Assembly (NCBI GenBank): GCA_021801265.1
Contig: JAJYYE010000012.1
Coordinates: 150,548 to 214,547 of the forward strand
Source: Pseudomonadota bacterium
Lineage (GTDB): Bacteria; Pseudomonadota; Gammaproteobacteria; Halothiobacillales; Halothiobacillaceae
Direction of reading: 5' to 3'
Length of the DNA stretch: 64,000 nt
Positions 1 through 64,000 of this stretch are shown piece by piece; the stretch's first letter is position 1; each line of letters begins with the position of its first letter. The notes below the pieces were generated by a model. It was not told the origin of the DNA, made no database searches, and saw only the letters and a list, made by a program, of their open reading frames with translations. The position numbers and the translations under genes are program-made.

Positions 1-1
1 A

Positions 2-715
2 AGATTAATTATCGATGGCAATTGGGCGCAGGTATTGGTCTTCACCCGCACCAAACACGGGGCGAATCGGTTAGCAGAAGGTCTCGACGCAGACGGCATT
101 CCGGCGATGGCAATTCACGGCAATAAAAGCCAAGCGGCGCGCGAGCGGGCTTTGAGTCAATTTAAAGCCGGCAAACTGCGGGTACTGGTAGCGACCGACA
201 TTGCTGCGCGCGGCATTGATATTGATGCCCTGCCGCATGTGGTGAACTACGAACTGCCGAATGTGCCGGAAGATTATGTGCATCGCATAGGCCGCACCGG
301 GCGCGCGGGCGCAGGCGGCGAAGCGGTATCGCTGGTCTGCGTGGATGAACACAAACTCCTCGCCGATATCGAACGCACGATTCGTCAAAAATTAGAGCGC
401 GTGATTGTCCCGGGCTTCGAGCCCGACCCGAATGCCAAAGCGGAACCCTTGCGCAAACCGCAAGCCGCACGCCCACCGCGTCGGGATCTCCCACCCCGCA
501 GCGCCACACCGGCAAGAACCGGCGAAAGCCGCGCTGGCGCAGGTTATTCCGGTTCAGGCCGTGCCAGCGACGGGCGCGCGGGCGCCAACGCAAATCGTCA
601 ACCCAATCGGGGGGAAGCCAACGGCAATCGTGCCAACGATAATCGGGGTAATTCTGTTGCGCATCCTCAGCCAAGCAATTCTGGCCAACGCCGTCGTCCT
701 TCGGGTAACTCGTAA
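2..715 (+). CDS. rhlE: DEAD-box ATP-dependent RNA helicase, C-terminal part (5' end outside the window)
   Basis: The reading frame is open from the first bases of the window, so the gene begins upstream and only the C-terminal RecA-like domain and tail are seen. Visible helicase motifs are VFTRTK (motif IV region), [11 protein letters not shown] (motif V) and [10 protein letters not shown] (motif VI). A basic low-complexity tail rich in Arg, Gly, Asn and Pro follows, as in RhlE-type helicases that help remodel RNA in ribosome assembly or mRNA decay. The family assignment is secure from the motifs; the RhlE subtype is inferred from the tail. A good terminator follows directly. An initiation codon near position 35 is not needed, because the motif continues upstream of it. 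Confidence 0.88.
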
Positions 716-732
716 CCCGTCAGCAACGGCAA

Positions 733-758
733 AAAAAAGGGCAGTTATGCCCTTTTTT
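733..758 (+). terminator. Rho-independent terminator of the helicase gene
   Basis: Perfect hairpin with an 11-bp stem (AAAAAAGGGCA / TGCCCTTTTTT), GTTA loop and a run of six T, starting 17 nt after the helicase stop codon. Confidence 0.9.
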
Positions 759-820
759 CCATTAATCCCGATGGATTTTGAGTCGCGCCACCTCCGCCCG
801 AGGTGAGCGCATTACCCTAG

Positions 821-1167
821 GCGCACGCCATACGACTATCCTGGAACGACACCGAATCCCGCGCCCTGATCTCCTCGAATCACTGGGCAACTGCCGCGAA
901 TGGACACGCCGAAGCCAAGCCCTTCCTCATTCATTTGGTTGAAGTCTTCGGCATCACCAACCAACACCTTTATGGCAGGTATTTGCAGGTATAGGCAACT
1001 TACCCGCTATCAAAAATTACCCATCGCTCGATTGTGTGTCACTGCCATTTTAAAGCCGCCACTTACAGGTCAGCACACAAACCGCGCTCGCATCCACCAA
1101 CAGTCTCACCCCAGGCGAACAAATGGCGATTTTGTGGCAGCCGTGCATTGCGTCATTATCAGTCTAG
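821..1167 (+). pseudogene. Remnant of an MmeI-like (type IIG/IIL) restriction-modification gene
   Basis: No intact gene lies between the helicase terminator and tsdA, but two translated pieces resemble the large MmeI-like class of fused DNA methyltransferase/endonucleases. Piece one (821-994, stop at both ends) reads LSWNDTESRA, then HAEAKPFL, then VEVFGITN, which resembles the N-terminal start of that family. Piece two (1069-1167, a different frame) contains ASTNSLTPGEQMAILW, resembling the segment after the methylase catalytic motif that is typically STNSxxQGEQ. The order is preserved while about 300 codons or more between them, and everything after, are gone. This was recognised from memory of the family. 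The gene is clearly non-functional; the identity is a moderate-confidence inference. Confidence 0.5.
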
Positions 1168-1230
1168 CCCTTGTTCGATACCCCGCATCCGTAGCACGAA
1201 CTCTGGATGACGCCCCATCCGGGCTACCCG

Positions 1231-2187
1231 CTAACTTTTGGGTGGTTGAAACGGTTTAGGCGCACCCGTATCGCCCAATAAAATGCCATTCACGGTCGTG
1301 CCGTACAGGCTGTTTTTATTGTCGTGATATTTAGCTCTCGTCACCACCACGCTACCTTCCCAACGGGGATCCTGCGGTCGTTCCTGGCCATCCATGTAAT
1401 AAGCGACATCCCAAGCCTGTTGCGGCGTTAGGCTGTAACTTTGACCATAAGGCATATTCGCATAAATGAATTTGGCGGCATTTTTGATACTCCCCATGCC
1501 CGCACCCCAGTTAAATGATTGCGCGCCCCACAACGGCGGGAATACGACCGCACCATTGACCACGCGCCCCTCGCCATTGGCCGCATGGCAAATCGCGCAA
1601 TTGGCCTCATACACGCTTTTACCCCGCACAAAATCGGGCGCTTGGGCCGGTTCGGGAATATCGGGGTAGCCCCGTCCCGCGACTTTTTCATCCACGGGCA
1701 AGCCCTTGGCCAACCAATACGAATACGCCTCCAAGGCCACCAATACATCGCTACCCAAAGGCGGCGCTTTGCCGTTCATGCTGAACCGAAAGCAACCTTG
1801 CAAGCGATCTTCGTAGGTGTTCACTTTTTTGTTTTTACTGCGATACGCGGGATAACTGACCCACGCGCCCCACAGCGGTGCGGAGCCCGCCATGGCGCCG
1901 CCATCGGTATGACAATTCACGCAATTTAATGAATTTCCTGCATATTGCGGCGCATATTTTTTAGTGTCATACATGACATTCCGGCCGAATTGCACGACCT
2001 TGCCAAACTCATCCTTGGGAATCGTGGCAATATCGGGGGGCGAGAAGGTTGCACCAGTCAGTAAAGCCGCATTCAGTGCAGATTTGGGCTCAACCGGGGC
2101 ATTTTGGGCAAGAACCGGGGCGCATACAACGCATGCTAAAGCCAGGGCACCGGCCAAGCGGCTCATCAGCAGTGGGGTGGATTTCAT
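1231..2187 (-). CDS. tsdA: Thiosulfate dehydrogenase, dihaem cytochrome c catalytic subunit
   Basis: TsdA oxidises two thiosulfates to tetrathionate in the periplasm and passes electrons to a c-type cytochrome. A signal peptide covers about residues 1-27. There are two haem c sites, CVNCH at 89-93 and CAICH at 197-201. The segment KVNTYEDRLQGCFRFSMNGK places Cys132 where TsdA carries its unusual Cys axial ligand to the active-site haem. At 318 residues the length fits the family. The start overlaps the tsdB stop by 4 bp (ATGA), with a strong GGAGG about 7 nt upstream, so the two genes are translationally coupled. The residue match makes this assignment firm; a general dihaem cytochrome is the only alternative. 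Confidence 0.88.
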   Translation of the reverse strand: MKSTPLLMSRLAGALALACVVCAPVLAQNAPVEPKSALNAALLTGATFSPPDIATIPKDEFGKVVQFGRNVMYDTKKYAPQYAGNSLNCVNCHTDGGAMAGSAPLWGAWVSYPAYRSKNKKVNTYEDRLQGCFRFSMNGKAPPLGSDVLVALEAYSYWLAKGLPVDEKVAGRGYPDIPEPAQAPDFVRGKSVYEANCAICHAANGEGRVVNGAVVFPPLWGAQSFNWGAGMGSIKNAAKFIYANMPYGQSYSLTPQQAWDVAYYMDGQERPQDPRWEGSVVVTRAKYHDNKNSLYGTTVNGILLGDTGAPKPFQPPKS

Positions 2188-2840
2188 TGGGCACCTCCTT
2201 CAGATTTTGCCATCGTGACCGCAGCTTCGGGTTTTTGTGCCGCCAACCAGGCAACCACCGCTTGGGTATCGCTCGACGTCATCCGATTGGCAACCGTGTG
2301 CATTAAGCCCTGCGGATCACCCGTGCGCGTGCCCGTTTGCCATGCGATTATTTGATCGCTCAGGTAGTTGGCCGATTGGCCGACCAAAGGGGGAAAATAC
2401 GGTGGCACACCAACGCCCCCGGCGGCATGACAGCGAAAGCACGCCGGAATACCTGCCTTCCAGTCGCCATAAACGGCCAGTTGCTCACCGCGCGCCATTA
2501 AACCGGCCGAAACCGATGCTGCGGGGGCGGCCATCGTGACCGGTAACGCGGCGTAATAATCGGCAATTGTTTTGACTTGCGCCGGGGTTAGCGGCTTGGC
2601 CATGCCGGACATAATGACGTTTTGGCGTTCACCCGAAGCAAAATAATGCAGTTGCTCGGCGATATAGTTCGCGGGCAACCCCGCCAAACGGGGGTAATTG
2701 GCGGCGGGCAAGCCTTCGCCCATGGCACCATGGCAGGCTGCACAACTCACGGCTTCCGGTGGAGGTGCAGCCAGCACAACACCCGTTGAGCCCAGACCCA
2801 AAGTTGCGACGAGCCACATCGTTAAACGAGGTTTTAGCAT
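2184..2840 (-). CDS. tsdB: Dihaem cytochrome c, electron acceptor of thiosulfate dehydrogenase
   Basis: A secreted cytochrome of 218 residues with a signal peptide (about 1-25) and two class I haem domains, CAACH at 33-37 and CFRCH at 134-138. Each domain has the typical CxxCH...Met pattern of cytochrome c4-like proteins. It lies immediately upstream of tsdA and overlaps it by 4 bp, the arrangement in which TsdB accepts electrons from TsdA. The start has GGGAG about 10 nt upstream. By sequence alone it could be called cytochrome c4; the neighbour decides the TsdB assignment. Confidence 0.82.
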   Translation of the reverse strand: MLKPRLTMWLVATLGLGSTGVVLAAPPPEAVSCAACHGAMGEGLPAANYPRLAGLPANYIAEQLHYFASGERQNVIMSGMAKPLTPAQVKTIADYYAALPVTMAAPAASVSAGLMARGEQLAVYGDWKAGIPACFRCHAAGGVGVPPYFPPLVGQSANYLSDQIIAWQTGTRTGDPQGLMHTVANRMTSSDTQAVVAWLAAQKPEAAVTMAKSEGGAQ

Positions 2841-2978
2841 TGTTCTTCAACTCCCTTAATCATTTTGGCGAATATACAATGAACACCACTTGGCGCGCTC
2901 AACCCGTTCAATAAAATTGGCGTGTTTCAATTGTGCGCCTATTTAATTACGTTCAAGCCAAAAGGTTTTGATACGAAC

Positions 2979-5888
2979 TTAAATTCGTTCAATATGCAGC
3001 CCCAAGCCGCGCAGTTCCTCTTCGCGTGTCGGCCCTGCCAGCACGCCGATAGAGGCAGTTTCAGGCAACAAATACCGCTCGGCCACGCACTTCAGGTCGG
3101 CCTCGGTAACATCCAAAATTCGCGCACGCATGAGGCGTTGCTGCTCCAGCGTTCGACCATGCAGGCTGTCGATAAAGGCTTTTTTCGCCTCGCCAGCTGG
3201 GGAACCGGGTTTGTCGATGCCCGATATGACACCAAAAATTGCTTCATCCACCGTACGGCCTTCGTGTTGGTTGTTCAGCAGCCAATCGACTGAATGATCG
3301 AAATCGTTCAGCGTGTCGGCTAAACGCGGATCGCGGTACGAATAAAATCGGAAACTCGCCGATTCAGAATCATAGCCCGCACCACCGCCATATGCGCCGC
3401 CCTGCTCACGAATGGCGCGATGCAAAAAGCCATTCCGCAAAAAGCCGCCGAGCACCGCCAGCGCAGCCGCATCATCATGTAAAGGGGGCACGGCGGCATA
3501 CGCTTTGGCGCAGTAATTCACGGCAAGGTTACCGAGCCAAGCCTCATGCACTGGATGGTGAACCGGTGAAAGATGGAACGATTTGACCGCCGTGCCGTGT
3601 CGGGCATGTGCGGCCAGCGCCGGTTCGATATCGGCAAAATGGCGTGCTTCGGCAATCAGGTTGTAGCGCCGCAAGCCGCCTTTGATTTTGGCGTGCAGCC
3701 GCGCCAAACGCTCAGCCACATCCCCCAGTGCGTGGGGCGCATCCAACGCATCGTCCATTGCCTTGATGCGCCGCACACCAGCCACACCACCCGATTCGTG
3801 GGTGAGTTTAGCGCGTGATGACATCCCACTTGACGCCAGATTCATGGCGTGAACATGGCCAGAACCGGCAATACCTTGTTCGCTTCTAAAACGAATTTGG
3901 CTGATGAGATCGCGAATCCGATCGGTTTCATCAAACCGGGCCGCATTGAGGTGTTCGTGGAACAGATCCACGAGCTCATCGGCATGGCGAACCAAGGCTT
4001 TGCCACTGAGCAGGAAAAATGAGGTCAAATTCTGCACATTATCCAAATCGGGGCGAATCGACGAGCGGGCGCTGAACCCGCCGGTGCGCGCTGTCACGGC
4101 CTCAGCCATCTGCAAATAATCACGCCCACCCGCGCCGAGCTCAGTCAACACACCACTGTAAATGGGTAACAAATCCAGCTCATCGTGGGTTAATTCGGGC
4201 AAATCGAGCGCGGCCTGCAGATACACCAAGCCATTGGTGCTGCGATCGAACCAGGTTTGTGACACCGGCTGGGCTATGGTTTTCACCGGTGTGGGCAAAT
4301 CAATATGTGCCGGAATATCTTCGCGGGTCACGGTAGGCAAAATGCTGATGTCATCGACTTCTGCCTGACGCTCGGCCAGTGCCTTGGCTTGCGCCACCAG
4401 GGCAAGTTTTTCGGCATCACTCAGCGCGACCTGCATCGCAGCCAAACGCGCCAGCTCAGCGGCGAGCTTTTGGGCAGATAACTCGGTGTCTGGTTTGAGC
4501 ACGACCCGCACCCGATGGGTATTTTCCAGCAACAGGGTACGAATCAAATCCGGGATAAATTGCGGATCCGCCGCTTTCGCTCGCAGACGAGCGAGCGCGG
4601 GTTCCAAATCGAGCACCGCGATGGGGTCGCCATCGTGAATGGCTGCAGGCAAGGCGTGCATCATCAATTGCAGGCCATAGGGATAGCCATCGCCGGTCAC
4701 TTCGCGTTGCGAAAGCTCAATTTGATGTAATACCGATTCGATCATCTCGGCCGGCACACCGTTGGCGGCCACATCGCGCAGGGTATCGAGCACCAAGGCC
4801 TCAACGGCATCGGCGCGCTCCGGTTCGCTGCCCTCAACGCCCGCCACAAACACCATTTGCCGCTGCGAATCTTCCAAACCCAAAATGGGGCTGGGCGAGC
4901 CGCCTAAATCGGTGGTTTCCAGCGCGCGCAGCAAGGGTGAGGCGCTGTTTTCCAGCAGCACACCTTCGAGCACTTGCGCTTCTAATGCGGCATCCAGATC
5001 GGTGCTCTCGCCGAGTAGCCAACCCAGTACTACATGGGTTTTATCGACCGTTGCCGGCTCGTCGAGCGCATAAGCATCCACAATAGCTTTGGGTGCGGTC
5101 ATGGCGCGCTCCAAGGACACGGTGGAATTGGGATCAATGCGGGTGAAGCGCTTCAGGGCTTTTTCTTCAAACTGGGTTTGTAAATCGACCACCGGCAAAT
5201 TGCCATAGGTCATAAACACGGCGTTCGATGGGTGGTAAAACCGCTGGTAGAACGTCTTTAACTGCACATAGGTTAAATCAGGGATGTTCACCGGCTCGCC
5301 GCCGGAGTTGTAATGATAGGTGGTGGTCGGGAATAGCTCACTGGTGAGCGTTTGCCATAACACCGAGGATGGATTGCTCATCGCGCCTTTCATTTCATTG
5401 AACACCACGCCTTTGAAGGTGAGCGGCGTGGTGGGATCATCGGGGGTTGTGAACTCGACCCGATGGCCTTCCTGGCGGAAATCGCGCTCATCGATACGCG
5501 AGAAAAATACCGCATCGAGATACACATCCAGCAAATTGTAAAAATCCTTCACATTCACCGAGGCGAAGGGATAGGCCGTCCAATCACTTGCGGTAAACGC
5601 ATTCATGAACGTGTTCAGCGACCGGCGAATCATCATAAAAAACGGATCGCGCACCGGAAAACGCTCGGAGCCGCACAACACCGTGTGTTCCAGAATATGC
5701 GCCACACCGGTTGAATCCTCCGGCACGGTACGCAAACCCACTAAAAACACGTTTTGCGGATCATCGGTCGCCATATGGAAATGCCGAGCGCCCGTGGCCT
5801 TGTGGCGGTATTCATCTACCGTTAAATTGAGCGCCGCGATGGGCTGCGAACGGATAAAAGAAAACGCGGGATGAAAATTTTTGCTCAT
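2979..5888 (-). CDS. M16C family zinc metalloprotease, PreP-like
   Basis: A 969-residue insulinase-superfamily peptidase of the single-chain M16C (presequence-protease) type. The inverted zinc motif HILEH is at residues 64-68, followed by a downstream conserved Glu within NEMKGAMS. The whole length fits two M16 halves joined by a linker. Such enzymes degrade short unstructured peptides inside a closed chamber. No signal peptide is evident, so it is probably cytoplasmic. It is on the same strand as tsdBA but separated by 138 bp, and no functional link is implied. The family is secure; the physiological substrate is unknown. Confidence 0.85.
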   Translation of the reverse strand: MSKNFHPAFSFIRSQPIAALNLTVDEYRHKATGARHFHMATDDPQNVFLVGLRTVPEDSTGVAHILEHTVLCGSERFPVRDPFFMMIRRSLNTFMNAFTASDWTAYPFASVNVKDFYNLLDVYLDAVFFSRIDERDFRQEGHRVEFTTPDDPTTPLTFKGVVFNEMKGAMSNPSSVLWQTLTSELFPTTTYHYNSGGEPVNIPDLTYVQLKTFYQRFYHPSNAVFMTYGNLPVVDLQTQFEEKALKRFTRIDPNSTVSLERAMTAPKAIVDAYALDEPATVDKTHVVLGWLLGESTDLDAALEAQVLEGVLLENSASPLLRALETTDLGGSPSPILGLEDSQRQMVFVAGVEGSEPERADAVEALVLDTLRDVAANGVPAEMIESVLHQIELSQREVTGDGYPYGLQLMMHALPAAIHDGDPIAVLDLEPALARLRAKAADPQFIPDLIRTLLLENTHRVRVVLKPDTELSAQKLAAELARLAAMQVALSDAEKLALVAQAKALAERQAEVDDISILPTVTREDIPAHIDLPTPVKTIAQPVSQTWFDRSTNGLVYLQAALDLPELTHDELDLLPIYSGVLTELGAGGRDYLQMAEAVTARTGGFSARSSIRPDLDNVQNLTSFFLLSGKALVRHADELVDLFHEHLNAARFDETDRIRDLISQIRFRSEQGIAGSGHVHAMNLASSGMSSRAKLTHESGGVAGVRRIKAMDDALDAPHALGDVAERLARLHAKIKGGLRRYNLIAEARHFADIEPALAAHARHGTAVKSFHLSPVHHPVHEAWLGNLAVNYCAKAYAAVPPLHDDAAALAVLGGFLRNGFLHRAIREQGGAYGGGAGYDSESASFRFYSYRDPRLADTLNDFDHSVDWLLNNQHEGRTVDEAIFGVISGIDKPGSPAGEAKKAFIDSLHGRTLEQQRLMRARILDVTEADLKCVAERYLLPETASIGVLAGPTREEELRGLGLHIERI

Positions 5889-5972
5889 GGGATGGGGTGC
5901 TCAGCTCTGTAATCAAGTTAAAACGAATGATGGAACCTCTGTTCAACGCCCACAGCGATGATGGAGTTAATT

Positions 5973-6111
5973 AGGGAACCCCTGCCCTGATTACGGGGCG
6001 GGTTAGGGCGGAGGATTTGACGCTATCTCGTTGATTGATCCCCCATCCCAGCCCCCTCCCTTCGAGGGGGAAAGGAGTTTCCTGATTTCCTGGGTTAATC
6101 AGAGGTTCCCT
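5973..6111. repeat. MITE-like repeat element, copy 1
   Basis: A segment of about 139 bp bounded by inverted termini: AGGGAACC...CTGATTA on the left (5973-5993) and its complement TAATCAGAGGTTCCCT on the right (6096-6111). Inside is a perfect 7-bp hairpin (CCCCCTC 6052-6058, GAGGGGG 6064-6070). Related termini occur at 27020-27179 and 32227-32340. No transposase is encoded. The stretch 5889-6257 holds nothing else I can support. Confidence 0.5.
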
Positions 6112-6257
6112 GGCGGTTCCTTTGAGTTTGAGTTTAACCCAGCCTTAACCAGAAAACAGGCAACAAGACTATTTTCCGGCGCACAGCCAATCCCGGCGCA
6201 CGCGGGCAACGCCAGACCATGCAAAATAAATCCATTTGAGGTATACAGGGGGGACAA

Positions 6258-6272
6258 ATGAAAAAAACCTGA
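6258..6272 (+). other. Interrupted start of the diguanylate cyclase gene (ATG-AAA-AAA-ACC-TGA)
   Basis: An ATG at 6258 with a strong G-rich Shine-Dalgarno just upstream (CAGGGGGGACAA) opens a four-codon frame that ends at TGA 6270-6272. It is in the same frame as the downstream diguanylate cyclase, which then starts at a TTG ten bases later. Either this is a short leader peptide, or the native start carries a nonsense change (TGG to TGA would restore it), or there is a sequencing error. Confidence 0.5.
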
Positions 6273-6281
6273 CAGAGATCG

Positions 6282-9008
6282 TTGGCATTGTTCAAAACTC
6301 CCGCTAAAACCACCGAGTCCCTGGTGCGCTTTTTCGCTAAACCGACCTATCAGGCACTGCTGCTGGGTGTCCCTTTTTTCGTGCTGCTGGCTTGGGTGAT
6401 TGCCAGCGAGTATCAGCAATATCAACAGGCCGTCACTACGACCCAAGTCAATGAGCACCGCGCAGCCTCGGTCTACGCCGATCGCCTGTTAACCCGGTTA
6501 CAAACCCAATTTAACGCGTTGGAGTTTATTGCCGTCGCCTTGTTGGATTCAGAACCTGATCTAAACCAACCCGCCCCAGACACTGTTGCCGCGCTGAAGC
6601 GGTTTATGACTATTCATAGCGATCTTTACGCGCTAAACATTCAATCCGCTGATGGCCAGTACATTCTGTGGTCGACCCAAGCCCAGGGCCGAACGCCGAT
6701 TGTACCCACCGAGTCGTTCACCCCCCTACCCAACCAACCTAGGTTTTTACTGGGGAAGAGCAAATTCACCAAGCGTTTTCAGGGTTATTTCCTGGCCATG
6801 CGCTATCAATCGACGGACATTGATGGCAATACGAAATTTTTTGTGGGCTCCCCTTTTCGGCTAAGCCAACTGATGGCCTTCAATATGAACGATGTACCCT
6901 GGGTGTTCACCCTGCGAGATAACCGCAGTGGGCAAATTTTGGGACAATGGCAACGGGGCATTGTGACTCTGGATAAAACGGTAATCCCCGTCGAAACCGA
7001 CGCGCAAAAGCTGCCAATTGGTCACTTACCCCTCAGCATCGAAGTGCAATGTGCCAATCATCAAGCATGGGCCACTTATGCCAACGGAGCACTGCAACGC
7101 TGGTTGCTCGAACTTTGCTTGTTGATTGTTCTTGCGGTAATTTCGCGCACCACCCTTAACTTGTTACGCGAGCGCGAAACGGCCAATCGCCGCGAGCGCC
7201 AAATCTCGGCTTTTAACCGGATGATCGCGGAAATCAACCAAGTGATTGCCACAAGTGTTGATGAGTCCGAATTATTGCGACGTCTTTGCGCACTGGGTGC
7301 GCTGCACGGCAAGCTGGATCTGATTTGGATTGGCCACCCCGACGATACAGGAGAATTCCAATTCCTCGCTGCCGCAGGCAAAACCGACTTCCTCACTGGC
7401 TTAAATTTATCCATCAACCCGGACACGCCCACTGGCCAAGGCTTTTGCGCCCAAACCTGGCGTGAGGGGCGGGTAATTTTTAGTACAGATCCGAAGATGT
7501 CACCTTTTCCTCGCCCATGGCAGGCGCGTGCCGAACAATTTGGCTTAAGAGCGCTGGCCAGTTTACCGATTAAGCGGGATGGCGAAATTTGGGCCATTTT
7601 AGCGATTTATCATCGGGATCCTGTGGTTTTTTTGGCATTAAGCACATGGTTTGAAGAGCTGGCCGAGGACATTTCGCGCGGTTTGAATCGCATCGATTTA
7701 TTGCAGCGCGAACGCCACAACTCGGCATTCAATCAAGCCATTTTGGATAATGTACCCGTGGGCATCATGTTGCTCAAAAACCGCAAAATCCGGTTCCTCA
7801 ATCAGCGTTTGGCTGATCTGATTGGTGCACCCAGCACCCAGGCTTTGTTGGGACGCTCAACTCGAGAGTTTTATACGCGCCCCGAGTATCAAGATTTCTA
7901 TGCGGCGCAAATATCGCACGCATTTACCCAAGGCCAGCAACAACGTTTCGAGGCGCAATTAGCCAGGCTTGATACGCACGAAAACCGCTGGTTTAATTTT
8001 ACAGGTCAGCCATTTGTGCAAGCCGAGTTTGATGAAATCTGGATTGTGAATGATATCACCGAGTTGCGCGTTGCGCTTAATGAACAACGATTACTCGCCT
8101 CCGCACTTGCAGCCGTGCAAGAGGATGTCGCCATTACCGATGCGGCGCAAAAAATTGTGTATATCAACGCGGCGTTTACTGCCCATACCGGTTTTAATAC
8201 GGCTGACATGCAGGGCTTCACCCTCAGCAAACTCATCCACGCCCATACCCCCAAGGCAACCCTCTTGCGGATGCACGAAGCCTTCAATGAGTGCTTGGTT
8301 TTTCAAGGGGAATTAGCCATCCAACGAAAATCTGGCGGGGAATTCTGGGGCTTGCTCACCATCAACCCGGTGCGGGATGCCAATGACAAAATCACGCATT
8401 TTGTCAGCATCTTGCGCGACATTACCGCCATTCGCCGACTCAATGAGCGGCTCGAATATCAATCGTTGCATGATGACCTCACGCATTTACCCAACCGGCG
8501 CGCTTTGGAGCGCGAATTAGTCCAGCGAATTGCATTGGCGAAACGCACTAAAAACCCCTTGATTGTCGGCATGCTGGATTTGGACGACTTCAAACCAGTG
8601 AACGACACCTGGGGGCACGAAGCAGGCGATATGCTGCTGCGCACGCTGGCTGATCGGCTCACCCAACGCCTGCGCGAACATGATTTTCTGGCGCGGGTCG
8701 GCGGCGATGAGTTTGTCATCGTCATATCCCATCTCGACGCCGACGATTTGAGTGCGCAACTCACGCGGGTGCTTGATCGTCTGCATCATGCCATTGAAAC
8801 CCCGTTTAATCTGGCTAATGGCCAACAGGCCAGCGTCGGCATGAGTATGGGCATTGCGATTTTTCCGCAAGATGCCACTGATGGCGATGCCCTGCTCCGC
8901 CAAGCCGATGCCGCGCTATATCAGGCCAAAATTCATAAGCAAGACCGCAGCCAATGGTGGCGGCATGGGATTAAAACGCCTACCCCTATCGATGATTCAA
9001 TCCAGTAA
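6282..9008 (+). CDS. Membrane diguanylate cyclase with GAF, PAS and GGDEF domains
   Basis: A 908-residue sensor that should make c-di-GMP from two GTP. Order: short cytoplasmic start, TM1 (about 24-45), a periplasmic sensor region (about 46-270), TM2 (about 272-292), a GAF-like domain (about 310-465), two PAS domains (about 480-720) and a GGDEF domain (about 725-890). The active site is intact (GGDEF at 807-811) and the inhibitory I-site is present (REHD at 798-801, five residues upstream), so an active, feedback-inhibited enzyme is expected. No EAL domain follows. The first start after the in-frame TGA at 6270 is TTG 6282; an ATG at 6258 with a good ribosome site lies before that stop. The 3' end overlaps the next, opposite-strand gene by 12 bp. 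Confidence 0.87.
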   Translation: MALFKTPAKTTESLVRFFAKPTYQALLLGVPFFVLLAWVIASEYQQYQQAVTTTQVNEHRAASVYADRLLTRLQTQFNALEFIAVALLDSEPDLNQPAPDTVAALKRFMTIHSDLYALNIQSADGQYILWSTQAQGRTPIVPTESFTPLPNQPRFLLGKSKFTKRFQGYFLAMRYQSTDIDGNTKFFVGSPFRLSQLMAFNMNDVPWVFTLRDNRSGQILGQWQRGIVTLDKTVIPVETDAQKLPIGHLPLSIEVQCANHQAWATYANGALQRWLLELCLLIVLAVISRTTLNLLRERETANRRERQISAFNRMIAEINQVIATSVDESELLRRLCALGALHGKLDLIWIGHPDDTGEFQFLAAAGKTDFLTGLNLSINPDTPTGQGFCAQTWREGRVIFSTDPKMSPFPRPWQARAEQFGLRALASLPIKRDGEIWAILAIYHRDPVVFLALSTWFEELAEDISRGLNRIDLLQRERHNSAFNQAILDNVPVGIMLLKNRKIRFLNQRLADLIGAPSTQALLGRSTREFYTRPEYQDFYAAQISHAFTQGQQQRFEAQLARLDTHENRWFNFTGQPFVQAEFDEIWIVNDITELRVALNEQRLLASALAAVQEDVAITDAAQKIVYINAAFTAHTGFNTADMQGFTLSKLIHAHTPKATLLRMHEAFNECLVFQGELAIQRKSGGEFWGLLTINPVRDANDKITHFVSILRDITAIRRLNERLEYQSLHDDLTHLPNRRALERELVQRIALAKRTKNPLIVGMLDLDDFKPVNDTWGHEAGDMLLRTLADRLTQRLREHDFLARVGGDEFVIVISHLDADDLSAQLTRVLDRLHHAIETPFNLANGQQASVGMSMGIAIFPQDATDGDALLRQADAALYQAKIHKQDRSQWWRHGIKTPTPIDDSIQ

Positions 9009-9350
9009 GGTCACAGTAAAATCGCCACTTTGCCGATCAATCACCAGCAACAGCTCACAATATTCCGGCAAAATATTGAGCGGCGATGGATCATCAATGC
9101 AGCTACACCCCGTGATGATGCTGGTGTATTGCACGCTCACTTTGCAGTGCAAAAAATCACCTTGAGCGTGGGCTTTAAGGTTCGTACTCAGCACCCGCAC
9201 CACGAAATCATCGTCCAAGGCAACACTACCTTGGGTGAGCGCTTTTTGCAGCGGCAAGCCGTTGACGCCCAAGCCAGTAATTGCGGCAATGAGTTCGGAC
9301 TCAAATGCGTTCATACCCCAAGTGTGAAGCGCATTGGCAAAATGATTCAT
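8997..9350 (-). CDS. Conserved hypothetical protein with a Cys-containing C-terminal half
   Basis: A 117-residue protein I do not recognise. The ATG at 9350 has GGGGA about 8-9 nt upstream; a TTG one codon earlier is less likely. The sequence is soluble and mixed alpha/beta, with no signal peptide or membrane segment. Cysteines fall in LHCKV, TGCSCIDDP and PEYCELL, which could bind a metal but match no motif I can name. It is convergent with the diguanylate cyclase, overlapping its last 12 bp, and divergent from the PPOX gene. The opposite strand also has an open frame here; this strand is preferred for its ribosome site and balanced composition. Confidence 0.55.
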   Translation of the reverse strand: MNHFANALHTWGMNAFESELIAAITGLGVNGLPLQKALTQGSVALDDDFVVRVLSTNLKAHAQGDFLHCKVSVQYTSIITGCSCIDDPSPLNILPEYCELLLVIDRQSGDFTVTLLD

Positions 9351-9404
9351 CAATTCAGTCCCCGATCAGATTCAAAGTGAACGCCCGCAACTTGGTATCC
9401 GTCC

Positions 9405-9953
9405 ATGGCTAAACAATATCCTCAGCTTGAAGCTCAGCACATCGATTTTATCCAACAGCAACCGCTCTTTTTTATTGGCACCGCAACCGCAGACAGCCGG
9501 GTGAACGTGTCACCCAAAGGGCTCGATAGCCTACGTATTATCAGCCCTGAGCGCATCCTTTGGTTGAACCTAACGGGCAGTGGCAATGAATCGGCGGCGC
9601 ATGTTGCGCTTAATTCCCGCATGACGCTGATGTTCTGCGCGTTTACGGGCAATCCTGTGATTTTAAGGGTGTATGGTCAAGCATCGGTGGTTCATCCTTA
9701 CGATGAGGCATGGTCAGAATTGCGGGCCAATTTCCCGCCCTATCCCGGCGCGCGGCAGATTTTTGATCTTGTGGTTGAACTCGTGCAAACCTCCTGCGGG
9801 TTTGGCGTGCCTTTCCTTGAGCCGGCAGGTGACCGCCCCACGTTAAACACTTGGGCAGAGGCAAAGGGCACTGCCGGTATTGAGGCTTATTGGCGCAGTA
9901 AAAATCAGCTCACGATTGATGGCATCCCCACGCATATTCTGCCGCCGGCTTAA
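9405..9953 (+). CDS. Pyridoxamine 5'-phosphate oxidase (PPOX) family protein
   Basis: A 182-residue flavin-fold protein. The N-terminal part (FFIGTATADSRVNVSPKG, then ILWLNLTGSGNESAAHV, then RMTLMFCAF) is the split-barrel FMN-binding pattern of the PPOX superfamily, and the extended C-terminus resembles the subgroup often annotated as general stress or FMN-binding proteins. It is not PdxH itself, which is longer and has a different C-terminus. The substrate cannot be stated. It stands alone between a divergent unknown gene and a noncoding locus. Confidence 0.8.
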   Translation: MAKQYPQLEAQHIDFIQQQPLFFIGTATADSRVNVSPKGLDSLRIISPERILWLNLTGSGNESAAHVALNSRMTLMFCAFTGNPVILRVYGQASVVHPYDEAWSELRANFPPYPGARQIFDLVVELVQTSCGFGVPFLEPAGDRPTLNTWAEAKGTAGIEAYWRSKNQLTIDGIPTHILPPA

Positions 9954-9970
9954 TGCCCCTTTTCAAGGGA

Positions 9971-9998
9971 TTAACAGGGTGCTGAAAAATGATATAAG
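9971..9998 (+). promoter_or_regulatory. Candidate sigma70 promoter upstream of a hairpin locus
   Basis: TTAACA (9971-9976), 16-bp spacer, TATAAG (9993-9998): five of six matches to each consensus box. It points to the + strand, where no protein gene follows; the next gene, tsaB, ends in the opposite direction. Confidence 0.45.
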
Positions 9999-10004
9999 CA
10001 CACA

Positions 10005-10100
10005 GGCAGGCAAGAGGGGGATTTATCCTCAACAGCATAGCCAAGAATGAACGCAGGTACTCACTTTACCCCGCGTCGAGGTTAAAATCCCCCCTCACAC
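10005..10100 (+). ncRNA. Candidate small RNA with long imperfect hairpin
   Basis: Two complementary arms, 10014-10030 and 10078-10096 (GAGGGGGATTTATCCTC against GAGGTTAAAATCCCCCCTC), can pair over about 17 bp with two small bulges, leaving a 47-nt apical region. A promoter-like sequence lies just upstream. No T-run follows the right arm, so termination is unexplained. It matches no RNA family I know. It may instead be a decayed repeat or a convergent-transcription barrier. Confidence 0.35.
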
Positions 10101-10151
10101 ACATGCAAAGTTCATGTTGCGGATTAACACCCCTGCGGAAAATAGGCCGAA

Positions 10152-10889
10152 TCATGTGATGGGTGTTCGATCCACCTTAACCTGCGCCACGTTATCCCGC
10201 AAATATACTGGCGCGGCGTCTGCTGGGTTCTGCCAGTCAGAACGTGGCGCGGCAGCGGCGAGTTCGAGTGCAAAGCGCGCATCGGGCAAGGCATCAGATA
10301 AAACGCTGCGCCAAGGTTTGGCACGCACAAGTTCAGGGTAACGGCCAAAGCCGGTACCCGTGGCGATGGTGTGACCGTGGATGGTGGGCAAGGCAAACTC
10401 CGCCAACAAAACCGCTGGCGGCACCACGCGTTCTGTCCCCATCAAGGTAACGACTGAATGCGTCGTTACCGTAAAGGCCGCGTGGTACACCTCACCCATG
10501 CGCGCATCCAGCGCCGCGTGAATCACGGCAGGCGCTGAGTTTGAATGAGCAAAATCGAGTGCCGCTTGCCCAAGTTCATGGACTTGTGCCTGCGCCAAAA
10601 TAGCAAGGGATGAGATGCCTAAAACGGGAATATCCAGCCCCATGGCCATACCTTGGGCACACGCAGTGGCAATCCGCACGCCGGTAAATGATCCGGGACC
10701 CCGGCCAAAGGCGATTAAATCCAATTGGGTGAAATCCAAACCGGCTTCAAGTAACAACAGCTCAACCATGGGCAGCAACAGCTTGGTATGCGCGCGCGGG
10801 GCGATTTCAAAATGCGAGAAAATTTCACCGTTTTGCCAAAGCCCAGCCGTACAGGCTTCGGTAGCAGAATCCAGAAAAAGAATATTCAA
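10152..10889 (-). CDS. tsaB: tRNA threonylcarbamoyladenosine biosynthesis protein TsaB
   Basis: TsaB works with TsaD and TsaE to transfer the threonylcarbamoyl group onto A37 of ANN-decoding tRNAs. Conserved landmarks are MNILFLDSATEACTAGL at the start, the LLLPMVE region, and FGRGPGSFTGVRIA, the ASKHA-fold signature of the family. At 245 residues the length is normal. The start is TTG at 10889 with AAGGAAG six nt upstream; the conserved N-terminus begins exactly here, so the non-ATG start is well supported. It is the last gene of the minus-strand run gnd-zwf-pgi-tsaB. Confidence 0.93.
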   Translation of the reverse strand: MNILFLDSATEACTAGLWQNGEIFSHFEIAPRAHTKLLLPMVELLLLEAGLDFTQLDLIAFGRGPGSFTGVRIATACAQGMAMGLDIPVLGISSLAILAQAQVHELGQAALDFAHSNSAPAVIHAALDARMGEVYHAAFTVTTHSVVTLMGTERVVPPAVLLAEFALPTIHGHTIATGTGFGRYPELVRAKPWRSVLSDALPDARFALELAAAAPRSDWQNPADAAPVYLRDNVAQVKVDRTPIT

Positions 10890-10930
10890 ACGCAGACTTC
10901 CTTATAGATCCCCATGCTCAGAACTCAGAT

Positions 10931-12574
10931 TTATAGCCAGTGCTGGTGAATGGTACTCAGCAAGGCCTCGGTTGAGGGATCAAACGCCCCTGTGATGGGC
11001 ACTTTTCCGATAGCCGGAAGCAACTCACCCGCCATTTGCTTGCCCAATTCAACACCCCACTGATCGTAGGAATCGATATACCAAATGGCACCGGCAACGA
11101 AAATCCGATGTTCATACAAGGCGACCAACGCACCAACGGCCTCGGGCGTCATCTGCGGGAACAAAATCGTGCTGCTCGGTTGGTTACCCAAAAATACCCG
11201 ATGCGGTGAGACGCGCGCAATCGTCGCCTCATCCATGCCGGCAGCACGCATTTCGGCCACCACCGCATCGAGACCCCGCCCGAGCATGAGGGCGCGGGTC
11301 TGCGCCAACATATTTGACAAGAGCATGGCTTGCTGATCGCCGAGCGGCGTATGGGTGCGGATGGCGGCAATAAAGTCAGACGGAATCAGGCGCGTGCCTT
11401 GATGCAGTAATTGATAAAATGCATGTTGGCCGTTGGTACCCGCTCCGCCCCAGACGATGGCACCCGTGCTGTAATCAACGCGATTACCCTCCAAATCGAC
11501 TGATTTACCGTTCGATTCCATACTCGCCTGCTGCAAATAGGCGGGTAGCCGCCCCAACCGCGTACCGTAGGGCAATATGGCGAGTGTTTCTGCACCGAGA
11601 AAGTTACTGTTCCACACATCAATCAGCCCCATGATTAAGGGCAAGTTCTCTTCTGGTGTGGCCAACCGGAAATGTTCGTCCATGCCATGCGCACCTTCCA
11701 GCAAACGCTCAAAGCCATTCATGCCGATATACAAGGCAATCGGTAGACCAATCGCCGACCACAACGAATAACGCCCGCCAACCCAATCCCAAAAACCGAA
11801 CATATTATCGGTGTTGATGCCAAAGGCCGCGACGGCGGTGTGATTGGTCGACACGGCGACGAAATGCTTCGCGACGGTGGCCGGATCGTTCGCATGATCC
11901 AGAAACCAACGCCGCGCCGCAAAGGCATTGGTCAGGGTTTCTTGCGTGGTGAAGGTTTTGGACGCCACCACAAACAAGGTACGGGCAGGGTCCAGTGTTT
12001 TGAGTAAATTGGCGATCTCGCTCGGCGCGATGTTGGCGACAAAATGCACCTTCATGCCGGGTAGGGCGTGCGAGGCCAGCGCATCGCACATCATGCGCGG
12101 CCCCAAATCGGAGCCGCCAATACCAATATTCACGACATCGGTAATCCGCTCGCCGGTGTAACCCAACCAGCGCCCTTCATGCACCGCTTCGGTAAACCGC
12201 CGCATGCGCTGGAGCACCGTATTAATCTCGGGCATCACATCGGCGCCATCCACGAAAACCGGCCGATTGCGGCGGTTGCGTAACGCCACATGCAGCACTG
12301 CCCGGTCTTCGGTCGTATTGATTTCCTCACCGGAAAACATCGCATCACGCCGCGTTAAAACGCCCTGTGCCGATGCCAATTGCTGTAATAATGCCAGGGT
12401 TTCTACTGTCACGCGCTGCTTGCTGTAATCAACGTGCAAGCCCGCCACCAGGCGGGAAAATTGTGCTGTCCGCTCAGGATTTTGGGCAAATAAATCCGCC
12501 AAATGTACCGATTTCATCATGTCACTGTGACGGGCTAATGCCTGCCATGCGGGGGATTGAATCAACGGACTCAT
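10931..12574 (-). CDS. pgi: Glucose-6-phosphate isomerase
   Basis: A 547-residue enzyme interconverting glucose 6-phosphate and fructose 6-phosphate. Clear family signatures: GIGGSDLGPRM (sugar-phosphate site), SKTFTTQET, GGRYSLWSAIG and ASMESNGKSVD, ending with the SYDQWGVELGK signature that contains the conserved Lys. Length is standard for bacterial Pgi. It is grouped with zwf and gnd, so this run supplies the entry and oxidative branch of the pentose phosphate pathway. In an autotroph that would serve NADPH production and glycogen turnover (inference). Confidence 0.96.
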   Translation of the reverse strand: MSPLIQSPAWQALARHSDMMKSVHLADLFAQNPERTAQFSRLVAGLHVDYSKQRVTVETLALLQQLASAQGVLTRRDAMFSGEEINTTEDRAVLHVALRNRRNRPVFVDGADVMPEINTVLQRMRRFTEAVHEGRWLGYTGERITDVVNIGIGGSDLGPRMMCDALASHALPGMKVHFVANIAPSEIANLLKTLDPARTLFVVASKTFTTQETLTNAFAARRWFLDHANDPATVAKHFVAVSTNHTAVAAFGINTDNMFGFWDWVGGRYSLWSAIGLPIALYIGMNGFERLLEGAHGMDEHFRLATPEENLPLIMGLIDVWNSNFLGAETLAILPYGTRLGRLPAYLQQASMESNGKSVDLEGNRVDYSTGAIVWGGAGTNGQHAFYQLLHQGTRLIPSDFIAAIRTHTPLGDQQAMLLSNMLAQTRALMLGRGLDAVVAEMRAAGMDEATIARVSPHRVFLGNQPSSTILFPQMTPEAVGALVALYEHRIFVAGAIWYIDSYDQWGVELGKQMAGELLPAIGKVPITGAFDPSTEALLSTIHQHWL

Positions 12575-12627
12575 AACACGCCAACCTCTTGAAAATATAA
12601 TTTTTTATGCAAAATAATGGGCTATTT

Positions 12628-12897
12628 TTAAATCAAAACGGGCGTAAATTGCTGGCGTAATTGTCGATAGATCATCCCAGTCAGGCGACTGCCAAACGGA
12701 AGTGCAGCGAGTAGGATCGCGCCCGCAGCCGCCATCATCAACAGGCCGTAACCTAAATCTGCCTCGATGAGCGTGATGGGATACGGGGTCACATACCCCG
12801 CATCAACGACTGAAAGCACCGCCAGAGCCAAAGCCTGCGTCACCAATAACGCCAGCAGCACGCTCAACCCAAACAGCAACGCCCGTTTGCTGCGCAC
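12628..12897 (-). CDS. Small two-helix membrane protein of unknown function
   Basis: Not recognised. The most likely start is GTG at 12897, which has GGAGG seven nt upstream; earlier ATG codons at 12924 and 12963 lack a ribosome site and the latter lies inside zwf. This gives an 89-residue protein with two hydrophobic helices (about residues 6-27 and 48-68), a basic N-terminus (RSKR) and a basic C-terminus, predicting both ends in the cytoplasm. It sits between zwf (40 bp away) and pgi and is probably co-transcribed with them. No function can be read from the sequence. Confidence 0.6.
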   Translation of the reverse strand: MRSKRALLFGLSVLLALLVTQALALAVLSVVDAGYVTPYPITLIEADLGYGLLMMAAAGAILLAALPFGSRLTGMIYRQLRQQFTPVLI

Positions 12898-12937
12898 CGA
12901 CCTACCTCCGTTGACGTGCTTCATCACATCGGCCAAA

Positions 12938-14452
12938 TTACGCCGAAGGAATCGACATATCATTACGCCATTGATGGCTATCGTCATCGAATAACCGATC
13001 GGCTTCCTTCGGCCCCCAAGTGCCCGCCTTATAGGTGTGGATATAATCGCGCTCGACTGCCCAGGTTTTCAGGATGGGGTCTACCACCCGCCAAGCCCAT
13101 GCCACCTCATCGTAGCGCAAGAATAAGGTTTGATCACCGCGCATCACGTCCAGCAACAGCGCGGCATAAGCATCGAGTTTTTCCCGTTCTGGCGTGGTGT
13201 AGCTCGCGTCCATTTGTACGGTACGCGTGCGCATTTCCAAGCCGTCGGTTTTGATTTGCAACTCAAACCGCACGTTTTCCTGCGGTTGAATGCCGATGAG
13301 CAACCAGTTGGGTTCCGTCCGGGTGATCGCCGTTTCACGGAACAATTGTTGCGGCGGATCACGAAAGCGGATTGAAATTTGTGAGTGAGTTTGTGTCATC
13401 CGCTTGCCCGTACGCAAGTAAAATGGCACGCCTTTCCAACGCCAGTTATCGATGTACAACTTAACCGCCGCATAGGTTTCGGTGATGGAATCAGGTACCA
13501 CGCCATCTTCGTCGAGATAGCCGATTTCGTTTTCGCCCTTAACCATGCCGCGCTGATATTGCGCCCGAAACGCCTGCGCATGCACCGCCCGATGCGGAAT
13601 GGGTCGAATACTACGCAACACCTTGACCTTTTCATCACGCACCGCTTCAGGATCCATCGAAGGTGGTGGTTCCATCGCAATCAACGCCAGCATTTGCATT
13701 AAGTGGCTTTGTACCATATCGCGCAGGGCACCGGCGGATTCGTAATAACCCGCACGCCCACCCACGCCCAGGGTTTCCGCATGGGAAATCTGCACATGAT
13801 CGATGTAATTGCGATTCCACAACGGTTCGAGCAGCAGGTTCGCAAACCGCATCACCATAATGTTTTGCACCGTGCCTTTGCCGAGGTAATGGTCGATACG
13901 GTAAATTTGCTGCTCCGAAAAATGCCGATGCAGCAGCGAATCCAGCGCGTGCGCACTCTCAATATCGTGGCCAAACGGTTTTTCGATCACCAACCGCCGA
14001 CACCCGTGGGTTTGATCGACCAAATTCGCAGCGGCCAAGTGTTGGCAGATCGGTCCGAAGGCTTCGGGCGGCACCGCAAAATAAAACATAATGCAGGCAG
14101 GGTATTGCCCACCCAACAAACGCTCAGCCAGCGAGGTAAATGATTGTTCCGATTCATAATCGCCGTTTTGAAAACCCAGCCGTGCCAGCAGGCGGGTTAA
14201 CTCGGGGGTTTGCTTGGATTCATCGTCACTCAAGAGTACCTGAACTTCATCACGCCAGTGTTCATCGCTCCAATCGCGACGGCCAAAACCAATAATCCGG
14301 CTTCCCGCAGCCAAATCACCGGCTTGCTCAAGCTGGAACAGAGCGGGCAGTAATTTTTTGTGCGCCAGATTACCCGTCGCGCCAAAAATAACAATTGTGA
14401 CCGGTTCTTGCCGCGAAAGTCCCCGGTTTACCGCTGATTTTACTTGAGGCAT
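12938..14452 (-). CDS. zwf: Glucose-6-phosphate 1-dehydrogenase
   Basis: First enzyme of the oxidative pentose phosphate pathway: glucose 6-phosphate to 6-phosphogluconolactone with NAD(P)+ reduction. The nucleotide-binding motif is IFGATGNLAHKKLLPAL near residue 24; the active-site signature RIDHYLGK contains the catalytic His and Lys. YLRTGKRM is also conserved. Length (504) is typical. The ATG at 14452 has AAGGAG seven nt upstream. It lies 74 bp after gnd and before pgi. No separate 6-phosphogluconolactonase (pgl) is seen in this run. Confidence 0.96.
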   Translation of the reverse strand: MPQVKSAVNRGLSRQEPVTIVIFGATGNLAHKKLLPALFQLEQAGDLAAGSRIIGFGRRDWSDEHWRDEVQVLLSDDESKQTPELTRLLARLGFQNGDYESEQSFTSLAERLLGGQYPACIMFYFAVPPEAFGPICQHLAAANLVDQTHGCRRLVIEKPFGHDIESAHALDSLLHRHFSEQQIYRIDHYLGKGTVQNIMVMRFANLLLEPLWNRNYIDHVQISHAETLGVGGRAGYYESAGALRDMVQSHLMQMLALIAMEPPPSMDPEAVRDEKVKVLRSIRPIPHRAVHAQAFRAQYQRGMVKGENEIGYLDEDGVVPDSITETYAAVKLYIDNWRWKGVPFYLRTGKRMTQTHSQISIRFRDPPQQLFRETAITRTEPNWLLIGIQPQENVRFELQIKTDGLEMRTRTVQMDASYTTPEREKLDAYAALLLDVMRGDQTLFLRYDEVAWAWRVVDPILKTWAVERDYIHTYKAGTWGPKEADRLFDDDSHQWRNDMSIPSA

Positions 14453-14526
14453 CGACGTACTCCTTGTGGGTCACCCCAGATCAACCCATTGGCCGGGCGA
14501 ACCCCGCACAAATTACCCAAACTTAT

Positions 14527-15441
14527 TTACTTTGAAACAATCGCATGACCGCCGAAGGCATTGCGCATTAACGATAACAAACGGTTGCCATAGCCTTCCA
14601 CATCCTGACTTGCAAAACGCATTTGTAACGCCAAGGTCATCACCGGCGCGGCAACCCCTAAATCAATCGCCTCTTTCGCCGTCCAGCGGCCTTCGCCCGA
14701 ATCGGCCACCACGGGGGCGATGTGCTCCAAACCTTGCCCTTGCGTGGCCAAGGCCTCGGCCGTTAAATCGAGCAGCCAACTTTGCACAACCGAACCATCG
14801 CGCCACAGTTCGGTAATTTGCGCCAAATCCAAATCAAATTCTTGCTTGGCGCGCAGCATTGCCAATCCTTCGGCCAACGCCTGCATCATGCCGTACTCGA
14901 TGCCATTGTGAACCATCTTCGTAAAATGCCCCGATCCGACCGGCCCCACATGGCCCCAGCCATGCTTTTCTGAAGGCGCCAGCACTTTAATGGCCGGGAT
15001 AATCAAGGCGGCCGCTTCATCGGAGCCGCCAAACATCAGACTATAACCATTGTTTAAACCCCACACCCCGCCCGAGGTACCCACATCCATATAATGCACA
15101 CCACCTTTTTGTACGCGGGCTGCGCGGGCAATTGTGTCTTTGTAAAAGCTATTGCCGCCATCAATCAACAAATCCCCTTCGGCCAGCATGGGTAATATTT
15201 GGGTGATGGCCTCTTCGGTAATTTCTCCAGAAGGCAACATCAACCATATGACGCGTGGTGTGGGTAATTCGGCAATCAATTCCGCCAAAGAGTAGGCCGC
15301 CGTAATGTGTGATTCAGTAGCAACCAATACATCAATCGGCGCAGTGCTACGGTTATGCGCTACCACTTCAATACCACCGCGCGATAACCGTCGCGCCATG
15401 TTGGCACCCATCCGCCCCAAACCGTAGATACCTAAACGCAT
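14527..15441 (-). CDS. gnd: 6-Phosphogluconate dehydrogenase, decarboxylating (short form)
   Basis: Converts 6-phosphogluconate to ribulose 5-phosphate and CO2. The N-terminal Rossmann fold shows GIYGLGRMGANMARRL; the substrate signature DGGNSFYKDT and the catalytic-Lys region KMVHNGIEYGMM are present. At 304 residues it belongs to the short class (GndA/YqeC-like), lacking the second helical repeat of the 470-residue enzyme. It begins the minus-strand run and is divergent from ppc. The start has GGAGAGGG about six nt upstream. Cofactor preference is uncertain; short forms are often NAD-linked. Confidence 0.93.
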   Translation of the reverse strand: MRLGIYGLGRMGANMARRLSRGGIEVVAHNRSTAPIDVLVATESHITAAYSLAELIAELPTPRVIWLMLPSGEITEEAITQILPMLAEGDLLIDGGNSFYKDTIARAARVQKGGVHYMDVGTSGGVWGLNNGYSLMFGGSDEAAALIIPAIKVLAPSEKHGWGHVGPVGSGHFTKMVHNGIEYGMMQALAEGLAMLRAKQEFDLDLAQITELWRDGSVVQSWLLDLTAEALATQGQGLEHIAPVVADSGEGRWTAKEAIDLGVAAPVMTLALQMRFASQDVEGYGNRLLSLMRNAFGGHAIVSK

Positions 15442-15712
15442 AACCCTCTCCTTGATTCAAAGCAAAATCAGGCGACCAGAAATCGGCCAACTTGGCTCAA
15501 CAATACCAGCAAGCCCGTCGTGCGCACACCGCAAAACCTAAAAAAATCTCCAACAAGGCGCTCCCGCGCATTCTCGGAAAAACTTGGCCGAAAACGCCGC
15601 ATGAACCGTTATACTGCCGCGAAACTGTTAAGACAATATCAAAACACCGCTCGCTGAATGCTTAAGCCCACTTAAATATTAATTCACCGCTTAATCTGGA
15701 CTGATTGCCGCC

Positions 15713-18529
15713 ATGAAAGAAAATTCAAAAGACACTGACAAGACCTTGCGCGCTCGGGTTCGCCTATTCGGCAACCTGCTGGGCGAGGTGCTTAAAGAGC
15801 AAACCAGCGAGCATGTGTTTGATACGGTAGAGACACTGCGGCGGGGGTTTATTCGGTTACGGCAAAAGCACAACCCCAAACTGCATGCCAAATTAATGAC
15901 GTTATTACGTACCCTCGATCCCGAAACCCTAAACTTCGTGGTTCGGGCCTATGGCTTGTATTTCAGCCTGGTGAATATTGCGGAAGAAGATTACATGCAC
16001 CAGCATCGGCGCAAGCAAGTGCGCCTCGGGCTGCGACTATGGCGCGGTTCGTTTTATGACACGATGCGCGAATTTTCCAAGCAGGGCATGACGTCTGAAG
16101 ATCTGCAAACTTTATTAAATCGGCTCATTTACATGCCCGTGTTTACCGCACATCCCACCGAGGCCAAACGCCGCACGGTGATGGATTTGCAGCGCCGCAT
16201 TTTCTTGATGTGTGCGGAAATGGATCGTCCCGATGTAGCCGGGATCGAACGCACGCGCGTTCACCTGCAAGTCAAGGCAGTGATTCTATCTTTGCTCAAA
16301 ACGAACGAAGTGCGATCCACCAAGCCAGAAGTTCACGATGAAATTCGCTTAGGGCTTTATTACTTCCGCACCTCGATTTTTGATGCGGTGCCGCTGGCCT
16401 ACCGGTATTTAGAACGCGCCGTGGATGTCAACTTCAATGATAAAAACCCGGGCAACCCCGTCATCGTGCCCAGCCTGCTGCGGTTCGGTTCCTGGATCGG
16501 TGGCGATCGGGACGGCAACCCGTTTGTCACCCATGAAGTCACTACTTTTGCCGTGTGCTCCGCCACCATCACCATTCTGGAAGAATATTTGCACCGCTTG
16601 GCGAGCATGGATCGGGTGCTGACGCACTCTATCCATCTGTGTCCAGAAATCGACATCAACGCACTGGGGCTGGATCACGATGCGGTGGAACTGGGTTTGG
16701 CCACACCGGAAAACTCGGGCGACAACTATTTCACGGAAGAGCCCTACCGCCTCAAGTTGCGCATCATCGCCCAGCGTTTACAACATAATCTTGATTACGT
16801 CACGGCCTTGCTCAACAAAGCACCTGTGCCGCTCTCCCCGCATGCTTATGCGCACAAAGAGCTATTCTTGGGCGATTTGTACCGGATCCGTGACACCCTC
16901 ATTGCCACGGGCGATCAGCTCCTCGCCGATGGGGATATTAAAGACCTGATTCGCCTGGCTGAAACGTTTGGCTGGCATTTATTCCAACTTGATATTCGAC
17001 AAGAATCGACCCGCCACTCGCACACGGTGGCCGATATTTTGAAACAACTGGAGCCAAAAGCCGATTATCTCGCACTGAATGAGTCTGAGCGGATGGCCAA
17101 ACTCACCCAGCTGATTGCCAAAACCAAACACAAAACCATTGATATGGCTGCGCTGTCGCCTGAGTCAGCCGAAACCCTCATGGTGCTGAAAGTAAAACGT
17201 GAATTAATCGACACCATCAGCCGCGACTGCTTTGGCACCTATGTTATTTCGATGACCCACGATGCCAGCCATGTCATGGAGGTCATGTTTCTGGCCGTGC
17301 TCGTCGGCTTGGCGGGCAAACGCAAATCCCAATGGTTCTGCGATATCCAAATCTCACCGTTGTTTGAAACCATTGAAGATTTACAGCAAATTGAAGAAGT
17401 GTTAAGCGTACTGTTCGAAAACCCGGTGTACCGCGAATTGCTGCGCGTATCCGGCGATTTGCAAGAAGCCATGCTCGGCTATTCAGACTCTTGCAAAGAT
17501 GGCGGCTCGCTCGCTTCTGTCTGGAGCCTGTACAACGCGCAGAAACGGGTTCTGTCGATCACACAGAAAAATGGCATCGAATGTCGATTGTTCCACGGCC
17601 GCGGCGGCACCGTGGCACGCGGCGGCGGTCCTACCCATGAATCCATTTTGTCGCTCCCGGCAGGTACCGTCGAAGGTCAGATTAAATTCACCGAACAAGG
17701 CGAAGTGCTGTCGTCAAAATACAGTAATACTGAAACCGCCATCTACGAACTCACCATGGGCGCAACCGGCTTAATGAAAGCCTCCGCACATTTGGTCATG
17801 GATAAAGAACCGATACCCGTCGAACACGAACAGGTCGTGGCCGAACTCGCTGGATATGGCGAACAGGCTTACCGCCAACTCACCGATAACACACCCTTCT
17901 TCTTTAATTATTTCTTTGAAGCGACACCCGTTCGTGAGTTGGGTTTAATGAATATCGGTTCGCGCCCAGCCTCACGGCGCACGGGTGATCTCTCCAAAGC
18001 CTCGGTTCGGGCAATTCCCTGGGTATTTGGTTGGTCGTTGTCGCGCCACACCCTGCCCGCTTGGTATGGGATTGGTTCGGCGCTCAAAGCGTGGCGGCAA
18101 AATCATAAGGATCAACCGAAATTACTGCATGAGCTCTTCGATTCTTGGCCATTTTTTCATAGCATGCTGCGCAATACCCAGCTCTCACTCACCAAGGGCG
18201 AAATGACGATTGCCGGTGAATATGCCAGCCTCGTCTCCGATCAAAAAGAGGCCCGCCCCATCTACGAAATGATCCGTGAAGAATATTTCCGTACGCTTGA
18301 TGAACTGCTGCGGGTAGCTGAAGTTGAGTCGCTGGTGGAAATTGATGAATACATCGGCACCTCGATGATGCGCCGTAACCCGTATTTGGATGTATTAAAT
18401 CATATTCAAATCGTGTTACTCCGACGTTATCGGGATGAGGGTGAACCGGAAGCCGAGCGGCAAAAATGGCTTCCTCCACTCCTCCGCTCCATCAACGCTA
18501 TTGCGGCAGGCATGCGCAATACAGGTTAA
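15713..18529 (+). CDS. ppc: Phosphoenolpyruvate carboxylase
   Basis: Anaplerotic enzyme carboxylating phosphoenolpyruvate with bicarbonate to oxaloacetate. Signatures: VFTAHPTEAKRR with the catalytic His, the first glycine-rich region FGSWIGGDRDGNPFVT, and the essential loop FHGRGGTVARGGGPTH. The C-terminus ends in the invariant NTG tripeptide. Length (938) is slightly above the 880-920 typical in proteobacteria, mostly from an N-terminal extension. It is a single gene divergent from gnd. In an obligate autotroph it would feed the biosynthetic arms of the TCA cycle. Confidence 0.96.
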   Translation: MKENSKDTDKTLRARVRLFGNLLGEVLKEQTSEHVFDTVETLRRGFIRLRQKHNPKLHAKLMTLLRTLDPETLNFVVRAYGLYFSLVNIAEEDYMHQHRRKQVRLGLRLWRGSFYDTMREFSKQGMTSEDLQTLLNRLIYMPVFTAHPTEAKRRTVMDLQRRIFLMCAEMDRPDVAGIERTRVHLQVKAVILSLLKTNEVRSTKPEVHDEIRLGLYYFRTSIFDAVPLAYRYLERAVDVNFNDKNPGNPVIVPSLLRFGSWIGGDRDGNPFVTHEVTTFAVCSATITILEEYLHRLASMDRVLTHSIHLCPEIDINALGLDHDAVELGLATPENSGDNYFTEEPYRLKLRIIAQRLQHNLDYVTALLNKAPVPLSPHAYAHKELFLGDLYRIRDTLIATGDQLLADGDIKDLIRLAETFGWHLFQLDIRQESTRHSHTVADILKQLEPKADYLALNESERMAKLTQLIAKTKHKTIDMAALSPESAETLMVLKVKRELIDTISRDCFGTYVISMTHDASHVMEVMFLAVLVGLAGKRKSQWFCDIQISPLFETIEDLQQIEEVLSVLFENPVYRELLRVSGDLQEAMLGYSDSCKDGGSLASVWSLYNAQKRVLSITQKNGIECRLFHGRGGTVARGGGPTHESILSLPAGTVEGQIKFTEQGEVLSSKYSNTETAIYELTMGATGLMKASAHLVMDKEPIPVEHEQVVAELAGYGEQAYRQLTDNTPFFFNYFFEATPVRELGLMNIGSRPASRRTGDLSKASVRAIPWVFGWSLSRHTLPAWYGIGSALKAWRQNHKDQPKLLHELFDSWPFFHSMLRNTQLSLTKGEMTIAGEYASLVSDQKEARPIYEMIREEYFRTLDELLRVAEVESLVEIDEYIGTSMMRRNPYLDVLNHIQIVLLRRYRDEGEPEAERQKWLPPLLRSINAIAAGMRNTG

Positions 18530-18604
18530 CCCCCCACACCTGGCTGCGACCAGCCGACTCCGTTACAATTACAATCACAGCGAAGAGAAATGGCACATTT
18601 CAGG

Positions 18605-19096
18605 TTACTGCTTAAAACCCAGGACCAAGGTGCTGCGCGCCTTCCCAGAAACCGTGAATACGCGTTGCAGCGTTTGTCCATCATGAGTGGCGGCAAGTTG
18701 ATAATTACCCGCAGGTAATTGCACCATCAATTGTGGGCCGTTCGCCGTGGTATCGAGGACAGTTTTACCGCGCCCATCAACGATTTGAACCTTAACATCG
18801 GCGATAAACTCACCACCGGGCACCACCGCAAAGGTGACATGCGTATTAAATTCCTGGCCATGCGCAGCCAACCATGCCCGCTCTTCAATCCCGATGCCGC
18901 CGGAAACATAAGGGATACCGTTGTCTATTTGCGGCGTGAGTGCGCCAGAGGCAACTTCACTGGGCGATAAGGACTGAATGGTCGGCTGCTCAGGATTCGC
19001 CGCCCAAGTCGACTGCACACCAACGAAACCACCGAGCACAGCAGTGGCAAGCGCAGTATTTACGAGTGTGCGCAAGGATTTCATTTGCGTATTCAT
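18605..19096 (-). CDS. Secreted conserved hypothetical protein, carboxypeptidase-regulatory-like fold
   Basis: Not a named family to me. The ATG at 19096 has AAGGAG seven nt upstream. Residues 1-33 form a signal peptide ending in WAA, and the mature part is about 130 residues. The C-terminal half (VKVQIVDGRGKTVLDT, then LPAGNYQLAATHDGQT) reads as a beta-sandwich of the CarboxypepD-regulatory or transthyretin-like type, with an aromatic near-terminal phrase VLGFKQ. It is convergent with ppc. Probably a periplasmic binding or structural protein. Confidence 0.65.
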   Translation of the reverse strand: MNTQMKSLRTLVNTALATAVLGGFVGVQSTWAANPEQPTIQSLSPSEVASGALTPQIDNGIPYVSGGIGIEERAWLAAHGQEFNTHVTFAVVPGGEFIADVKVQIVDGRGKTVLDTTANGPQLMVQLPAGNYQLAATHDGQTLQRVFTVSGKARSTLVLGFKQ

Positions 19097-19193
19097 CACG
19101 AATCTCCTTGGGTTTTTGACCCGGGTGGCTTTGATGCGAATTAGGCAAGCTTAACGCACCATAAGTTTCTGAAGAAATTTATTTTCGAAAAAA

Positions 19194-19736
19194 TTAGTGC
19201 AAACGCACCCAATCTGGAAAACCCCATCCCATCAACCCCATGACGACGAGTGCAAACACACCCGCCAACAGATCATCGATCATAATGCCAACGCCGCCTG
19301 ACACATGGCGATCGAGCCAGCGAATTGGCCAGGGTTTAAGCACATCGAACACCCGAAACCATACGAACGCCCACAGCAAATTCAGAGGGGAGAGGGGCAG
19401 TAGTAGAAAGGGTATTAAGACGCCAACAATTTCATCAAATACGATGCCGCCATGATCGTGTGCCCCCAAACGCCGGCTTGCCGCCCCGCAAAGCCAAATC
19501 CCAACCGGGATCAACACCACCAGCGCACTCAGGACGATAACGCCAGAGGGCAAAGCCAATGCCGCAGCGACCAAACCCAGCAACCATGCCACGCCAATGC
19601 CCGGCAATGTGCCAAACGTTCCCGGTGCACGCGGTGCCAACCCCGTACCAAAACCAAACGCCAACCACAAGATTGGGTCGCGCCAAACCCGATGCGCCAG
19701 ATTCGGGATGGGCGCATTTTTATCGTATGGGCTCAT
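19194..19736 (-). CDS. pgpA: Phosphatidylglycerophosphatase A
   Basis: Inner-membrane phosphatase making phosphatidylglycerol from its phosphate. Signatures are GFGTGLAPRAPGTFGTLPG at the start, the acidic phrase DEIVGV and a DD-containing segment (IDDLLAG) near the end, with about three to four membrane helices. Length (180) fits. It is the last gene of the run thiL-pgpA and overlaps thiL by 4 bp. The thiL-pgpA adjacency is widespread in gammaproteobacteria. Confidence 0.93.
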   Translation of the reverse strand: MSPYDKNAPIPNLAHRVWRDPILWLAFGFGTGLAPRAPGTFGTLPGIGVAWLLGLVAAALALPSGVIVLSALVVLIPVGIWLCGAASRRLGAHDHGGIVFDEIVGVLIPFLLLPLSPLNLLWAFVWFRVFDVLKPWPIRWLDRHVSGGVGIMIDDLLAGVFALVVMGLMGWGFPDWVRLH

Positions 19737-20710
19737 GGCTGACTCGTCCGGTTTGGCGGAAAATGATCAAACCCATGGGGCAGTAACGACAGTGGCTGTC
19801 CCTCTGCGTCAAGCACCCTCAGCCCCGGTTCAGCCTCGATACGGCCAATCACCGTAGCGGGGAAATCGACCTGTGGCCAGTCTTGTGGCTTTAACGTAAA
19901 CAAAAGCTCGTAATCATCGCCCGCTGATAGCGGCAAAACTTGCGCGGTGGGGTCGGCCTGAAACCAAGCCTGCGCGGCAGGAGAAAGCGGGATTTTTGCT
20001 TGCTCAATCACCGCACCCACACCACTGGCGGTCAGGATGTGTTGCAAGTCCTGCAGCAAGCCATCGGAAATATCGATGGCGGCATGCGCAAACTCGGCCA
20101 AGCGGTGCCCCTCGGCCAAACGGGGGCTGGGGCGATTTAAGCGGCTGTGTAAAAATGTTAAATCTGCTGGTGAGAGACTGGCGGGAGCACTGTTTGGCTC
20201 AAGAATCGAACACAAGCCTAGCCCCGCGTCGCCAACCGTGCCGGTCACGGCAATCCAATCGCCTGGCTGAGCGCTGCTTCGCCGCAGAATCTGCGCCGGA
20301 TTCGCGCGGCCCATCACGGTCACGGCCAGGGTGAGCTGCGGGCTTTTGACCGTATCGCCACCGACTAAACACACGGCGTGCTCGGCAGCCAGGGTGTAAA
20401 ACCCAGCAGCAAAGGCTTCGAGCCAAGCAGGATCAACGTTTGGCAAAGCCAAGCCTAACGTGACGCCCAGCGGCCGCGCACCCATGGCCGCCAAATCGGA
20501 TAAATTCACCGCGAGGGTTTTATAGCCAATATCGAAGGGCGGGGTCGATTCGGGAAAATGCCGCCCAGCAACCAATAAATCCGTACTGACGAGCAACACT
20601 TCGTCCGGCGGGACACGCAGCACGGCGCAATCATCCCCCACGCCAAGCAGCACTGCCGCATCCAGGCAGGGCCGCTGGAAATAATTTGCAATCAACGCGA
20701 ATTCATTCAT
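19733..20710 (-). CDS. thiL: Thiamine-monophosphate kinase
   Basis: Phosphorylates thiamine monophosphate to thiamine diphosphate, the active cofactor. Conserved PurM-like segments: GVGDDCAVLRVP, STDLLVAGRHF, KTLAVNLSDLAAMGARP, VGGDTVKS and the C-terminal SAGDDYELLFT. Length (325) is normal. It overlaps tatD by 4 bp upstream and pgpA by 4 bp downstream, indicating one tightly coupled transcript. Confidence 0.95.
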   Translation of the reverse strand: MNEFALIANYFQRPCLDAAVLLGVGDDCAVLRVPPDEVLLVSTDLLVAGRHFPESTPPFDIGYKTLAVNLSDLAAMGARPLGVTLGLALPNVDPAWLEAFAAGFYTLAAEHAVCLVGGDTVKSPQLTLAVTVMGRANPAQILRRSSAQPGDWIAVTGTVGDAGLGLCSILEPNSAPASLSPADLTFLHSRLNRPSPRLAEGHRLAEFAHAAIDISDGLLQDLQHILTASGVGAVIEQAKIPLSPAAQAWFQADPTAQVLPLSAGDDYELLFTLKPQDWPQVDFPATVIGRIEAEPGLRVLDAEGQPLSLLPHGFDHFPPNRTSQP

Positions 20711-21552
20711 GCGGGCAACGGAAGATTAAGCCAACGGCACGTGTTGGCTGTGCTGTACTCGGCCACGACATCAAGCGACTCGCCACGCACATCGGCCAGG
20801 ACTTGCGCGGTGTGCCGAACGAAGATGGGGGTGTTGGGCTTACCCCGATGCGGCACGGGCGCGAGATACGGCGCATCGGTTTCCAGCAGAATGCGGTCTT
20901 GTGGGGCTTTTTTAGCCGTTTCACGTAAATCAGCCGCCGTTTTATAGGTAAGAATCCCGGAAAACGAGAGATAAAAGCCCAAATCGAGCGCTTTTTTGGC
21001 CGTATCCCAATCTTCAACAAAGCAATGCATCACGCCGCCACAATCCCGTGCGTTTTCGGATTTGAGCACGTCCATGGTGTCTTTTGCTGCAGCACGGGTA
21101 TGAATAATTACCGGTTTTTTTAATTCGATGGCAGCGGCGATATGGGCGCGGAATCGTTCATGCTGCCAGTGTTCGGCCTCGCCACTGCGGAAATAATCCA
21201 AGCCCGTTTCACCAATCGCCGCGATGTGCGTTCTGTACTGGCTGGCTTGCACAAATGCCACAATCGCCTCGGCATCGAGCGCGTATTCCGGCGCTTCGGT
21301 CGGGTGAATCCCGAAGGAAAGCCATACCTGCGGACGATTTCCGCTCGCAATCACATACGGCGAAACAAGCTCCGCCATGGCCTGCCAACGCTCGGGATGA
21401 ATCGCCACGCACAGCATGCGCCGAACGCCCGCTGTAAAAGCAGCCGCCATAAAGACATCAAACGATTCACCAAACGGCGCGAGATCGAGCTTATCGAGGT
21501 GACAATGGGAGTCAAATAGGTTCATTGGGATTGGATCATGAGTCGTAAACAT
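20707..21552 (-). CDS. tatD: TatD family metal-dependent hydrolase
   Basis: A TIM-barrel amidohydrolase-superfamily nuclease. The metal-binding DSHCHLD motif is near the N-terminus (about residues 14-20 from the first ATG), followed by GETGLDYFR, HTRAA, HCFVEDW and ETDAPYLAP, all classic TatD positions. An internal ATG at 21525 (MNLFDSH) is a possible alternative start. It overlaps its upstream neighbour's stop by one base (TAATG). TatD proteins act in DNA or RNA 3' processing and quality control; the exact paralogue (TatD, YcfH or YjjV type) is not resolved. Confidence 0.9.
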   Translation of the reverse strand: MFTTHDPIPMNLFDSHCHLDKLDLAPFGESFDVFMAAAFTAGVRRMLCVAIHPERWQAMAELVSPYVIASGNRPQVWLSFGIHPTEAPEYALDAEAIVAFVQASQYRTHIAAIGETGLDYFRSGEAEHWQHERFRAHIAAAIELKKPVIIHTRAAAKDTMDVLKSENARDCGGVMHCFVEDWDTAKKALDLGFYLSFSGILTYKTAADLRETAKKAPQDRILLETDAPYLAPVPHRGKPNTPIFVRHTAQVLADVRGESLDVVAEYSTANTCRWLNLPLPA

Positions 21553-22778
21553 TAAGGGTGATCATGAGCGGGCAAGGTGAGACGCAACACTCGAAAACGC
21601 TCGCCCATTTCCGTCGGCATCACCAGTTCCTTAAAGCCTTGCGCAAGTTTGGCGACCATGGCGCGGTCGCTGCCCTCGTTCATCATCTGGGCCATCAGGG
21701 TGGAAAATTGGGCGGGAACATCTGTGCCTAAAAGCCAAGCAGCCTGACTGCGCTCCCCATCAACGTGAAAACCTGCAGCGGTTGCACGGCGCGCCAGCGT
21801 TTCAAAATCCACCCAAGTGGTAATGTCTTGCAAGCCCGGATACACAAACGGGTCGTTGTGCGCACGATGCCGATAATGGCAACGCAAGGTACCATCCGTT
21901 CGATCCGGCCGATACACCTCAGCGGTATTGCCGCCATAATCAAACAGATAAAACCAGCTGGGTGCCTGTGCGTGGCCGAATGCCGCCTGCATCTCGGTCA
22001 ACCAAACGGGCAAGGCGAGATTAATTTCTGCCGCAACCGGCTCATCAGGCAAATCCTCTGTCGGCCAGCGCCCAGCAAAATCGTTGAGCGCCGCGCGCAA
22101 TGGCGGTGAGACGGGCTGAGCAACCCAGGCGAAGCGCGCACCCTGCACATCGACCTTTAATTCTTGTACCGTGCTTAACACACCCGGCCGCCAGCGAAAC
22201 CGTACTGCTGGCATGGCATCCAAGACTTCATTCGCGATCACCAGGCCGCCCGCCCAAGTCGGTATCTGGGGCGATATCTGGCGATTGGACACATCGGCAG
22301 CCCGATCAATCCACTGCACTCTGGCCGCTAATTCCATGGGTAATTCTGCCTGAATCCGCGTGTGCTGGCGTGCCCGTAACTCAGGGCTAATCTCCAGAAT
22401 CCAATAACGATGAGGCAAACAATCACGCAGGGCGCACGCACGCAAAAAATCCAAAGCCAGTTGGCCGGAACCTGCGCCCAATTCACACACATCGGAACCC
22501 AAACCTGCCTTTTGGGCTTGTTGCCACTCATACACCAACCCCAGCGTAAATAATGGCGAACGCTCGGGTGCGGTGACAAAATCGCCACCCACACCAAATT
22601 GTACTTGGCCACTGCTGTAATAACCCCATGTGGGGTGATAAAGCACCTCGCGCATATACTCAGCGAATGAGAGTGGCGCAGCACTCATTCGTGCATGTAA
22701 ATGCTCAATTAACTGCAGGCTTTTGGTTTGATCCGCCTGGGAAGGTACAGGTAGTGAAAAGTCAGGCGTTGTCGTCAT
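21552..22778 (-). CDS. Class I SAM-dependent methyltransferase, MidA/NDUFAF7 family
   Basis: A 408-residue protein of the DUF185 group, whose eukaryotic members methylate an arginine of a respiratory complex I subunit. Visible signatures: SFAEYMREVLYHPTWGYYSS near the N-terminus, then GGDFVTAPERSPLFT, the SAM-binding CELGAGSGQLA, ANEVLDAMP and LFDYGG. ATG at 22778 overlaps the folB stop (TGATG); a TTG one codon earlier is less likely. The fold is secure. The bacterial substrate is not established. Confidence 0.85.
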   Translation of the reverse strand: MTTTPDFSLPVPSQADQTKSLQLIEHLHARMSAAPLSFAEYMREVLYHPTWGYYSSGQVQFGVGGDFVTAPERSPLFTLGLVYEWQQAQKAGLGSDVCELGAGSGQLALDFLRACALRDCLPHRYWILEISPELRARQHTRIQAELPMELAARVQWIDRAADVSNRQISPQIPTWAGGLVIANEVLDAMPAVRFRWRPGVLSTVQELKVDVQGARFAWVAQPVSPPLRAALNDFAGRWPTEDLPDEPVAAEINLALPVWLTEMQAAFGHAQAPSWFYLFDYGGNTAEVYRPDRTDGTLRCHYRHRAHNDPFVYPGLQDITTWVDFETLARRATAAGFHVDGERSQAAWLLGTDVPAQFSTLMAQMMNEGSDRAMVAKLAQGFKELVMPTEMGERFRVLRLTLPAHDHP

Positions 22779-23191
22779 CAAATCTCATATTCTGCAGTCA
22801 GTGTCACCGTTGGCGGTACGCGGCGAAATATCTCAATACCTACGCCTTGGGCATAGGGTAGCGCGAGCGGTTTGCTAATTTTGAGCCAGATGGCCGAGAG
22901 CGGAAATTGAGCAAATAACTCAGCTACCACACGCAGGGCCAGCGTTTCCACCAGCTGGAATTGTCCCGCCTGCGCCACGGCCATCACGGCCTCACATACC
23001 CGCTGATAATCCACCGTAGCCGAAATATTATCGCGCCGCGCAGCCTCAAGCATGGAGGCGATCCCTAAGCGCAAATCAAAACGTAACGGCTGCATGGCCG
23101 CTCGTTCATGGGGATAAATACCAATAATACTGTCAAATTCCAGCTGATCAATAATGATCCAATCCAACTCGGCATTTGATTCTGCAATCAT
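22778..23191 (-). CDS. folB: Dihydroneopterin aldolase
   Basis: Folate pathway enzyme cleaving 7,8-dihydroneopterin to 6-hydroxymethyl-dihydropterin and glycolaldehyde. The core phrases IGIYPHERAAMQPLRFDL, TVDYQRV, QLVETLALRV and a late Lys-Pro (KISKPLAL) are the family landmarks. The open frame extends upstream, but the ATG at 23191 has AAGGGGG about six nt upstream and gives the normal length of 137 residues. It lies 10 bp after the fimX-like gene and overlaps the methyltransferase start. Confidence 0.9.
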   Translation of the reverse strand: MIAESNAELDWIIIDQLEFDSIIGIYPHERAAMQPLRFDLRLGIASMLEAARRDNISATVDYQRVCEAVMAVAQAGQFQLVETLALRVVAELFAQFPLSAIWLKISKPLALPYAQGVGIEIFRRVPPTVTLTAEYEI

Positions 23192-23201
23192 AAAAGCCCC
23201 C

Positions 23202-25292
23202 TTAAAACTGTGAAAAATCAAATTCGGGGCTATTACGCGGGCTTTGAATAAAGTCACCCTGCACGAGATCAACACCCATTGGCCAAATTAATTGCAGGGT
23301 TGCCGGATCTTCCACGTTGGGCACAATCACTTGCACCTCGCGCGCGGCGGCTTCATTCAGCAAATGCGCTACTGCTGCCTGATTTGCGCTTTCCTGGCTG
23401 AAATTTTCGAGTAAGGTGCGTGATATTTTAATTTCTCGGGTTTTCAGATGATCCAGCAAACGGAACGGCTCGGCGCCTTCGCCAAAGCCATCGATCAATA
23501 TTGTGCAACCCAAAGGCGCTATGGAACCACGCAGATTTTCGAGATGTTTCAACAGATAACCTGCCGTATCGGCGCGCACTTGGATCACCAGTAAGTTCTC
23601 CGGCAAACGTACGCTCGCCAAGCGGCTCACCAGCCATTGTGCAAATTCCTCATCACGCAGGGATTGTTCGCTAATACGCAAATACAATTTGATGCGCTCA
23701 CCACGTTTTGTGCCCGCGTGAATTTCTTTGATCGCACTCAATATAACCCAGCGATCAATGGAGTGCATTAAATCGCCCCGCTCCGCACGACCTAAAAAGT
23801 CCATGGGGCGCAACGGGTTGCCTTGCTCATCGATCATGCGTAAAAACACCTCGAATCGATTGGGATCGCGATGACCTTGTAAAGACACAATCGGTTGGAA
23901 AGCGAGGGAAAACCGGTTTTCTTTCAACGCGTCCTTAATTCGACGCGCCCAGGTTTCTTCCTGCTCGGCATCACTGGCCGTTTTTAAATCGGGCTTATAA
24001 AGTTCGGCAAGATTGATTCCTTGTTCTGCCGCCTTATTTGTCGCTCGCTCGGCCCGATCAACTAATTCCATGCCATTAGGTGGCGAGTTAATATCGAGAA
24101 GGACATAACCCATCGCAATATTTACCGTGACCGAGGTCGTTCCCATGGTAAAGAAATAATCTTTGGCATACCCAATCAAACTGCGCACCATGGCCTCAGC
24201 CTGGGTTAAATCGGCTTTACCCATCAAAATTAAAAACGAATAGGCTCCGTGACGCGCAACCAGCCCTTTGCCGCCCACCAGCGCCTCGACTTCTTTACCG
24301 TATTCAGTAATCAGGCTATCAACACCGGTTGTGCCAATCATTTTTTTCAGGGCGGCACTATTGGTGATGTCCAGCATCATCAAGGCACCTTGCTCGGCTT
24401 CATTGACCTTAATCAGCTCAAGCCGTTCGTGCAATTGATCGAAGAAATAGTTTCGGTTGTATAAACCCGTTAACAAGTCCCGACGCGCCAAAAACTCCAA
24501 CTGTTCTTCCACTTCAACTGAATTTTGCTGCTTGCGCGTGACAAATAATTGCAAACACGCCTCGCCATCGAATGAGGCTTTTGAAGCGGAAATGATGACT
24601 TTAATATGATCGCCACCTTCGGTTCTCAACTCGAATTCATCGGTACCTTCTTCATCTTTCAGAAAGTTTTTTAGCCGTACGGCGCTCTCCCCAATCGCGC
24701 GATCCAAGAGTGGCTCATCAATTAAGTCATTGATTTCAGTAAAACCCATGAGGTCAAGATAGGACCGATTAGCATAAATATGCAATCCATCTTGAATGTA
24801 CGCCACAGCCTCGATAGAACCATCTATCAATTTCTGACACCGCTGTTCCGCGCCCATGAGTTGCTTTTTGAGCAGGTTTTTTTCTTGCATCACCATCGAC
24901 GCCATCACTTCTCGAATCAACACCGGCATCAGTCGCGATTCCTGGGTGATGACCGCCGTGGCGCCTAATTCATACAAGGGCAGAACTTGCGCATCTTCAT
25001 CCACATCGGCCAACACGATTTTCGGTATAAGCTCAAAATACTGACGCGCCGATGCCTCCGACAAGATGGAATCCAAGAGATTGCCTGAATGCCCCCCAAA
25101 ATCGATCACCAGGACATCGAGCGCATTTTTATGGGCTTGGCTCAATGCCATTTCAATTGAAACAGCATGAATCACATTGGCACCAAACCCCTGGTTGCGT
25201 AATTGACTCCGCAGCACAATGGCATCATTAATCGCCGCTGAGAGATATAAAATCGAAAATGGCCGTCCTCTCACCAGATCACGCATCAACAC
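23202..25292 (-). CDS. fimX: FimX-like c-di-GMP receptor: degenerate REC, PAS, GGDEF and EAL
   Basis: A 696-residue protein with the FimX order: receiver-like domain (about 10-130), PAS (about 145-260), GGDEF-like (about 270-440) and EAL-like (about 455-690). Both catalytic sites are broken. The GGDEF motif reads GAYSF (349-353) and the EAL motif reads EVF (481-483); the canonical DDFGTG and KIDRSF loops read IDGFGEG and KISRTL. FimX of Pseudomonas similarly binds c-di-GMP without making it and controls type IV pilus assembly. GTG start at 25292 has GGAGG six nt upstream. It overlaps the upstream gene by 14 bp. The neighbour order matches my recollection of the P. aeruginosa fimX locus. Confidence 0.82.
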   Translation of the reverse strand: MLMRDLVRGRPFSILYLSAAINDAIVLRSQLRNQGFGANVIHAVSIEMALSQAHKNALDVLVIDFGGHSGNLLDSILSEASARQYFELIPKIVLADVDEDAQVLPLYELGATAVITQESRLMPVLIREVMASMVMQEKNLLKKQLMGAEQRCQKLIDGSIEAVAYIQDGLHIYANRSYLDLMGFTEINDLIDEPLLDRAIGESAVRLKNFLKDEEGTDEFELRTEGGDHIKVIISASKASFDGEACLQLFVTRKQQNSVEVEEQLEFLARRDLLTGLYNRNYFFDQLHERLELIKVNEAEQGALMMLDITNSAALKKMIGTTGVDSLITEYGKEVEALVGGKGLVARHGAYSFLILMGKADLTQAEAMVRSLIGYAKDYFFTMGTTSVTVNIAMGYVLLDINSPPNGMELVDRAERATNKAAEQGINLAELYKPDLKTASDAEQEETWARRIKDALKENRFSLAFQPIVSLQGHRDPNRFEVFLRMIDEQGNPLRPMDFLGRAERGDLMHSIDRWVILSAIKEIHAGTKRGERIKLYLRISEQSLRDEEFAQWLVSRLASVRLPENLLVIQVRADTAGYLLKHLENLRGSIAPLGCTILIDGFGEGAEPFRLLDHLKTREIKISRTLLENFSQESANQAAVAHLLNEAAAREVQVIVPNVEDPATLQLIWPMGVDLVQGDFIQSPRNSPEFDFSQF

Positions 25293-26919
25293 GCCGTGCC
25301 TCCATGATTAAAAAGCCTTGACCGGTTTGACACACCGCACCCAAACGAACGTGAACTTCATGCTCATTTTGCATCACGAGAATTTCCTGTGTTTCAACCA
25401 CCAGCGCCGAGGCCACGACGACACGCGTCAATACCGCATGTTCATCAAACTGCACGATCACTGGCCAACTCTTGCTCCAGCGATTGCCTTCCGCGCGATA
25501 ATCCCGCGCGTAACTTGCAAATACGGTTCCCGATAGGCGCTGCACACCCATATCAATGGTTTTGTGCTCCGCATCCATATGCCGCACCCAACGCACCACG
25601 CCAATCGCAAGCCCGGTTCTCATCACAGGTTTGGCTGATGCAGCACGCGGCAACTCGACCAGCAGTAAATCATCCACAGCCGCATGGCTATTGGAGGAGA
25701 GACGCCAGTGAAACCGAAAACCCGTCGGGGAAAAATTGACTACATCCCACGTACTCGGCGAATTCAGTATGGCACGCGCACCGGTACCTGTTCTGTGTAC
25801 GCCGACACCGGCATCCCAATCGACATCTGTTTTGGTGTGGCCCGTGTTGATGTCCAACTTAAATTCGTCAACGCCCGACAAAGGTTTAACGGCCCCCCGA
25901 ATTGGCTGCTCTAGCCCCTCCCAGTCCAAACCCGCGAGCGCAATCGTGTTATCCGGTTTCGCATCCGCACTATCCAAACGCTCAAGGCGATGATGAACGC
26001 TTAAAAAACCCAGGGTAACCAAACAACTTTGCTCACCCTCTTCCTTATGTGCCGCGTCCAATTCCGCACGCTGAGGACGACCCACAAAATAAAATTGCAA
26101 ACGTTCTAACAGGTTATGCAACTGAGTTTGGCAAACCGGCGATAAATTTATCGCCAATTCGGGCTGATAGAGTCCACTGACATCGAGGAACACGCCTTGT
26201 ACCGTCAAACTGGCCCGGGGTGTCAGTGCGATATGTGGCATGATTTTGCCCGTCATATCAATAAATCGACTTGTGGGCGTAGGTTGGTCATGGACCAACT
26301 TAATGGCGCCCCCCATCTGAATTAAACAGTTAAAATCGTCTTCCATTTCTTCGGGCGTAAGCCCATAGGGGTTCACGATGGCCAAGGTCAAAATTGCCAC
26401 ATAGTGCTGGTAAATCGATTGCCAACCGACCGGGTGATGGTTTTGCAACTCCACACGCGCCAAATCGACTAACTGATGCAAATCAATATAAAGGGATTTA
26501 GGCACATCGACATAAGAAACATAGCAGTCGAGGATACAGCGCACCGCCCAATCAACTTGGTCTTGATGCGCGCGGACCAGATATTCACTAATGAGTGACT
26601 CATCCGTTTGTTCATGTAATGCCGTTAATTTTAGATTCAGCATCAACTGCGCGTACCGATAAAGACGCAACAAGCCATCAAGTTGAGCACGCCCGGACTC
26701 ACTGAGGGGCAAACCAGACTGCCGCAAACTGGCGCGCAGCCGCCCCGCCAGCCGGGTTAAAAACGGCAAAAGCGCCGTCACAGTGGCACTGATTTTGGGT
26801 TCATCCATATCTTGCCAGGTGGTGTCAGCCAATTGATCACCCAACATCCGCACCGCATCCAGCGGTTCGTGCAGCAAAAGTTGATCGATGAAATCCTGCA
26901 TATTCCTAGATTGCGCCAT
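25279..26919 (-). CDS. Conserved protein with PilZ-type motif, encoded with fimX
   Basis: A 546-residue soluble protein. The N-terminal 300 residues are alpha-helical and unnamed. The C-terminal part contains NFSPTG (395-400), which matches the D/NxSxxG half of the PilZ c-di-GMP-binding signature, followed by beta-rich sequence as expected for a PilZ barrel; I see no clear RxxxR partner, so ligand binding is uncertain. It sits between psd and fimX, the position of the uncharacterised PA4958 in Pseudomonas aeruginosa as I recall it. A role in c-di-GMP control of pili is inferred from the neighbour. Confidence 0.6.
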   Translation of the reverse strand: MAQSRNMQDFIDQLLLHEPLDAVRMLGDQLADTTWQDMDEPKISATVTALLPFLTRLAGRLRASLRQSGLPLSESGRAQLDGLLRLYRYAQLMLNLKLTALHEQTDESLISEYLVRAHQDQVDWAVRCILDCYVSYVDVPKSLYIDLHQLVDLARVELQNHHPVGWQSIYQHYVAILTLAIVNPYGLTPEEMEDDFNCLIQMGGAIKLVHDQPTPTSRFIDMTGKIMPHIALTPRASLTVQGVFLDVSGLYQPELAINLSPVCQTQLHNLLERLQFYFVGRPQRAELDAAHKEEGEQSCLVTLGFLSVHHRLERLDSADAKPDNTIALAGLDWEGLEQPIRGAVKPLSGVDEFKLDINTGHTKTDVDWDAGVGVHRTGTGARAILNSPSTWDVVNFSPTGFRFHWRLSSNSHAAVDDLLLVELPRAASAKPVMRTGLAIGVVRWVRHMDAEHKTIDMGVQRLSGTVFASYARDYRAEGNRWSKSWPVIVQFDEHAVLTRVVVASALVVETQEILVMQNEHEVHVRLGAVCQTGQGFLIMEARRVDA

Positions 26920-27019
26920 GTTTGACCATCCTTGTTCCCTTCACACCAAACGTTGTGTCACTGATGATTGATTCGAAAAGTTTATACTGCAAAAGCCATC
27001 AAGCATGCGCAGAAGCCCC

Positions 27020-27179
27020 AGGGAACTCTGATCAACCCCCTCATGCAACTCGGCGGGACGGGGCTTTGAGGACGATCTGCTGTGTTGCGAAGCGAATAGA
27101 ATAACGACTCCCTTCACGCCTTGCACCTCATCCATCAAAATCCCGACTCGGCCACGATAGCGTTAATCAGGGACGCCCT
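27020..27179. repeat. MITE-like repeat element, copy 2
   Basis: Inverted termini AGGGAACTCTGATCAAC (27020-27036) and GTTAATCAGGGACGCCCT (27162-27179) bound a 160-bp element. It contains GCAACTCGGCGGG (27045-27057), found exactly in copy 3 (32272-32284, opposite strand). Its right end overlaps the last codons and TGA stop of psd. No open frame of note lies inside. Confidence 0.55.
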
Positions 27180-28069
27180 AACACGTCACCCAATTTAATG
27201 GGGCATTGTGGCTGCCACTCGGCACTCAACTCAAACCCTGCGGGCAAGAGCATGACCACGGTAGAGCCCATATTAAATCGTCCCATTTCCTGGCCACGCG
27301 CCAACGAAATTGTCATGCCTGTTTCCCCGGCGTAATGCCGACGAGTCACCATGTTCCCCGCCGGTGGCGTGACCAGCCCCGCCCACACGGCTTCAATCGC
27401 AGCCACATTAATGGCGCCCACCAATACCAACGCCAATGGGCCATACGCCGTATCAAACACACACGCCAAACGCTCATTGCGCGCAAAGATTTCGGGTACT
27501 TGCTGCACGGTAACCGGCGAGACACTAAACAACCGCCCCGGCACATGAATCATTTCCCGCAGCGTGCCTGCACAGGGCATATGAATCCGGTGATAATCAC
27601 GGGGGGCGAGATAAATTGTGGCAAATTGACCCTGTTCAAATTTTTGCGCCAGTTCGGGATCACCACCCAACAAACACGTAACGGTGTAATCGCGACCTTT
27701 GGCTTGCAGTAAATTACCCGACTGAATTGGACCCAATTGGCTAACGCGGCCATCGCAGGGGCTTATCCAAACCGTTTCATCACGGGGCATCGGGCGGACA
27801 TCGGGTTTTAACGCGCGGGTAAAAAATGCATTAAAGCTCGGGTAAGCGGCTGGATCAGACTCTACCGCCTCACTCAGATCCACCCCATAATGCCGCACAA
27901 ACCAGCGGATGACTGTGGCGGTAAACGGGGTTTGCCATCGGGCAAGGCGAAAAACCAGACGAGAAATCGCATGGTGTGGCAGCGCATATTGCACCGCAGT
28001 CCATAGACTTTGCAGCGTCGTGGGCTCGACGGGCGTGGCGGATATTGGTTGGTTTAGCTGATCGTTCAT
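27167..28069 (-). CDS. psd: Phosphatidylserine decarboxylase proenzyme
   Basis: Makes phosphatidylethanolamine from phosphatidylserine in the inner membrane using a pyruvoyl group. The self-cleavage site is GST in GRFNMGSTVVMLLP near the C-terminus; the Ser becomes the pyruvoyl. Other landmarks are SFNAFFTRALKP, SPCDGRVSQLG and YLAPRDYHRIHMP, with the catalytic-relay His. Length (300) is normal. It is followed by the PilZ-type gene and fimX. Its last residues (GRP-stop) lie inside repeat copy 2, so the element appears to have reshaped the C-terminus. Confidence 0.94.
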   Translation of the reverse strand: MNDQLNQPISATPVEPTTLQSLWTAVQYALPHHAISRLVFRLARWQTPFTATVIRWFVRHYGVDLSEAVESDPAAYPSFNAFFTRALKPDVRPMPRDETVWISPCDGRVSQLGPIQSGNLLQAKGRDYTVTCLLGGDPELAQKFEQGQFATIYLAPRDYHRIHMPCAGTLREMIHVPGRLFSVSPVTVQQVPEIFARNERLACVFDTAYGPLALVLVGAINVAAIEAVWAGLVTPPAGNMVTRRHYAGETGMTISLARGQEMGRFNMGSTVVMLLPAGFELSAEWQPQCPIKLGDVLGRP

Positions 28070-28182
28070 CGCAGGGTACTTGTGATTTCAAGACGCTCAA
28101 TACACGTCGGTTTGAACATGATACCTGTAGTTCTGCCACAATAAAGCCATCCATCACCACCGCAGCCAAACTGAAATCACCC

Positions 28183-29172
28183 ATGATGCCCCATCCCATC
28201 GAACACCAACCCGCCCCACCTCACTCGGATGCACTTTATCCGCTGATTGAAGACACGCGACAACTCGCAACCATTCTTGATCTGATTCGCTGGGCCGCCA
28301 GCCGAATGGATGAGCATCAGGTGTTCCTCGGGCATGGCACATCGCAGTATTGGGATGAAGCCGTTTGGCTGGTGCTCGATAGCCTCCGCTTGCCGCTTAA
28401 TCTTGATTCCCCGCACTGGTCAGCCAAACTGACGCCCGGTGAATTAACGCAAGTCACCAGGCTCATTCGCCGCCGCTGCCTGGAGCACATTCCAACGGCT
28501 TATCTTTTGAATCGCGCCTGGTTTATGGGCGCGTCTTATTATGTGGATGAGCGGGTCCTGATTCCCCGCTCACCCTTTGCAGAACTGATTGCGAATCAGT
28601 TTTCGCTCTGGTTCAAGGCAGACAATCCCCCCCAAACCATTTTGGATATTGGCACGGGATCTGGATGTCTTGCCATTGCCTTAGCCGAGCATTTTCCCGA
28701 TGCCCAGGTCATCGGCAGTGATATCTCTTTTGATGCCCTCAGCGTTGCCGCACGCAATGTGCACGATTTTCAACGGGAAGATCACGTGCAACTCCAGCAA
28801 TCGGATTTGCTCAATGAATTATTTGATGAATCAGGCGAACCTTTAATTTTTGATCTCATCATCAGCAATCCACCATATGTTGATCCCGATGAAGCCGCCG
28901 ACCTGCCCGCTGAGTATCACCACGAGCCCGCGCTGGGACTGTACGCAGAACACAGCGGCATGGCATTGGTAGAACGGATGCTGGATTCTGTCGCGCAACA
29001 CCTCAGCCCGCGCGGGCGCCTATTTGTCGAAGTTGGCAATGGCCAACGGATGATTGACCTGACTTGGCCAAATCACAAGCTCACTTGGCTTGGCATAGAA
29101 CATGGGCTTGAAAATCCTGCAGCGGCAATCTTCACCCTTGATCGCAACACCCTAAGCAATTGGCGTGGTTAA
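28183..29172 (+). CDS. prmB: Ribosomal protein uL3 glutamine N5-methyltransferase
   Basis: Methylates a glutamine of ribosomal protein L3. The PrmB signature is seen as the helical N-terminal domain, RRCLEHIPTAYLLNRAWF, the ERVLIPRSPFAELI segment, SAM motif ILDIGTGSGCLAIALA, and catalytic SNPPYV. The presence of PRSP and the N-terminal domain distinguish it from PrmC/HemK. The open frame extends upstream across psd, but MMPHP at 28183 is the first start that does not invade psd; the ribosome site is weak. The gene is divergent from psd. Confidence 0.9.
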   Translation: MMPHPIEHQPAPPHSDALYPLIEDTRQLATILDLIRWAASRMDEHQVFLGHGTSQYWDEAVWLVLDSLRLPLNLDSPHWSAKLTPGELTQVTRLIRRRCLEHIPTAYLLNRAWFMGASYYVDERVLIPRSPFAELIANQFSLWFKADNPPQTILDIGTGSGCLAIALAEHFPDAQVIGSDISFDALSVAARNVHDFQREDHVQLQQSDLLNELFDESGEPLIFDLIISNPPYVDPDEAADLPAEYHHEPALGLYAEHSGMALVERMLDSVAQHLSPRGRLFVEVGNGQRMIDLTWPNHKLTWLGIEHGLENPAAAIFTLDRNTLSNWRG

Positions 29173-29180
29173 TTTTTTTC

Positions 29181-29200
29181 AAATACGATTCAAAGTATTT
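29181..29200 (+). terminator. Weak A/T-rich hairpin after prmB
   Basis: AAATAC (29181-29186) and GTATTT (29195-29200) can pair with an 8-nt loop just after the prmB stop. The stem is short and A/T-rich, so its terminator function is doubtful. Confidence 0.25.
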
Positions 29201-29218
29201 AAAATCATTAAAAAACAT

Positions 29219-29259
29219 TGAATTACAAATTCATATACGGGCTGTATTGAAAATTCAAT
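29219..29259. promoter_or_regulatory. Two adjacent palindromes upstream of sqr
   Basis: TGAATT-ACA-AATTCA (29219-29233) and ATTGAA-AA-TTCAAT (29246-29259) are two perfect short inverted repeats in an A/T-rich leader, centred 27 bp apart and about 200-240 bp before the sqr start. They could be operator sites; the regulator is unknown. Confidence 0.35.
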
Positions 29260-29448
29260 GGAAATTTTCTCGCCAATCACAGACATTCACGCAAGAATCG
29301 TCTATCGTTCGGTTGGTTATGCACATCACATAACGATAACGCACGTAGCGCTCATACCGCCAGCGGTTTACATAGCCCATGGCAGTCTGGTCAGAACGAT
29401 GCCAAACAGAAGCTTAAATCTTGGCGCAAAGGTCAAGGTACCACCTGA

Positions 29449-30735
<1,287 letters not shown>

Positions 30736-30757
30736 GTGAAATCTTGCCTAAACTAAA

Positions 30758-30784
30758 AACCTGCCACCCGGCAGGTTTTTTTTC
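30758..30784 (+). terminator. Rho-independent terminator of sqr
   Basis: Perfect 8-bp stem AACCTGCC/GGCAGGTT, ACCC loop, followed by T-rich sequence; 22 nt after the sqr stop. Confidence 0.92.
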
Positions 30785-30854
30785 GGGGATTTCGGCACAA
30801 GAACAAGAAGCAATGAAAGTCGCTGCGAAGTTCGTTACACCGTCAACAGGGCCA

Positions 30855-32135
30855 TCACCAGAATGCAGCCACCAACAGTCCAACCAGCACGGTCGGCACT
30901 AATACACTGGCCACCCGCAAGCCCAACTGTTTGCCACCAATGGCAAATGCCAGCACGGTTTTCACCAAGGTATTAACCACGATGGCCAATACGATGGCTT
31001 GGGTAGCGACATGCGCATGGATTTGCCCCTGTCCCGCCATTTTTGATAACGAGAGCGATAACGCGTCCACATCCGCCAGCCCCGAAACCGCCGCCAATAC
31101 ATAAATGCCCGAATCGCCCAGACTGTGTTGCAAACCATGCGCAAGCAGCATGATCGCGATCAATACCAGCGTAAACCGTAAAGCAGCACTCAATTCGAGT
31201 GGGTTTTTCAGGCTCGATTCCAGCTCGGAATTCATCGATTCAGGTGTCGAATCCAAACGCCATCCAATGAATGCACCCAGCGAAGCCGTAATCATCATGG
31301 CAACAATCGGGGGAATTAAATCGGTGAGTAAATCGGCATTCACGAAACCGACTTCAATTAAAACACGCGGAAATAAAATCGTGGAAGCGACCATAATCCC
31401 AATCGCCAGCGTATGGATGAGATCAATTCGCTCACGGGAAAACCGCGCTGAGGTGATCGTCAATGCCGTAGAGGACACCAGTCCACCCAGCACACTGGTT
31501 AACAACAAGCCCTGCCTTGAGCCCAAAATTCGCATCGCGAAATAACCGATAAACGATAACCCCGCCAACAGCAGTACCATCCAACCAATCACAAACGGAT
31601 TCAACGCGCCCCACGGCCCGAAATCATCGTTCGGTAAAATCGGCAAAATCACCAATGCCAGCAGCAGCAACTTGAATGTGGCGAATAGCTCTTGCTCAGA
31701 TAACTTTTGTAAACCCGCGTGCAACACGGATTTCAATCCCAGCAAGATCATGGTAAACACGCCCGCAGCCACGGCAACATACGCGTAACCACTCACCGCT
31801 ATCGCACCAAGTGCAAAGGTCAGGAAACTGGCAATTTCTGTCGTGATACCCACGGATTGATCGCGCTGCGCCGAAAGCCAATAACTCACGGCCAAAATCA
31901 TGCCCAGTGCGAAAACCCCTGCCGCCAAAACCAAACCGCCAAATTGATTTGCCAATACGCCCGTTAAGCCGCCTGCCAAACCCATCAATCCGAACGTGCG
32001 AACACCCGCCACGCGTTGCCCATCGGCGGCGGCACGCTCATGCCACCCCCGCTCCAGGCCGATCAGTAAGCCAATCCCAAGCGCCAGCCCCAAACTTTGG
32101 AGCACAAGGAACGCATCGGGCATTTGCGCATTCAT
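30855..32135 (-). CDS. MgtC/SapB-type membrane protein with DUF4010 domain
   Basis: A multi-spanning inner-membrane protein. The N-terminal part has the MgtC/SapB signature (LALGIGLLIGLERGW, then GVRTFGLMGLAGGL) and the remainder is a DUF4010-type set of helices, roughly ten to eleven segments in all. The open frame extends to 32198, but a rho-independent terminator at 32183-32209 on the same strand cuts through that extension, so ATG 32135 (MNAQMPD) is chosen, giving 426 residues. MgtC relatives are linked to magnesium or acid stress; the role of this fused form is not known. Confidence 0.78.
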   Translation of the reverse strand: MNAQMPDAFLVLQSLGLALGIGLLIGLERGWHERAAADGQRVAGVRTFGLMGLAGGLTGVLANQFGGLVLAAGVFALGMILAVSYWLSAQRDQSVGITTEIASFLTFALGAIAVSGYAYVAVAAGVFTMILLGLKSVLHAGLQKLSEQELFATFKLLLLALVILPILPNDDFGPWGALNPFVIGWMVLLLAGLSFIGYFAMRILGSRQGLLLTSVLGGLVSSTALTITSARFSRERIDLIHTLAIGIMVASTILFPRVLIEVGFVNADLLTDLIPPIVAMMITASLGAFIGWRLDSTPESMNSELESSLKNPLELSAALRFTLVLIAIMLLAHGLQHSLGDSGIYVLAAVSGLADVDALSLSLSKMAGQGQIHAHVATQAIVLAIVVNTLVKTVLAFAIGGKQLGLRVASVLVPTVLVGLLVAAFW

Positions 32136-32177
32136 CCACTTGCCCTGTTCATGATTGAAACATCTCGAAACCATCCA

Positions 32178-32209
32178 ATAAAAAACCACCCAGATCATGC
32201 GGGTGGTTT
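32178..32209 (-). terminator. Rho-independent terminator of the UPF0114 gene
   Basis: Nine-bp stem AAACCACCC (32183-32191) / GGGTGGTTT (32201-32209) with a 9-nt loop. Read on the minus strand it is followed by a T-run, so it terminates the UPF0114 transcript before the DUF4010 gene. Confidence 0.8.
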
Positions 32210-32226
32210 GATTATACGCTCAGCCA

Positions 32227-32340
32227 AGGTGCCTCTGATCAACGCCGTCGTGCAACGCGTAGCTGACGAAGCCCGCCGAGTTGCCGTACCCAAACGATCA
32301 TATTGAGAAAATCAACCAATTAATCAGTGTTGCCCGCTTT
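32227..32340. repeat. MITE-like repeat element, copy 3
   Basis: Termini AGGTGCCTCTGATCAA (32227-32242) and TTAATCAGTGTTGCCCGC (32320-32337) mirror each other. The interior carries CCCGCCGAGTTGC (32272-32284), the exact complement of the core of copy 2. The right end overlaps the last codons and the TGA of the UPF0114 gene. Confidence 0.5.
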
Positions 32341-32866
32341 GTAGTTTATCCATAATCGCGAAAACCAGACCCGATAATAAGAAGGTAATGTGAATTCCGA
32401 CCAGCCACATGAGATGTCGATCTGATAACGTATCTACATTCATAAAAGCCTTAAGCAGCTCAATCCCTGAAATAGCGACCATCGAACCAATCAATTTGAT
32501 TTTGAGATCGCTAAAGCCAATCGACCCCATCCAGTCCGGACGGTCGGCATGACTATGTAAATCATCCATTTTCGAAACAAAATTCTCATATCCAGAAAAC
32601 ATGATAATAATCAATAAGTTCATTAACAGAGACACATCAACCAGCGTCAGGACGCCGACGATAATCTGTCCCTCATCCATGCTCGAAAAATGGGAAACCA
32701 AATGCCAAACTTCTTTGCCAAATTTCATCAGCAAAACGCCCATCGCCACCACAAGGCCAAGATAGATGGGCGCCATGAGCCATCGGCTGGCGAACAAGAA
32801 ATGTTCAAACCCACTTTCAAGATGCTTCACAACGCTACGCGGCTCTCGCACCGAATCATTAGCCAT
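32324..32866 (-). CDS. yqhA: UPF0114 family membrane protein, YqhA-like
   Basis: A 180-residue inner-membrane protein of the TIGR00645/UPF0114 family, with about four hydrophobic helices and the conserved phrases FEHFLFASRWLMAPIYLGL, SLLMNLLIIIMFSGYENFVS and SDLKIKLIGSMVAISGI. GGGAG lies seven nt before the ATG. The family function is unknown. The gene ends inside repeat copy 3 and is followed by a terminator. Confidence 0.9.
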   Translation of the reverse strand: MANDSVREPRSVVKHLESGFEHFLFASRWLMAPIYLGLVVAMGVLLMKFGKEVWHLVSHFSSMDEGQIIVGVLTLVDVSLLMNLLIIIMFSGYENFVSKMDDLHSHADRPDWMGSIGFSDLKIKLIGSMVAISGIELLKAFMNVDTLSDRHLMWLVGIHITFLLSGLVFAIMDKLQSGQH

Positions 32867-32930
32867 ATAAAAACTCCCAAAGAAAAACTAATGAAAACAC
32901 CTTGGGACAATCATACCATTCTCGACCGAT

Positions 32931-33902
32931 TCACATCGAGATGGCTGAGCGCTTCTGCAGATATTGAGGCGCAATTGTCTCAAGCCGCGTCGGCTGGCGC
33001 AGACAGGCGGTTGGACACACACTGGGTGTTTGGAGCGAAGCGTAGTTGTCGCGGGTGAATGGTTTACCAGGGGCAAATTCCAAAAATCGGGCTTGAAGGC
33101 GCGACGCCCAGTCGGGCAGCCCTAAAATAACACGCGGGTGACCTGCCGTCCGGGCGGCATAGGCCACCAACTCGCGCAGGCTGTAATCGGTAGGGCCACA
33201 GAGGTCAATCCGCTGTCCCGCCTGACCTGAATCGCTTATTGCCGCCATAAATTGCGCCACCACATCCCCCACAAAAACCGGCGAAAATCGCGCATCCGCG
33301 CAGGCCAGGGGAAAAATACCGGGCATCAGTGCCGCTAACTGCGCAAAACGATTCAAAAAAGAATCATTGGCACCAAAGATCACTGATGGGCGAAAACTGG
33401 TTACTGCAACGCCCTGCTGCGCTCCAAAATCATGCGCCCAATCCTCTGCCTTGCCTTTGCTGCGTAAATAAAAACTGCGCCCTGCAACCGCATCTGCAGC
33501 CAGTGCGCTCATATGTATGTATTGCGGTATTCCCGCTTCTGCAGAGGCCTTCAGCGCCGTTTGCGTCAGCTGAACATGGGCACGATCAAAACCTTCGCCG
33601 TTGTGTTTGGGTTCATTGAGGATACCGACTAAATTAATCAATACCGAGTGCCCCGAAATGAGCTCAGCCCAAGGCTGAACGGTACGGGTAGTCGCCAGAT
33701 CAGAATTCGCCAGAGCGGCGCCATCAACCAAACGTACACCGGGTAAAAGAGCCAGCTCTCTGTGACGGGATGCCTGTCGGCTCGGTATCGTAATTGAAAA
33801 CCCAGATCGACTGAGCTCGGTGACCAACGCTCGGCCAACAAATCCTGTACCGCCCAAGATCATGACGTTTTTGGGGCTGTTGTGTATCCGCGTGGCTTGC
33901 AT
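32931..33902 (-). CDS. NAD(P)-binding protein, complex I NDUFA9-like (atypical SDR)
   Basis: A 323-residue extended or atypical short-chain dehydrogenase-like protein. The NAD(P) motif is MILGGTGFVGRALVTEL near residue 14. HMSALAADAVAGRSFYLRSKGKAE has the YxxSK-like segment, and FRPSVIFGANDSFLNRFA is typical of the NDUFA9-like group. In bacteria these are annotated as complex I subunit-family proteins or UDP-sugar epimerase-like; no complex I genes lie nearby. The C-terminal 20-30 residues look unlike the family core. Confidence 0.8.
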   Translation of the reverse strand: MQATRIHNSPKNVMILGGTGFVGRALVTELSRSGFSITIPSRQASRHRELALLPGVRLVDGAALANSDLATTRTVQPWAELISGHSVLINLVGILNEPKHNGEGFDRAHVQLTQTALKASAEAGIPQYIHMSALAADAVAGRSFYLRSKGKAEDWAHDFGAQQGVAVTSFRPSVIFGANDSFLNRFAQLAALMPGIFPLACADARFSPVFVGDVVAQFMAAISDSGQAGQRIDLCGPTDYSLRELVAYAARTAGHPRVILGLPDWASRLQARFLEFAPGKPFTRDNYASLQTPSVCPTACLRQPTRLETIAPQYLQKRSAISM

Positions 33903-34023
33903 TCAAAGATCCTTATTAAAAATTTTAATCAACTACTGCAGCGATGAGTCGCCGCGATATACTCAAAACGGATACCGTTGCTTAATCACTTAGCCATGCC
34001 TCAGTTACAGGACGTGAACCATA

Positions 34024-35424
34024 ATGAATTCCAGCATCAATGCCCCCTTAACCATCGACACAATCATTGTTGGCGCGGGGGTGACCGGCCTATCTGCGGG
34101 CTATCATCTCACCAAGCAAAGCAAACGACTGATTATATTGGAAGCCGCCGCGCGCGTCGGCGGCGCTGTCGGCAGCATCACCGAACAGGGCTGGCTGCGG
34201 GAATTGGGGCCTAACAGCCTGATGCAAACACCTGCGTTAGCCGACTTGCTCAGCCAACTCGACTTGGGCACCGAGACGATTGAAGCCAATCCCGTCGCAA
34301 AAAAACGGTTCATTTCAAAAAATGAACACCCTGTCGCCCTGCCCGGCAATCCACTGGCATTGTTCACCAGCCCGCTGTTTAGTCTGGGTGATTTATGGCA
34401 CTTGGCTCGGGAGCCATGGATCAAACCCGCCTCGTTTGAGGAAACCATCGCGCAATTTGTTCGCCGTCGACTGGGGCAAGGTTTTCTCGACTGGGCGGTA
34501 GATCCCTTTGTTTCCGGCATTTATGCCGGTGACCCCGATCGCCTATCCGTACAGGCAGCTATTCCTAAAATTTATGCAACGGAATGCGAAAGCGGCTCGC
34601 TCATTCGGGCGGGTATTGCCCGGATGCAAGCCGCCAAAGCAAATCCTGCGCCCATCACCCAGCCCGCCAAAGGGAAATTATTCAGCTTCAAAAATGGCTT
34701 ACAAACACTGACCGATGCCCTCGCCGCTGCAATCACATCGTCCGGAAACGGCGAAATTCATCTACAAACCCCCTGTTCGTCCCTCGTCAGCAATACGGAT
34801 GGCGGCTGGACGATTCACACCGCCCAAGGCAAAACCTACACGGCGACAAATTTAATTCTCACGGTGCCCGCAGCCGTGGCGGCAGGTTTGCTCGAACCCA
34901 CCGATCCCACACTGGCCGAGCAGCTGAACCGCATTGAGTATCCCCCCGTTGCCTCAGTGGTGATGGGGTTTAGTCGAGTCCAAGTCGCCCATCCGTTAGA
35001 TGGCTTTGGATTACTGATACCTTCAAAAGAGCACAAACAAACGTTGGGTGTGCTCTTTTCATCCACCTTATTTGCAGATCGAACGCCACCGGGCAAAGTG
35101 ATGCTTACCGCCTTTATCGGCGGGCGACAGAAACCTGAAGCAGCGCTGGGAACAGATGACGAAATTTTACAGCGCGTACTGAACGACCTCTCGCCGCCGC
35201 TGGGGATTAAAGGACCGCCCGAATTTCTGCGGATTCAATCATGGCCGCGCGCCATACCCCAGTACGAACTGGGGTATTTAGCGCTCTTGGAGAAAATTGA
35301 AACGCAAGCCGCACATTGGCAAGGTTTGTATTTGGCTGGCAACTGGCGAGATGGCATTGCCGTGGGTGACTGCTTAATTAACGGCCAAAAACTGGCTGAA
35401 CAACTTGCTAAGAAGCCATCTTAA
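34024..35424 (+). CDS. hemY: Protoporphyrinogen oxidase (HemY type)
   Basis: Oxygen-dependent FAD enzyme oxidising protoporphyrinogen IX (or coproporphyrinogen III) in haem synthesis. The FAD motif is IIVGAGVTGLSAGYHL near residue 14, followed by ILEAAARVGGAVGSI; ELGPNSLM, DPFVSGIYAGDPDRLS and the C-terminal GLYLAGNWRDGIAVGDCL are characteristic. Length (466) fits. It matches the sulfur bacterium's demand for many haem proteins. It is convergent with moaA with only a 9-bp gap. Confidence 0.9.
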   Translation: MNSSINAPLTIDTIIVGAGVTGLSAGYHLTKQSKRLIILEAAARVGGAVGSITEQGWLRELGPNSLMQTPALADLLSQLDLGTETIEANPVAKKRFISKNEHPVALPGNPLALFTSPLFSLGDLWHLAREPWIKPASFEETIAQFVRRRLGQGFLDWAVDPFVSGIYAGDPDRLSVQAAIPKIYATECESGSLIRAGIARMQAAKANPAPITQPAKGKLFSFKNGLQTLTDALAAAITSSGNGEIHLQTPCSSLVSNTDGGWTIHTAQGKTYTATNLILTVPAAVAAGLLEPTDPTLAEQLNRIEYPPVASVVMGFSRVQVAHPLDGFGLLIPSKEHKQTLGVLFSSTLFADRTPPGKVMLTAFIGGRQKPEAALGTDDEILQRVLNDLSPPLGIKGPPEFLRIQSWPRAIPQYELGYLALLEKIETQAAHWQGLYLAGNWRDGIAVGDCLINGQKLAEQLAKKPS

Positions 35425-35433
35425 CGCAGCCGG

Positions 35434-36420
35434 TTAGCCGCCTGTCATTGACATAAACCGGATCACTTTTTCCGGTTTATCCTGAAACTCATGCCGCTCC
35501 GGCTTCAGGCCAATCGCTGAAACCAGCGCTGCTTTGAGTTCATCATCGGGAATCCCGCGACGCAACAGGGGGCGGAATGAAAAATTGTGTTCCTGGCCGA
35601 GACACATATACATCGTGCCATCCACGGCCAAACGCACCCGATTACAGGTCCCGCAGAAATGCTCGGACATGGGTGTGATAAAGCCGATTTGAGTATTGGT
35701 ACCCGCCACTTGCAAGTAACGTGCAGGCCCCGCCCCATCGACGGGATTGATGACGGGAATCAAGGGATAACGCTCAGAAAGACGTTGCTTTATCGTTTGC
35801 AGGCTAATGTAATGGTCGATGGCATTGCGTCCGGTATCGCCCATGGGCATGGTTTCAATCATCCGCAACACAAAACCATGCTGAATACAAAATTCAAGCA
35901 GCGGTTCAACGTCGTGCTCGTTCACACCCTTCATAACCACCATGTTGATCTTGATTGGCGCGATCCCCGCCGCTTTGGCGGCCATCAAACCCTCCAGCAC
36001 CTTACTGAGTTTACCTTGAGTGATTTGCTTGAAACGAGCTGCATCCAAGGTGTCGAGGCTCACATTCACGCGATCAACCCCCGCGGCCTTGAGTGGTGCT
36101 GCCATTTTGGCAAGGCGGGTCGCATTGGTGGACAACGCAATGTCGCGAATGCCAGGCAACGCATCAATACGCCGGACGATCTCTGCCACCCCTTGGCGCA
36201 CCAAAGGCTCACCGCCGGTAATACGCACATGCCGCAAACCCATGTCGGCCATAATGCCGACAAGACGCTCAATTTCATCCACAGTGAGCCAATGCTCAGG
36301 CACTTCGAAGTCATTAAAACCTTCAGGCATGCAATAAAAGCAGCGTAAATCACAACGATCCGTGACCGAAAGCCGCAGATAATCAATTGAACGCCCGAAC
36401 GGGTCCACCAAACTAGACAT
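35434..36420 (-). CDS. moaA: GTP 3',8-cyclase (molybdenum cofactor biosynthesis)
   Basis: Radical-SAM enzyme starting molybdenum-cofactor synthesis from GTP. The N-terminal 4Fe-4S cluster motif is Cys23-x3-Cys27-x2-Cys30; the C-terminal cluster region FCGTCNRVRL follows; the protein ends in the conserved GG tail required for activity. Length (328) is normal. It is the first gene of a minus-strand cofactor block whose other members lie upstream on the same strand. A leader hairpin lies 23-41 nt before the start. Confidence 0.96.
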   Translation of the reverse strand: MSSLVDPFGRSIDYLRLSVTDRCDLRCFYCMPEGFNDFEVPEHWLTVDEIERLVGIMADMGLRHVRITGGEPLVRQGVAEIVRRIDALPGIRDIALSTNATRLAKMAAPLKAAGVDRVNVSLDTLDAARFKQITQGKLSKVLEGLMAAKAAGIAPIKINMVVMKGVNEHDVEPLLEFCIQHGFVLRMIETMPMGDTGRNAIDHYISLQTIKQRLSERYPLIPVINPVDGAGPARYLQVAGTNTQIGFITPMSEHFCGTCNRVRLAVDGTMYMCLGQEHNFSFRPLLRRGIPDDELKAALVSAIGLKPERHEFQDKPEKVIRFMSMTGG

Positions 36421-36442
36421 ACTTCAACCTAAGAAGAAACAC

Positions 36443-36461
36443 CCCTGAAAAATACTCAGGG
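36443..36461 (-). promoter_or_regulatory. Leader hairpin before moaA
   Basis: CCCTGA (36443-36448) and TCAGGG (36456-36461) form a perfect 6-bp stem with a 7-nt loop in the moaA leader. I looked for the molybdenum-cofactor riboswitch pattern and did not find it. The rest of 36421-36674 shows nothing clear. Confidence 0.35.
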
Positions 36462-36674
36462 ACGTTTGTTAACACAATTCCGGCATAAACACATACCATC
36501 AATCAAAGATGGCTGATCGCGCAGTAATAACTTAGAGGTCGAAGCTCCAAATTATGCTCAAAAAGCCAATCCGTGCAGGAGTCGCTAGGTATAGTCAGAT
36601 ATAACGATAGCGCGGAAAAAAATATTTGCAAGCGCTATGTTCTAAAAAACCAATAGCAAGCCCATCCAGCACTT

Positions 36675-37154
36675 TTACCGAACCCAAGAACCCGTTTTGC
36701 CGCCATGCTTCTCCAGCAAACGGGTGGATTCAATCACCATCCCTCGATCGACGGCTTTACACATATCATACAGGGTCAGCGCCGCCACGGATGCGGCGGT
36801 CAAGGCTTCCATTTCAACCCCGGTTTGGCCACTTAAACGGCATTCGGCCAAAATATGTATTCCATTTTGAGCCACATCTGGCGTCAGCGTAACCGCGACT
36901 TTAGTCAGCAATAAGGGATGGCACATGGGGATCAGATCCCAGGTTTTTTTGGCCGCCATAATCCCTGCCACTCGAGCAACGGCTAAAACATCACCCTTCC
37001 TGTGCCCGCCAGACAGAATCAAAGCCAAGGTTTGGGGCTGCATACGGATAAAGGACTCGGCCAATGCAACGCGTTCTGTATGGGGTTTATCGCCCACATT
37101 CACCATCCGCGCCGCGCCGGTTTCATCAAGGTGCGTTAAATATTGCTCAGTCAC
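36675..37154 (-). CDS. moaC: Cyclic pyranopterin monophosphate synthase
   Basis: Second step of cofactor synthesis. Conserved phrases: [37 protein letters not shown] and [26 protein letters not shown] with the family's catalytic Lys and Asp. The frame opens at ATG 37163, but GTG 37154 forms the common GTGA overlap with the moeA stop, begins the standard MoaC N-terminus, and has AAGG at a suitable distance, so it is preferred. Translationally coupled to moeA. Confidence 0.9.
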
Positions 37155-38356
37155 AAATACCATCCTTCAAAGGGGAAATAATCGACACAATCGCCCGGTT
37201 CCAAGGTGCAATCGGCGGGCATGAGAGCGACCCCATCCGCCCAAGCAATTGAGCTCAATAAACCAGAATTCTGGTTTGGGAAAAAAATGAGTTGGGTTTG
37301 TCCATTCGGCACGCGCTCACGCCGAACACGAATAAATTCGGGACGATCACCCGCTACCCATTTTTGCGCCAGCGGCAACCGTAGCGGCGGCCGATCAATC
37401 TCGGCGTTTGCCCCCATCATGCTGCGCAGCGCAGGTCGAACAAACAAGAAGAATGTCACAAATGTCGAGACGGGGTTTCCTGGTAAACCGATAAATGGCG
37501 TGATACCCACTCGGCCAAAAGCCAATGGTTTACCCGGTTTAAGGAAAACACGCCACGTGTCAATCGTACCGATTTCAGCCACCACCTGCCGCACAAGGTC
37601 GGCATCACCGACGGAAACACCGCCCGAAGTCAGTACCAAATCGGCCTCTGCCGCACCGCGCTGTAAAGCCACTCGAATCTCATCGGGGTGATCGGGCAAA
37701 ACACCCAAATCCAATACATTGACCGACAATCGCGCCAATGCCGCCAACAAAATGGCATGGTTGGCATTAAAGATTTTACCGGGCGGCAAAGCGTTTCCCG
37801 GCGCAATCAGTTCGTTGCCTGTAGTAAACACCGCCACACGAGGTTTTCTCACCACGTCGACGGCCGCAATGCCAACCGAGGCCAGCAGCCCGAGTTGCGC
37901 GGCATCTAATCGCGAGCCCGCCGCCAGAACAATTTGCCCGATTTGACTATCAGCTCCCCGCTGCCGCACGCCTGCACCGACACGGAGTGACTCATTCAGC
38001 ACGATAGCGCCATCCTCCTGCAGTGCAACCGACTCCTGAGCAATCACCGTATTGGCGCCATCGGGCAAGGCCGCGCCGGTAAATATTCGCCAAGCCACAG
38101 TTTGCGTCGGCAGAGTTTGCGGGGCATCACCGGCATAGGTAACGCCGGCAACAGTTCGGGCCTCACCCCATTGATAAGGAGCAACCAGTGCATAACCATC
38201 AAACAAACTCACATGGTTCGGCGGAACATCGTGCTGCGACCGCACGTCATGCGCAAGAAATCGCCCCAAGGCTTGGTCCAAAGGCAAAGTTTCTATCGCG
38301 GTCAAGCGAGTCAGATGCTGAATCAATCGTCGCTGGGCACTATCTATTGTTTCCAA
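37151..38356 (-). CDS. moeA: Molybdopterin molybdenumtransferase
   Basis: Inserts molybdate into adenylylated molybdopterin. The MoeA order is visible: substrate domain with [14 protein letters not shown] and [18 protein letters not shown], the MPT-binding [11 protein letters not shown], and [20 protein letters not shown], then a C-terminal barrel. Length (401) fits. The start is TTG at 38356 with GGAG about 10 nt upstream. It lies between moaE and moaC and is coupled to moaC by a 4-bp overlap. Confidence 0.94.
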
Positions 38357-38381
38357 AACGCTGAACTCCAGAAATTAATCA

Positions 38382-38882
38382 TCATTGCTCAATTTTTGAG
38401 GCGGCCGGGGAATCGAAATCGGCAAACCAACGCGACCTGGCGGCCGCATCACTCTCGCACGCATCCACCCAGCACGCCAAACCTTCGGGATCAGTTTCCT
38501 TTTTCCAAAAAGGCGCGTGCGTTTTCAAATAATCCATCATAAAAGTACATGCTTCTAATGCATCGTGGCGATGGGCACTGGCGACAGCAACCAAGACAAT
38601 TTGATCCGTCGGATATAACGCACCAATCCGATGGATTATAGTGACACCCGCAACCGGCCAACGATTTTTGGCCTCAAGCGCCACGCGCTTCAGTGCGCGC
38701 TCGGTCATTCCGGGATAATGTTCCAAGGTAAGCACGGCGACATCACGTGACTCATTCATGTCCCGTACCGTACCCAAAAAACAGGCCACAGCACCCACCT
38801 GCGCGCACCGCCCGCGTAACTCGGCCAATGCGCTATTGACATCAAAATCAGCTTCCTGAACAGAAATTTTCATAAAATGCAT
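38382..38882 (-). CDS. moaE: Molybdopterin synthase catalytic subunit
   Basis: Large subunit of molybdopterin synthase, which adds the dithiolene sulfurs taken from the MoaD C-terminal thiocarboxylate. Landmarks: GAVACFLGTVRDMN, LEHYPGMTE, IHRIGALYPTDQIVLVAVASAHR and FWKKE with the catalytic Lys. Length (166) is slightly long at the C-terminus. The small partner moaD is not in this window. It opens the cofactor block and is divergent from soxC. Confidence 0.93.
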   Translation of the reverse strand: MHFMKISVQEADFDVNSALAELRGRCAQVGAVACFLGTVRDMNESRDVAVLTLEHYPGMTERALKRVALEAKNRWPVAGVTIIHRIGALYPTDQIVLVAVASAHRHDALEACTFMMDYLKTHAPFWKKETDPEGLACWVDACESDAAARSRWFADFDSPAASKIEQ

Positions 38883-39070
38883 TCAACCTTCAGATAAATT
38901 TTAGCGATTATGACAGTGTCGCCCCCAAGGATTGACATCCTAAATGCGTCTAAAATCCAAAATTTCTAATACCCCATAGAAACACTCAAGGATGGCGCAG
39001 ATTGAATATTAGCGCTATCTGATGTAGATTTTATGGGCTGGAGTTCTCATGATTGAATTTTGTGATCGTA

Positions 39071-39088
39071 AATCAATATAGATTGATT
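39071..39088. promoter_or_regulatory. Perfect 7-bp palindrome upstream of soxC
   Basis: AATCAAT-ATAG-ATTGATT, about 160 bp before the soxC start, in the divergent region between moaE and soxC (38883-39247). It looks like a dimer operator. A further 5-bp hairpin, GGATC-GTCAA-GATCC (39203-39217), lies near the ribosome site. No clear sigma70 promoter was found: TTGACA at 38932-38937 has no well-spaced -10. Confidence 0.4.
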
Positions 39089-39247
39089 GACCAATCGCTT
39101 GGAACCATGAAGAATGCCGGGTCTCGTTGAAAGCATGAATCTCTTAACGTTAGAAAACAGCGTGCAGTACATCGTTGTCGGAGAATGGTGTATATGCCGG
39201 GTGGATCGTCAAGATCCTTGCAATTGCCTACAGTGCAGGAGTGAGCA

Positions 39248-40618
39248 ATGTCAGAAAATATGATTAACCCCGTACCCGAGGGTGCGAACAAAGCAGGCGT
39301 TGCGTCGAGTGATCGCCGCAAATTCCTGCGCAAGAGCGTTGCCTTGGCAGCCGGTGGCGCCGCCATCGCCGCGACCAGTGCAGCCAATGCTGGTGATGGT
39401 CTTAAAACATGGACTACCCCACTGAAAAACGAACCAACTCGGCACATGCTCGGGCGCGGCGTTGTTTCAGTTCCTTATGGTTTACCATCAAAATATGAAA
39501 GTGGCGTCGTTCGTCGCAATGTCGGCTGGTTAACAGCAGATACCATTGCCTCAATCAGTTTCACTCCTTGGCAAGATCTTCATGGGATTATTACCCCGAA
39601 TGGTCTGCACTTCGAACGTTATCACGCGGGTGCCGTCGATGTTGATCCAGCAGAACATCGCCTCGTTGTTCATGGCATGGTTAAACAGCCGATGATCTTC
39701 ACCGTTGAAGACCTTAAGCGCATGCCATCGCACACGGCAATTCACTTCCTTGAATGCCCTGCTAACGGTGCGATGGAATGGCGCGGTGTCCAAATGGACT
39801 CCCTGCAATTCACCCACGGCATGATGAGCTGCTCAGAGTGGACCGGCGTTAAGCTCACCACCCTGATGGAGATGGTCGGCGTTGATCCAAAATCCACCTG
39901 GTTCTATGGTGAAGGCGCTGATGGTTCAGCACTGCAACGCTCCATCCCGATGGAAGGCGCGCATGATCAGCATGGCAAACCAATTCCCGCACTGTATACC
40001 AGCCATTATCGCGATGCGATGGTTTGCTACGCAATGAATGGTGAGGCGCTGCGTCCGGAAAATGGATACCCCATCCGGTTATTCGTTCCTGGCTTTGAAG
40101 CCAACGTTTCAACCAAATACTTGCGTCGCCTCATGTTTGTCGACAAGCCATTGGTCACATATCAAGAAACCAAGCACTACATTGAAGTCCTGCCTAATGG
40201 CATGATTCGTCAATTTGATTTGGTCAATGAAGCGAACTCAGTTATCACCTCTCCTTGCCCTGATTTCAAAATGAATGGCAAAGGTACATATGAGATTCGC
40301 GGTATTGCCTGGTCGGGTTATGGCAAAGTGAAACACGTTGACGTGTCGATCGACGGTGGCAAAAACTGGACGGAAGCCAAACTGGTTGAACCGGTACTCA
40401 ACAAATGCTTAACCAAGTTCACACTGCCATTCGAATGGGATGGTAGCGAGAATCTGATTATGAGTCGCACAACCGATGAAACCGGTTACGTGCAGCCCAC
40501 ATTGAAACAACTACGCGAAGTCCGCGGTTTCAACAGTATTTATCACAAGAATTCAATTCAGGTCTGGAAGATTGAGAAGACCGGCGAGGTGAAGAATGTC
40601 CAAATCGAAAATGTCTAA
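39248..40618 (+). CDS. soxC: Sulfane dehydrogenase molybdenum subunit SoxC
   Basis: Periplasmic molybdenum enzyme of the sulfite-oxidase family that, in the Sox system, oxidises the SoxYZ-bound sulfane sulfur. A twin-arginine signal (SDRRKFLRKS) precedes a hydrophobic stretch ending in ANA, so it is exported folded with its cofactor. The cofactor-binding Cys lies in FLECPANGAMEW; the C-terminal dimerisation domain follows (IRGIAWSGYGKVKHVDVSIDGG). Length (456) fits SoxC. AGGAG lies seven nt before ATG. It overlaps soxD by 23 bp and is divergent from the cofactor genes. A SorA-type sulfite dehydrogenase is the main alternative. Confidence 0.88.
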   Translation: MSENMINPVPEGANKAGVASSDRRKFLRKSVALAAGGAAIAATSAANAGDGLKTWTTPLKNEPTRHMLGRGVVSVPYGLPSKYESGVVRRNVGWLTADTIASISFTPWQDLHGIITPNGLHFERYHAGAVDVDPAEHRLVVHGMVKQPMIFTVEDLKRMPSHTAIHFLECPANGAMEWRGVQMDSLQFTHGMMSCSEWTGVKLTTLMEMVGVDPKSTWFYGEGADGSALQRSIPMEGAHDQHGKPIPALYTSHYRDAMVCYAMNGEALRPENGYPIRLFVPGFEANVSTKYLRRLMFVDKPLVTYQETKHYIEVLPNGMIRQFDLVNEANSVITSPCPDFKMNGKGTYEIRGIAWSGYGKVKHVDVSIDGGKNWTEAKLVEPVLNKCLTKFTLPFEWDGSENLIMSRTTDETGYVQPTLKQLREVRGFNSIYHKNSIQVWKIEKTGEVKNVQIENV

Positions 40619-41315
40619 TTGGGGTTTAGGGCTCGCCGCAGCAGCTGTTGCGTTGACACTCAACGGCAACGCCTTCGCATTTGATACCAGTGCAGATAAA
40701 TCTGCACCTAAAGTCAGTGGCGTTGGCATGAACATCACTGATGCGGCCATCAAACCATGGAACATCAGCTACTTCTATGATGGCACCAATCTTCCTGATG
40801 GCAAAGGCACAGTAACTGCCGGTGAGAAGATTTATAACGCGCAATGCGCCATGTGTCACGGTGACTTTGGTGAGGGCGCGCACGGTTATCCGAAAATGGT
40901 TGGCGATCCAGTTGACCAGTTTGAAGCTTCTGCAAAAGCAGGTGTCGATGCGGTAAGTAACCGTGGCCTCAATAACAATTGGGGTAACGCCCCCACATTG
41001 ATGGACATGATCCATCGTGCGATGCCTTTCTACGCGCCAGGCACGTTGACTACGGACGAAGCATACTCGGTAACTTGCTATGTGATGAACCTGGCTAGCA
41101 TTCCTGGTGTGGGTGATGACTTTGTTTGCGACAAAACTTCCTTACCTAAGATTGTGATGCCAGGCGCAAAGCTCTACGTTACAAACTCTGGACCGGATAC
41201 AGATAACACACGTTGCATGAAAGATTGCTATAAAGGCACCGAGTTTGTGGTCGAAAAAGCAGCCTCTATCGGCGACGTTAGTGTAGGCAAGGTTCAAAAG
41301 AAAGATACACAGTAA
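40596..41315 (+). CDS. soxD: SoxD-like c-type cytochrome, monohaem
   Basis: Electron-accepting subunit of the SoxC enzyme. Signal peptide to about residue 29 (FAFA). One haem c site, Cys84-Ala-Met-Cys87-His88, with HRAMPFYAPGTL matching the conserved SoxD phrase. Extra cysteines in VTCYVMN, FVCDKT and NTRCMKDC may form disulfides. At 239 residues with a single haem it is the short form; Paracoccus SoxD is longer with two haems. GAGG lies eight nt before the ATG, inside the soxC 3' end. Confidence 0.85.
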   Translation: MSKSKMSNWGLGLAAAAVALTLNGNAFAFDTSADKSAPKVSGVGMNITDAAIKPWNISYFYDGTNLPDGKGTVTAGEKIYNAQCAMCHGDFGEGAHGYPKMVGDPVDQFEASAKAGVDAVSNRGLNNNWGNAPTLMDMIHRAMPFYAPGTLTTDEAYSVTCYVMNLASIPGVGDDFVCDKTSLPKIVMPGAKLYVTNSGPDTDNTRCMKDCYKGTEFVVEKAASIGDVSVGKVQKKDTQ

Positions 41316-41334
41316 TCTTTTTGCTCAGACCTGG

Positions 41335-41367
41335 AACCCCCGTTAACCGTTAACGGGGGTTTTTTTA
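41335..41367 (+). terminator. Rho-independent terminator of soxCD
   Basis: Perfect 12-bp stem AACCCCCGTTAA/TTAACGGGGGTT with CCG loop and a run of T, 20 nt after the soxD stop. Confidence 0.95.
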
Positions 41368-41446
41368 TGCCATAAATCATCAAAAAAAGTACAAACCCCC
41401 CAGAATAGGCATGAAGTGATCAGTGACATTTTTCAATAGGAAAAAA

Positions 41447-41926
41447 TCACTTATCGTTTGCATCTTGACGGCTCACATCAATGATGTGTCGTACGGTGCC
41501 ATCTGGATCGCGCGTCTCAACAATTTCGCCCTCATAAGTACGACTTGATTGACTTCGCTGCATGACGACACGGTGTAAATTTCTCGTAATCCAAAGACCA
41601 AATGTAAACCTTCTTAACCAAGGAATGATTAAGACCAACCCAATAAAATCAGTCAGGGGACCCGGTAGAATCAATAAAATGGCACCCAACCACGTGGCAA
41701 ATAAACCCAAGGTCTCGCTGGAATCTGCCTGATTCGTTGAATCAAACTGCCGCTGCCGCCCCATTGAGCGCAAATTCCCCTTTGTCGTGCGCAGCAATCC
41801 AACACCTACCACTGCCGTGCCCAGAATCCACATTAAAGTAAACCAAAAACCAAAGACCGCACCCATCGCGATTAGCAAAATAATCTCAATAATTGGAAGC
41901 AGAGCTATGAACAAAATAGGATTCAC
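41447..41926 (-). CDS. fxsA: FxsA family membrane protein
   Basis: A 159-residue inner-membrane protein. The FxsA signature is plain: IALLPIIEIILLIAMG at the N-terminus and LPGPLTDFIGLVLIIPWLRR after a central helix, giving about three to four membrane segments and a soluble C-terminal tail. In E. coli FxsA influences exclusion of phage T7 by the F plasmid, but its ordinary role is unknown. Divergent from dsbD. The 248-bp divergent region shows nothing definite. Confidence 0.92.
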   Translation of the reverse strand: MNPILFIALLPIIEIILLIAMGAVFGFWFTLMWILGTAVVGVGLLRTTKGNLRSMGRQRQFDSTNQADSSETLGLFATWLGAILLILPGPLTDFIGLVLIIPWLRRFTFGLWITRNLHRVVMQRSQSSRTYEGEIVETRDPDGTVRHIIDVSRQDANDK

Positions 41927-42174
41927 GATAAATAACCTTTATTAAATGAACAGTGCAAATTAGCAAATTTATTTGCATACTAACGAATAGTTTCACTGTC
42001 TGTTGTTCATAGTGATGGCGCTAAAACTAATTTTCAATGCACGAGATGATAAACATATGAAGCCATTATGTGGCAACAACTTCAGTTCTACTCTTTTTCC
42101 ACGGAATTTCCCCCAATAAACTGGGTCGAAGTCGATAGCTTTTAAACTCAACCCACAATGGTGCTTGGTACGGT

Positions 42175-44532
42175 ATGGCAACTCTCAAATTCATTAAAAG
42201 CCCTCTGGTTTGGATTCTCTTAAGTTTTTTCACCTTTGCTAACGTTGCCGCATACAGTGTGGATTTGCTCAGCCCGGAAGAAGCATTCCATGTATCCGGC
42301 TCGATCAAAAACTCGGATCTGACTCTGGCGTTTACGGTAGCACCGGGATATCACTTATACCGTGATCGAATTGAAATTTCGCCAGAGTCAAGCAATCTAA
42401 AACTGGGCAAACCCTCATTCCCAGAAGGGGTTATTGATAACGACCCCTATTTCGGCAAAATGGTTGTTTATAAAACTAATTTTATTGTTACCTATCCGAT
42501 CACGGCCAGTCAGGCGGGCGCGCAAAAAATTTCGGTTAAATATCAGGGGTGCTCAGATACCCAAGGCGTATGTTACCCACCACAAACTCAACGCCTCGAA
42601 GTAAATACACCGGCTATTTCAACCGCCACCGCTCCTCCAGCCAACACACCGGTAATAACCAGTCCTGCAACCATTGACTCTTTAGCGAGTTTGGGTGGTG
42701 GTGGCAGCAACGAACCATTGGAACCAGAGCAAGCATTCAAGCCGAGTTTAGTGTTAAAGAACCATGTGTTTTTCGTGCACTGGGATATTGCCAAAGACTA
42801 CCACCTCTATCGTGATCGTGTAACGCTGGCACTGGCAAACACAGATGCAACGATTACAGGGGCTTATATTGGTGAAGGCAAAGTCATTGATGATCCAGTC
42901 CTGGGTAAAACCGATGTGTTTTACACTAACATGGATATCAAAGTGGCAGTCAAACAAGGAAGTGACGATAGTGCTGTGGTCGTAGCAGGCTTCCAAGGTT
43001 GTGCAGATTTAGGCCTGTGCTACCCACCCATGGAACAGGCATGGGAAATCAATTTCAAAACAGGCCATGTTGAAAAATTACCCGCAGCGCCAAAGGCCAG
43101 TTTAAAACGAGTCATTGATTTTCCCGCAATAAGCATGCAAACACCCGCTGACTCAAAAATTCAAAAACTCACACAATCAAATGCAGCAGCCGTGGAGACC
43201 TCAGCACCTGCACAAATCAGCCAAACCGATGCCATTACCCAAAAACTCAAAACTGGCAGTATTTGGACGATCATCCTCGGCTTCTTAGTGATTGGCCTTT
43301 TGTTAGCCTTTACCCCTTGCGTATTTCCGATGATCCCAATTTTAGCGGGTATTATTGCCGGTCAAGGCGATAAAATAACCACACGCAAGGCGTTCGTACT
43401 ATCACTCGTCTATGTTTTAGCAATGGCGGTGACCTATACCATCGCAGGCGTACTCGCTGGCTTGTTTGGCTCGAATTTGCAGGCCGCATTCCAAAACCCG
43501 TGGATATTAAGTGCCTTCGCAGCAATCTTTATCGCACTTGCTTTCTCCATGTTTGGCTTTTTCGAGTTACAACTCCCCTCTTCACTGCAATCTAAAATTA
43601 TGCAGGTGCAAAACAACCAGCAAGGCGGCACGCTCATTGGTGTAGCCATCATGGGTTTGCTTTCCGCGCTTATTGTAGGGCCATGCATGGCGCCACCATT
43701 GGCTGGCGCACTCATCTATATCGGCCAAACCGGTGATGCGATACTGGGCGGCGTTGCTTTATTCGCGATGAGTATCGGCATGGGGATTCCGCTGATTATC
43801 GTGGGTACGCTCGGCGGTAAATTCCTGCCCAAAGCGGGCGCGTGGATGGATGCGGTTAAATACGTGTTCGGCGTACTCATGCTCGGTGTCGCGATTTGGA
43901 TGCTAGAACGTATCGTGCCGGGTGTGGTAGCGCAAATCCTTTGGGGGCTGTTATTGATTGGATCAGCGGTGTATTTAAGCGCGGCCGATCCGCTCGAAGC
44001 AGTGGCTTCTGGCTGGTCAAAGCTCTGGAAAACCTTTGGCATCGTGATGCTTATCTGGGGCAGCCTGATTTTAATCGGCGTTGCAACCGGGGGCAAGGGC
44101 AGCGTCTTTGCGCCCCTCTCAGGATTAACACAGGGCGGTTCAAGTCCAGGTAATACCGTAGATGCCATTACGTTCAAACAAGTAAAAAATCTGGATGAAT
44201 TAAACCATGAGTTAGCCGCGGCGAAGGCGGTGGGCAAACCTGTCATGTTCGATTTTTATGCCGACTGGTGCGTGTCGTGCAAAGAGATGGAACACAACAC
44301 ATTCAGTGATGCTGGCGTGATTTCAGCACTCAAACCATTCGTGCTGTTGCAAGCGAATGTCACCAATAATAACGCCGACGATAAAATACTCTATAAACGG
44401 TTTGGCGTGCTTGGCCCGCCTACAATCGTATTTTTCAATGCCAAGGGCGAGGAACAAAATGCCCAACAAGTGGTTGGCTACGAATCCCCGAAAACCTTCA
44501 TCAAACACATTCAAGCAACGATTAACCCTTAA
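42175..44532 (+). CDS. dsbD: Thiol:disulfide interchange protein DsbD with duplicated N-terminal domain
   Basis: Carries reducing power from cytoplasmic thioredoxin to periplasmic thiol proteins, needed for cytochrome c maturation. Signal peptide (about 1-26); first nDsbD-like domain with Cys126/Cys133 in GCSDTQGVCYPP; second with Cys276/Cys282 in GCADLGLCYPP; eight-helix membrane domain with Cys382 (FTPCVFPMIP) and Cys504 (GPCMAPP); thioredoxin-like C-terminus with Cys699-x2-Cys702 (WCVSCK). E. coli DsbD (about 565 residues) has one N-terminal domain; here there are two, accounting for the 785 residues. The first copy has one extra residue between its cysteines. The ribosome site is weak. 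Confidence 0.92.
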   Translation: MATLKFIKSPLVWILLSFFTFANVAAYSVDLLSPEEAFHVSGSIKNSDLTLAFTVAPGYHLYRDRIEISPESSNLKLGKPSFPEGVIDNDPYFGKMVVYKTNFIVTYPITASQAGAQKISVKYQGCSDTQGVCYPPQTQRLEVNTPAISTATAPPANTPVITSPATIDSLASLGGGGSNEPLEPEQAFKPSLVLKNHVFFVHWDIAKDYHLYRDRVTLALANTDATITGAYIGEGKVIDDPVLGKTDVFYTNMDIKVAVKQGSDDSAVVVAGFQGCADLGLCYPPMEQAWEINFKTGHVEKLPAAPKASLKRVIDFPAISMQTPADSKIQKLTQSNAAAVETSAPAQISQTDAITQKLKTGSIWTIILGFLVIGLLLAFTPCVFPMIPILAGIIAGQGDKITTRKAFVLSLVYVLAMAVTYTIAGVLAGLFGSNLQAAFQNPWILSAFAAIFIALAFSMFGFFELQLPSSLQSKIMQVQNNQQGGTLIGVAIMGLLSALIVGPCMAPPLAGALIYIGQTGDAILGGVALFAMSIGMGIPLIIVGTLGGKFLPKAGAWMDAVKYVFGVLMLGVAIWMLERIVPGVVAQILWGLLLIGSAVYLSAADPLEAVASGWSKLWKTFGIVMLIWGSLILIGVATGGKGSVFAPLSGLTQGGSSPGNTVDAITFKQVKNLDELNHELAAAKAVGKPVMFDFYADWCVSCKEMEHNTFSDAGVISALKPFVLLQANVTNNNADDKILYKRFGVLGPPTIVFFNAKGEEQNAQQVVGYESPKTFIKHIQATINP

Positions 44533-44640
44533 TGGCATCATCTCTGGCTTTTACACCGTAAACAGGGGCTGCGGAAATGAGCGACCGAAGTTGGTAAACG
44601 CCTCAAGAGGTAACGAGTAGGAATAAGAAGCCCACTGATT

Positions 44641-44667
44641 AAAGAACCCGCTAAAAGCGGGTTCTTT
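44641..44667. terminator. Bidirectional terminator between dsbD and pstB
   Basis: Perfect 11-bp stem AAAGAACCCGC/GCGGGTTCTTT with a TAAAA loop, positioned between two converging genes. A/T tracts inside the stem ends let it work in both directions. Confidence 0.85.
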
Positions 44668-44701
44668 AATTCCATACAATAAAAACAAGGGTTAAACGAA
44701 C

Positions 44702-45589
44702 TTAACCAAATCGACCCGTAATATAATCTTCCGTTTCTTTGCGACCAGGATTTGTGAAAATAACATCCGTGTGATCATATTCCACCAATTTACCCAAGTA
44801 CATAAATGCAGTGAAATCAGAAACCCGTGCGGCTTGCTGCATGTTATGCGTGACGATGGCGATGGTGAAATCCGACTTCAACTCATGTACCAGTTCTTCA
44901 ATTTTTGTAGTTGATATGGGATCTAATGCAGATGTCGGTTCATCCAGTAATAAAACTTCTGGTTTAACGGCAATCCCCCGAGCGATACAAAGACGCTGCT
45001 GCTGTCCACCAGATAATGCGGCACCTGATTGATTTAATTTATCTTTTACTTCGGTCCAGAGCGCAGCGCGTTGCAGGGCCCACTCGACCCGCTCGTCAAG
45101 TTCTGATCTTGAGAGGCTCTCATATAACCGAACACCGAATGCAACGTTATCATAAATTGACATAGGGAAAGGTGTGGGCTTTTGAAACACCATACCCACC
45201 TTGGCACGTAACATGTTTACATCAACACTTGAACTTAAGATATTCTGCTCATCGAGCATAATCTCGCCACTGGCCGTTTGGCCTGGGTACAAATCATACA
45301 TTCGGTTAAAAATTCGTAATAAAGTAGATTTCCCGCAACCTGAAGGGCCAATAAAGGCAGTAACCTGTTTATCGGGGATCTGCATCGTGACGTTATGCAG
45401 CGCCTTGAATTTTCCATAGTAGAAGGAAAGATCGTTAATCTTTAATTTTGCCTTTTCAATCTGACGAACCGAATCAATTTTATCTAAAATACCAGTACGC
45501 TCCCCTGATTCCTTGAGCACACCGGCCATTTTAAGGCCAATAGCACGACTATTGGGTTGGGTATCTTCAGTCATAGCGGTTATCATCAT
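44702..45589 (-). CDS. pstB: Phosphate ABC transporter ATP-binding protein
   Basis: ATPase of the high-affinity phosphate importer. Walker A is GPSGCGKST, the ABC signature LSGGQQQR, Walker [12 protein letters not shown], and the switch His in [14 protein letters not shown]. The open frame reaches 45670 and would overlap pstA by 38 bp; ATG codons at 45589, 45586 and 45574 are more plausible, none with a strong ribosome site. The N-terminus is about 40 residues longer than usual PstB before the conserved core. Last gene of pstSCAB here; no phoU follows. Confidence 0.94.
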
Positions 45590-45632
45590 AGGAGAGATTC
45601 TCTTCGTTACAAATTTTTTAGTTACGTAATGA

Positions 45633-46472
45633 TTAGCGCGCGCCATTTCCCTTGAGGGTATAACGCGCAAGAATATTCATGGCTAACACGCTTAGTGTGA
45701 TCAGAAGTGCAGCAGCCCAGGCTAGGTTTTGCCAATCTTCGTAGGGACTCAACGCATACTGATAAATAACCACCGGCATATTTGCAATCGGTTGATTCAT
45801 ATTGCTGGACCAGAATTGATTATTCAACGCCGTAAATAACAAGGGAGCGGTTTCACCCATGATTCTGGCGGTGGCCAGTAGCACACCTGTGATCATACCG
45901 CTGAGCGCGGCCTTGTAAACGATAGATAGGGTCACCGTATAGCGCGGAGCGCCCAATGCCGCAGCCGCTTCTCGTAATTGGACAGGCACCAGCTTGAGCA
46001 TATCTTCTGTTGTACGGACAACCACAGGAATAACCAAAATGGCCAGCGCAATCGCTCCGGCCCACCCGGAAAAATGACCTTGTGGCTCGACTATGAGTGT
46101 ATAAACAAACACACCCACCACAATGGATGGTGCTGAGAGTAGTACATCGTTAACGAATCGAACCGTACTTGAAAATCTACTGTTACCACCGAACTCAGAC
46201 AAGTACGTGCCGGCCATGATACCCACCGGGGTGCCGATTAAAACCGCAAAAAAAGTAATGACCAACGTACCAAAAATCGCATTTAACAAACCACCTGAAG
46301 CTCCTGGCGGTGGTGTCATTTGAGTAAATACAGCCCAGTTTATATATTGAAAACCCTTACTAAATAGGACTGACAAAATCCAAGCCAGCATAAACAAGCC
46401 CAAAGCTGTCACAAACAATGCGGCAACCAGGTTGAAATAATTAATAATTTTACGGATTTGATACTTTGACAT
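45633..46472 (-). CDS. pstA: Phosphate ABC transporter permease PstA
   Basis: One of two membrane subunits of the phosphate importer. Six hydrophobic helices; the permease EAA-type loop is [74 protein letters not shown] is typical of PstA. Length (279) is normal. It lies 12 bp after pstC in the transport operon. Confidence 0.94.
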
Positions 46473-46484
46473 AATAATTTCTAA

Positions 46485-47468
46485 TTAAGTTTTAGAGCCT
46501 TCCTGCACTTTTTCAAGCCGCAGAAGGAACCATTTAGCGATGGACAAAACAATAAATGTAATAATAAATAATATTAACGCCAAGGCAATAAGTGATGACA
46601 TATGCAAACCGCTGGCTTCATTGAATTCATTCGCCATCGTGGATGCGATGGTAGCACCGGGATAAAACAGCCCGGTATTTAATTCAAGGGAATTACCCAC
46701 CACAAACGCAACCGCCATGGTTTCACCCAAAGCTCGCCCCAAACCCAACATGATGCCGCCGATAACCCCAGCCTTGGTATAAGGCAGAATCACCTTCCAA
46801 ACAACTTCCCATGTGGTTGAACCCATGGCATAGGCTGATTCCTTGAGTTCGGTCGGAACCACCTCGAACATATCCCGCATGACTGAAGCAATAAACGGGA
46901 TAATCATAATTGCCAGCACGACACCTGCCGTAAAAATACTTACCCCAATCGGGGGGCCTTGAAAAAACGGCCCGATCAAAGGGACATTACCCAAGGTATC
47001 CGTCATTAGGGGTTGCATTGTATTTGCGAACCAAGGGGCAAAATAGAACAAACCCCACATGCCATAGATAATTGACGGGACGGCGGCCAGCAACTCAATG
47101 GCAATCCCAACGGGACGTTTCATCCAGTTGGGCGCCATCAGGGTGATGAAAATGGCAATGCCGAAGCTGACGGGAACACCGATAACAATCGCAACAAGAG
47201 AGGTAACCAAGGTACCAACGATCGGCACAAGGGCACCAAATTTTTCGTTAACCACATCCCATTCAGAATGATAGAAAAAACCAAAGCCAAAGTGAGCGAA
47301 TGTCGGCCAGGCCTCTTTCAGCAGCAGCAGCATGATGCCGAATAAAACGGCCAGAACCATTGCCGCAAAGAAAAACGCCGTGCCTCTAAAAACCTTATCA
47401 CCAAGCACGCCACTATTTTGCGCTCGTTTGGCAAGCTTGGCTGGGCCATTCTCAAGTGTTATCATCAT
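46485..47468 (-). CDS. pstC: Phosphate ABC transporter permease PstC
   Basis: Second membrane subunit of the phosphate importer. Recognised by LVPIVGTLVTSLVAIVIGVPVSFGIA, ELLAAVPSIIYGMWGLF and the permease loop LKESAYAMGSTTWEVVWKVILPYTKAGVIGG; the latter precedes ALGETMAV. Length (327) fits. It is separated from pstS by a 141-bp gap containing a strong hairpin. Confidence 0.94.
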   Translation of the reverse strand: MMITLENGPAKLAKRAQNSGVLGDKVFRGTAFFFAAMVLAVLFGIMLLLLKEAWPTFAHFGFGFFYHSEWDVVNEKFGALVPIVGTLVTSLVAIVIGVPVSFGIAIFITLMAPNWMKRPVGIAIELLAAVPSIIYGMWGLFYFAPWFANTMQPLMTDTLGNVPLIGPFFQGPPIGVSIFTAGVVLAIMIIPFIASVMRDMFEVVPTELKESAYAMGSTTWEVVWKVILPYTKAGVIGGIMLGLGRALGETMAVAFVVGNSLELNTGLFYPGATIASTMANEFNEASGLHMSSLIALALILFIITFIVLSIAKWFLLRLEKVQEGSKT

Positions 47469-47559
47469 CTAATGCCTTAAATTCAGTTGCTTAGAGTTAT
47501 TGCCTGCTAAATTATGAGTCATTAACAATAAGTCTAAGCAGTCATTGTGACATGAGCAT

Positions 47560-47584
47560 GAGGCCGAGTGAAACACTCGGCCTC
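47560..47584 (-). promoter_or_regulatory. Intergenic hairpin between pstS and pstC
   Basis: Perfect 11-bp stem GAGGCCGAGTG/CACTCGGCCTC with AAA loop, 26 nt after the pstS stop, with no T-run. This position and shape fit a partial terminator or 3'-end stabiliser that lets pstS exceed the permease genes in expression. Confidence 0.6.
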
Positions 47585-47609
47585 AAAGGTTCATTCGCTT
47601 TTGCGATAA

Positions 47610-48647
47610 TTACATTTTGATTTTTTCAGCCCAAGAAGCTTCAATCATCTGCGCAACATCAGCTGGGATTGGGATGTAGTGCAGCTCTTCTGCCGCAGCT
47701 TGGCCATTTGCCATGCTCCATTTGAAGAAATCAAGTACCGCTTTGACTTCGGCAGGTTTTTCTGGATTGGTGTGGACAATGGCAAAAGTAGAACCAGTGA
47801 TTGGCCAGCTATCGTCACCCGACTGGTTGGTCAGAACCACGCGGAAACCTGGGGTGCCTTTCCAATCCGCATGGGATGCTGCTGCGCCGAATGACTTCAT
47901 GGTGGGTGCAACACGCTTGCCCGCGCTGTTCATCATGTCCATGTAAGGCAGCTTGTTTTGCAACGCATAAGCGTACTCAACATAACCGATTGATCCTTTG
48001 ATACGATCGGTGTAAGACGCAACGCCTTCATTACCTTTGCCACCCAAGTTGCCTTTGGACAGCCAGTTAACGGTTGTGCCTTCGCCAACCTTCTCTTTCC
48101 ACTCTGGGCTTACTTTAGCCAAGTAGTTTGTGAAAATCGCGGTGGTACCTGAAGCATCTGAACGATGCACCACGGTGATGACCATATCCGGCAGTTTCAT
48201 AGATGGGTTCAACTTCGCCAAAGCTTCATCGTTCCACTTGGTGATTTTGCCCATCATGATGTCCGCCAACACGGGACCAGTGATGGTCATTTCGCCTTGT
48301 TTGTTGCCAGGGATATTGGCAACAACGACGATACCCCCCATGATCAATGGCCATTGTGTCAGGCCATTTTTCTCAAGGTCTTCAACCGACAGTGGGGCAT
48401 CCGAGGCACCAAAGTTGACTGTTTTAGCAATAACTTGCTTGATACCAGCACCTGAACCAACGGATTGATAGTTAACTTCGACGCCTTTCTCTTTGTTGTA
48501 CGCTGTTGCCCACTTAGAGATAATTGGGTAGGCAAAAGATGAACCGGCACCCGTGATTTTGGTGACTTCTTCAGCTTGAGCTGAAATAGAGAACGCGGCT
48601 GCAGCAGCAATCATCGCGCTAGTGATCAACTTCTTATTCAATTTCAT
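47610..48647 (-). CDS. pstS: Phosphate-binding periplasmic protein PstS
   Basis: Binds phosphate in the periplasm and delivers it to PstCA. The signal peptide is about residues 1-25. TGAGSSFAYPIISKWATAYNK at the mature start, VGSGAGIKQVIAKTVNFGASDAPL and HRSDASGTTAIFTNYL are the phosphate-loop signatures. The ATG at 48647 has GGAG nine nt upstream; an ATG three codons earlier sits too close to that site. Preceded by a Pho-box-like repeat. Confidence 0.95.
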   Translation of the reverse strand: MKLNKKLITSAMIAAAAAFSISAQAEEVTKITGAGSSFAYPIISKWATAYNKEKGVEVNYQSVGSGAGIKQVIAKTVNFGASDAPLSVEDLEKNGLTQWPLIMGGIVVVANIPGNKQGEMTITGPVLADIMMGKITKWNDEALAKLNPSMKLPDMVITVVHRSDASGTTAIFTNYLAKVSPEWKEKVGEGTTVNWLSKGNLGGKGNEGVASYTDRIKGSIGYVEYAYALQNKLPYMDMMNSAGKRVAPTMKSFGAAASHADWKGTPGFRVVLTNQSGDDSWPITGSTFAIVHTNPEKPAEVKAVLDFFKWSMANGQAAAEELHYIPIPADVAQMIEASWAEKIKM

Positions 48648-48730
48648 CAGAAACATCTCCAGAACAGTTTTGGTTTGGAAGCATTAGCCGCGCCTAAGCA
48701 CAGACTGACCGAAGTATCGCAATCCAAAAA

Positions 48731-48769
48731 TGACACTTCATGACAAAAATATGAATTTTTTGTGACAGT
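48731..48769 (-). promoter_or_regulatory. Pho-box-like direct repeats upstream of pstS
   Basis: On the minus strand the order is CTGTCAC-4-AATTCAT-4-TTGTCAT, three units spaced 11 nt, then a further TGTCAT one base out of phase. The PhoB box is two CTGTCAT-like heptamers 11 nt apart, so one or two PhoB dimers could bind. The last unit lies about 85 nt before the pstS start. phoB/phoR are not in the window. Confidence 0.65.
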
Positions 48770-49009
48770 GGTAATTTACTTATCCCCCAGTCCGCCGCAT
48801 TTTAATTTTTCACCATAGTGCGCGCGCGTTGGGCCTAGCGTCAAATAAATCGCCGGTATCTTCTATCCGCTGAGGGTTATAAAAAACGCCTATTAAACCC
48901 ATGAAATAAAATATATTTTTGCTTTCAGGCGGAACACGCCAGCGCCAGTCCCGATTAAGGCACTCATCGCAGACAGCAATTCTGCCTCAAAAAATAAGCA
49001 AATTCCTGG

Positions 49010-49037
49010 TTGACAACGCCCCATTATTATCAATAAT
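49010..49037 (+). promoter_or_regulatory. Strong sigma70-type promoter of the flavin module
   Basis: TTGACA (49010-49015, perfect) with a 16-bp spacer and AATAAT (49032-49037, five of six). Transcription would begin near 49044, so upstream start codons of the downstream frame (48919, 49036) cannot be used. Confidence 0.65.
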
Positions 49038-49050
49038 GCGAATTATTCTC
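49032..49050 (+). promoter_or_regulatory. Candidate Fur box overlapping the -10 element
   Basis: AATAATGCGAATTATTCTC matches 14 of 19 positions of the Fur consensus and contains the inverted pair AATAAT/ATTATT. It overlaps the -10 element, where a bound repressor would block transcription. Iron control is an inference. Confidence 0.4.
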
Positions 49051-49083
49051 GTTGGTGTTTGTTTTATTTCATGGGTAATGACT

Positions 49084-50052
49084 ATGCAGACTTTGAATCG
49101 TTCGTCTATTTTTGGTGCGGCCTCATTAGGTTTTATGGCTTTTTTTTCTCCGCCTTTGATTGATCGTGCCGAGGCGGATGAAAATCTCTTTGGTTATGTA
49201 TTAGGCGCCGAAACCTTGCCAAAAGGCGCCTCCGAGATGTATTTATGGGCTACCCATCGCTGGGATAAAGGTCAAGGCACGTATAGCGCGTACGATACCG
49301 AGCTTGAGTATGAGTATGGCGTGACTTCGCGCTTTACCGCATCACTTGCCTTGCTCGGGCAATTCATCAATACCAGTGGATTAGTGATTGATGCGTACTT
49401 GCCCGGAGCCGAAAGCTATGGTCTTAAATTCTCGGGGATTGAAGGCAAGGCAAAATATAATTTCCTCGCGCCCGCGCTTGATCCGATTGGCTTATCGATG
49501 ATGTTTGAGCTGCATCATTCCATCCTGGATTCGCATTCTGGCCTCGATAAGGACACGACTTCGGCAGTCACCAGTCTGCAATTACAAAAATATTTTCTTG
49601 ACGGCCAATTAGTCACCGTGGGGAACTTAGGTTTAGAGGCCACCTATGCGGACCGCGCACCACTCAATGCGGCGACTCAGTCGAGCGCAGATATTGCCAT
49701 GCAGAATTTAACCGGCGACCCCAGCGCAACATTTGAATGGCCGACCGACCCAGAAATGGAAATTGAGCTCACTACTGGCGCGGGCTTATCGTACCGGTTT
49801 GCCCCTAACTGGTATGTTGGTGCTGAAACGCAATATCAATCCGAATTTGAAACCCAGGTTGGTCAAGAGCGTTACAGCTGGTTTGCCGGCCCAACTTTGC
49901 ATTACGGTGGAAACAAGTGGTGGGCAACGCTGACCTTTTTCAAGCAATTAAAGGGAGGGCGCGAGCAATATATTAATCAAGCGGACACCAATTTGCACTT
50001 GATTGAGAAAACCAAAAACGAACTTCGCCTGAAAGTCGGTTACAACTTCTGA
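49084..50052 (+). CDS. Outer-membrane beta-barrel candidate (DUF6662-like)
   Basis: A 322-residue secreted protein. The ATG at 49084 has GGG eight nt upstream and lies after the predicted transcription start. A signal peptide ends near RAEA. The mature part has alternating beta-strand pattern with aromatic belts (MYLWATHRWDKGQGTYSAYDTELEYEYGV) and ends KVGYNF with a terminal Phe, the classical outer-membrane barrel signature. I associate it with DUF6662-type proteins from memory. It heads a run with an FMN-binding protein 10 bp downstream, ApbE and a membrane protein, so it may be the outer-membrane part of a flavin electron-transfer or iron-related system. Confidence 0.65.
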   Translation: MQTLNRSSIFGAASLGFMAFFSPPLIDRAEADENLFGYVLGAETLPKGASEMYLWATHRWDKGQGTYSAYDTELEYEYGVTSRFTASLALLGQFINTSGLVIDAYLPGAESYGLKFSGIEGKAKYNFLAPALDPIGLSMMFELHHSILDSHSGLDKDTTSAVTSLQLQKYFLDGQLVTVGNLGLEATYADRAPLNAATQSSADIAMQNLTGDPSATFEWPTDPEMEIELTTGAGLSYRFAPNWYVGAETQYQSEFETQVGQERYSWFAGPTLHYGGNKWWATLTFFKQLKGGREQYINQADTNLHLIEKTKNELRLKVGYNF

Positions 50053-50062
50053 GGATAAAACC

Positions 50063-50614
50063 ATGCGCCATGCCCCACTTTTAGTGATAGCGCCGCTGGT
50101 GATACCGGTAGCGCAGGCCACGGAATATTTCGATACCGCTGGCGCGCAGAAGGCGCTGTTTCCTTCGGCCACCACTTTTGTGGACGCAAAAGTCCATTTA
50201 ACGTCAGACCAGCGCGACAAAATCAAGGAACGTTCTGATGTCAAGCAACGCTGGGATGAGCAACCGGTGTGGCGGGTTGAAAAGGAGGGACAGTTTGTCG
50301 GCTGGTATGTCGAAGATCGCGTCATCGGCAAACACGAATTTATCCGCTACGCCGCTGCGCTGTCGCCGGATGGCCGGGTGCTCGGTATCGAAATTATGGA
50401 ATACCTTGAAACCTATGGCGATCAGATTCGCCAAGCCGATTGGCGCGGGCAGTTTTTGGGAAAAACCGCGCAAAGCACCCTTGATTTGGGTGAAGACATC
50501 AAAAACATCAGTGGCGCGACCTTATCGTGTCGCAATATCACCAACGGCGTAAAGCGCTTGCTCGCTTTGCAGCAGGTGGCGCTCACCAAACCCGCCGCAG
50601 CCGAAGTGAAATAA
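50063..50614 (+). CDS. Secreted FMN-binding domain protein (flavinylation substrate)
   Basis: A 183-residue exported protein with signal peptide (about 1-19) and an FMN-binding domain of the RnfG/NqrC/NosR type. The covalent attachment motif is seen as DIKNISGATLSCRN: the S-G-A-T sequence places FMN on Thr153 via a phosphodiester bond made by ApbE. GAGG lies before the ATG. ApbE follows directly (14 bp), the usual signature of a dedicated modification pair. It should carry electrons in the periplasm. Its small size and lack of extra domains mean its partners must be other proteins of the run. Confidence 0.85.
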   Translation: MRHAPLLVIAPLVIPVAQATEYFDTAGAQKALFPSATTFVDAKVHLTSDQRDKIKERSDVKQRWDEQPVWRVEKEGQFVGWYVEDRVIGKHEFIRYAAALSPDGRVLGIEIMEYLETYGDQIRQADWRGQFLGKTAQSTLDLGEDIKNISGATLSCRNITNGVKRLLALQQVALTKPAAAEVK

Positions 50615-50628
50615 GTGGAGCCCGTCTG

Positions 50629-51453
50629 ATGCAGATTTGTCGTATGCGCCCTGCTCTGGGTACATTTGTTGAAATCGCTGCGTCGGCCAATCTCTCACGA
50701 GCATACATTGAACACGTGGTGGATGCGGCCTACGCGGACATGGCATTGGTTGAAAAACTCATGAGCTTTCACGATGTCAACAGTGAGTTATCGCAATTAA
50801 ATCGCTCGCGCAGCCCCTTAACCATTCACCCATGGACCGCACGTGTGCTGCGTTTTGCGCAACACATGGCGCGTGCCAGTGCACACCGATTCAACCCGAC
50901 AGTCGGTGGTTTATTGGTGGAGGGGGGCCACCTCCCTGATCATGGGCAGGCATTTATTGCTTCAGGAAGCGCCGATGATATTGAGTTGATTGGCTTATCG
51001 ATTCGCCGCCGCCGTGCGGTGCTGATTACTTTAGATGGCATTGCCAAAGGCTGGGCGGTAGATCGAGCGATTGCGCGATTGCGGGGCGGTGGTATCACGC
51101 AGGCGGTGGTGAATGCCGGCGGCGATTGGCGATGTTTTGGTGCGCCGCAAATCATTCGACAATCCATTGAATTGGGTGGTGCGGTATTAGGGCAACTCGA
51201 ACACGGTGCCTGTGCGACATCGGCGGCAGGGCTGGATGCGACGCGCTTTTCGGCGCAATTAGTCAACGATATGAATGTCGTTTTAGCGGGCCATTGGACG
51301 GTCATCGCCCCGCAGGCATGGCGCGCCGATGCACTCACCAAGGTCGCGGCGGTGGCCGCAGCCGAAACAGCAGCCGATTGGGTGACGCGTTTAGGCGGGC
51401 AGTTAATCACCCCTCCCGCGCAGCCAAGGGAGCGCTTCACCCATGCTGGCTAA
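50629..51453 (+). CDS. apbE: FAD:protein FMN transferase
   Basis: Transfers FMN from FAD to a threonine of a target protein in the periplasm, needing Mg2+. Motifs: MRPALGTFVEI near the start, TLDGIAKGWAVDRAI (LDxGGIAKG-type), VNAGGDWRCFG, and ADALTKVA at the C-terminus. The open frame extends upstream into the FMN-binding gene, but ATG 50629 has GGAG eight nt upstream and gives 274 residues. No obvious signal peptide or lipobox is visible, which is unusual for a periplasmic enzyme and leaves its location uncertain. It overlaps the next gene by 11 bp. Confidence 0.88.
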   Translation: MQICRMRPALGTFVEIAASANLSRAYIEHVVDAAYADMALVEKLMSFHDVNSELSQLNRSRSPLTIHPWTARVLRFAQHMARASAHRFNPTVGGLLVEGGHLPDHGQAFIASGSADDIELIGLSIRRRRAVLITLDGIAKGWAVDRAIARLRGGGITQAVVNAGGDWRCFGAPQIIRQSIELGGAVLGQLEHGACATSAAGLDATRFSAQLVNDMNVVLAGHWTVIAPQAWRADALTKVAAVAAAETAADWVTRLGGQLITPPAQPRERFTHAG

Positions 51454-51892
51454 ATTTCGCCAACAAGGTTATCCCGTATTTTTTGCGCCGCTATTGATGG
51501 GAGGTTTTGCGGTCAGCATTGCCACGGGCCTGGCGATGGTGCCATTACTGCTCACGTTTCAATGGGGACTGGATCTGCCGTGGACGCCATCCGGCCTCAC
51601 GCGTACCGCGTTAACTGCTGTACACGTCGGCGGCGGTTTGCTGTTGATTTCGCTGATTGGCGCGGTGTGGATGGTGCACGCGCGAGCGGGATGGTTGCGG
51701 CAAGAACGGCAAATCTCCGGCGTGGGCATGCTATTGATGATTGGCCTGCTGCTGCTTTCCACGCCACTCATCTTATATGTGAGCTTTGAACCCAGCTTGC
51801 CGTGGATGACCACCGCGCATACGCTGGCCGGATTACTCCTTCCCGTGTTACTCGGGATTCATGTCATCCGCCGACACAATCGCACGCGTTGA
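51443..51892 (+). CDS. Four-helix membrane protein, candidate b-type cytochrome of the flavin module
   Basis: A 149-residue protein with four hydrophobic helices (about 11-34, 58-79, 93-113, 124-142). Histidines fall in pairs on helices two and four: His61 and His79, His126 and His140. Two His on each of two helices is the layout used for two stacked haem b groups in cytochrome b561-like and DUF4405-type proteins. It is coupled to apbE (11-bp overlap). I infer that it passes quinol electrons to the flavoprotein. The PepSY/DUF4405 relation is not proven. Its 3' end overlaps the opposite-strand mscS gene by 45 bp. Confidence 0.6.
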   Translation: MLAKFRQQGYPVFFAPLLMGGFAVSIATGLAMVPLLLTFQWGLDLPWTPSGLTRTALTAVHVGGGLLLISLIGAVWMVHARAGWLRQERQISGVGMLLMIGLLLLSTPLILYVSFEPSLPWMTTAHTLAGLLLPVLLGIHVIRRHNRTR

Positions 51893-54124
51893 GTGCGCCT
51901 CGCCGATATTCTGAACATGAAGTGGTGGCGCATTGCCGGTTTTATCTTCACCAAAATACACCGTGGTGTGGGGGAACGGAATCTCAATCCCTGCCGCATC
52001 GAAATGCATTTTGACTAAACGATTGTAAGCTCGACCCACCACCCACTGTTCGCCGGGTAGCGTTTTGATTTGCACCCGAATATCCACCGAACTCGCGCCC
52101 AGGTTTGTTACGCCAGGAATGGCAATCGGTTCGAGAATTTTACCGCATATTGTGCTGTCACTCATGAGCTCGTCGAACGCCGCACGCAAATGCACGATGG
52201 CATCATCAATGTTTTCACGATACGCAATACCGTATTCGGCTTTATGAAACGCCCAACCGCGCATGTAATTGGATACCACATCTACCGATGAAAACGGCAC
52301 GATGTGGTAGGTTCCCGATAAATCCCGCAACCCCACCGAACGAATTGACAAATGTTCTGCGGTGCCCGTAATCCCCCCGACTTTGACGGTATCGCCCGTA
52401 TTAATGGCATTTTCCAACTGAATAAATACGCCGGTAATCACATCTTGAACGAGTTTTTGCGCGCCAAAGCCCACCGCTAACCCAAGCACACCGGCACCCG
52501 CTAATAAGGGGCCGATATTGACGCCCAATTCGGATAAAATCATCATGGTGGCAATGGTGATCAAGGCAATCGCGATGGCATTGCGAAACAAGGTAAGCAA
52601 GGTTTGTACTCGAGCGGAAGGCATGTGATCGCGTTCGCTATTGAGCTTGGCTTCAATCAGGCTTGCAATCACCAACCAGGTAAACAGTGCCAGACCGAGC
52701 ACAAAAACAATATCGAATATCGAACTCAAAAATTGAGCTCCCGCCTTGGTACTTAACCAATGAAACGCATTGGTCACGCGCCACGTGGCGAGGATCCCTG
52801 CCAAAGTAACGATTAAAATGCTGAATCGAATCAAACGCAGCAACCAGGGCATATAGTTATTCAGTCGTCGCTCGAGCATCGGCATGCGGCGGCGGTGATG
52901 ATCCTTGAGGCGCACCTCCCCCCCAAGCAACTGCGTAATCAGCGCCGACAACAGCAATGCGGCCGCCACATACAAGAAGGTATAACCCGTCGCTTTCGCG
53001 ATGAACGGCAAGGCATCGCTTGGGCGGGTCATGCCAACCAAAAAAACCATGCCGATATAGAGCACAGCCAAAAAATGCCAAGTATGTGCCAATACGCCCA
53101 GCAACCACGCCACCACGCCGCTCGGATGGCGTTCTGCGATTCGCAGTACTGCCACCCGAATCACTCGCTGCTGCTGCAGAACAGTTTGAACAGAAAAAAT
53201 CAATCCGATCACGGCCAGCGTCCACACCATTAATTGCGCGACATCAGCACCCCAAACATGCCGCGAGATAGGGATAACCATCAACAACCCATAGCCTAAA
53301 CCGTAAATCAGAATTGAACTGCGGCGCATCCAGAACTGAGCACTGGGGGCCGTAATCGGAAACAGGCGCAGCCCGGTATAACGGGGTACCCAGATCAAAC
53401 GCAGCACCAAGCGAATTAATTCCAGCAGGATAAATGCATTCAAAAATAGCGTGAGTGGCCAGAGTTCGGTTTGATTTGAGGCGGTCAGCAGCGCAGCGAC
53501 AGCACTACCCAGAACGAAAAGACCAACCAAAGCCGCAACGCCAATCCCCCCCACCAGTAATAACGATAAGGCCGCACGCAACAAATGCTGTCGTTGCGCT
53601 GCCGCCCGCGACCAACGATCCAATCGCGTCAAGACGGGAGTCACTGCCCGCTCAATCAACCCGCGCAAGCCGAACATAACACCAACCAAGACCAATAAAT
53701 GCCAGGTATTTGTTAAGAGCTTCGCCGTATCAATTCGTTTTAACGGGGTATGCCATAGTCGGCTTATTTGCTGGGTGAATACCGTAAAACTCGCCCCGAC
53801 TGAACTAAAAATCTTCGCCGTATTTACCGCCATTTGATTGGCTTCAGATTCTTGCGTCGGTATAGCCCCAGCTCTATTGGGTGATTGCGCCGCCAGGCGC
53901 TGCAATTCTGCGATTAAAACAGCGCGAGATTTGGGATCTTCCAAGGCGGCTGCCAAAGCTGCATAATCCAGCGGCTTTACGGACGCATTTTGCGCCGTTG
54001 CTGGCGCCATTTGAAGCGGATTCGCATGAGCAAGCGTCAATCCACCCAGACTGAATGTTGTGAGTAAAATCCCTAAGATCACGCCCCGAAAATTGGGGTT
54101 AACTGTGCTCGAAAACGGTCGCAT
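51848..54124 (-). CDS. Mechanosensitive ion channel, MscS family (large form)
   Basis: A 758-residue channel. The ATG at 54124 has GGAG five nt upstream and begins a signal peptide ending AHA; the longer frame to 54223 is not used. About eleven membrane helices precede the MscS core: the pore-helix phrase GAGVLGLAVGFGAQKLVQDVITGVFIQLENAINTGDTV, then the GTAEHLSIRSVGLRDLSGTYHIVPFSSV beta domain and a C-terminal alpha/beta part. It protects against osmotic downshock. The extended N-terminus resembles MscK/YbiO-type channels. It converges with and overlaps the flavin module by 45 bp. Confidence 0.88.
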   Translation of the reverse strand: MRPFSSTVNPNFRGVILGILLTTFSLGGLTLAHANPLQMAPATAQNASVKPLDYAALAAALEDPKSRAVLIAELQRLAAQSPNRAGAIPTQESEANQMAVNTAKIFSSVGASFTVFTQQISRLWHTPLKRIDTAKLLTNTWHLLVLVGVMFGLRGLIERAVTPVLTRLDRWSRAAAQRQHLLRAALSLLLVGGIGVAALVGLFVLGSAVAALLTASNQTELWPLTLFLNAFILLELIRLVLRLIWVPRYTGLRLFPITAPSAQFWMRRSSILIYGLGYGLLMVIPISRHVWGADVAQLMVWTLAVIGLIFSVQTVLQQQRVIRVAVLRIAERHPSGVVAWLLGVLAHTWHFLAVLYIGMVFLVGMTRPSDALPFIAKATGYTFLYVAAALLLSALITQLLGGEVRLKDHHRRRMPMLERRLNNYMPWLLRLIRFSILIVTLAGILATWRVTNAFHWLSTKAGAQFLSSIFDIVFVLGLALFTWLVIASLIEAKLNSERDHMPSARVQTLLTLFRNAIAIALITIATMMILSELGVNIGPLLAGAGVLGLAVGFGAQKLVQDVITGVFIQLENAINTGDTVKVGGITGTAEHLSIRSVGLRDLSGTYHIVPFSSVDVVSNYMRGWAFHKAEYGIAYRENIDDAIVHLRAAFDELMSDSTICGKILEPIAIPGVTNLGASSVDIRVQIKTLPGEQWVVGRAYNRLVKMHFDAAGIEIPFPHTTVYFGEDKTGNAPPLHVQNIGEAHSTRAIVSADDMNPE

Positions 54125-54308
54125 TGTTACTCCAGTGGAATGATGAACAGGGTGGTTAAAAACGTCATGGTCACATCGGTGCGACAAGAAAAAATGGGCA
54201 AAAAACCGAAGTTTACATGGCATAAATGTGGATTTTGATTGTGTCTATGACTGTATCACCGAGACCAATAATTTTTCACCCTTCTGTTCAGTAGGCGGGC
54301 AATCACGC

Positions 54309-56207
54309 TCATTCCCCCGCACCGCCCGGTGCCACGCCTTCATGCAACCAGGCATGGATCTCTTGAGCCAGTACATCTGATATGCCCGAAACTTTTGCCA
54401 GCTCGACCGAACTGGCCTTGCGCAACCCCTGAATGCCACCAAAATGTTTCAGCAAAGCCTGTCGCCTTTTAGCACCCACACCGGGGATTTTTTCCAAATC
54501 CGATTGGGTTCGCGCTTTTAGCCGACGCGCGCGATGCCCGGTAATCGCAAACCGATGCGCCTCATCGCGCACCTGCTGAATCAAGTGCAACGCCGGATGG
54601 TGCGGATCCAGTCGGGTTTCTTCGCCACCTTTCCCGTCGGCAGTTCTGGGACGAATCAATCGCTCCTCCCCCGCGCGACGCTCCACCCCTTTGGCCACCC
54701 CGAGCAAATAAACCGATACGATATCAAATTCGGTTAACACCGCTTGCGCCTGTGACACTTGCCCCGGACCGCCATCGATTAATAGCACATCCGGCAAAAT
54801 TCCGCCTTCACGCTGCGCCCGGGCGAACCGTCGCGTCAGGGCTTGATGCATGGCAGCATAATCATCGCCCGGCGTGATGCCCTCAATGGAATAACGTCGG
54901 TACTGATCTTTTTGTGCGCCTTCCAATCCAAATACCACGCACGAGGCAACGGCCAATTCCCCTTGGGTATGAGAAATGTCGAAGCATTCAATGCGCGAGA
55001 TTTCCGCCAATCCCGTCACCTGCCGCAGTGCGGTAAACCGGGCATCCAGGCCAACCCGGCTCGCCAGACGTTCTTGAGCGGCGAGTTGCGCATTCTCGAC
55101 GGTTTGTGCCAGCCATTCCCGCGCCTTGCCGCGCTGGGGTTGCAGTAATTCCACCCGCCGACCCGCGCTGGCTGACAACGCATCTGCCAAAAACTCCGGC
55201 TCTTGCGGCAGCTCTGAACATAAAACGCGCTGCGGGGCTTCACGCTCCGCATAATACTGACCAATAAACGCGCTCATGATTTCAGCCGATTCGCTATCTG
55301 CCGGCACTGCTGGAAAATAACTGCGCGTGCCCAAATGCCGCCCCTCACGAATGGTCGAGATCGCCACTGCCGTGAGATTCATAACGGTGACATGTGCGAT
55401 CACATCGGCATCGCCGCTCACGCCCGTGATGGATTGCTGCTGACTGATCGCGCGCAGTTGGCCGATTTGATCGCGCAGTTGAGCGGCGTGCTCAAAAACC
55501 AGAGCGGCTGCAGCCTGCTCCATCCGAGCCACCAGTTGCTCGACCAAGGCTTGGCTGCGGCCACTCAAAAAAGCGATGGTATCTGCGACATCCTGGTGGT
55601 ATTCGTCGGGACTCACATACCCAACGCATGGCGCCTTGCAGCGCCCAATTTGATATTGCAGGCAAGGGCGGCTGCGATTACGGAAGAAGCTGTCTTCACA
55701 TTGCCGAACTTTGAATACTTTTTCGAGATGAATCAGGGTTTCACGCACAGCGCTGGACGCACTGTACGGGCCAAAATACCGCCCGGTGCGTTTGCGCGTG
55801 CCGCGGTGGTACGCCAAGCGAGGATAGTCTTGATCGGTGGACACATAAATCCACGGGTAGCTTTTATCGTCCCGCAGCAAGATGTTATAGCGCGGCCGAT
55901 GCGCTTTAATGAGGTTGCTTTCCAGCAATAGTGCATCGGCTTCGGTTTGCGTAACGGTGGTTTCAATCTTGGCAATGTGGCGTACCAGTGCCTGAGTTTT
56001 GAGCGATTGCTGTCCACGAAAGTAGCTCGACAATCGGGCTTTGAGGTTACGCGCCTTGCCGACATAAATCACCGTGTCCACTGCATCGAACATCCGGTAC
56101 ACACCCGGGCGTTCGGTGACTGATTTCAGAAATACCGCCGAATCAAACGCCAAACTGGCCCCCGCTTCAGTGGACTCGGGTTCAACTGACTCTGGCGAAC
56201 CGGTCAT
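54309..56207 (-). CDS. uvrC: Excinuclease ABC subunit C
   Basis: Dual-incision nuclease of nucleotide excision repair. GIY-YIG domain at the start (PGVYRMFDAVDTVIYVGKARNLKARLSSYF), UvrB-interacting UVR motif around 205-240, RNase H-like endonuclease (IECFDISHTQGELAVASCVVF, then LLIDGGPGQV), and C-terminal helix-hairpin-helix repeats (KIPGVGAKRRQALLKHFGG). Length (632) is standard. It overlaps the uvrY stop by 4 bp, the common gammaproteobacterial pair. pgsA, often next, is absent. Confidence 0.96.
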   Translation of the reverse strand: MTGSPESVEPESTEAGASLAFDSAVFLKSVTERPGVYRMFDAVDTVIYVGKARNLKARLSSYFRGQQSLKTQALVRHIAKIETTVTQTEADALLLESNLIKAHRPRYNILLRDDKSYPWIYVSTDQDYPRLAYHRGTRKRTGRYFGPYSASSAVRETLIHLEKVFKVRQCEDSFFRNRSRPCLQYQIGRCKAPCVGYVSPDEYHQDVADTIAFLSGRSQALVEQLVARMEQAAAALVFEHAAQLRDQIGQLRAISQQQSITGVSGDADVIAHVTVMNLTAVAISTIREGRHLGTRSYFPAVPADSESAEIMSAFIGQYYAEREAPQRVLCSELPQEPEFLADALSASAGRRVELLQPQRGKAREWLAQTVENAQLAAQERLASRVGLDARFTALRQVTGLAEISRIECFDISHTQGELAVASCVVFGLEGAQKDQYRRYSIEGITPGDDYAAMHQALTRRFARAQREGGILPDVLLIDGGPGQVSQAQAVLTEFDIVSVYLLGVAKGVERRAGEERLIRPRTADGKGGEETRLDPHHPALHLIQQVRDEAHRFAITGHRARRLKARTQSDLEKIPGVGAKRRQALLKHFGGIQGLRKASSVELAKVSGISDVLAQEIHAWLHEGVAPGGAGE

Positions 56208-56842
56208 TCGTTGAGTACAACCCGCCCAGACTTCACCGCCAACCGTAATAACTCAATGTCATTGTTCACACCCAATTTTTCCTGGAGGCGAACCTTGTAC
56301 GTACTCACGGTTTTAGGGCTGACGCAGAGCGCATCGGAGATAAATTGGTTACTTTTTCCTTCCAAAATCATCATCAACACCTGCTGCTCCCGGCTAGACA
56401 AGGTATCGAATGGATCAGCGGTTTTACGCATTGATTGCAACGCAATGTCCTGGGCGATACGCGATGAAATAAAGCGGATTTTATGTCGCGCGTTTTCAAT
56501 CGCCGTAATGAGTTCCTGCGGCGGTGCGTCTTTGGTGACATAACCGTGCACACCCGCTTCCAACACGGATCGAGCCAAGGCAGCATCAGCCTCAGCAGTC
56601 ACCGCAATCAGGCCAATGTCGGGATAACGTGCCTGAATTCGTCGGATCGCTTCCAACCCACCCATGCCCGGCATATGGATATCGCACAGCACGACATCCA
56701 CGGTTTCGGTTTTCAGTAAGGCCAGCGCGGTTTCACCGCTATCCGCCTCAACGGTAACGCCTATTTCCGGCTCGCTACTGATGAGATGAGCCAACGCTTT
56801 ACGCACCATCGTATGGTCATCGACGATCATCACCCGTATCAT
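56204..56842 (-). CDS. uvrY: GacA/UvrY-type response regulator
   Basis: A NarL/LuxR-family regulator of 212 residues. Receiver domain with phosphorylated Asp54 (CDIHMPGM) and Lys about 104 (TKDAPPQ), then LuxR-type helix-turn-helix LSSREQQVLMMILEGKSNQFISDALCVSPKTVSTYKVRLQEKL. In gammaproteobacteria the orthologue, activated by BarA/GacS, drives CsrB-type small RNAs. The pairing with uvrC supports the name. The sensor kinase is not nearby. Confidence 0.93.
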   Translation of the reverse strand: MIRVMIVDDHTMVRKALAHLISSEPEIGVTVEADSGETALALLKTETVDVVLCDIHMPGMGGLEAIRRIQARYPDIGLIAVTAEADAALARSVLEAGVHGYVTKDAPPQELITAIENARHKIRFISSRIAQDIALQSMRKTADPFDTLSSREQQVLMMILEGKSNQFISDALCVSPKTVSTYKVRLQEKLGVNNDIELLRLAVKSGRVVLNE

Positions 56843-56894
56843 TAACGCGCTCCCGAATCAAATCTCAGTCCGCAAAACATGGCCTGCATGCCCA

Positions 56895-57377
56895 TCATTT
56901 GGGCCAATTCCGAAACGGGTGCGCCACCAGTGCCACATTGTAATATCGCCGATCGGTGGTCACTTCATCCCCCGCCCAATCGGGCAGTTCAACCGCTTGA
57001 TCAACTGAATCGAGCTCCACTTCAGCGACAATCAAACCCGAATTCGCACCCAAAAACTCATCAATTTCCCAGAGCAGTCCCCCAAAATGCACATGATGGC
57101 GATATTTCTCAATGACGGCACCCGAGCACAAATGCGCGAGCATGTGTTCAGCATCGACCTTCGGGATGAGGTATTCAAATTCATTCCGCACCATTCCGAG
57201 CGCCATGCTTTTGATGTTTAAATACGCCTGATCCCCACCAATCCGCACCCGCACCGATGCACGCGAACCTTCCGCAAGCGCGGTGAGATAGCCCTGGCTT
57301 AAATGCTGTGTCGACTCGATGTCCGCACGCCATTTATCGTTATTCAACAAAAATTTACGCTCAATCTCTTGTGCCAT
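56895..57377 (-). CDS. CYTH domain protein, putative inorganic triphosphatase
   Basis: A 160-residue CYTH-fold protein. The EIERKFLL signature at the N-terminus is the ExExK metal/phosphate site, followed by alternating basic and acidic strands (RVRIGGDQAYLNIKS, FEYLIPKVDAEHML, EIDEFLGANSGLIVAEVELDS). Short CYTH proteins act on inorganic triphosphate. ATG 57377 is chosen because EIERKF starts three residues later, although the open frame extends further. It is next to fabH but probably independent. Confidence 0.88.
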   Translation of the reverse strand: MAQEIERKFLLNNDKWRADIESTQHLSQGYLTALAEGSRASVRVRIGGDQAYLNIKSMALGMVRNEFEYLIPKVDAEHMLAHLCSGAVIEKYRHHVHFGGLLWEIDEFLGANSGLIVAEVELDSVDQAVELPDWAGDEVTTDRRYYNVALVAHPFRNWPK

Positions 57378-57424
57378 AGGATACTCTTTTGGATGATGTG
57401 GGCGCTGCTCGGACGCAAAGACGT

Positions 57425-58402
57425 TCAATATCGAATCAGCGCCGAACCCCAAGTAAACCCACCACCAAACGCTTCAAGCAATACCGTATCGCCCCGTTTG
57501 ATTCGACCGTCTCGCACGGCCGTATCCAGCGCCAACGGCACCGAGGCCGCCGAGGTATTACCATGGGTGTTCACGGTAACCACCACGCGTTCCATGGGTA
57601 AATCCAATTTGCGGGCGGTGGCTTGAATAATACGGATATTCGCTTGATGTGGCACCAGCCAATCAATATCGGCACTCGTGAGTCCCGCCGCATCCAAGGT
57701 TTCATCGACAATACGGCCCAAGGTATTCACCGCAATTTTAAATACTTCATTGCCACGCATTTCAATAAATGCCGTGCCATCAGCCAAGTGAGCGGGGTTC
57801 AAATCGTTTTCAGGACTGGGTTTCACCGTCGTCAGTAACGATTCGTAGGCGCCATCGGCATGAATATGTGTGCTGATGATGCCCGGCTCGTCACTCGCTT
57901 CCAGCACGACCGCGCCTGCGCCATCGGCAAACAGCACGCAGGTACCGCGATCATTCCAGTTCACAATGCGCGATAACGTTTCGGCACCAATCACCAACGC
58001 GCAACGTGCTGAACCGGTTTTAATAAATTTTTCCGCGACACTTAAGGCGTACACAAAACCGGTACACACCGCTTGAATATCAAAAGCAGGTGAGCCATGA
58101 ATCCCCAGCTTTTGCTGCAATAAGCACGCGGTTGAAGGAAAGATACGATCCGGGGTCGTGGTCGCCACAATCAGTAAATCGACGTCGGCTGGTGTTTTAC
58201 CGGCCGCTTCGAGTGCGCGCCGTGCGGCGGGTTCAGCCAGATCCGATGTAAGCTGATCCTTGGCGGCAATGTGGCGCTGCTCAATGCCAGTCCGTTCGCG
58301 AATCCAAGCATCGGAGGTTTCCACCATCTGCTCTAATTCCTGATTTGTCAAAATTCGGTCGGGTAAATAACTGCCCGTACCCGTGATGCGCGCATGAATC
58401 AT
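57425..58402 (-). CDS. fabH: 3-Oxoacyl-[ACP] synthase III
   Basis: Starts fatty acid elongation by condensing acetyl-CoA with malonyl-ACP. Catalytic triad: Cys113 ([10 protein letters not shown]), His252 (VPHQANIRI) and Asn282 ([10 protein letters not shown]). Glycine-rich C-terminus [14 protein letters not shown] is diagnostic. Length 325. It overlaps plsX by 4 bp (ATGA), as in the classical yceD-rpmF-plsX-fabH order. Confidence 0.96.
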
Positions 58403-59427
58403 GCTAGTTCCTTTTCATTCAATAACTGACCTAGGCGCTGATCAATCCGCCTTGGAACATCTTTTTCGATCTCACGCAGTGCGACACCCAGCGCACTGGT
58501 GAATGCCGCTACATCAGCGCCACCGTGACTTTTAATCACAATGCCTTGCAGCCCCAAAAAACTCGCCCCATTGTACCGACCGGGATCCAGCCGATTTTTC
58601 AGGCGTTTCAACACCGGCATGGCAACCACAGCGGCAAGCCTGGACAGCAAGCTGCGGCCAAATTCCTCTCGCAAAAACTGCGTAATCATCTTCGCCAAAC
58701 CTTCACTGGTTTTCAGCGCCACATTGCCCACGAAGCCATCGCAGACCACGACATCGACATCGCCCTTATAAATGTCATCACCTTCCACAAAACCGATGTA
58801 ATTAATGGGACCCGCTTCCAGTAATACCGCAGCCGCCTTCACCGTATCATTGCCCTTGATCGCCTCGGCACCCACATTGAGCAAGCCCACGCGGGGGGCG
58901 GGATTATCGTCATAGGCTTCAACCAGCACCGAACCCATGACCGCAAACTGAAATAAGTGCTCTGCATTACATTCCACATTCGCACCCAAATCCAACACAT
59001 GCGTATGACCTTTACGGTTGGGCAATGCGGTACAAATCGCGGGGCGTTCAATGCCGGGCAACATCTTCAACACAAATTTGGCGGTAGCCATGAGCGCACC
59101 GGTATTGCCTGCACTGACCGCCGCCTGCGCAGAGCCATCCCGCACACAGTCGATGGCAACCCGCATGGAGGATTTTTTCTTCGTGCGCAACGCCACCGCG
59201 GGGGATTCCCCCATCGCCACGATCTCAGGCGCATGAACCACCACCACGCGCGCACCTTCAACCAAACCATAGGTCGTCAATTGCGCACGCAGCAGCGTTT
59301 CATCACCCACCAATAACACCGTCACGTTGGGGTGTACATTTAAAAACCGGGCCGCTGCGGCCATCGTGACAGACAGGCCATGATCTCCGCCCATCATATC
59401 AATCGCGATTTGTGCCTTCATGGACAA
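58399..59427 (-). CDS. plsX: Phosphate acyltransferase PlsX
   Basis: Makes acyl-phosphate from acyl-ACP for phospholipid synthesis. Recognised by [41 protein letters not shown] and [21 protein letters not shown] 59427 has GAGG seven nt upstream, whereas ATG 59421, which starts the conserved MKAQIAID, is 13 nt away, so TTG is the better-placed start; the difference is two residues. Length about 340-342. Confidence 0.94.
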
Positions 59428-59521
59428 TGCTGAGCCTCACCAAATGCTGTTTTATTGCTGAATTCAACCCGTGCCAAGTGGATTTCTCCAACGGCTTTGG
59501 TTCACAAAAAACGACCAAAAC

Positions 59522-59550
59522 AAAAACCCTGCGCACGCAAGCACGCAAGG
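59522..59550 (-). terminator. Possible terminator or attenuator between rpmF and plsX
   Basis: On the minus strand a 7-bp stem (CCTTGCG/CGCAGGG, one G-T pair) with a 10-nt loop is followed by TTTTTG and more T. It could reduce read-through from rpmF into plsX. Confidence 0.4.
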
Positions 59551-59586
59551 TTGTTTCAGTCCTGCGCCATCACCGAGCTGGGTTTG

Positions 59587-59775
59587 TTAAGCTTCTGTGG
59601 TGGTTTTTTCGGCAATCACACGACGACCGCGATAAAAACCATCAGCGGTCACTTGGTGACGACGGTGGGTTTCACCACTCGTGGCATCAACCGACAACGT
59701 TGGCTTTACCAATGCATCGTGTGAACGACGGGTATCACGACGAGCGCGACTCTTTTTATTTTGCTGAACAGCCAT
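59587..59775 (-). CDS. rpmF: 50S ribosomal protein L32
   Basis: A 62-residue basic protein. [22 protein letters not shown] is the invariant N-terminus of bL32. This is the zinc-free form, since the CxxC pairs of other versions are absent. AGGAG lies eight nt before the ATG. It is followed by plsX and preceded by yceD, the standard cluster. Confidence 0.97.
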
Positions 59776-59869
59776 TTTCTAAACTCCTAACACTAAAAAT
59801 TGCGCCCTATCCACACAAGGCGCTAAACCAAACACGCTGTACCATCCCATGAAGGAACAGAGGGAAATT

Positions 59870-60526
59870 TTACTGATCGTCAGTTTTATCCGACTTTTCA
59901 CCCTTGCCCGACTTTCCATTCAAGGGGTTGCGTACGGCCCCAGCGGGCTGGTGCCACTGCTGTGCGAGCGCCGCAAAGGGATTAGGCTGCGCAGCGGCAC
60001 TGGGTTCCGCCGACTTAATCCCATCGTCAACCACCTCTTGCCAGGCAGGGCGACACTGGTGCTCGTGCATAGCGACGGGCGGCAGTGCCATCAAAACTTC
60101 TTCTTCTAATAACGAGGCAATAGAAACACTGCCCTCCACGTCAATCAGCACGGGTTCCCGCGCTTCAATCACTTGTTGCGCCTGTTCATCGTTGTATACA
60201 AAATGCAACACGGAAGAACCAACCAAAGGCAAAATCATTGGCTTCAGACAACGCGCGCAATCCATTTGGACGGAAGTGCGTACCGCAATTTCGGCCAATA
60301 GATCCCGACCCGCATCTCTAAAAAAGCGCAGCTTGAAGGTCAACAACGTACCGGGCGCGTCCGCAGGAACCCATGCAGCCAACCGAGGCAACTCACCCAG
60401 AAGCACCGCGCCTGAGAAAACCCGCTCACTGTCACAGGAGGCACGCACAAACAAATCAGGCAAACTTGCCGCCGATTGCACCAGAGTAGTCCCCCCTGAT
60501 GGGGCCGAATTAGAGCCAGCGATCAT
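59870..60526 (-). CDS. yceD: YceD/DUF177 family protein
   Basis: A 218-residue protein of the DUF177 family, almost always upstream of rpmF and implicated in 23S rRNA or large-subunit assembly. The family CxxC-type site is CARCLKP, with later His/Cys (EHQCRPAW). The C-terminal tail is acidic and Lys-rich. ATG 60526 with GGGGAT upstream is chosen over the longer frame from 60613. Divergent from maf. Confidence 0.88.
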   Translation of the reverse strand: MIAGSNSAPSGGTTLVQSAASLPDLFVRASCDSERVFSGAVLLGELPRLAAWVPADAPGTLLTFKLRFFRDAGRDLLAEIAVRTSVQMDCARCLKPMILPLVGSSVLHFVYNDEQAQQVIEAREPVLIDVEGSVSIASLLEEEVLMALPPVAMHEHQCRPAWQEVVDDGIKSAEPSAAAQPNPFAALAQQWHQPAGAVRNPLNGKSGKGEKSDKTDDQ

Positions 60527-60676
60527 GGAACGATCCCCGTTATTTGCACTTATGCCCAATTGTACCCAGCCCTTCCCGAATTCTTTATAGTGGCCTTCAA
60601 CGCAGTTAGGCAAGAACGAATCGAAATGCCAGACCAGAATCGTATAATATTAGCGATTTATTGCTTGGCACGCAAA

Positions 60677-61270
60677 ATGAATATGCAAAAAACCCCTTCT
60701 TTAATTCTCGCATCCTCGTCGATTACCCGTCGCGCCTTGCTTGATCGGCTCAATTTCCCGTATCAAATCGATAAACCCGACATTGATGAGCGGGTGTTGG
60801 ATGGCGAAAATGCCGCAACCGCTTGCTTGCGGTTAGCGCGGCAAAAAGCACAGATCGTCGCGCTTCGACACCCCCGATCAGTGGTCATTGGCTCGGATCA
60901 ATTGGTGGAGTGTGCCAGCCAAATCATAGGAAAACCGCATACGGCTGAACGGGCGTCTGCACAATTGCGCATGATGTCGGGGAAAACCGTGTTGTTTCAT
61001 GTCGCCGTTGCGGTGATTCATGCGGATGGCGCGGTTCACACCACAGCCGAAATAGTTACCGTGCAGATGCGCGCCCTGAGGGACACGGAGATTCAGCACT
61101 ATATCCAGCACGAGCTGCCTTTGGATTCCGCAGGCAGCATGAAATCGGAAGGATTGGGCATCACCCTGCTCGAATCGATGCACTCCGATGACCCCACCGC
61201 AATTATGGGCTTGCCCCTGATTGCCACCGCCCGCTTATTGCGCGCCGCGGGCATCAATCCACTCGGCTAA
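60677..61270 (+). CDS. maf: Maf family nucleotide pyrophosphatase (YceF type)
   Basis: Hydrolyses modified nucleoside triphosphates; YceF-type enzymes prefer m7GTP. Landmarks: LILASSSITRRALLDRL, DIDERVLDGENAATACLRLARQKA, VVIGSDQLVEC (catalytic Asp), and SAGSMKSEGLGI. ATG 60677 starts just before the conserved core and gives about 198 residues; its ribosome site is weak. It overlaps the 3' end of lplT by 17 bp on the other strand. The maf/yceD divergent arrangement is conserved in enterobacteria. Confidence 0.92.
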   Translation: MNMQKTPSLILASSSITRRALLDRLNFPYQIDKPDIDERVLDGENAATACLRLARQKAQIVALRHPRSVVIGSDQLVECASQIIGKPHTAERASAQLRMMSGKTVLFHVAVAVIHADGAVHTTAEIVTVQMRALRDTEIQHYIQHELPLDSAGSMKSEGLGITLLESMHSDDPTAIMGLPLIATARLLRAAGINPLG

Positions 61271-62465
61271 CGCCGGCAAGCCGCCACCGGGTCAAGGTCA
61301 ATATTACCAGTGTTACTAATACGCCAAACCCATAGGCAACCGTGACCGGGCTTGTGCCCATCGTGATGGCAAGAAAATATCCACTCGCCATCACCAGCAT
61401 CGCAAGATTCTCAAAGAAATTTTGCACCGCCAATGTGCGCCCCGCGCCAATCGTTTCCTGGCCACGCTCTTGTAACAAGGCATTCAGTGGCACCACGAAA
61501 TAGCCACCGGCAACACCGACCAAAATCAAAATCATTGCGGACATTTCAAAAGAATGCTGCGGTGCCAGCCAAAGCATCAGTGGACCCAATGCAAGGCCAC
61601 CCCACAAGGCCCGATTCACTTGCGGCAGTCGTACGCTGAACGCCGCCAGCCCCGCACCAATCACAATACCGATTGACAGCAGTCCCATTAAATTGGCGGG
61701 TACCTGATTATCGAGCAATGCCAGCGCCAGTGGCACCCAGGCGAACATCAATAACCGCAATGAGGCACCCATGCCCCAAAATAGGCTCGTACCCATGATT
61801 GAAAAGCGGACATCTCGCTTGTGCCATAACACCACGATATTTTGGATAAACTGCCGTGGCAATTGGCCCAACTCACCGGCGGCCAGACCATGAATCTGAG
61901 GCAATGGGGGAATCCAAAAATTGACAACTGCAGCCAGCAGATATAAACCCGCTGCCACCGTAATAGCCCCTTTGATCGATTGATCTGCCAGCCAACCGCC
62001 GACCAATACGCCCAGCAAGATTGCGGCGATGGTCGAGCCTTCAAGCAAACCATTGGCTTTGACCAAACGGTCTGGATGGACTAATTGCGTCAAAATCCCA
62101 TATTTTGCGGGGGAGTAAATCGCAGCACCCACACCGGCAATTGCATAACCCAGCAACGGGTTTGCGCCAAATAAAATGAGTATCCCGCCAACCAATTTCA
62201 CTAAGTTGGCATACAGCATGACTCGCCCTTTGGGAAAAGCATCCGCAATAGCGCCAACAAATGGCGCGAGCACGATAAAGGCAAACACAAACACGACCTG
62301 CAACAAAGGCAACTGCGCACTGCCGCCCACAGCAGTTTTAAGCAACGCAATTGCCGCAACAAACAGGAGATTATCAGCCATCGCAGAGAAAAACTGGGCG
62401 ATTAAAACCGCGATCATGCCGCGAGAAGCCAAGCGATATGTGCTGGTGACTGGTATCGAATTCAT
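61254..62465 (-). CDS. lplT: Lysophospholipid transporter LplT
   Basis: Major-facilitator protein of 403 residues with about 12 membrane helices that flips lysophospholipids inward for reacylation. Signature phrases are QFFSAMADNLLFVAAIALL, VGAAIYSPAKYGILTQLV and KANGLLEGSTIAAILLGVLVGG. In many bacteria it is beside or fused to the acyltransferase Aas; no aas is seen here, so it is an orphan in this window. Confidence 0.92.
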   Translation of the reverse strand: MNSIPVTSTYRLASRGMIAVLIAQFFSAMADNLLFVAAIALLKTAVGGSAQLPLLQVVFVFAFIVLAPFVGAIADAFPKGRVMLYANLVKLVGGILILFGANPLLGYAIAGVGAAIYSPAKYGILTQLVHPDRLVKANGLLEGSTIAAILLGVLVGGWLADQSIKGAITVAAGLYLLAAVVNFWIPPLPQIHGLAAGELGQLPRQFIQNIVVLWHKRDVRFSIMGTSLFWGMGASLRLLMFAWVPLALALLDNQVPANLMGLLSIGIVIGAGLAAFSVRLPQVNRALWGGLALGPLMLWLAPQHSFEMSAMILILVGVAGGYFVVPLNALLQERGQETIGAGRTLAVQNFFENLAMLVMASGYFLAITMGTSPVTVAYGFGVLVTLVILTLTRWRLAGVSRVD

Positions 62466-62702
62466 TCCGCCGCCGATAGGTTCATTGATGGGTGATTGAT
62501 CTTGATTTCACGCAAAGACACCGATATTTCAGAGACTGAGTCCGGACACAGCGTAAAAAATTGGGCGGACTTAGTGTACAGACTTGGCAGAAAGTATGGG
62601 CAGACCAACGGCAGACGCCGAGCGGCCTGCCGGACTTCTCTTCGCGATAGCATGGTTAAGTCCAATAAGCGGCTTGATGAGATCGACTGTTTTTGAAACA
62701 TG

Positions 62703-62724
62703 AAAAAACCCTGCCGAAGCAGGG
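62703..62724 (-). terminator. Rho-independent terminator of the Spy/CpxP-like gene
   Basis: Stem CCCTGC/GCAGGG with a UUCG tetraloop read on the minus strand, followed by six T, 30 nt after the gene's stop. The remaining stretch 62466-62702 shows no gene I can support. Confidence 0.92.
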
Positions 62725-62753
62725 TACCATTGACCTGGTTCAGCTCAGAGAGA

Positions 62754-63371
62754 TCAAGGGTGGGTCGGCGCACCCATTGGGGCATTGCCCATGGGACTGC
62801 CCACTCCAGGCGCCCGCCTATCCTCATGTTTACGCCATATATTATGGCCATTCTGGTGGGCAATTTCATCCAGAACCTGCTGCTGATTGGGCTCCAGTGC
62901 CGCACGCAGATGGGTGGTAGCCTCGCTTAAAACACCGAGTTTCTTAGCCAGTTCAGAAGCGCGTTCGGCACGCAGTTGGGCGATTTCGGCGGCATTCATC
63001 GCCGGTTTGGGACGTTGCACCATTTCTGGCATCAATCCCAAACGCGCAGTCTTATATTGATCCCATATCGGCTGCTGGCTGGCCGTAATTTGCAGGCGGT
63101 TAGATAGGGTGTCCAACTCTTTTTCGACATAAGCCTTGCGGCGCTCGCGCATTTTTGCCATTTTTTCTTGATTCATCTGCGGCTGCATTCCCGGCGCAAT
63201 GCTCGGCTCGGCAGTCACACCCGGCGGCGCGACAGGCGTTTGCGCATGGCTCACATTCATAGCCACACCAGTTAGCGCAATCACCGCCATTGCGATTAAA
63301 GCAATTCGGTACATGTGTGGCCGTTCGGCAATATGGGACAGCGCATTCGTTGATAGTGGACGCATTTTCAT
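62754..63371 (-). CDS. Spy/CpxP-like periplasmic protein (LTXXQ-motif family)
   Basis: A 205-residue protein with signal peptide (hydrophobic core about 20-38, cleavage near SHA). The helical mature part contains LQITASQQPIWDQYKTA, which fits the LTxxQ motif of Spy and CpxP, and is Met, Gln and Arg rich. ATG 63371 has GAGAGGG six nt upstream. These act as periplasmic chaperones or adaptors of envelope stress. It is divergent from an OmpR-type regulator, the same arrangement as cpxP against cpxRA in E. coli, but the second CpxP motif is not obvious. Confidence 0.75.
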   Translation of the reverse strand: MKMRPLSTNALSHIAERPHMYRIALIAMAVIALTGVAMNVSHAQTPVAPPGVTAEPSIAPGMQPQMNQEKMAKMRERRKAYVEKELDTLSNRLQITASQQPIWDQYKTARLGLMPEMVQRPKPAMNAAEIAQLRAERASELAKKLGVLSEATTHLRAALEPNQQQVLDEIAHQNGHNIWRKHEDRRAPGVGSPMGNAPMGAPTHP

Positions 63372-63565
63372 AAAAAACCCTCTCAATGGAGAACAACATT
63401 TCACGGCGATCATTAAAACAACCTAAGGTAAATGGGGCATTGCAAACACCCACCCGTATGTAAACCGCATGTGAGTATTTTGTTATTTACCCAAATCAAG
63501 CCACTGTTCCATTCCATCACTCAGCTAAGATGGCGGGTAATTGACACGCGAGATGGAATACCGAG

Positions 63566-64000
63566 ATGAAAACATTACTGGTTGTGGATGATGATCCCGA
63601 TTTACGCGCCTTGCTGCATGCTTATCTGAGTGAGCAAGGATATCTCGTTGTTGAAGCCGCTGATGGTGGAGAATTGTGGGCTCGTTTGGCGGACACCCCG
63701 ATTGATCTCATTATTTTGGATGTGATGCTGCCCGGTGATGATGGACTCACCCTGTGCCGCAACGTTCGCGCCCGCGAAAGCACGCCGATTTTGATGTTGA
63801 CTGCCCGCGGCGATGAAATGGATCGGATTATTGGCCTTGAAATGGGTGCGGATGATTACCTGCCCAAACCATTTCATCCCCGTGAACTATTGGCGCGCAT
63901 CCGCAGTATTTTTCGGCGCGCTGAGCACCAAGGGCAAGCCAGCTCAGTGCGAAATTTATATTTTGGCGGCTGGACACTCGATTTGGCCGCGCGGCATTTA
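63566..64000 (+). CDS. OmpR-family response regulator, 5' part (3' end outside the window)
   Basis: Runs off the right edge. The receiver domain is complete: acidic pocket Asp8/Asp9, phosphorylated Asp52 (ILDVMLPGDDG), Thr/Ala region LTARGDEMDR and Lys101 (LPKPF). The linker and the start of a winged-helix domain (LYFGGWTLDLAARHL) follow. GGA lies nine nt before the ATG. It is divergent from a Spy/CpxP-like gene, so it may regulate envelope stress (CpxR-like), although OmpR itself is equally close by the visible part. The partner kinase would lie beyond the window. Confidence 0.85.
   Translation, partial: MKTLLVVDDDPDLRALLHAYLSEQGYLVVEAADGGELWARLADTPIDLIILDVMLPGDDGLTLCRNVRARESTPILMLTARGDEMDRIIGLEMGADDYLPKPFHPRELLARIRSIFRRAEHQGQASSVRNLYFGGWTLDLAARHL

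Follow-up and report, generated by a model that had tools for sequence, protein, structure and literature searches.

A conserved operon of a DUF6662 barrel, an FMN_bind protein, an ApbE-family transferase and a putative bis-haem b cytochrome, preceded by a Fur-like site

Background

Flavinylation gene clusters containing a DUF4405 haem-b cytochrome have been published, and haem b binding has been demonstrated for one DUF4405 protein (Huang et al. 2024, PMC11334425). In these clusters apbE adjoins the gene of a small membrane protein in which four histidines are conserved, and the partner is a flavinylated extracytosolic protein. The DUF4405 proteins are modelled there with six helices, and a partner named is a flavinylated Flavodoxin_4 protein. 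Inner-membrane PepSY proteins and FoxB-type siderophore reductases, some of them Fur-repressed, have been proposed or shown to reduce ferric compounds in the periplasm (PMC8238504; for Caulobacter hiuABC, PMC13001220). In many PepSY-like clusters ApbE is present along with a substrate that it flavinylates; these systems have a PepSY domain, mostly DUF2271 substrates and sometimes TonB receptors. The FMN_bind domain is also common to the RnfG and NqrC subunits of the Rnf and Nqr complexes.

Here we describe an operon in a 64-kb stretch of DNA (hereafter the window). Like the DUF4405 clusters it combines apbE with a small membrane protein bearing four conserved histidines; unlike the DUF4405 models of PMC11334425, this protein has four helices, and its partners are an outer-membrane barrel and an FMN_bind protein resembling RnfG. 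Like many PepSY-like clusters it has an ApbE and a candidate substrate, but by Pfam it contains neither a PepSY domain nor a DUF2271 substrate nor a TonB receptor. The operon is a variant of the flavinylation-plus-cytochrome-b systems already known, and an earlier note on this DNA, according to which the known flavinylation systems are built differently, was too strong in view of the DUF4405 haem-b clusters. Our literature searches, which left most subscription papers out of reach and so do not show absence from print, found no description of the four-gene set, and DUF6662 is named in no paper of the literature searched.

Results and Discussion

A conserved four-gene operon

The four adjacent genes announced by the earlier note were recovered as ORFs, with Pfam support for DUF6662, FMN_bind and ApbE and no significant family for the fourth protein. 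The features of the locus are as follows.

49010..49037, + strand: sigma-70-like operon promoter TTGACA-16-AATAAT, 11 of 12 consensus bases (a consensus match only)
49035..49053, + strand: Fur-box-like operator AATGCGAATTATTCTCGTT, matching 16 of 19 consensus positions, the best place in the 64 kb
49084..50052, + strand: DUF6662 outer-membrane beta-barrel, 12 strands predicted (PF20367, E-value 5.4e-130; start inferred)
50063..50614, + strand: secreted FMN_bind protein whose signal peptide, judged by eye, spans about 19 residues; SGAT motif, and GKH motif at residues 89-91
50629..51453, + strand: ApbE-family FAD:protein FMN transferase, no evident export signal; Asp234 kept, Gln at the catalytic His position (210)
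51443..51892, + strand: membrane protein of four helices and putative bis-haem b cytochrome, with His61/79 in its second helix and His126/140 in its fourth

This four-gene set is real and forms a conserved operon. The order DUF6662, FMN_bind, ApbE, cytochrome was found in 22 of 22 fully read DUF6662 loci, the window included, in line with the co-conservation that the earlier note's reading implies. Among these loci are all 14 with DUF6662 that the genome scan gave, those of G086, G251 and G246 (the last with one extra gene between) and of G411, G463 and G551, and that on an NCBI-annotated Sphingomonas plasmid. Among 299 genomes of the phylum, five matched both DUF6662 and the cytochrome profile, two the cytochrome profile only (G546, and G533 through a 46-residue fragment), none DUF6662 only, and 292 neither. 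A DUF6662 hit lacking flavin genes was met at a single locus among those read: G164, whose DUF6662 match lies below the Pfam cut-off and where the flavin genes are absent in 14.7 kb. DUF6662 is replaced by other porin-like proteins in some lineages; a barrel gene of either sort precedes the flavin genes in all variants examined except G262 and G150. The flanking genes vary from locus to locus. Copper oxidases adjoin the gene trio of Methylocystis, with a ferritin-like gene nearby too, and a MauG-type di-haem protein is found beside the Ideonella locus.

The DUF6662 barrel

The barrel scores 433.8 bits against PF20367 (Pfam cut-off 27), covering profile positions 2-308 of 308, and belongs to DUF6662. 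Its ORF is open from a TTG at 48919; because the ATG at 49036 sits within the promoter and the Fur site, the gene probably starts at the ATG at 49084 or 49078. The 12 strands were counted from those listed for the predicted structure. Its best structural matches are FapF (5o65; Z 23.6 over 249 residues, rmsd 3.3) and a COG4313 outer-membrane channel (4rl8, PMC4493636; Z 22.7 over 238 residues, rmsd 2.6), both at about 10 percent identity; autotransporter barrels come next at Z about 20, so that the FapF/COG4313 match may only mirror a common barrel size. Assigned by side-chain parity, the conserved charged columns of the DUF6662 lumen comprise 11 acidic and 7 basic ones, a makeup that would suit a polar solute better than a hydrophobic one. 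A PHROGs search with the barrel and the cytochrome gave no match.

The FMN_bind protein and its putative flavin site

The second protein matches FMN_bind (PF04205) with 38.8 bits (Pfam cut-off 22). The S-G-A-T motif that the earlier note had reported is present at residues 150-153, making Thr153 the candidate flavinylation site. Across 20 aligned FMN_bind sequences, Thr occupies position 153 in 19 and Ser in the remaining one, the central GA is invariant, and position 150 is Ser in 16; Lys134 is kept as Lys in 19, and GKH is invariant. The Sphingomonas protein has SGGT at its acceptor site. The window protein thus combines an above-cut-off FMN_bind domain with the (S/T)GA(T/S) acceptor site, both features of ApbE-flavinylated FMN_bind proteins, and we infer from its sequence that Thr153 probably carries covalent FMN.

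The family profile matches RnfG chains (9eri_G, E-value 7.6e-11; 7zc6_G, E-value 1.5e-7). Membership in Rnf or Nqr was rejected on scores below the NCBIfam cut-offs (rnfG 35.4 versus 102 bits, nqrC 14 versus 144) and on the absent companion subunits: the operon holds no further Rnf or Nqr gene, its other three genes being of other families. The conserved GKH motif also sets this family apart from RnfG and NqrC.

An ApbE that lacks the usual histidine

The third protein is an ApbE family member (PF02424, 103.6 bits, Pfam cut-off 25.6), and the profile of its subfamily hits 13 distinct PDB sequences, of which 11 bear the name FMN transferase. Of the Asp-Ser-His triad of Vibrio cholerae ApbE and FmnB, the Asp is kept in 21 of 21 aligned sequences and the Ser in 17 (Thr in the other four); the proposed catalytic (general-base) His of the V. 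cholerae enzyme is absent from all 21. The ApbEs of L053 and L054, which lie outside this set, keep the His. In 18 of 18 aligned sequences 34 columns are invariant, including NAGGD, IAKG and four of the five residues of DALTK.

By eye, the export signal or lipobox of periplasmic ApbEs was not seen in the window subfamily, nor at the NCBI-annotated ApbE starts on four plasmids; the earlier note did not remark on this. The start lies 7-19 residues ahead of LGT in 15 of 21 sequences, and in the other six the reading frame extends upstream into the gene before it. The ApbE shows no signal peptide and its substrate, the FMN_bind protein, has one, which raises the question of how a secreted protein would come to bear covalent FMN from a transferase that shows no export signal. 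Cytosolic ApbEs are known (PMC12052999). A second ApbE, with a Tat/lipoprotein-like N-terminus, is encoded in the genome.

The four-helix membrane protein

The four helices with paired histidines on two of them, as proposed by the earlier note, agree with the AlphaFold2 model (mean pLDDT 91.3), in which His61 and His79 lie on the helix at 51-85 and His126 and His140 on that at 119-148. The histidine pairs are likewise conserved in homologues: none of the four residues varies across the 19 sequences aligned. This alignment leaves out L025 (G181) and L036, L039 and L040, the last three for over-extended ORFs; in a wider count of 23 sequences that includes these four, His61 and His79 are kept in 22 and His126 and His140 in 23, the sole miss being L025. 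The L025 sequence had been recruited by iterated search but aligns poorly and looks cytochrome b561-like by eye. For G411, G463, G551, G546 and the plasmids, all outside the 19-sequence alignment, the four histidines were seen by eye only. The four plasmids annotate the small membrane protein solely as hypothetical.

Pfam gave no significant family for the window protein, with DUF4405 at E-value 0.71 (10.9 bits, cut-off 26.7) and no match to PepSY_TM or Ferric_reduct at E-value 1; for the 19 members, too, neither of the latter appears in the 25 families listed out of 42. DUF4405 (PF14358) matches 7 of these 19 at E-values up to 1, the best being 2.6e-4. Alignment by hhalign of the 19 sequences with six DUF4405-like ones (from five loci, L087 being below the cut-off) gave a probability of 66 and an E-value of 5.6e-5 over the C-terminal half only; against a single DUF4405-like sequence no useful match was obtained. 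We did not assign the protein to DUF4405, its score being below the cut-off, although its C-terminal half looks related and it has the four histidines. Structural comparison returned cytochrome b6 (2e74_A; Z 12.2, 138 aligned residues, rmsd 3.5) as well as a two-haem bundle made by design (7ah0; Z 12.1, 104 residues aligned, rmsd 2.3), where a Z near 12 in a helical bundle may reflect only a common arrangement; Foldseek found no match to the model in the PDB at E-value 0.001. The PDB comparison listed no PepSY or DUF4405-type cytochromes, which excludes nothing. The model and the histidines suggest that the protein may bind haem b.

A Fur-like site at the promoter

The promoter match alone proves nothing, as the region holds two promoter-like sites against a shuffle mean of 3.5, fewer than in shuffles. 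The Fur-like site, as claimed by the earlier note, overlaps this promoter, at its -10 region and the probable transcription start. The possible iron control suggested there gains support outside the window. A site of at least 14/19 is found in 14 of 20 DUF6662 upstream sequences and in 4 of 110 controls (Fisher p 4e-11, not exact as the upstream sequences are related; L039, whose contig starts within the barrel gene, was excluded); the other six score below 14/19. Sites also precede trio variants lacking DUF6662, with scores of 16 at the head of the Ideonella cluster, 15 on contig 4 of G086 and 15 in G262 (of 19). A good Fur-like site is missing in Sphingomonas (13) and in Bradyrhizobium, Methylocystis, G546, G133 and the inner G246 genes (9-11). 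In the genome of the window, which has a Fur, the motif also marks the beginning of a cupredoxin-FTR1 operon and recurs some 380 bases upstream of feoAB. A pattern scan of this genome with three mismatches allowed returned 12 places, of which only the window, FTR1 and feoAB are plainly tied to iron, the rest being at a porin, at unrelated genes or within ORFs. The likeliest reading of these sequences is a putative Fur-repressed operon.

A proposed mechanism and its alternatives

We propose, with moderate confidence, that the operon encodes a minimal Fur-repressed, quinol-driven electron-transfer chain of the envelope that serves iron acquisition as a periplasmic ferric reductase. When iron is scarce, Fur would leave the operator at 49035-49053 and the operon would be expressed. 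ApbE would transfer FMN from FAD to the FMN_bind protein, at Thr153. A stacked pair of haems b would sit in the four-helix protein between its helices 2 and 4, ligated by His61 and His126 near the periplasm and by His79 and His140 near the cytoplasm. Electrons, most likely from the quinol pool, would pass through these haems to the covalent flavin in the periplasm, and the flavoprotein would reduce ferric iron or ferric chelates there, the Fe(II) going to FeoB or FTR1. The DUF6662 barrel could serve as the outer-membrane pore by which the iron compound enters, or else one for a small shuttle of electrons. Computation backs the families, the gene order, the conservation of ligands and acceptor site, and the link to an iron box; haem, flavin attachment, the quinol donor, the iron substrate and the part played by the barrel are proposals.

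The operon itself has no iron transporter gene. The genome has five TonB-receptor plug domains, so that iron uptake need not rest on this operon. A Fur-regulated chain might instead act on a non-iron periplasmic substrate (a thiol, a quinone, copper or an organic ligand) needed under iron limitation; the lack of an iron-binding protein or transporter in the operon and its variable neighbours, with the copper oxidases and the MauG-type protein, would fit this. We consider it unlikely, given the motif in common with FTR1 and feoAB and the ferritin-like gene near the Methylocystis trio. The near-constant place of a barrel gene ahead of the flavin genes suggests that the function probably includes a step at the outer membrane, and it could point to flavin-based extracellular electron transfer, the earlier note's reading. 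Electrons would then cross the outer membrane to an acceptor outside, handed on through or at the barrel by the FMN_bind protein or by a small shuttle. Yet a 12-strand barrel closest to FapF/COG4313 would leave too little room for a flavoprotein of roughly 18 kDa, a motif search of the four window proteins and of seven alternative barrels found no CxxCH, and the barrel type is exchangeable. We regard such transfer as quite improbable, and the barrel, in which the earlier note had seen an outer-membrane electron partner, as likelier a solute channel; an electron conduit through it was dropped as first choice.

It is very improbable, in our estimate, that the ApbE is degenerate, with non-covalent or no flavin, or that the second, lipoprotein-like ApbE does the flavinylation. 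The substituted His position in all 21 sequences, the lack of an evident export signal and the existence of that second enzyme would speak for it; the 34 invariant columns, the retention of the gene in place in the 22 four-gene loci and the His kept in L053 and L054 speak against it.

Conclusion

Returning to the ferric-reductase chain, one may tentatively, and with clear doubt, go further and see in it a separate, undescribed class of iron assimilation among Proteobacteria. It would be the smallest ferric reductase to run from quinol to a covalent flavin, and would have an outer-membrane channel family to itself, either DUF6662 or another porin in its place. Its ApbE, lacking both signal and His, would flavinylate the substrate in the cytosol before Sec export. 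If true, this would run counter to the usual periplasmic flavinylation. The operon offers a candidate function for DUF6662 and for a small membrane protein annotated as hypothetical, and an iron-linked arrangement joins the known flavinylation systems.

Gene order and its conservation

The window carries four closely spaced genes in one direction:

49084-50052, +, DUF6662 barrel (probable start)
50063-50614, +, FMN_bind protein
50629-51453, +, ApbE
51443-51892, +, four-helix protein, a putative cytochrome

The first three products pass the Pfam cut-offs, and no significant Pfam family was found for the four-helix protein. The genome is Halothiobacillus-like, the nearest barrel in a genome scan (81 percent identical) being that of a Halothiobacillus neapolitanus MAG. 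From their translations, we take the divergent neighbours (45633-48656) to be pstS-pstC-pstA of a phosphate transporter. A convergent gene (51848-54223), presumably for a large MscS-like channel, shares 45 bases with the 3' end of the cytochrome gene.

A lack of co-conservation would have refuted the earlier note's reading; instead, the four genes stand together in all 22 fully read DUF6662 loci, window included. The genome scan with the barrel as query reached only close relatives. It returned 14 loci, each with the FMN_bind, ApbE and four-helix genes behind the barrel. The same order is found in genomes G086, G251, G411, G463 and G551; in G246 a porin-like gene is inserted between the barrel and FMN_bind. 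The NCBI annotation of a Sphingomonas plasmid reads DUF6662 family protein, FMN-binding protein, FAD:protein FMN transferase and hypothetical protein. The count leaves out a Novosphingobium plasmid, of which only the barrel and FMN_bind were seen, and G164, where the DUF6662 match is below the cut-off and no flavin genes were found. DUF6662 and the cytochrome family are rare, yet tied to each other. Among 299 genomes of the phylum, DUF6662 occurs in 5 and the cytochrome profile in 7 (one match being a 46-residue fragment), all 5 DUF6662 genomes belonging to both sets. Among 274 genomes of the class, searched with the single window cytochrome, both occur in 4, a cytochrome match only in 4 (one being the poorly aligning G181), and DUF6662 only in 1 (G164).

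The trio of FMN_bind, ApbE and cytochrome also exists without DUF6662, in G133, G262, G150 and G546 and on Bradyrhizobium, Methylocystis and Ideonella plasmids, where the cytochrome was recognised by position and by eye. In G133, G246, G546, contig 4 of G086 and the three plasmids, the place ahead is taken by another protein, of 373-559 residues. By eye, these substitutes are porin-like with an N-terminal coiled coil; Pfam gives Porin_O_P above the cut-off in G246 and just below it in G133, and BBP2 below the cut-off in Ideonella; the other four match none of its porin families. No barrel was seen ahead of the trio in G262 and G150, which belong to one genus. Because DUF6662 is absent or replaced by porin-like proteins in some loci, the trio is the core, and the outer-membrane barrel its usual, exchangeable companion.

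On contig 4 of G086 the FMN_bind and cytochrome genes converge, with no ApbE within 16 kb. This pair (locus L026, 5519-7699), the second of its genome and a divergent one, has a porin-like neighbour and a site resembling a Fur box; it may use the transferase of the other locus. In locus L040 (5929-8844) the barrel is 78 percent identical to that of the window and the cytochrome resembles the other subgroup of its alignment, a mismatch hinting that barrels and trios may have been recombined. On the Methylocystis heyeri plasmid (L101, 7861-9542) the trio is followed by genes for a multicopper oxidase and a ferritin-like protein.

Features of the four proteins

The four histidines that the earlier note pointed out in the membrane protein, His61, His79, His126 and His140, are conserved in all 19 aligned sequences, whose invariant columns number 10. 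The AlphaFold2 model has four transmembrane helices (mean pLDDT 91.3), in agreement with the hydropathy peaks. From the charge topology, His61 and His126 probably lie near the periplasm, and His79 and His140 near the cytoplasm. Foldseek returned no PDB match for this model at E 0.001. Near the top of a second structure comparison come cytochrome b6 (2e74_A, Z 12.2) and 4D2, a designed protein with two haems (7ah0, Z 12.1, 104 aligned at rmsd 2.3), a Z of about 12 being nothing exceptional among helical bundles. DUF4405 is matched weakly by 7 of the 19 members (best E 2.6e-4) and cytochrome b561 by 6 of them (best 3.1e-6); together with the profile comparison, these hits point to the same broad class for the putative cytochrome.

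The FMN_bind protein begins, by eye, with a short Sec-type signal, and its SGAT motif occupies residues 150-153, Thr153 being the proposed flavinylation residue. The family profile finds matches in solved RnfG chains. All 20 aligned rows carry a GKH motif (89-91); outside them, Ideonella has GKY and the divergent L026 GKE. Lys134, 19 residues ahead of Thr153, is kept in 19 of the 20 rows and may be equivalent to Lys207 of NqrC, which stands ahead of Thr225 according to a review (PMC12052999).

No export signal was seen by eye in ApbE, which starts 7-19 residues ahead of LGT in 15 of 21 rows; in the other 6 the ORF extends up into the preceding gene. Two structures, which we take to be V. cholerae ApbE entries, were compared. 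Opposite the His in the HIIDP motif of 6nxi (an FMN transferase), the family consensus has a residue other than His, and the Asp is kept. Across the 21 rows, His occurs at this position in none, the Ser position holds Ser (17) or Thr (4), and Asp is present in all; two further relatives (L053, L054) retain the His. In 6nxj the position is Gly, consistent with the H257G mutant of V. cholerae ApbE that PMC12052999 describes. Where solved ApbEs have DGLAT or DALST, this family has DALTK (DAMTK in one row). The Lys also occurs outside the subfamily: the lipoprotein-like second ApbE of the genome reads DGITK. This second enzyme (L001, 1354-2424) carries a HIINP motif and, by eye, a Tat/lipoprotein-like N-terminus; its gene is followed by one for a TonB-like protein, likewise judged by eye.

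The barrel model has 12 strands. The folds most like it are those of FapF and the COG4313 channel 4rl8, and autotransporter barrels follow closely. Side-chain parity, taken from hydrophobicity and weak as evidence, places conserved charges of both signs in the lumen (11 acidic and 7 basic columns). Such a lumen suits a polar-solute channel rather than an electron wire, unlike the electron-accepting partner that the earlier note suggested.

A Fur-like site ahead of the operon

The segment 49035-49053 matches the Fur-box consensus at 16 of 19 positions, the best place within 64 kb, and Fur is encoded in the genome. Scores of at least 14/19 occur in 14 of 20 DUF6662 upstream regions, taken from the window, six further genomes and 13 of the 14 loci of the genome scan, versus 4 of 110 control regions ahead of other genes, drawn from 16 of these loci. 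The lower-scoring regions are L033 and L034 (13) and L038, L040, L019 and L020 (10-11). Of further DUF6662 loci, Novosphingobium scores 14 (in a 500-base stretch) and Sphingomonas 13. Among the trio variants scored, which do not include G150, G262 and contig 4 of G086 reach 15 each; Ideonella has 16 ahead of a MauG-like gene at the cluster head and 10 ahead of the porin; Bradyrhizobium, Methylocystis, G546, G133 and the inner G246 gene score 9-11.

Throughout the window's own genome, the pattern with at most 3 mismatches gave 17 rows at 12 places, versus 2 rows for the reversed control. Apart from the window, the pattern occurs where a cupredoxin-FTR1 operon begins, some 380 bases before feoAB, and at a site (L061, 1501-1519; 3 mismatches) 18 bases ahead of an OprB-type porin ORF (1537-2928). 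The remaining 8 are inside ORFs or at genes without a plain iron link.

Proposed function

Gene anatomy, linkage and the iron motif are observations, and the redox chemistry is a proposal. We incline, by a small measure, to a Fur-controlled chain as the most economical reading: quinol electrons would pass via haem b to covalent FMN and on to ferric iron, the barrel serving as the chain's own pore. Two points are unexplained, namely the pairing of a secreted FMN_bind substrate with an ApbE transferase that has no evident signal, and the exchangeability of the barrel among trio loci. We group the operon with the DUF4405/apbE and PepSY systems, of which it would be a variant not described before.
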